Below are positions 1 through 23,762 of a stretch of DNA of 23,762 nucleotides, one piece after another; the first letter of the stretch is position 1, and the number at the start of each line of letters is the position of its first letter. A model generated the notes under the pieces. The model made no database searches, was not told the origin of the DNA, and saw only the letters and a list, made by a program, of their open reading frames with translations. Source of the stretch: a virus. The translations under genes were made by a program, and so were the position numbers. Location of the stretch: positions 1-23,762 of IMG/VR virus record IMGVR_UViG_3300027985_000055; one strand, given 5' to 3'.

Positions 1-333
1 GATACAGCGACTACAACGGATGCTGCCGCAACGAGTGATGCAGGTACTACGTTCTATATGAACAGTCCCTCTACCGCTTTGATGGACGCCTCAAATACAA
101 CGTACACCCCTCAAGAAATATCTACACCTTTAGATTCTACAACAACAACAACAACCCCTGCTGCAACAGCAGCAGAGTTACAGCGTCAGACTCTTGAGTA
201 TGTACAACCTACAGAAATAGTTCCAGTAGAGAACAGTACTGCACCGTATGCAGTTTCTCTGGATTCTGAAGCAGCAACTTCACTAGGAAGAAAGAAACGT
301 CCGACTAGTGTATCAGCATCGTTGGGGTTCTAA
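1..333 (+). CDS. gp7.3/gp6.7-like small virion protein, 5'-partial
   Basis: The frame is open from the first base of the window, so the gene probably begins upstream; the first in-frame ATG (58) has no convincing ribosome binding site. The visible 110 residues are rich in Thr, Ala and Ser, including a run of six Thr, and end in a basic tail GRKKRPTSVSASLGF. T7 gp7.3 also ends in a GRKK-type basic stretch and sits just before the portal gene; T7 gp6.7 and gp7.3 are small virion proteins ejected early in infection. The next gene has the same kind of tail (RKRRGGKVSTVLGF), so the two look like tandem paralogs. The assignment by position and tail motif is inference; overall similarity is too low-complexity to be decisive. 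Confidence 0.6.
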   Translation, partial: DTATTTDAAATSDAGTTFYMNSPSTALMDASNTTYTPQEISTPLDSTTTTTTPAATAAELQRQTLEYVQPTEIVPVENSTAPYAVSLDSEAATSLGRKKRPTSVSASLGF

Positions 334-334
334 T

Positions 335-898
335 ATGGGATTTAGTAATACATCAACAACTAGAGCCTTAGCCTCTAAGATTGTACCTAAATTAGAAGCT
401 GACTTAGGAACACCTAGTGCTACAGCAACGGCTACAGCACCTTTAACAGGGACAGTGGCACCTAGTACAATTAAGACTACACCAACCCCTATAACGCCAG
501 CTACGTCTTCACCAGCAGCATCTACTGTTGCCACATCTACGCCGACAACCGCACCTATAACCACTAGGACTACAACACCTACTGCAACCACAACACCTAC
601 TGTAGCTGCCTCAACTACGCCAGTTAAAACAACTACAGCTATTCCGGCTACTTCTACACCAACAGTAGCACCACCGGCAGCAGTGCAGACACCTACTGGT
701 CTTTCAACCAATAAAACACCAGCGCGTATGCAGGTGGACTATGTACCTGAAGCGATGAATCAAACTAATCCAGAGGATATACAGCGGCAATGGAATGAAG
801 CAAGTATTGGGGAAATTGGTAATACTACTGAGGATGGGACAACATTATCTACAAGAAAGAGACGTGGTGGTAAAGTCTCTACAGTATTAGGATTCTAA
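335..898 (+). CDS. gp7.3-like Thr/Ala/Pro-rich virion protein
   Basis: This 187-residue protein starts at ATG 335, one base after the preceding stop; an in-frame ATG at 308 lies inside the upstream gene and is less likely. The N-terminus (MGFSNTSTTRALASK) resembles a short folded or basic anchor. Residues of about 27-130 are almost entirely Thr, Ala, Pro, Ser and Val, mucin-like and probably extended. Residues 131-187 regain normal composition and end in STRKRRGGKVSTVLGF, matching the tail of the upstream protein. Position directly before the portal gene fits the T7 gp7.3 slot (tail assembly/host range protein, about 99 residues in T7), but this one is nearly twice as long because of the low-complexity spacer. 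The function is inferred from position. Confidence 0.6.
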   Translation: MGFSNTSTTRALASKIVPKLEADLGTPSATATATAPLTGTVAPSTIKTTPTPITPATSSPAASTVATSTPTTAPITTRTTTPTATTTPTVAASTTPVKTTTAIPATSTPTVAPPAAVQTPTGLSTNKTPARMQVDYVPEAMNQTNPEDIQRQWNEASIGEIGNTTEDGTTLSTRKRRGGKVSTVLGF

Positions 899-899
899 C

Positions 900-2417
900 A
901 TGGCAGGACAAACATATGAGTCCTTGTTTGATAAGTATCAAGATGATTATGCAGTCATTAAATCGGAGTCATATGCTCGCTGGAGCGTACCTACAATCTT
1001 TGCTGATGTAGATATCCGTGAAGGTGATAGAGTACCAGTACAACGGGACTACCAGAGTGTTGGAGCTATTCTATTAAACTACTTGTCAAGCAAGCTAACG
1101 CAATTATTATTTCCAGCTAATCAGCCATTCTTTAAATTGGATGGTAGTGCAAAGCTGAATGAAATGTCACAAGCATTAAATATCCCTGTGAATAAACTCA
1201 GTGATAAACTAGCCGAGTTGGAGAATGCTGCATATCGCAGAGTCTTCATGGGTAGTTCTTATCACCAGTTGGGTCAGGCCATGAAACTCCTGATAGCCAC
1301 AGGTAATGCTCTTATATTCAGAGACCCTAATAATCACAAGACAGTTACATACAGTTTACGTCAGTATGCTATGCTGCGTGATGGTGCAGGGACGGTACTG
1401 GATATCATACTTAAAGAACGTGTTGCTCTTTCCATGCTACCCGAAGAAGTTCAGACTATCTTTGCTGGTAGGGAAGAGTATGATTGTTTAAAACTATGGA
1501 CACGAATCAAGAGAGAGCACGGCCCTATGGGGGATGTGTTCGTAGTAAGCCAACAAGTAGAAAGCTACGATATTGGTAAAGCTATTGTATATCACGAAAA
1601 GATTTGTCCATACATCCCCGTAGTTTGGAACCTTATAACAGGTGAGAACTATGGTAGGGGATTAGTAGAGGACTACGCAGGGGACTTTGCTAAACTATCA
1701 GAACTATCTGAAGAGTTAGCAATGTATGAGATTGAAGCCTGTAAAGTAGTTCACTTAGTAGCTCCGGGCTCTGGTGCTGACGTAGATGAGTTAGCCACAG
1801 CAGAAAACGGTGCGTATGTTCAGGGTAGACCAGCAGATATTCAAGCTCATGAGGCAGGTGATGCCAATAAGATTGAACAGATATCTCGTGAACTTCAGTC
1901 TATATTCCAACGCTTGGCCCCAGCTTTTATGTACTCGGGGAATATGCGTGATGCTGAACGTGTAACAGCAGAAGAAATTAGACGTAATGCAGAGGAGGCA
2001 GATGTTAGCTTTGGTGGTAACTACAGTGCGGTAGCAGATAATATGCAAACCCCACTGGCGTATCTCACCATCTATGAAGAAGAACCATCGTTCATTGATG
2101 AAGTAATCAAGGGAACTATTTCACTCGACGTGCTTACGGGTGTTGCCGCATTAGGCCGTACTGTTGCAGTACAGCAATTACTACAGGCAGCCAATGATAT
2201 TAGTCTATGCTTACCAGTGTTCGCACAAGCAGACAAACGCTTTGACCCAGCACGTATCGTTGATATCATATTATCAGGTAGAGGTATTAAACAATCTGAC
2301 GTATTCAAGACTGAAGAACAGTTACAGCAGGAACTCAAAGAGGCTTCTGCTCCAGTACCTAACCCTATGAATCCTACTGATGCTACTCAAGCATTACAAG
2401 AACAAGGTATCGTATAA
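900..2417 (+). CDS. portal protein (T7 gp8-like head-tail connector)
   Basis: The product is 505 residues, close to T7 gp8 (536). It should form the dodecameric ring at one capsid vertex through which DNA is packed and ejected and onto which the tail is built. The start is ATG 900 with AGGA upstream. The N-terminal YESLFDKYQDDYAVIKSESYAR region, the following RDYQSVGAILLNYLSSKL with TQLLFPANQPFFKL, and the later APAFMYSGNMRDAERVTAEEI are typical of T7-type connectors. The stop overlaps the scaffold start by one base. Gene order portal-scaffold-capsid supports the call. Confidence 0.93.
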   Translation: MAGQTYESLFDKYQDDYAVIKSESYARWSVPTIFADVDIREGDRVPVQRDYQSVGAILLNYLSSKLTQLLFPANQPFFKLDGSAKLNEMSQALNIPVNKLSDKLAELENAAYRRVFMGSSYHQLGQAMKLLIATGNALIFRDPNNHKTVTYSLRQYAMLRDGAGTVLDIILKERVALSMLPEEVQTIFAGREEYDCLKLWTRIKREHGPMGDVFVVSQQVESYDIGKAIVYHEKICPYIPVVWNLITGENYGRGLVEDYAGDFAKLSELSEELAMYEIEACKVVHLVAPGSGADVDELATAENGAYVQGRPADIQAHEAGDANKIEQISRELQSIFQRLAPAFMYSGNMRDAERVTAEEIRRNAEEADVSFGGNYSAVADNMQTPLAYLTIYEEEPSFIDEVIKGTISLDVLTGVAALGRTVAVQQLLQAANDISLCLPVFAQADKRFDPARIVDIILSGRGIKQSDVFKTEEQLQQELKEASAPVPNPMNPTDATQALQEQGIV

Positions 2418-3250
2418 TGGATAACCAAAACTTTGTACAGGGCGTTCCACCTCAAGGTTCGCCTGTAATTAATCCAGCCACTAATCAATACTTAGAAGCT
2501 ACCGCAGGTTCTCCTCCAGTAGCAGACCCTACGCACCAAGCCACACTAGATGAAATTCTACAGGCTGTACGTGGTGGTCAACGTATTCCAGAAAGGCAGG
2601 ATGCACCCCCTGCTCCAGCACCACAGCCGGAGCAACAAAACATCACTTCTGATTTAACTCCGAATGATGTGCGTACTGGTAATGACGTACTAGATACAGC
2701 AGTATATGCGTTCGTTCAAGCTACTGGTACAACTAAAGCAGACCTTGACCAAGCAATTTCATCCGCAATGGAATATGGCGACCCACGTTTAATCGACCAG
2801 ACTTTCTTGCGCCAACGCTTTGGTCAGAATGCTGAACAAGCTATCAAATTAGCACAGGCAGTGGTATCTCATATCGCTGAATCAACTAATCAAATGGTAG
2901 CAAATGTTCATAGTAAAGCTGGTGGTAAACCTCAATGGGACGCAGCAGTAGCAATGTTCAAGCAGACAGCACCCGCAGGGTTAGTTGAAGCTGCACGCAG
3001 AATGCTCGACTCAGGGGATAGGAATACCGCAGAACAAGCTGCAGACATGATTGTAGGTTATGTTCAGCAAGCAGGTATTAGACCTGATAATAATCAACTT
3101 AGAGGTTCTAGTGGCCTATTCTCTCAAGGACTTTCTGCAGGAGAGTTCCAACAGGCCGTTCACAAATTAAATCCAAACTCACGCACTTATAACTCCGACT
3201 ATAGCCGTTTAATGGAGATGCGTAAGATTGGGAAACAAATGGGTAAATAG
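2417..3250 (+). CDS. capsid assembly scaffolding protein (T7 gp9-like)
   Basis: The 277-residue protein lies between portal and capsid genes, the invariant scaffold position in T7-like phages (T7 gp9 is 307 residues). The first 90 residues are Pro/Gln-rich and look disordered; the rest is predicted helical and charged (for example the stretch ending MVANVHSKAGGKPQWDAAVA), and it ends in a basic segment LMEMRKIGKQMGK, as expected for a scaffold that contacts the shell with its C-terminus. It is translationally coupled to the portal by a one-base stop/start overlap, with only a weak upstream AAGG. The role is to guide prohead assembly and leave before or during packaging. Confidence 0.88.
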   Translation: MDNQNFVQGVPPQGSPVINPATNQYLEATAGSPPVADPTHQATLDEILQAVRGGQRIPERQDAPPAPAPQPEQQNITSDLTPNDVRTGNDVLDTAVYAFVQATGTTKADLDQAISSAMEYGDPRLIDQTFLRQRFGQNAEQAIKLAQAVVSHIAESTNQMVANVHSKAGGKPQWDAAVAMFKQTAPAGLVEAARRMLDSGDRNTAEQAADMIVGYVQQAGIRPDNNQLRGSSGLFSQGLSAGEFQQAVHKLNPNSRTYNSDYSRLMEMRKIGKQMGK

Positions 3251-3260
3251 GAGATAACAA

Positions 3261-4241
3261 ATGGCTTATACCGATTATAATGGTGTGTCTACCCGTCCGC
3301 ATTGGGGCGGTGCTGATTCTGACGTAGACATTCATATTGAGGTGTTCGAAGGTGAGATTGATTCCGAGTTCGCGTATCAATCATTCTTCCGTGCAAACTC
3401 TAACTTCCGCTCAGTTCAAGACCGTTCAAATACTATTCGTATTGACCGTATGGGTAAACTGGGTATTAAGTCTCGTAAGTCAGGCGAGGCGTTAGAATCT
3501 CAGAAAGTCGCTAACGACAAACTGATTGTCACTGTAGATACTGTCGTGTACGCACGTACTCCAGTAGATTGGCAGGATGATTGGACTGCACCAGATTTCT
3601 TACCAGAACTGGGCCGTCAACACGGTTACGAACATGCTAAATTGTTCGATACTGCACACATCATCCAACTGATGAAGTGCCGTAACTTCGTAGCTCCTGC
3701 ACATCTGGCAGGTGCGTTCTATAATGGTATCGAGAAACCAGCTACCATCAACGCAGACAAATCTATCTACGCTGAGAATATCCAAGATGCTCATGCACAA
3801 GGTATCACTGAGTTAATTAATCGTGACTTAGGTGCTGCAGTTGATGAAGCAATCACTGTATGTACTCCAGAAATCTTCGATATCCTGCTGCACCATGACA
3901 AACTCATGTCAGTAGATTTCAGCTCTGGCAACGGTGATTTCGCTAAACGCCGCGTAGGTTTCCTGAACGGTTCTCGTATCATCGAAACCCCACGCTTCCC
4001 ATCTGCTGTAGAAACTGACCATATCCTTGGTACAGCGTTCAACGTAGATGCGGACGATATCGCATGTAAGATGCTGGTGTATGTACCACGTCTGACTCTG
4101 GTAGCTGTTGAAGCGAAAGCTCTGACTACCAACATGTGGCCTGACCCACAGAACTTTGCAAACGTACTGGATTCATATGCCATGTACAACATCGGCCAAC
4201 GCCGTCCAGATGCAATGTTCGCAGTCAAAATGGTGAGCTAG
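3261..4241 (+). CDS. major capsid protein (T7 gp10A-like)
   Basis: The product is 326 residues (T7 gp10A: 345) and carries T7-family capsid features: N-terminal FEGEIDSEFAYQSFFRANSN and RSVQDRSNTIRIDRMGKL, and later VDTVVYARTPVDWQDDW, all characteristic of the HK97-fold shell subunit of podoviruses. It has the strongest ribosome binding site of the cluster (AGGAGA, 3249-3254). Codon use differs from its neighbours: Leu is mostly CTG and Arg CGT/CGC, whereas flanking genes favour TTA/CTA, as expected for the most highly expressed phage gene. A hairpin begins two bases after the stop. I see no strong slippery heptamer near the end that would make a gp10B-like frameshift product. Confidence 0.95.
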   Translation: MAYTDYNGVSTRPHWGGADSDVDIHIEVFEGEIDSEFAYQSFFRANSNFRSVQDRSNTIRIDRMGKLGIKSRKSGEALESQKVANDKLIVTVDTVVYARTPVDWQDDWTAPDFLPELGRQHGYEHAKLFDTAHIIQLMKCRNFVAPAHLAGAFYNGIEKPATINADKSIYAENIQDAHAQGITELINRDLGAAVDEAITVCTPEIFDILLHHDKLMSVDFSSGNGDFAKRRVGFLNGSRIIETPRFPSAVETDHILGTAFNVDADDIACKMLVYVPRLTLVAVEAKALTTNMWPDPQNFANVLDSYAMYNIGQRRPDAMFAVKMVS

Positions 4242-4242
4242 T

Positions 4243-4281
4243 CCATAACAAAGCCTCCTCTAGTAGGGGGCTTGATTATGG
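4243..4281 (+). terminator. hairpin directly after the capsid gene
   Basis: A long dyad: CCATAA (4243-4248) pairs with TTATGG (4276-4281); after a 2x2 internal loop, AAGCCTCCT (4251-4259) pairs with AGGGGGCTT (4265-4273, one G-T) around the loop CTAGT. No U-tract follows, so it may be an RNA processing or 3'-stabilising hairpin rather than a classic terminator. T7 has its Tphi terminator in the same place after gene 10. Confidence 0.55.
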
Positions 4282-4399
4282 GTTAAACTCGTAGGAGGTG
4301 ATTCAGCGCAAACCCCACGCACAGTGGTAATGCGCGTATCTCGTATCTGTACGTTAAACAGACCCAAGCAATGTCGTGAGACATGGCGAGGATGATTCG
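4282..4399 (+). other. structured intergenic RNA region, possible degenerate tRNA-like element
   Basis: This stretch between two hairpins has no ORF of note. It contains a 5-bp stem with a 7-base loop (4346-4362, TCTGT-ACGTTAA-ACAGA), a 5-bp stem capped by a GTGA tetraloop (4371-4384, ATGTC-GTGA-GACAT), and a CGCA-CAGTGGTAA-TGCG stem-loop (4318-4334) whose loop resembles a tRNA D-loop. A TTCGA motif sits at 4396-4400. The parts recall tRNA arms, but spacing is wrong and the T stem does not pair, so I do not call a tRNA. Confidence 0.3.
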
Positions 4400-4432
4400 A
4401 CCCCAACCTCTGCTATGCACGTTGGGGTTTTC
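4400..4432 (+). terminator. probable intrinsic terminator before tail tube gene A
   Basis: ACCCCAAC (4400-4407) pairs perfectly with GTTGGGGT (4421-4428) over a 13-base loop and is followed by TTTTC. The 8-bp GC-rich stem plus T-run is the usual form of a factor-independent terminator. Placed about 160 bases after the capsid stop, it would reduce transcription of tail genes relative to capsid. Confidence 0.6.
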
Positions 4433-4447
4433 AATTGAGGAGAGGTT

Positions 4448-5005
4448 ATGCAATTACTAACAGCCGTAAACCAAATCCTCTCCACTCTAGGTGAGGCTCA
4501 AGTATCCACTATAGATAGTCAGCATATGACTGTGTATAAGATTCTTTCAGCTCTTGAACTGCACAAACAGTTACTATTGGAGAGAGGTTGGTGGTTTAAT
4601 ACATGTACTGAAACAATGTACTTAGATACAAACAATCAACTAGAAGCACCCGTCAATGCTTTAAGTGTAGAGGATACCACAGGTACTCTTCTATTAACTA
4701 TTAGAGATGGGATGCTTTTTAATTCCTCAGATAATACAGAATACTTTGAGGAGGCTATCACCATCTTCAGTACATTAAATCTAGCGTTCGAAGACCTACC
4801 CATCTGTGCAGCATCTGTTGTAATGAACCTTGCTAAGATACAGGTTTATACAGATGACTTGGGAGTAGATTCTGTAATCGAAGTAGCACAGGCAGAACTT
4901 AATAGAGATATGCGTCAGCTTGAAATGATGCACATCCGCTCAATGAGACACTCAACCAAGAACAAACGCTCTTGGGCTAAACTACAAAATGCATTAAGGG
5001 GTTAG
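4448..5005 (+). CDS. tail tubular protein A (T7 gp11-like gatekeeper)
   Basis: The 185-residue product (T7 gp11: 196) opens with MQLLTAVNQILSTLGEAQVS, the hallmark N-terminus of this family (LxAVNxxLSxIGE), followed by an ALELHKQLLLERGWWFNT segment also typical of it. It should form the ring between portal and nozzle. Start ATG 4448 has GGAGAGG upstream. The next gene starts one base after the stop. Confidence 0.93.
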   Translation: MQLLTAVNQILSTLGEAQVSTIDSQHMTVYKILSALELHKQLLLERGWWFNTCTETMYLDTNNQLEAPVNALSVEDTTGTLLLTIRDGMLFNSSDNTEYFEEAITIFSTLNLAFEDLPICAASVVMNLAKIQVYTDDLGVDSVIEVAQAELNRDMRQLEMMHIRSMRHSTKNKRSWAKLQNALRG

Positions 5006-5006
5006 T

Positions 5007-7355
5007 ATGGCAATCAGCAATCATGTGCTTGAAGGTAGCATACCCTCTTTATTACAGGGTGTATCCCAACAGGTTCCGAGAGAACGTTTAGATGGGCAGG
5101 TTGGTATCCAAGTCAACATGGTTAGTGATGTGGTGAATGGGATGCGTAGACGCCCCGGAGCCCGTATGCTAAAGGCAGACGTCCTTAATGGTGCTACTCT
5201 TGTTACATCTAAAATCTACTGTGCTTATCACTCAGCAGGTGGTATAGGCAGACACGTTATAGTTAATACATCCACAGGTAAGTTAGAAGTATTCGATAAT
5301 ACCTTTACTTCTTTAGGCAGTTTAACAAATGCGTATCTGCAATCTGTTACTGCACAGAACATCCAATCTATATCTTTACGCGGTCGTGTGTATGTAGTAA
5401 ATACCGAAGTAATTCCTACCGGTAATATATCTAATAGTGGTAAACAGAATCCCAATTTAACGGGGTTCTTTTTTATCAAAACAGGCGCATACAGCAAGAC
5501 CTATTCAGTTAATATCACAACCTCAGGTGGTACTTACACAGTAAGTTACACAACCCCTGATGGTACAACTGCAGGCGATGCAGCATTATCCACACCAACC
5601 TATATTGCAACTCAATTAGTCAATGCCATTAATGCTAAAGGCACCCCTTTCGTAACACCATCTCAAAGCAGTGGTTATGTCTTCCTTATTTGTACAGGTA
5701 GTTATAATACCCTGACAGTAAGTACTGACTCTGGTATATCTTATATGAGTGCCAGTAACCAAAGTTCGGTATCCTTAGTATCCGACCTACCTGCACTGTT
5801 ACCTACAGCAGGGTATAACTGTATGTGTGCAGTAGGCTCTACTGTAAGAACCGCAGTATGGTACAGGTACAATGGTGCTACAGGTGTATGGCTAGAGGAT
5901 TCTGCATGGAATAGTATTACCTCCATTACTAATATCTGCGTCTCTTATAGCTTATATGGCTCAGTGGATATTCAGTTAGAGACAGGAGAAGGTCGTCTAG
6001 CTGGTTCTGATGAGACGAATGAGAATCCTGCTTTCTTAGATGTGGGGATAACGGGCCTCAGTGCATACCAAGGTAGGCTAGTTCTACTATGTGGTTCCGA
6101 GGTAGTCATGAGTGCTGCTGGTAAGCCTATGCGATTCTATCGTAGCACAGTAACAGAACTACTTGATGAAGACCCTATTGGTATTATGGCTGGTGGTGCA
6201 AGCGCAGCAGACTTCATGTATGCAATGCAGTTCAACCGAGACTTGCTGCTATTCAGTAGCACCTGTCAGGCTGTAATTCCCGGCACTAACGTCCCTATCT
6301 CGCCTAGCACTGCGCAGATTGTATTGACCTCAAGTTATGCAGGTGATAACAACTCTAGTCCTGTTGATACTGGTCGAAGCATCATGTTCCCTGTACCTAT
6401 CTCTGGAGCCTTCGCAGGCTTCTTTGAAATGATTCCTAGTAACTACACAGCATCTCAGTACACCTCACTCGATATAACTCAGCATATACCTAAGTACATG
6501 CCGGGACGTGTCTTGAAGTGCGTAGGTAGTACCAACGTTGGTATGCTCTTGAGTATCTGCTCAGGAGACAGTATTGGGCTGTATGTTCACCAGTTCAAAT
6601 GGAACAATGAGACTAAGATACAAGGTGCATGGCATAGATGGGAGATGCCTTATCCGATAGCATCCGTATGGTTTGCTGATGACACTATCATTGTGGCTTT
6701 GAATGCAAATGGTAAGTTAGCATTAGTAACAGTGGAACTGCAGACAGGTACAACCATCAATGGACTGTACAGACCACTATCAGACATCTATCAATCAGTA
6801 ACAGTAACCAATGGTCAATTCACCGTACCAGAGGTTCTAAGAAGCGCTTACAACTCAGGCTATGATATCCTATTGACCTATACCTCAGGAACGCTCTCAG
6901 GGGCGGAGGCTGGCGTAGAGAGCATTAATACTAGTACATGGGTAGGTACAGTGCTACGTAATATACCAGATGGTACGTACTTCATTGGATTAGACTACAC
7001 GAGTGTGCTTAGTCCTACTGCGCCTGTACTAAAAGACCAAGATGGGAATGTATTTGGTATGGATGCTACGCTAGTACGCTACATCCTACATACCGTAGAT
7101 ACAGGTGAGTTCGACGTGTACATCTACAACAGTGCCCTAGATTTAGTATCTGAAACACTGTCCCCTGTGTATAATGCTTCCCCTGATTTACAAATTGATT
7201 ACCCATTGATAGGTACGCTACAGGATATTCCAATCTCTGTACATAGTGTCTCTCAAGATACAACAACGATATTCTCATGTAGTGGAGCATCTCAGATGTG
7301 CTTCTTAGGCATAGACTATATCATGCGGTATTATCCACGAAGAAGGAGAGTCTAA
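5007..7355 (+). CDS. tail tubular protein B (T7 gp12-like nozzle)
   Basis: At 782 residues it is nearly the size of T7 gp12 (794). The N-terminal SIPSLLQGVSQQVPRERLDG and DVVNGMRRRPGARM segments are the diagnostic motifs of T7 nozzle proteins. Much of the rest is Ser/Thr/Gly-rich and consistent with a beta-propeller. Later motifs such as YQGRLVLLCGSEVVMSAAGK and MQFNRDLLLFSSTCQAVI are also family-typical. It forms the distal tail tube that closes the particle and carries fibres. The stop overlaps the ATG of the next gene by one base. Confidence 0.94.
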   Translation: MAISNHVLEGSIPSLLQGVSQQVPRERLDGQVGIQVNMVSDVVNGMRRRPGARMLKADVLNGATLVTSKIYCAYHSAGGIGRHVIVNTSTGKLEVFDNTFTSLGSLTNAYLQSVTAQNIQSISLRGRVYVVNTEVIPTGNISNSGKQNPNLTGFFFIKTGAYSKTYSVNITTSGGTYTVSYTTPDGTTAGDAALSTPTYIATQLVNAINAKGTPFVTPSQSSGYVFLICTGSYNTLTVSTDSGISYMSASNQSSVSLVSDLPALLPTAGYNCMCAVGSTVRTAVWYRYNGATGVWLEDSAWNSITSITNICVSYSLYGSVDIQLETGEGRLAGSDETNENPAFLDVGITGLSAYQGRLVLLCGSEVVMSAAGKPMRFYRSTVTELLDEDPIGIMAGGASAADFMYAMQFNRDLLLFSSTCQAVIPGTNVPISPSTAQIVLTSSYAGDNNSSPVDTGRSIMFPVPISGAFAGFFEMIPSNYTASQYTSLDITQHIPKYMPGRVLKCVGSTNVGMLLSICSGDSIGLYVHQFKWNNETKIQGAWHRWEMPYPIASVWFADDTIIVALNANGKLALVTVELQTGTTINGLYRPLSDIYQSVTVTNGQFTVPEVLRSAYNSGYDILLTYTSGTLSGAEAGVESINTSTWVGTVLRNIPDGTYFIGLDYTSVLSPTAPVLKDQDGNVFGMDATLVRYILHTVDTGEFDVYIYNSALDLVSETLSPVYNASPDLQIDYPLIGTLQDIPISVHSVSQDTTTIFSCSGASQMCFLGIDYIMRYYPRRRRV

Positions 7356-7888
7356 TGTCTGCGACTCAAGGCCAATTGGCTCAAGCTACAGCTTCTTTGG
7401 GTACTTCCTTATTCGCTGGTATGGCAAAGGTAAAGAATGCCCAAGCGCAAGAAGCTCAGACGAATGAGCAAATCAAAATCTATAACAAGCAGCTTCTTCA
7501 AAAGAATGCTGAAGATATTAATGCTATCCAACTGCAACGGTCTGTATCTAGAATGCAGACCGTACAGGCTCTCTTTGCTGTAGAGCGTAAACGGGTAGAG
7601 GAAGTATCTGCTAAGAACACAATGCTGGCAGCTACCGATACAGTAGGTGCCAGTGCACGTCAATCTATAATGGCAGCAGAGGCGGCAGCCGAGGAATCAA
7701 AGAACGTATACATTCTGAATCAAAGACTTACTGAAGAGTCCCTAGATGCTCAGATTGGTTATACTACCTCATCTACTAAGTACTCACTGCAACAACTTAA
7801 ATACGGTGCAGGTAAAGCAGCAGCTAACGAGGCTAGTGCTGCAAACTTCGGGGCTATTATGAATCTCGCTGCAGTCGCTATGTTATAA
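7355..7888 (+). CDS. internal virion protein, gp14-like
   Basis: I chose ATG 7355 (GAAGGAGAG upstream, one-base overlap with the preceding stop) over the ATG at 7298, giving 177 residues (T7 gp14: 196). The protein is Ala/Gln-rich and helical with a long central region without aromatic residues, and a C-terminal segment (ASAANFGAIMNLAAVAML) that is hydrophobic enough to insert in a membrane. In T7, gp14 is ejected first and forms the outer-membrane part of the DNA ejection channel. Identification rests mainly on position before two large internal proteins and on composition. Confidence 0.75.
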   Translation: MSATQGQLAQATASLGTSLFAGMAKVKNAQAQEAQTNEQIKIYNKQLLQKNAEDINAIQLQRSVSRMQTVQALFAVERKRVEEVSAKNTMLAATDTVGASARQSIMAAEAAAEESKNVYILNQRLTEESLDAQIGYTTSSTKYSLQQLKYGAGKAAANEASAANFGAIMNLAAVAML

Positions 7889-7899
7889 TGGAGTAATGT

Positions 7900-10602
7900 A
7901 TGCCCTTCTTAACTAGACAAAACATACAGTCTCAGCAGCAAGCACCACAGATTGCTAACGTGCAATTTCCGGGGGGTGCTACGCCACAGCTAAAGCAATC
8001 TCCCGAAACCCTTTCTAATGATGGTTTGTTTTGGGCTAGTCTTGCAAGTGGCTTAATGAATGCTGGTGCTGAGTACGTTAAAAGCTCAGAAGCTGATGCT
8101 TATATTCGTGGACAGGAAGATAGTACTGCTGGCAGGGAGATGCAAGCACAAAGCTTTATAGATACACTCGCATACAAGGAAGGTTACAATAAGATAACCA
8201 GAGCTAATCAGGTAGCTACCATGAAGCTGGAAGGTCAGCAAATGGCTTATGATTATGCTATGCAGGGTAAGGATACTGCTACCTTCTTACAAGACTATGA
8301 GAAGAAACAACAAGAGCTACTTCAAAAGGCAGAGCAAGATGGATTGAATCTTCGTAGAGAAGACCACCAAGCTTTCGTACAAGAGATAGCTCAGGCTAAA
8401 TTCTCAGCACAGAAAACATTTAGTGATACAAGCCGTGGGCATATAGTCAACCTGAATATGCAGGCTATCAATCGAGAACTCAATGCTGGTATTAACGATG
8501 TACGTATGTCAGCACCCGCTCGGAAGGCAGAGCTACTCGACAATATGTTGATTCGTATCAATTCTGATGTCATGCTCACAGACCCAGCTAGAGAGGGTGT
8601 TACTGCGAGTCTATTCAGTGGCCTCTTATCTAATATGGATTCCAAGGAAGATGTACAGTGGGCTATTGACCATGTTACTAAATTGGAAGAGTTCACCAGC
8701 TTACCAATGGAACAGCAATCTAGCATCCTACGAGTAGCACAGACATCGTATGAGCAACAGGCTCAACGTGAATCTGGTATTGCTTACAGTACTGCCTTTG
8801 CATTTAATAATGCTCAGACTCTCCAAGAATTCGATACTCAGTTTCCACAGTCTCAAGTGTTTGCTATGATGGATAATGCTACTAATAGTAAAGTTATCTC
8901 TCAGGCAACCAGCTACAGCTTAAAGCAACAGTACATGGCTAAACGCGAAGAACTGATAAAGGCTCAGAAGACGAACTTGCAGTTTACTAGTGGTACGATT
9001 CTGGATGTTGCTTCCTATTCAGGCAGGGCAGTAGAACCTACTACAAGTGCTGCAGTAGAATGGTATGCGTCTAGACCGAGAGAAGATGGGCGTCCGTTAG
9101 GCTATGCTCGTGGTGGTTTAGCAATGTTCATTGATGGTATGATGTTTCAGGATGGTATCAGAAAACAGACTGGTATCATGATGCTTAATAAAGTTCTGGA
9201 CAACTTAACCTCCATGGATGTTAGTGAACTCAAGTATGATAAAGATGGAAATCCTATAGTACGTGAAGACATTGCAGATGCTATGTATTCTGTACAGCAA
9301 ATGTGGGAAAGACTACCACCTAATAATCGTAGTCTTATATTGAAAGACCTTCCTAATGCAGTTCGCTATGGACTTATGCAGGGGGTAGATAATCGGTCAT
9401 TGCTTACAGTTATCCTATCTCGTCAGGCACAGATAAACCGACATCAAGTTAATGAGCATCCAGCTACCCTACCTGATAAGAATAAGTTCACCTCTGATGA
9501 ACTGCTTAAAGGTTGGACAGATTGGGGATTCTCAGATACCAGTACAGTGCGTAGAGCTATGGGTGTTAATGCCCCTTTATGGGCATCTGGAGATGAGACT
9601 AAAGCTGCACGTATGTTAGCTGCACCTTATAATGCAATCCTTGGTTCTAAGTATGCTCAGGCTGTAATGTCTGGTGATGTCTTATCCGATGCAGACGATA
9701 CAGCGGCAGAGATTAAACTACAAATGGCTGGTGATACAGTGCGTGTAGACAATGGTACAGAAGATGGTATGTTTGTAATGCTATCTAATATGCCAATGAA
9801 TAAACGCAAAGAAGGTTTAGGTACAACTGCAAATGATATCCTAGCTGAAGCACTGGCTCCTAAAATGAAAGAGTTGGCTGCACAGTATCCGAGTGCTGTA
9901 GCTACTGTACTCGATTATGATGAGACTACAGATGCGTTTAACATTATGATGTATGACGCTAGAGGTCAACAGTTTATTGCTGACTCTATTCGTCAGGATG
10001 ATATCAAACGAGAAGTTACTACATTTCAACAACAATTGAATAACACCTTCGCTCCTAAAGCATGGCAGTCACCTGCTTATGTCCCGGGTGCTGGTGGCAT
10101 GGTAACTCTAGATACACGTAATACGTGGGGTATCCCAAGCAATCAAGCCTACGATATGATGTCGTGGATTATCCACTTTGAAGGTTATACACCAGAGAAA
10201 GGTTTCAGTATATTAGAATCTCAGAATCCTAAGTACTCTAAAGCTTGGAATGATACACCTCAAATGGCAGCTAATAAGTTCTCAGCCTTCATGGAAGATT
10301 TCGTGTACCCTAAAGTACATGAACAAATGAAAGGCTATAAGAGACTTCCACAGATTCTTCAGAATAACTTGCGAGTTGTACTTGGAGAGTCAACTTACCA
10401 TGCCGGTAATTCACAAGCCTTTGGTAAGTATGTTGATAGAATTATTCGAGGAGAAGGCTACAACAACGTGGCCCGAGACTTCCTTAGTTCAAATGAGGCA
10501 TTCATTAGACAAGGTATGAAACAGAATGGAGAGCCTGCAGAACGTAACCTATTCCGTTTACAGATTCTACAAGATATAGATACCTTCATGAAAGGCCAAT
10601 AA
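7900..10602 (+). CDS. internal virion protein, gp15-like
   Basis: The 900-residue product is larger than T7 gp15 (747) and occupies its position. The N-terminus has a Gln/Pro-rich leader, then a LFWASLASGLMNAGAEYV segment and long charged helical stretches (for example DYEKKQQELLQKAEQDGLNL near residues 130-150), as in periplasmic ejectosome proteins. I see no catalytic motif. ATG 7900 is preceded by GGAG. It should stack in the capsid core and, after ejection, build the periplasmic tunnel with the gp16-like protein. Confidence 0.78.
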   Translation: MPFLTRQNIQSQQQAPQIANVQFPGGATPQLKQSPETLSNDGLFWASLASGLMNAGAEYVKSSEADAYIRGQEDSTAGREMQAQSFIDTLAYKEGYNKITRANQVATMKLEGQQMAYDYAMQGKDTATFLQDYEKKQQELLQKAEQDGLNLRREDHQAFVQEIAQAKFSAQKTFSDTSRGHIVNLNMQAINRELNAGINDVRMSAPARKAELLDNMLIRINSDVMLTDPAREGVTASLFSGLLSNMDSKEDVQWAIDHVTKLEEFTSLPMEQQSSILRVAQTSYEQQAQRESGIAYSTAFAFNNAQTLQEFDTQFPQSQVFAMMDNATNSKVISQATSYSLKQQYMAKREELIKAQKTNLQFTSGTILDVASYSGRAVEPTTSAAVEWYASRPREDGRPLGYARGGLAMFIDGMMFQDGIRKQTGIMMLNKVLDNLTSMDVSELKYDKDGNPIVREDIADAMYSVQQMWERLPPNNRSLILKDLPNAVRYGLMQGVDNRSLLTVILSRQAQINRHQVNEHPATLPDKNKFTSDELLKGWTDWGFSDTSTVRRAMGVNAPLWASGDETKAARMLAAPYNAILGSKYAQAVMSGDVLSDADDTAAEIKLQMAGDTVRVDNGTEDGMFVMLSNMPMNKRKEGLGTTANDILAEALAPKMKELAAQYPSAVATVLDYDETTDAFNIMMYDARGQQFIADSIRQDDIKREVTTFQQQLNNTFAPKAWQSPAYVPGAGGMVTLDTRNTWGIPSNQAYDMMSWIIHFEGYTPEKGFSILESQNPKYSKAWNDTPQMAANKFSAFMEDFVYPKVHEQMKGYKRLPQILQNNLRVVLGESTYHAGNSQAFGKYVDRIIRGEGYNNVARDFLSSNEAFIRQGMKQNGEPAERNLFRLQILQDIDTFMKGQ

Positions 10603-10612
10603 GGAGAGTATA

Positions 10613-13600
10613 ATGGCTAATATCAGATTACCACTTGAGATGCATACTGCTCCGGTGGATGTACAAACCCCACCAAATCCGAGTGTTTCTGGAATTACAC
10701 CAACTCCCCTAGTATCATCACCAATGTTGGGGACTTCTAATGAAGTCCCTAATCTTGTTGAACTTAAAAAGAAACCATTAACTAGGGGTGATACAGTAAC
10801 AGCTACCTTAGCTGAGTCTGTAACAGCCCGTATGCTGCGAGGCCTTGATTACCTGACTATTCCCGCTGAGGAAGGCTTTGATGTGGTTAAGGCACTAGGC
10901 CCAAGAGCAGCAGACTATAGTAGAGATGAACTTGCAAGTCTGTATGATGCACGCAGCACTACAGAACTAACTAAACGTATTGCAGCAATACAAGAATCAC
11001 GAAACAACATGAAGGCTATGGCAGCTAATCCTATTACTGCTATGGCTACCTCTATGCTAGATATTGACGTAGCCATTGGTGGTACAGTAGGTGCTATGTC
11101 TAAAGCTAGTCGATTAACACGTATGGCAGCAGCAGCCGTTGAGACTGCAGGTGCTTTGAAATTAGCTTCTGAAGGTGGCCCAATGTCGCAGACTGAGGCC
11201 ACTCTATGGATGGTAGGTGCAACTCTAGCAGCTATCCCTAATATCCATAAGGCTAAACCTAAAGCTAATGCTGTAGTGCCTCCTATGCGCCCTGACGCGG
11301 GGGATATAGTCCCTAGTAAACCTGCACCAACTGCACCAACACTTCCTCATGGAGCAACAGCAGTTGCAGAACAGGCTATGGAGTCTGGTGTGCAGGACAT
11401 CCTTACTAAGGGACAGGCTGTTCCAGAAGCGCCAACAAAACCTATTAAATATATGATAACCGATGCAGGGGATATCTACTACAAGAATGATGCTGGTAAT
11501 GTCCAGTTACTAACTGGCCGTATTCCAGATGGTTCAGTCAAGGTAGATATGCTTGATACTAAAGCACCTAATGGAGGCATCCTTGATGCTCCTAAGATGG
11601 ATACTATCAAAGACCCTGACTATCCTATTAAACCTGTACAGGAAGCTCCCTCAACACCATACGTTAAGCATGGCAATAGCTATGCAACATTAGACGTTGA
11701 TGGTAACTATCACCTGTATGATGAACCCCCTAAACACGGTATTGAACTCAAGAGTATTGATGAGCTAGAACACACCGTAGATACACCTAATCCACGTATC
11801 CCATTTGACATGGGAGATGGGAAGCCACGTAATTATTTCAATACTAGTCCTATGACTGCCACTGTACGAGATGCAGTAGGTGCAGTACTGGCAACAGGTG
11901 CTCATTTACCAGAGGACTTGAAGAGGTTAGCAACTTCCCTATTCGATGGGTTAAGTGATGAAGCTCCAATTCCAATGCGCTTCAGTAGCACCTTAGGTGA
12001 TGAGTTTGGCCCTGAGGTTACAGGTTACTATGAGTACTATGCAACAAGAGCAGGACATGCAAAGGTCAAGGTAGCTCCTGAACGTCTGAATGCTGTACAA
12101 GACCTCACAGGCTTTGTAAGGGGATTAGATGTTGAAGAGATAGGAACACTGTTACACGAGGCAACTCATGCTAAGGTGGATAACTCTATCTATGCTGTAG
12201 ACCAAGGTATACGTGTGTCTAAAGTAGTCCGAGATTCTGTAGACCAATTAAAACGTGTACATGATTATGTGATGCAGATAGGTGGTAAGCTACCTGCTAA
12301 ATATCTAGATAGTGGAGAGATTGGCTATGCCATGTCTGATATCCATGAGTTTGCAGCACAGGTCTTTAGTGCCCCTGATTTCCGTGAGATGCTGAATAGT
12401 ATTGAGTGGAAGAACAAACCTATCTTACAACGTATTAAGAAAGCCTTTGTGCATATGATTACCGGACAGCCACTACACAGTGGCGCTATGGATGAAGTAG
12501 ATAAGGCCTTAACCAACCTGTTTGGTACTAAGACTCGCTATATGACAGATAAAGAACGGTCTAAAATATTTGGTATCATGAAGACTGCTAAATCCCAACA
12601 CTTCCGTTCATTAGCCAAGACTCCAGCGGGATTCAAAACCGCTATGGAAACTATCAATGGTGCGCTAAGTACATTTGAGGCAATCAAGAATCTCGGCCCT
12701 AAGTTCGCTGCACTAGCACCTAAGCTACTCGTAGACTCTACGGGTACTGCTGCTAACTCTGCTGCTCACTATGCAAGAGCAGCGCTTCTACAAGGTAATG
12801 TGGGGCATATGTTAGTACAGTCTAGTATGGCTCAAGCGTTGGTACAAGATGGTTGGAATTTATTCAAACGTTTCTTACACCCTATGGAATATCGTAGAGC
12901 AGCAAAGTCATTCTCGGAAGAGGTATACAATGCCATTGCTGAGAATGCAGGTCGCTATGCAGATGGTCTTGAAATCCTACCACACAAGAATCCTCTAATA
13001 CAGAAAGTGTTACAGGACTTCGAAGGCTCTAATTGGGCTAGTGATTGGTTGAAGAATATCAAGGCTGCTGGAGTAGAAGGCGCTTCAGATATCCTAGAGA
13101 ATCCTTGGTATCTACCACGTTCACATGACTACAACAAGATTGTGGATGCTATGCGTAAGGGATTAGTAACACAAGATGACATCATTGGTATGTATGCAGA
13201 ACAGTTCAAACGAATATTTGCAGACAGAGGGATGGAAGACGCAACAGCTAAAAAACTAGGTAAGCAGATGTTCAAGAATATCCAAGACCGTGGCCTAGGT
13301 ACTACTGATTGGCGTAGTGGGATTGCGGGTATGGGTTTTGATGATATCCGTGATGCACTGGAACATGCAGGTGTAAGCGAAGAGCAGATTAAACAGTTCT
13401 TGGGTGAAGCACAGCAAGCTGGTAAGGAAGCAAATAAACCTACCAATCTTCGCAGACGTATGGATTTTGATATGACTATGCCCTACATCACCAAGCAAGG
13501 CCGTACAATCAATATGGACATGTTTGTTCGTAAGGACGTGGCTTCTAGTATGGAAGGCTATGGTAGACGCATGGCAGGCCGTGTAGGACTTGCAAAGGCG

Positions 13601-14806
13601 GGTTATCCTGACCTGAGAACCTTAGATGCTGGTATTACCAAAGCACTTCAAGAAGTTACTGGAGATATGAAAGTAGCTCGTGAGCTTGTGGATAATACTA
13701 TTAAGCATTTACTTGGTATGCCTACAGGTGAACGTGTACCTGATTTATTCCGTACTGTCAATATCTTATCATCTGCTACCAACCTTGGTAACTCTGGTAT
13801 ATTTCAGTTAGCTGACTCTGCACTTGTAGTTCAGGAGTATGGTCTACTCAAGACTATCAAAGCATTAATGCATACGAAGTTCGGTCGTAATGCTTTAGAA
13901 CTTGCAAGGTCTCCTGAGTTTGGCTCACGCTTTAAAGACGTGCTGGAAGGTAACTTAGTACTGCAGGGTATGTATCGTCCACTGCTAACCCACCTTGATG
14001 ATAACTTCGAAGTGGCGCACATGGCAGAGTTTCACCAGTTAATTCAACACCTTGGGCAGAACACTCGCTTTGCCTCTGGACTTGAGTTCGTCCGTAGAGG
14101 ACAGGTTAAATTGGTGGCTGGTATGATTGCAGACTCTTTAGAGGGCGCTATCAAAGGTAGTGCGGATGACATCAACATTCTGAAACGCTATGGTTTAACC
14201 GATGATATACTGGCGAAAGTAAAGGCAGCTAGGGAGGTTATTCCTGATATCCGTATGTGGGATAGAGGACTAGTACTGGATGTCAATGCAATCCTCACCA
14301 ATGCTGCAGACGCACTCGTACTGGAGAATCGTTTAGGCGATATCGCTCCGTGGTTACAGTTCAGTTCTGTAGGTAAAGTTATCATGCCTTATCTATCCTT
14401 CGTGTCTGGTGCATGGAATAAACTGCTCCGTAGACGTTATAGAATGGATGGATTCCAAGGAGTGATGATGAGTATGGCGTACCAAATGCCTGCTGCTGTG
14501 TTGGCCTCTGCTGCTAGTATGGAGATTAGAGGTAAGGAGTTAGATGCGCAGAAAGTAGTAGCTAAGGCGATAACTCAGACGCCTATCACAAGCTGGTTTG
14601 GCTATGCTGTAGATTTCCTTACACAAGGCCCAGCTAACAGCATTGCTGCACTCAGTATTGCAGATAAGTCATACTCTGCTATGAAGAGTATCCTTCAGGG
14701 TAAACCAGACGCAGAGAAGATTATCAATGCTATGCCTTGGATATCCTTGATACCACCAGTCAAGATGTATGGTGCAACTATTAACGAAGACGAGGAGACT
14801 AAATAA
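10613..14806 (+). CDS. gp16-like ejection protein with a putative zinc metallopeptidase domain
   Basis: At 1397 residues this is the longest gene here and sits where T7 gene 16 (1318 residues) does. T7 gp16 begins with a lytic transglycosylase domain; this N-terminus instead is Pro-rich and shows no such domain. Residues about 455-625 contain a zincin-like segment: EEIGTLLHEATHAKVD gives HExxH at 515-519, and SDIHEFAAQVFSAPDF offers a Glu at 579 as possible third zinc ligand. Such HExxH plus downstream E-F-x-A-x-x-F modules are known in very large phage polyvalent/ejection proteins. The remainder is helical and probably forms the inner-membrane channel. Start ATG 10613 has AAGGAGAG upstream. 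The gp16 role is well supported by order and size; the peptidase activity is inference. Confidence 0.82.
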   Translation: MANIRLPLEMHTAPVDVQTPPNPSVSGITPTPLVSSPMLGTSNEVPNLVELKKKPLTRGDTVTATLAESVTARMLRGLDYLTIPAEEGFDVVKALGPRAADYSRDELASLYDARSTTELTKRIAAIQESRNNMKAMAANPITAMATSMLDIDVAIGGTVGAMSKASRLTRMAAAAVETAGALKLASEGGPMSQTEATLWMVGATLAAIPNIHKAKPKANAVVPPMRPDAGDIVPSKPAPTAPTLPHGATAVAEQAMESGVQDILTKGQAVPEAPTKPIKYMITDAGDIYYKNDAGNVQLLTGRIPDGSVKVDMLDTKAPNGGILDAPKMDTIKDPDYPIKPVQEAPSTPYVKHGNSYATLDVDGNYHLYDEPPKHGIELKSIDELEHTVDTPNPRIPFDMGDGKPRNYFNTSPMTATVRDAVGAVLATGAHLPEDLKRLATSLFDGLSDEAPIPMRFSSTLGDEFGPEVTGYYEYYATRAGHAKVKVAPERLNAVQDLTGFVRGLDVEEIGTLLHEATHAKVDNSIYAVDQGIRVSKVVRDSVDQLKRVHDYVMQIGGKLPAKYLDSGEIGYAMSDIHEFAAQVFSAPDFREMLNSIEWKNKPILQRIKKAFVHMITGQPLHSGAMDEVDKALTNLFGTKTRYMTDKERSKIFGIMKTAKSQHFRSLAKTPAGFKTAMETINGALSTFEAIKNLGPKFAALAPKLLVDSTGTAANSAAHYARAALLQGNVGHMLVQSSMAQALVQDGWNLFKRFLHPMEYRRAAKSFSEEVYNAIAENAGRYADGLEILPHKNPLIQKVLQDFEGSNWASDWLKNIKAAGVEGASDILENPWYLPRSHDYNKIVDAMRKGLVTQDDIIGMYAEQFKRIFADRGMEDATAKKLGKQMFKNIQDRGLGTTDWRSGIAGMGFDDIRDALEHAGVSEEQIKQFLGEAQQAGKEANKPTNLRRRMDFDMTMPYITKQGRTINMDMFVRKDVASSMEGYGRRMAGRVGLAKAGYPDLRTLDAGITKALQEVTGDMKVARELVDNTIKHLLGMPTGERVPDLFRTVNILSSATNLGNSGIFQLADSALVVQEYGLLKTIKALMHTKFGRNALELARSPEFGSRFKDVLEGNLVLQGMYRPLLTHLDDNFEVAHMAEFHQLIQHLGQNTRFASGLEFVRRGQVKLVAGMIADSLEGAIKGSADDINILKRYGLTDDILAKVKAAREVIPDIRMWDRGLVLDVNAILTNAADALVLENRLGDIAPWLQFSSVGKVIMPYLSFVSGAWNKLLRRRYRMDGFQGVMMSMAYQMPAAVLASAASMEIRGKELDAQKVVAKAITQTPITSWFGYAVDFLTQGPANSIAALSIADKSYSAMKSILQGKPDAEKIINAMPWISLIPPVKMYGATINEDEETK

Positions 14807-15498
14807 TGTACTCGGTTCAAACATCAACATCCAACGGTACATTAGATAGGGTAGTAATTGGCATTGAGTTTATTGACGTATCACACATTCACGTATACCG
14901 AAGCGACGACCCTGATGAGTTAGTCGAAGGAGTAGACTTTACGTGGGATGGTGTGATTGCTATTGACTTCCCTAGCGTGATACCTAATGGTGTTGTAGTA
15001 ACTATATTAAGACGTACAGTATTCGACGAGATACTGAACCTATTTGCGGGTGGTGCCCCGTTTCTAAGAGAAGCACTAGATGAGAACTTTACTCAGGTAT
15101 TGTACATTGCTCAAGAAACAGCGGAGTCGGGTATTACACTCGACTTCTTCCGTTACATTAATATGAATAACAATCAGATTAAGAGCCTTGGTGCACCTAC
15201 CGCTAGTACGGATGCTACCACTAAAGCGTACGTAGATGCTGTGGATACAGACCACGAATCCAGACTTGATTATCTGGAAGCGCGTGTCCCTACGGCTATT
15301 GTGGATTACACAGCTACCGCTGTAGGTGGTAATAGTTCTTGGAGTCCCCCATACACATTCACACAATGTTTATTCATGGTAGATGGTGTAGTGCAAGTTC
15401 CGGGTATTTCCTACAATGTTGTGGCAAATACAATCCAATTGATTGGTTGGACTTTCGCATCTGGCTCACGCCTACACGCTCACATCTATGCTATATAG
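14806..15498 (+). CDS. short tail fibre with T7 gp17-type N-terminal domain, probable adaptor
   Basis: The 230-residue protein starts at ATG 14806 (GAGGAG upstream, one-base overlap). Residues 1-110 match the T7 gp17 N-terminal tail-attachment domain, with the motif FDEILNLFAGGAPFLREALD and then ENFTQVLYIAQETAESG. Residues of about 120-165 include NNNQIKSLGAPTASTDATTK and a short coiled segment. Residues 166-230 form a small beta-rich domain. T7 gp17 is 553 residues; this lacks a long shaft and receptor tip, so it probably anchors the large fibre encoded at 19538-22774, as in podoviruses that split the adaptor from the receptor-binding fibre. Confidence 0.82.
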   Translation: MYSVQTSTSNGTLDRVVIGIEFIDVSHIHVYRSDDPDELVEGVDFTWDGVIAIDFPSVIPNGVVVTILRRTVFDEILNLFAGGAPFLREALDENFTQVLYIAQETAESGITLDFFRYINMNNNQIKSLGAPTASTDATTKAYVDAVDTDHESRLDYLEARVPTAIVDYTATAVGGNSSWSPPYTFTQCLFMVDGVVQVPGISYNVVANTIQLIGWTFASGSRLHAHIYAI

Positions 15499-15507
15499 GA
15501 GTAATTT

Positions 15508-15801
15508 ATGAGTAAGTCAGCAAAGCGGAATGCGCTTGAAGAACTCCATAAAATGCTTGCAGAAACATTAACTGAAGATTTAAGACAGGCTAAGGAGGAT
15601 GGTATTCCATTACCAGCAGCTAACCTTAATGCTATCAGACAATTCTTAAAGGACAATGATATCACTGCAGATATCGAAGCTGAGGATATGGCAGAACTCC
15701 ACAGTGAGTTTGAACAAGAAATGGCTGCAGCACGACAACGTAAGCGTGATGCTGTTTCTAATGCCTTGAGTGATGACGATATGGAGCGTCTTTTACAATA
15801 G
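15508..15801 (+). CDS. terS: terminase small subunit (DNA maturase A, gp18-like)
   Basis: The 97-residue protein is highly charged and helical, with PLPAANLNAIRQFLKDNDI in the middle, a motif I associate with small terminases of podoviruses, and an acidic C-terminus ending SDDDMERLLQ (T7 gp18 ends with a similar LTDDD segment). It follows the fibre and precedes the large terminase with one gene between. It should recognise concatemeric DNA and stimulate the large subunit. AGGAG lies before ATG 15508. Confidence 0.82.
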   Translation: MSKSAKRNALEELHKMLAETLTEDLRQAKEDGIPLPAANLNAIRQFLKDNDITADIEAEDMAELHSEFEQEMAAARQRKRDAVSNALSDDDMERLLQ

Positions 15802-15808
15802 AGGTTTT

Positions 15809-16399
15809 ATGAGTTTATACTATTTAGCTAAACATTTCATGGCTCGTAAGATAGCCCAATTCGGTGTATACTTTCTAGGTGTGGTAAGTCTATCAGACCC
15901 TGAGTATTTATCTGCAGTGGGTGTTCTTTACCAATGGTTGGTGGATGATACATTTGCAAGTGATGAGGAGCGTTGGTATAAATTCAATACTCCAACTGAC
16001 TGCCCTATACAAATCATTCACCGTATTATGATGCCACAGTTATCAGGCTGTTCTTATGAAGTATATGATAGTGTTACTGGGGGGATTCTAGGTGTTACAC
16101 CCGAATCTTTACGAAGGAAAAATCCCGAAGTAGGTAGAGTCCCCACTACAGAAATACTTCAATACACAGCTAATCCCACTGGTGTTCTTAAAGTTGATAC
16201 TCCAATTTATATTGGGGAGGGCGGTGTTACACCAGCATCTAAACCGGGAGGTACTAACTCACGAGAGGAAGGTTTCCAACGTTATCCTGCTAATTCCGTA
16301 ACTTATGTACGTATTAAAAATACTTCTGGTTCTAGTAATAGGATAGTAATGCGTATGGCCTTCGCTGAGTTGGATGCCGTAATACTTAAAGAGGAATAA
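15809..16399 (+). CDS. protein of unknown function between terminase subunits
   Basis: I do not recognise this 196-residue protein. The likely start is ATG 15809 with AGAGG a few bases upstream; a longer reading from 15770 overlaps the terS gene, and ATG 15839 is another option. The first 30 residues are partly hydrophobic (FGVYFLGVVSL). The C-terminal half is beta-rich with NTSGSSNRIVMRMAFAEL, the sort of pattern seen in virion surface or decoration proteins. In T7 this interval holds the Rz-type spanin gene, but there is no signal peptide, lipobox or long periplasmic coiled coil here, so a spanin is unlikely. Confidence 0.7.
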   Translation: MSLYYLAKHFMARKIAQFGVYFLGVVSLSDPEYLSAVGVLYQWLVDDTFASDEERWYKFNTPTDCPIQIIHRIMMPQLSGCSYEVYDSVTGGILGVTPESLRRKNPEVGRVPTTEILQYTANPTGVLKVDTPIYIGEGGVTPASKPGGTNSREEGFQRYPANSVTYVRIKNTSGSSNRIVMRMAFAELDAVILKEE

Positions 16400-16400
16400 C

Positions 16401-18224
16401 ATGAAACAGAAGACTATGGATAGGCTCAAACTCCTCTATACTCGAATAGAGAAGTACAAGCACACGCCACAGAAGATTCCTAAACAGGAACGTGAAGAGT
16501 TGGCTATGATGTTCGCCAGTACCTTCCATGAGTTTAGTGAGTTTGCAGAACTAGGCATGGCCTTCTTGGGCTTTAAATTAACTGAGATGCAACGGGATAT
16601 TGCAGAGTACATGCAGCATGGCCCACGTAAGAGTATGGTCTCTGCGCAGCGTGGGGAGGCTAAAAGCACACTTGCTGCCCTCTTCTCAGTATGGTCATTA
16701 ATACAAGAGCAATCCTACCGTGTTCTCATCGTATCAGGTGGTGAGAAACAAGCATCGGACGTTGCTATTCTGGTCATTCGTTTACTTGAAACATGGCCGT
16801 TATTATGTTGGCTGAAGGCAGACCCTGCCCGAGGCGACCGTACGTCTAACGAGAGTTATGATGTGCACTGCGATTTGAAACCAATTGATAAGTCAGCCTC
16901 CATTGCATGCGTGGGTATTACCGCACAGTTGCAGGGAAAACGTGCTGACCTCCTAATCCCTGATGACGTTGAAACTACTAAGAACTCTCTCACCCAAGTT
17001 CAACGTGAGCAACTCCTTTTATTAACCAAGGAGTTCGCAGCCATTAATACCCATGGGAAGACTCTCTATCTAGGGACACCGCAAACGAAGGACAGTATCT
17101 ACCGTACACTGTCCACTCGTGGGTATGAAGTACGTGTATGGCCGGGGCGTATTCCCACTGTGGAAGAAGAAGAGCGTTATAATGGTGCGCTTGCTCCAAT
17201 GATATTAGATATGATTGAAAGAGGATATGCGCGTACAGGCTTTGGCTTGGACGGAACCAAGGGCGAGGTAACAGACCCCGGGCGATACACAGAAGATGAC
17301 TTAATTGAGAAAGAGATTGACTTTGGGCCAGAAGGATTCCAGTTACAGTATATGCTGGATACTACTCTGACTGATGCATTACGAACTCGTATTAAACTAT
17401 CTGACTTAGTGTTTGCCGACTTCTCCCATGAAGCTGCTCCAACCAGTGTATGGTACGCTGCAGTTCCTCAATACAAGATAGCAGATGTCCCTACCCTATT
17501 GAATGGGGCAGTGCTGTATAGCGCTTCCGGGGTATCTGATATCACCCTACCCTATCAACATAAGATAATGCAAATTGACCCTGCAGGTTGCGGGGGTGAC
17601 GAGGTAGCATTCTCCATTCTTGGAGCATTGAACTCATATATTCATCTTATGGCTGTAGGTGGTTTGCAAGGAGGTTTATGCGAAGAGAATTGTAATACAC
17701 TGATAGACTATATGGTTGAGTTCGGTGTTAAAGATATCGAAGTGGAAGCTAACATGGGACATGGTACAGCTAGTATGCTGCTCATGAATGCTTTGCATAA
17801 ACGCGAGATTAAGGATATAGGTATCACCGATAAGTACGCCACAGGTCAAAAGGAACGGCGTATTATTGACCTTATAAGTCCAGTTACAAGACGTCATAAG
17901 CTGATTGTTCACCAGCGTGCTCTTGATATGGATATGGAGTATTGCTCAAGATATCCTATGGATAGACGAGCTCTCTATAGCTGTTTCAATCAGTTTGCTA
18001 ACATAACTTATGAACGCAACTCCCTTCCCAAAGACGACCGTGCTGACTCCGTGGCAGGCGGTATTATGAAATTACAAGGATACCTTGAACAAGATGAAGA
18101 CAAGACAGCTAAACGCATTGCAGCAAAAATAGCTGCTGACTTCATGGCGAATCCAATGGGGTATTCTAAAGAAGTCCAACAACCTAAGAAACCAAAACGT
18201 CTAGGACGTTATAATAGGAGATAA
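16401..18224 (+). CDS. terL: terminase large subunit (DNA maturase B, gp19-like)
   Basis: The 607-residue product (T7 gp19: 586) is the packaging motor. The N-terminal ATPase has a Walker A variant QRGEAKST at residues 83-90 and a Walker B LLIPDD at 184-189 with the catalytic acid following in DVET. A coupling-type motif LYLGTPQTKDS lies at 222-232. The C-terminal RNase H-like nuclease shows its three acidic positions: D393 in QIDPAGCGGD, E449 in EVEANMGHG and D549 in DDRADSVAGG. The start is ATG 16401 with AGAGGA upstream. It drives DNA through the portal and cuts the concatemer at the terminal repeat. Confidence 0.96.
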   Translation: MKQKTMDRLKLLYTRIEKYKHTPQKIPKQEREELAMMFASTFHEFSEFAELGMAFLGFKLTEMQRDIAEYMQHGPRKSMVSAQRGEAKSTLAALFSVWSLIQEQSYRVLIVSGGEKQASDVAILVIRLLETWPLLCWLKADPARGDRTSNESYDVHCDLKPIDKSASIACVGITAQLQGKRADLLIPDDVETTKNSLTQVQREQLLLLTKEFAAINTHGKTLYLGTPQTKDSIYRTLSTRGYEVRVWPGRIPTVEEEERYNGALAPMILDMIERGYARTGFGLDGTKGEVTDPGRYTEDDLIEKEIDFGPEGFQLQYMLDTTLTDALRTRIKLSDLVFADFSHEAAPTSVWYAAVPQYKIADVPTLLNGAVLYSASGVSDITLPYQHKIMQIDPAGCGGDEVAFSILGALNSYIHLMAVGGLQGGLCEENCNTLIDYMVEFGVKDIEVEANMGHGTASMLLMNALHKREIKDIGITDKYATGQKERRIIDLISPVTRRHKLIVHQRALDMDMEYCSRYPMDRRALYSCFNQFANITYERNSLPKDDRADSVAGGIMKLQGYLEQDEDKTAKRIAAKIAADFMANPMGYSKEVQQPKKPKRLGRYNRR

Positions 18225-18226
18225 AT

Positions 18227-18520
18227 ATGAGCTATGTTACCGGCTTAACTAATGCGCAGTTACAAGATGCACGAGATGCAGCTATTCGTCTGCAGCAATC
18301 ACTCCAGCAGTTTGCTCAGGGTACTGTCACTGAGACTACTGCATACACTAACTTCAGTACTGAATTGAACGCTTTAGTAGATGCATTAGCAGTTACTATG
18401 GATGGTACTTTAGTAGTCGATGGTGAGACCCTGACAGGTGTTACACCTTCTGGTTCATACTCTACTACAGTTACCTTTACAGTAACAGCAGGTGCTATCA
18501 CTGCTATTGCTTTGTCATAG
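18227..18520 (+). CDS. small protein of unknown function, possibly virion surface
   Basis: The 97-residue protein has AGGAG before ATG 18227. Residues 5-55 are helical (NAQLQDARDAAIRLQQSLQQ); residues 56-97 are Thr/Val/Gly-rich beta and end in TVTFTVTAGAITAIALS. A C-terminal TVxxGxITAI pattern is common in small phage head-decoration or fibre-tip proteins, but I cannot assign one. No TM segment or signal peptide is seen. It lies between the terminase and lysis genes. Confidence 0.7.
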   Translation: MSYVTGLTNAQLQDARDAAIRLQQSLQQFAQGTVTETTAYTNFSTELNALVDALAVTMDGTLVVDGETLTGVTPSGSYSTTVTFTVTAGAITAIALS

Positions 18521-18533
18521 TGGGAGGCTACCT

Positions 18534-18917
18534 ATGGATGACCCTGCTAAACTAAATGAGATATACAGGCACATAGGTGGCTTAGAATCCAAAGTGGATA
18601 CCCTGCAGAATAAAACAGAAGACCATGGAAGGCGTATCACCGTACTAGATACTACGATGACTAACGTACTAGAGGAATTAAAGAAAACTAACTCCTCTTT
18701 GGATTCTATGAAAGAAAACCTAAGTGGGTTGAATGAATTAACAGATATCAAGAATCACGTTATACAGGTAGGTACTGTACTAACAGCCGCATTCAGGGTT
18801 GTTAAGTATATCAGTCTTGTAGGTGGTCTTGGTGTAGCAGCTTATTCCTCTTTCAAGACAGGGGATTTACCCTCCTTTATTGCTTACTTGAAGGAGGCAG
18901 TAGGAGTACTATTCTAA
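18534..18917 (+). CDS. coiled-coil protein with one TM segment, holin candidate
   Basis: ATG 18534 follows GGGAGG at a normal distance, giving 127 residues; a GTG at 18492 would add a hydrophobic LSLLLLC stretch but lacks a ribosome binding site. Residues 12-70 form a coiled coil with heptad Leu/Ile/Val (LESKVDTLQNK, ITVLDTTMTNVLEELKK). Residues about 79-105 (including FRVVKYISLVGGLGVAAYSS) are a plausible membrane span. The layout, N-terminal coiled coil plus C-terminal TM, resembles XhlA-type haemolysin/holin accessory proteins. The stop overlaps the lysozyme start by one base, which supports a lysis role. The holin assignment is inference. Confidence 0.65.
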   Translation: MDDPAKLNEIYRHIGGLESKVDTLQNKTEDHGRRITVLDTTMTNVLEELKKTNSSLDSMKENLSGLNELTDIKNHVIQVGTVLTAAFRVVKYISLVGGLGVAAYSSFKTGDLPSFIAYLKEAVGVLF

Positions 18918-19408
18918 TGAACATTAGTGAATTAGGTAAGGCTTGGCTGATGAAGGAAGAGGCAGTACGCCTCTTTCCATACAATGATAAGACAGGTCGT
19001 AGAATAAATAAGTGGAACCCCAACGCCACTATCGGGGTAGGTTACTTAATCCCTGAGAATGAGTGGGAACGATTCTCCCAAGGTATTACAGAAGAAACAG
19101 CGCTACACCTCATGGATAACACGCTGCTGCGTTTTGAGAAGTCCATTAATACACACCTATTGGTTGGTGTTACACAAGCACAGTTTGATGCCCTGTGCGT
19201 CTTCTGTTACAACGTAGGTACTACAGCATTCGAGAATAGTTCAATGCTGAAGATGATTAATAAACAAGTTGGTAGTCGCTACCCTACCCTAAAAGATGCA
19301 TGGTTAGCATATTGCAAAGACGATGGTAAATTCAGTCAGGGTTTATACAATAGACGCACCCGAGAATACGCGGTATTCTCCTGTGGATATGTGAGGACAA
19401 CATGGTAA
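18917..19408 (+). CDS. endolysin, GH24 lysozyme (T4-lysozyme type muramidase)
   Basis: The 163-residue protein cleaves the glycan strands of peptidoglycan. Catalytic positions are visible near the N-terminus: E15 in MKEEAVRLFPY, D24 in YNDKTG and T38 in NATIGVGYL. The spacing E-x8-D is canonical; the D-to-T spacing is longer than in T4 lysozyme because of an insertion, which is a known GH24 variant. The later QFDALCVFCYNVGTTAFENS block is also family-typical. There is no signal or SAR sequence at the N-terminus, so export should depend on a pore-forming holin. T7 uses an amidase (gp3.5) encoded elsewhere, so lysis genes are arranged differently here. Confidence 0.93.
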   Translation: MNISELGKAWLMKEEAVRLFPYNDKTGRRINKWNPNATIGVGYLIPENEWERFSQGITEETALHLMDNTLLRFEKSINTHLLVGVTQAQFDALCVFCYNVGTTAFENSSMLKMINKQVGSRYPTLKDAWLAYCKDDGKFSQGLYNRRTREYAVFSCGYVRTTW

Positions 19409-19527
19409 AGAAAGAAGGTTCTAAGTGGGTAGTACGTAGTACCACCGGTAAGAAGTTAGGGGAACACCCAACCAAAGCTAAGGCGAATGCACAGTTACGT
19501 GCAATCGAAGCTAATAAACATAAATAA
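19402..19527 (+). CDS. 41-residue basic protein of unknown function
   Basis: A short ORF from ATG 19402, preceded by TGAGGA, overlaps the lysozyme end by seven bases. The product is basic: MVKKEGSKWVVRSTTGKKLG followed by EHPTKAKANAQLRAIEANK. It has the compact pattern of a beta-hairpin (WVV..TTGKKLG) plus one helix (KAKANAQLRAIE), seen in many tiny phage proteins of unknown role. The overlap with the previous gene, the good ribosome binding site and the non-random composition argue that it is real. Confidence 0.7.
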   Translation: MVKKEGSKWVVRSTTGKKLGEHPTKAKANAQLRAIEANKHK

Positions 19528-19537
19528 GTGAGGCGTT

Positions 19538-22500
19538 ATGTCAGCTACCAAGGTAACAATACCTTTAATGGAAGTTGCAGCATTCGCTGGTACACTGTTA
19601 ACTGCTGCTACTGCTGCTCAAGCACGTACAGCATTGGGCACAGATAATGCCTCAAACTTAACAAGTGGCACAGTAGACGATGCTCGTCTTCCAGATACTA
19701 TTACATCCAGTGTTACGGGTAATGCTGGCACAGCAACTAAACTACAAACTGCCCGTACCTTATCCCTTAATGGAGATGCTACAGGCACCTCCTCTCCCTT
19801 TGATGGTTCAGCTAATAACTCTCTGACCATAGTCTTAGGTAATTCAGGTGTATCCGCTGGTGCCTATGGCTCAAACATTAATATTCCAACTATCACAGTA
19901 GACGCTAAAGGACGTGTAATTAGTGCCTCAGTTAATGCTGTGCGTACTGCCAGTACCACTCAGACTGGTGTAGTTCAGTTAAATACAAGCACAGGCAGCA
20001 CAAGCACCACTGAAGCCGCTACACCAAGCGCAGTGAAGACGGCGTATGACATCGCTGTAGCAGCCATACCTCTAGCTCAGAAGAGCGTAGCGAACGGCGT
20101 AGCCCCATTAGACGCGACAGGTAAGGTTCCTGCTGCAATGATTCCAGTAGAGGGCGCTGCAGAGCTCATTATATACGCAGATTATGCATCATTACCTGTA
20201 ACAGGCCTTGATTATCGGACTTGGAATGACAAGCGTATTTATGTTTGGCTCACAGATGCCTATTATGAGGTCTCACCTGTACAAGATAATGCACCATCAG
20301 CTACTAAATTGGAAACAGGTCGCACTATCTCGGTATCTGGTGATGCTACTGGTACATCCCCTACTTTTGATGGTACAGGAAACGTAACTATTCCAGTTGC
20401 AGTAGTGAATGATAGCCATAATCATAGCTCTGCAACCATTACGGACGCCACTTCAGCGAATACTCCAAGTACAATTGTTAAACGTGACACTGCTGGTAAC
20501 TTCTCAGCGAATGTAATCACAGCGAACTCATTCAATGGTAATGCTGTAACAGCTACTAAGTTCGCTACTGCACGCCAAATCAATGGTGTGAGCTTCGATG
20601 GTACTGCAAATATAACTGTATATGACAACACGAAGCAGGCAGCAAACTCGAACTTAACTGTATTAAGTGGAATTACACCAGCAACAGACAAGTTCATCTA
20701 CTTTACGGATGCTACTACACCTGCAATGGGTACAATCACTCCGTATGCTCGCACTATCTTAGATGATGTAGATGCAGTATCCGCAAGAACTACCCTTGGG
20801 GCACAGGCTGCAGACGCAACATTAACTGCAATGGCAGGTGTTGATACGAACGTAGATAAAATAATCTACTTCACAGGTGTAGATGCTGCATCATCTTGTG
20901 TATTGACATCCTTTGCACGTACTCTCTTAGATGATACGACTGCAACTGCTGCCCGTACAACATTAGGTGCACAGGCTTCGCATAGCCGATTGTCTAATCT
21001 AGCTGCAGTAGTAAATGTTAGCGGTTATAGATTATTAACTGCTACAAGTAATTATGGGGTAGCTGCATATACTATCACGTATGACTGGTTCGGTCTGTTT
21101 AGTCAAACACCTATAAATGCGTTAGAATCAATAGGTGTGCTGACCTTATCTAACTATAAAGCCAGTATTGGTATTGGGGTTGTTGGTGAACAAGTACTTT
21201 TCGCAGATACTATTGAAGAAGTACAGGCTATGCTAGGTTTAGAACCACCTACCACACTATTTGAGGATATTGGAGTTCCCGGTGAATTTGGATTTGGTGT
21301 GGGTATTACAGCTAGTCCACCTACTGGATATACAGAAACTGAAGGTTGTCGCTTCCCACATTCTAGTCAGTATGGTAATTACGTCAATACATACGGTGAT
21401 ATTAGTGTATGGGTTCCAAAATTCTATGCACGTATTGGTCATGTAGATAACCCTACTTATAGTACGCATGGTTTACAGAGTGTTGATATCGTACCTGCGA
21501 GCACCTATGCTAATAGAGCAGCGGCTGCAGTCGATGGTTACTTCCTACCACGTGCATTCATTAATGCTAGTACTGAAAAGTCTGGTATAATGATTGATAA
21601 GTACTTTGCTTCTGCAAGTGGTGATGGTATTGCGCATAGTAAAGCTTTAGTGCTACCTGTTCAAGCAGACCCTAGTTATAGTGAAGGGTATGGTTATACA
21701 CTAATCAATGCTGCATTTGAAGATACTATGGATTACGCCTTCCCTATTGCTAAGACTAGAGGTTCTGGTTATTTCCCATGTAATACGTTTGTACACTCAA
21801 TGCTTGGACTTATAGCACAAGCACATGCTCAGGCGAGCGTTAATGACTATGCATGTAAGTGGTGGGATGCCGCAGGAACTAATACCTTTATTAAAGGACA
21901 GGAAACACAGGGCTTGTATACTAATGACCCTGATGATACTTCCTTGACATGGGCTAATGACTCATACTATACTCACCTCACATTGTTAGGTACTTGTAAC
22001 CATCCAGCTAAGGTATCTCATAACGGTCAACTTAATGGTATTATGGATGTATGCGGTAGTTACAATAATGTAGCTATTGGTAGTAATATGATGGAAGCTG
22101 CTCGCTTGACTGCATCTAATATATCTAATACTAATCCAGTAGAAGTAACAACTACTGTAGCTCATGGTCTTGTTACTGGAGATGTTGTAAAAGTGTATGT
22201 GGGGTCATCCTTTGGTTTAACTAATCAAGGTTGGCATGTTACTGTAACAAGTACCACAACCTTCACAATAGATTACGATGCCTCTGGAAATGGTGCACCT
22301 TCAGCCGGGTCTGTATACACATACAAACACTGGATTCTAAAAGAATCTGTGGATGTTACTATGTTCACAGAGGGCACTTCTGATGCTACATCTTTCTTGA
22401 ATACAGCGAATCTAAGTACTTACTTTAATTACTATACACATCCATTCTATGGAGACAATACAGAGGATGTGTATGTAGGGGTGTCTGGAGAACAGATATA

Positions 22501-22774
22501 CTCAAGCGATAGCTCTGGTGCTGATTTTGAAATGTGTGCTGCTATGTGGCCTATGAGTGATAGTACTAATATTACACAGCTAGATATAGAACCTATGTAT
22601 ACTGATGCTATTATAAGTACTCGTAATAGTAGCAGCTACAGACTAGAGATTCCACTTACAGGTGCAGGGTACAATGGGTATAGTGATGAGGGTTGGAGTA
22701 TGTTCAGTATGTACTTATCAATGTACTCAGATACGTGGTATCCATACGCTGTGCGTTGCTGTACGTATGCGTAA
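19538..22774 (+). CDS. large tail fibre with C-type-lectin/FGE-like receptor-binding C-terminus
   Basis: The protein is 1078 residues with GAGG before ATG 19538. The N-terminal half is a repetitive shaft: ARTALGTDNASNLTSGTVDD, three ATKLxTAR...GDATGTxxFDG-type repeats (about residues 66, 255 and 343), an LDATGKVPAAMIP segment, and two ARTxLGAQA repeats (about 418 and 473). From about 574 the sequence changes to an aromatic, Gly/Asn-rich domain with VWVPKFYARIG, then SHNGQLNGIMDVCG at 827-840 and a C-terminal block 1042-1078 ending in AVRCCTYA. These are the order and landmarks of the formylglycine-enzyme/C-type-lectin fold in phage receptor-binding proteins. A beta-barrel-like insertion (856-932) interrupts it. 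It most likely decides host range, attached through the short fibre at 14806-15498. Confidence 0.85.
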   Translation: MSATKVTIPLMEVAAFAGTLLTAATAAQARTALGTDNASNLTSGTVDDARLPDTITSSVTGNAGTATKLQTARTLSLNGDATGTSSPFDGSANNSLTIVLGNSGVSAGAYGSNINIPTITVDAKGRVISASVNAVRTASTTQTGVVQLNTSTGSTSTTEAATPSAVKTAYDIAVAAIPLAQKSVANGVAPLDATGKVPAAMIPVEGAAELIIYADYASLPVTGLDYRTWNDKRIYVWLTDAYYEVSPVQDNAPSATKLETGRTISVSGDATGTSPTFDGTGNVTIPVAVVNDSHNHSSATITDATSANTPSTIVKRDTAGNFSANVITANSFNGNAVTATKFATARQINGVSFDGTANITVYDNTKQAANSNLTVLSGITPATDKFIYFTDATTPAMGTITPYARTILDDVDAVSARTTLGAQAADATLTAMAGVDTNVDKIIYFTGVDAASSCVLTSFARTLLDDTTATAARTTLGAQASHSRLSNLAAVVNVSGYRLLTATSNYGVAAYTITYDWFGLFSQTPINALESIGVLTLSNYKASIGIGVVGEQVLFADTIEEVQAMLGLEPPTTLFEDIGVPGEFGFGVGITASPPTGYTETEGCRFPHSSQYGNYVNTYGDISVWVPKFYARIGHVDNPTYSTHGLQSVDIVPASTYANRAAAAVDGYFLPRAFINASTEKSGIMIDKYFASASGDGIAHSKALVLPVQADPSYSEGYGYTLINAAFEDTMDYAFPIAKTRGSGYFPCNTFVHSMLGLIAQAHAQASVNDYACKWWDAAGTNTFIKGQETQGLYTNDPDDTSLTWANDSYYTHLTLLGTCNHPAKVSHNGQLNGIMDVCGSYNNVAIGSNMMEAARLTASNISNTNPVEVTTTVAHGLVTGDVVKVYVGSSFGLTNQGWHVTVTSTTTFTIDYDASGNGAPSAGSVYTYKHWILKESVDVTMFTEGTSDATSFLNTANLSTYFNYYTHPFYGDNTEDVYVGVSGEQIYSSDSSGADFEMCAAMWPMSDSTNITQLDIEPMYTDAIISTRNSSSYRLEIPLTGAGYNGYSDEGWSMFSMYLSMYSDTWYPYAVRCCTYA

Positions 22775-22785
22775 TAGGAGGTGTT

Positions 22786-23145
22786 ATGATTTATAAAGTC
22801 GAGGCTAAGGGAAACGTCCACCGTAAGTACAATTTCCCTGAAGAGACGAAACGTGTACTCAAGACTCCAGAGTTCAAGTACTACTACGTGCCTGATGATA
22901 AGACTGAGGGGGTAACAGCCCCCTTAGCTACTGAAGATGAGGTCAAGAGTATCAAGAATCTCAGTAGTGTTAGTACTGGTAGTGATAAGCTCACTGCTGA
23001 TGAGATACGGAAGCAGTACTCGCTAGAGGAAGAGTTGCGTTGTCTACGTCTCGGTAGAGGCACTGAAGAGTTCAGATTGTACAATGAGTACGTCGAGCAG
23101 TGTGTTGCTCAGGGCAAAGCTCGCAAGCGGAAGTTCGGTCTGTAG
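22786..23145 (+). CDS. protein of unknown function at the end of the gene block
   Basis: ATG 22786 has a strong GGAGGT, giving 119 residues. The N-terminus (MIYKVEAKGNVHRKYNFPEE) is followed by a linker rich in Ser/Thr and a helical, charged C-terminus (EELRCLRLGRGTEEFRLYNE) ending in a basic KARKRKFGL. It follows the fibre gene by 11 bases, so it could be a fibre assembly helper or a right-end protein like T7 gp19.5 (49 residues), but there is no motif to decide. Its last codons are part of a 12-bp tandem repeat that continues past the stop. Confidence 0.75.
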   Translation: MIYKVEAKGNVHRKYNFPEETKRVLKTPEFKYYYVPDDKTEGVTAPLATEDEVKSIKNLSSVSTGSDKLTADEIRKQYSLEEELRCLRLGRGTEEFRLYNEYVEQCVAQGKARKRKFGL

Positions 23146-23167
23146 TTCAGTCTGTAGTTCGGCTTGG
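23132..23167 (+). repeat. 12-bp tandem repeat, three copies, spanning a stop codon
   Basis: AGTTCGGTCTGT (23132-23143), AGTTCAGTCTGT (23144-23155) and AGTTCGGCTTGG (23156-23167) are consecutive. The first two differ by one base, the third by three. The stop codon TAG (23143-23145) sits at the first junction. Confidence 0.85.
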
Positions 23168-23188
23168 AGTGAGCTGCTAGATTTTTTC
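23159..23188 (+). terminator. weak possible terminator after the last gene
   Basis: A short CGGCT/AGCTG stem (one G-T) with a 7-base loop is followed a few bases later by a run of six T; a second T6 run follows at about 23200. The stem is weak, so this is only a candidate for the end of the late transcript. Confidence 0.3.
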
Positions 23189-23240
23189 AGAATGATTTTT
23201 TGTTGTAGTAGTGCGTGGGTGTCCCTCCACCTTTGAGGCC

Positions 23241-23267
23241 TGCGATTCCCCCCATCGGGGTCTCGCA
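23241..23267 (+). other. GC-rich hairpin at start of the repeat region
   Basis: TGCGA (23241-23245) pairs with TCGCA (23263-23267) and CCCC (23248-23251) with GGGG (23257-23260), with a 2x2 internal loop and a 5-base loop. No T-run follows. Confidence 0.5.
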
Positions 23268-23440
23268 CACGCACACGCGAACGGGCGCACACACGCGTAC
23301 ACACGCGCGTAGCCTGCGCGTAGCGCACGTACGCGAGCTTTCAGGACGCAGGCGCACGTGTGCACACGCTCACGCACGTACACGCTCACGTACACACGCG
23401 CACAGGCACGCTCACACGTGCACGCACGCAGGCGCGGGGA
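23263..23440. repeat. GC-rich alternating pyrimidine-purine tract (Z-DNA-prone)
   Basis: The tract is built almost wholly of CA, CG and TA steps, with an uninterrupted alternation of 27 bases at 23285-23311 and others of 15-20 bases. ACACGCTCACG occurs at 23364-23374 and again at 23380-23390, with a partial copy at 23407-23415. The tract differs sharply from the AT-leaning coding block. Confidence 0.75.
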
Positions 23441-23453
23441 GGAGGTTTGCTTG

Positions 23454-23473
23454 CCTTCTTTCGCCTTCTTTCG
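23454..23473 (+). repeat. 10-bp tandem repeat, two copies
   Basis: CCTTCTTTCG at 23454-23463 is repeated exactly at 23464-23473. Confidence 0.85.
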
Positions 23474-23486
23474 CATCGCACCCTAG

Positions 23487-23512
23487 CACACTCTCACACT
23501 CTCACACTCTCA
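23487..23512 (+). repeat. 8-bp tandem repeat, three copies
   Basis: CACACTCT occurs three times in a row (23487-23510) with two more bases of a fourth copy; an isolated copy lies at 23559-23566. Confidence 0.85.
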
Positions 23513-23602
23513 GGGCGCAGGCGTACACACACGTACACGTACACGCACGTGATAGACTCACACTCTACGCTTGTCAACGTACTAACTTACTGTGTATTCA
23601 TA

Positions 23603-23661
23603 CATACTGTACATACTGTACATACTGTACATACTGTACATACTGTACATACTGTACATAC
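23603..23661 (+). repeat. 9-bp tandem array, six and a half copies
   Basis: CATACTGTA is repeated exactly six times (23603-23656) and followed by CATAC. Each junction creates the palindrome TGTACA, so the array is a set of regularly spaced small dyads, nine bases apart. It may correspond to the short-repeat arrays beside the terminal repeat in T7-like phages, or be a protein-binding array. Confidence 0.92.
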
Positions 23662-23682
23662 AACCAGTTCCAATCAAGGTGT

Positions 23683-23702
23683 AGTGTGACTTGTATCACA
23701 CT
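23683..23702. promoter_or_regulatory. perfect CRP-type dyad (TGTGA-N6-TCACA)
   Basis: AGTGTGA (23683-23689) and TCACACT (23696-23702) form a perfect 7-bp inverted repeat with a 6-base spacer. The core matches both half sites of the E. coli CRP consensus exactly. No clear -35/-10 pair is seen next to it inside the window, so function is uncertain; it could also be a simple hairpin. Confidence 0.5.
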
Positions 23703-23731
23703 CCCGCTTTCCCTGTGCTTCCCTAGGGGCT

Positions 23732-23749
23732 CCGACCATTACAGGTCGG
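23732..23749. other. 6-bp dyad near the window end
   Basis: CCGACC (23732-23737) pairs with GGTCGG (23744-23749) around ATTACA. The palindrome CCCTAGGG lies just before it at 23721-23728. Such dyads are common in terminal-repeat regions of T7-like phages. Confidence 0.45.
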
Positions 23750-23762
23750 GTCGCTCGGGACT

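Follow-up and report, generated by a model that had tools for sequence, protein, structure and literature searches.

TaqVP is the variable protein of a diversity-generating retroelement (DGR) in a Thermus aquaticus prophage (PDB 5vf4; PMC6328139). In the DGR of a Helicobacter ganmani prophage (BK070120.1), the target gene, Avd, template repeat (TR) and reverse transcriptase (RT) are arranged in a row. Its Avd scores above the cut-off for bAvd and below that of NF033474, and along the 113 nt match between its variable region (VR) and TR every mismatch falls at a TR adenine. In the passages of the literature consulted, one of which concerns a DGR in P2-like phages, no DGR is described in a phiKMV-like phage or elsewhere in the Autographiviridae. 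Here we compare these systems with a tail fibre encoded on a 23,762-base linear virus record (the window, i.e., the whole stretch of DNA that was analysed), the C-terminus of which had been proposed in an earlier note to be a C-type-lectin target of a DGR.

The window covers the late half of a phage genome. Its portal protein is 53% to 57% identical to those of Kantovirus and Kotilavirus (Autographiviridae, Corkvirinae), and it also encodes a nozzle protein, internal virion proteins and a T7-type terminase. Its gene order is shared with Pectobacterium phage PP16, where the terminase gene is followed by those for Rz, holin, lysozyme and tail fibre/spike and then by the terminal repeat. The gene order, the portal, nozzle and internal virion proteins and the terminase type are all as in Corkvirinae-like Autographiviridae and, judging from these sequences, the backbone is assigned to a phiKMV-like (Corkvirinae-like) autographivirus. 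The host is probably a gammaproteobacterium. The fibre gene occupies the last slot of the PP16 order, which suggests that the right genome end is probably near the end of the contig and that the early half is missing; of a 44-kb genome, roughly half is in the window, with the early half lying outside it. No near relatives were recovered by exact-peptide scans of IMG/VR using the lectin domain and the terminase as queries. At the right end of the window (23260-23661), a CA/CG-alternating stretch is followed by 6.8 copies of TACATACTG, where PP16 has a terminal repeat. This region had no match among phage records.

The tail fibre gene (19538..22774, + strand) encodes a protein of 1078 aa and is located in the terminal fibre/spike slot of the Corkvirinae-like genome, after the holin and endolysin genes and before the genome end. 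Residues 1-573 (19538..21256, +) form a shaft of tail-fibre repeats with a Phage_fiber_2 match at residues 139-179, and residues 574-1078 (21257..22771, +) form the C-terminal domain. The landmarks previously listed for this domain are located as described: residue 574 is encoded from position 21257, VWVPKFY and HNGQ (828) followed by GIMDVCG are at the residues given, and the protein ends in YPYAVRCCTYA. The 988 nt downstream of the gene (22775..23762) contain one ORF of 119 aa (22786-23145), immediately after the fibre gene, and then non-coding repeats. This ORF was tested as a candidate Avd and rejected. It has no relatives in phage records or family libraries.

An AlphaFold2 model of residues 574-1078, based on 60 aligned sequences, had a pLDDT of 81 and a pTM of 0.85, with low confidence in the VR segment (about 44-69 per ten residues). 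The top PDB match of this model using Foldseek is TaqVP (5vf4, 4e-11), to which it aligns with a Z of 27.3 over 302 residues at 3.4 A using VIA-align. The next structural matches are Mtd and formylglycine-generating enzyme (FGE), each with a Z of about 10, so that the likeness to FGE is below that to TaqVP. The predicted structure, which best matches TaqVP, then Mtd and FGE, bears out the proposal that a C-type-lectin/FGE fold begins at residue 574. Based on the model, the C-terminal 505 residues of the fibre are identified as a C-type-lectin domain of TaqVP type, an assignment that homologues of the domain also support. Residues 852-930 (22091..22327, +) form a barrel inserted into this domain that resembles the FCCH domain of ubiquitin E1 and phage tail-tube proteins. 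PF16190, which corresponds to the inserted barrel, matches 36 of the 60 aligned family members.

Matches to the domain were identified using tblastn (4e-28 to 1e-12) in Campylobacter phages, the Helicobacter ganmani prophage and a faecal phage, and a profile search matched hundreds of IMG/VR contigs and some bacterial contigs; there was no match in the plasmids searched. Eighty viral loci are 28% to 40% identical to it across most of its length. The domain has both the C-type-lectin fold and the homology along its length to DGR targets that define the TaqVP-like variable protein family. A phmmer search of the domain directly against the PDB returned nothing but a chance match, and no Pfam C-lectin or FGE model matches the fibre sequence. 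The lack of a Pfam match is in keeping with there being no C-type lectin here, the landmarks having arisen by chance in a Tyr/Ser-rich fibre tip, but the homology and fold results make that reading scarcely credible.

An RT (RVT_1, PF00078) is present in 42 of the 79 family IMG/VR records searched. We searched the family for repeats whose mismatches fall on template adenines and identified 76 distinct TR/VR pairs, in which nearly all mismatches are at template adenines. In the first set of 42 pairs, 36 of them distinct, 651 mismatches over 4,867 nt are at a template A and only 20 at other bases, and a second set added 40 further distinct pairs. The latter number is without the repeat of locus L296, which was not counted as a template since most of its mismatches are at bases other than adenine (24, against 12 at adenines). 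The L296 repeat consists of two 206 nt copies of a target 3' end (116-321 and 5137-5342), which are probably two related target genes rather than a target and its template. In the family, the VR runs from about 130 to about 10 nt before the end of the target gene, which is equivalent to about 22644-22764 of the window. First-set templates start 410-661 nt past the target stop codon and end by 773 nt, one second-set template (L235) ends 1,295 nt past it, and in 75 of the 76 distinct pairs the 988 nt that follow the stop codon contain the whole TR. VR and TR match over an unusual length in two Anaerobiospirillum loci, L235 (176 nt) and L248 (160 nt), and the template of the former is 1.1 kb downstream of its target. 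TR-like copies were also observed in two records with no RT, L080 (7173-7292 vs 7766-7885, mismatches at 10 A and 6 other bases) and L010 (7362-7436 vs 7950-8024, 5 A and 5 other); these are possibly decayed templates. The family TR/VR pairs support the view that the fibre domain is kin to DGR targets of canonical layout and that the VR belongs at the extreme C-terminus, where the earlier note had placed it.

We searched the window for the corresponding DGR components. There is no template for the VR equivalent of the fibre (22644..22771, +) in the window, including the 988 nt downstream of the fibre gene. The best template score in the window was 16.8, near the 11.8-15.8 of random segments of equal length, whereas the first-set family pairs that were counted score at least 73. 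A profile search of the window for copies of the domain detected the fibre only and no template copy; the same profile also detects the template copy in the Helicobacter record. Neither an RT nor an Avd was found in the window, which ends 988 nt past the fibre, so an RT could lie just beyond it. With the searches for an RT and for a template copy both empty, the earlier observation that the window lacks a reverse transcriptase and a template repeat holds.

The last 37 residues of the fibre had been described as dominated by Tyr, Ser, Met, Trp and Asp, and these five do make up 51% of the segment, compared with a mean of 27% in other 37-residue windows of the domain. The highest share in any of those other windows is 49%, so the compositional bias is genuine, though barely extreme. 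The associated claim of abundant TAC, AGT and GAT codons was correct for TAC (10.8% in the last 37 residues vs 3.0% in the remaining domain) and AGT (8.1% vs 3.8%) but not for GAT (5.4% vs 5.1%).

Codon third positions are more informative. Family members with a DGR keep C/T third bases at their variable columns because template codons are mostly AAC or AAT. At 17 variable columns, chosen from 36 family genes with a TR, the share of C/T third bases was 82-100% per gene in those 36 training genes (mean 0.89) and 71-100% per gene in an independent TR-bearing set (mean 0.87). In the window a C/T third base occurs in 8 of the 17 columns (47%), in a VR alignment that is less certain than among relatives because the window sits on a long branch of the family tree (2.2 changes per column); alignment shifts of up to 6 residues either way did not recover the bias. 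The binomial probability of this count is 2e-5 against 0.89, and an unremarkable 0.12 against the domain's own average, C/T third bases making up 64% of the rest of the domain. Third-position C/T is similarly 0.47 in a Campylobacter phage relative (a 178-kb genome without an RT) and 0.41 in locus L030, also without an RT. In most other relatives whose locus has no template the C/T bias persists, so the window differs from those as well. Furthermore, many family members lacking a TR or RT in their contig keep the fingerprint, so lost linkage alone is no proof of retirement. None of the features of a DGR target, namely a linked TR, an RT, an Avd and AAY-derived VR codons, was found in the window. 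The codon evidence suggests that recent mutagenic homing at the window VR is unlikely, and the best explanation of these sequence data is that the VR equivalent evolves like ordinary coding DNA.

The framework of the VR has also changed. A position that is Trp in 65 of 68 relatives is Tyr in the window, an Arg position (65/68) is Met, the Gly-Phe of the framework is Ala-Val, and there is an additional one-residue insertion. These altered positions are those that templates hold constant. The VR framework is likewise lost in L279 (4001-5506), which is on a 59-kb contig without an RT.

As half of the genome lies outside the window, we considered whether the fibre could be an active DGR target, with its RT and template in the unseen early half or in the host and acting in trans. 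Kinship to DGR targets and the position of the VR agree with such an arrangement, and DGRs with remote targets are a topic in the literature (the term occurs in PMC4891356 and PMC7517822). However, among 42 records that encode a related portal, some 29 of which are at least 40 kb long, no RT above cut-off was detected, the single sub-threshold match being to an 894-aa frame (E 0.004). Added to this, the third positions of the VR are unbiased (8/17), its framework residues are broken, and the template is just downstream of the target in 75 of 76 relatives. We consider an active target of this kind very unlikely. Slightly less credible still is trans diversification of the fibre tip of a lytic T7-like (phiKMV-type) phage by a distant DGR, in the early region or in the host, that uses non-AAY template codons. 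The same 42 backbone relatives contain no copy of the lectin domain, in a search where the domain profile detected the window and three known carriers as controls, which suggests that the domain was probably acquired from outside this phage group.

Overall, the fibre very probably carries a horizontally acquired lectin tip on a phiKMV-like fibre that is fixed and no longer (or never was) diversified by a DGR. The lack of both a template and a codon fingerprint makes the domain look like an ordinary fixed host-binding domain. A TaqVP-type lectin domain, of a family in which DGR variable proteins are common, would have been transferred horizontally to the fibre of a phiKMV-like phage, in which the domain would be unlinked to a DGR cassette. 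Host binding by the phage would then rely on a single, fixed lectin surface at the tip of the fibre, within a putative receptor-binding domain that also bears the inserted FCCH-like barrel, and the missing half of the genome would presumably be free of any DGR. The proposal that the segment is a DGR target therefore stands with respect to fold and kinship but fails for the segment as a present DGR product, given the missing template, the absent AAY fingerprint and the broken framework. Likewise, between the two alternatives that the proposal offered, a fixed descendant is the better fit, and an active target with machinery elsewhere is disfavoured by the lack of a template and the unbiased codons.

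A sub-case of this explanation, which likewise says that the fibre is not diversified now, is that the lineage never had a DGR, the lectin having first been an ordinary receptor-binding domain to which DGRs were coupled later in other branches. The Campylobacter phage relatives, with a 178-kb genome that lacks an RT, share the unbiased third positions (0.47), and their C-termini are near-identical between strains in two of three comparisons (98% identity over the last 45 residues, with 71% in the third). On the tree, the window also falls outside the main group of RT-bearing members, a weakly supported placement, but the Helicobacter relative with a full DGR is just as far out. RT presence is scattered over the tree (22 changes, equal to shuffled labels, with a few loci maybe scored as lacking an RT only through a short contig), which is compatible with repeated gain and loss in either case. 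We regard a lineage that never had a DGR as possible, though doubtful. With RTs scattered over the tree and the window on a long branch, the data are compatible with descent from a DGR target as well as with descent from a pre-DGR ancestor.

These results indicate that the TaqVP-type lectin scaffold is also in circulation, in this case on the fibre of a phiKMV-like phage, as a putative receptor-binding module that has no diversifier linked to it. They also caution that fold and composition alone are insufficient for calling a DGR target, and third-base bias at variable columns offers a simple sequence test that helps to tell diversified from undiversified copies. Among known systems, gp57 of phage PP16 shares the right-end genome slot after the lysis genes, but it is annotated as a tail fibre/spike with a polysaccharide deacetylase, and no lectin domain was found in the PP16 genome. 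Mtd of Bordetella phage BPP-1 is a receptor-binding tail protein that likewise has the C-type-lectin fold (Z about 10), but it is structurally far more distant than TaqVP and is diversified by a linked DGR. The Helicobacter ganmani prophage protein is about 31% identical over the N-terminal half of the domain and, unlike the window, belongs to a full cassette with VR/TR mismatches only at template adenines. TaqVP resembles the fibre tip in its C-type-lectin fold along the whole domain, in the location of the VR equivalent at the extreme C-terminus and in having inserts between core elements. Unlike TaqVP, the window has no TR, Avd or RT nearby and no AAY fingerprint in its VR codons, and an FCCH-like barrel is inserted in its domain, which forms the tip of a long fibre on a T7-like phage. 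The hypothetical protein of Campylobacter Firehammervirus phages (CP220, WX1, F379) is shorter, has no long repeat shaft and is only 26-28% identical. However, it has a homologous domain with unbiased third positions in phages of which WX1, like the window, has no RT, and it is the likeliest parallel for the state of the fibre described here.
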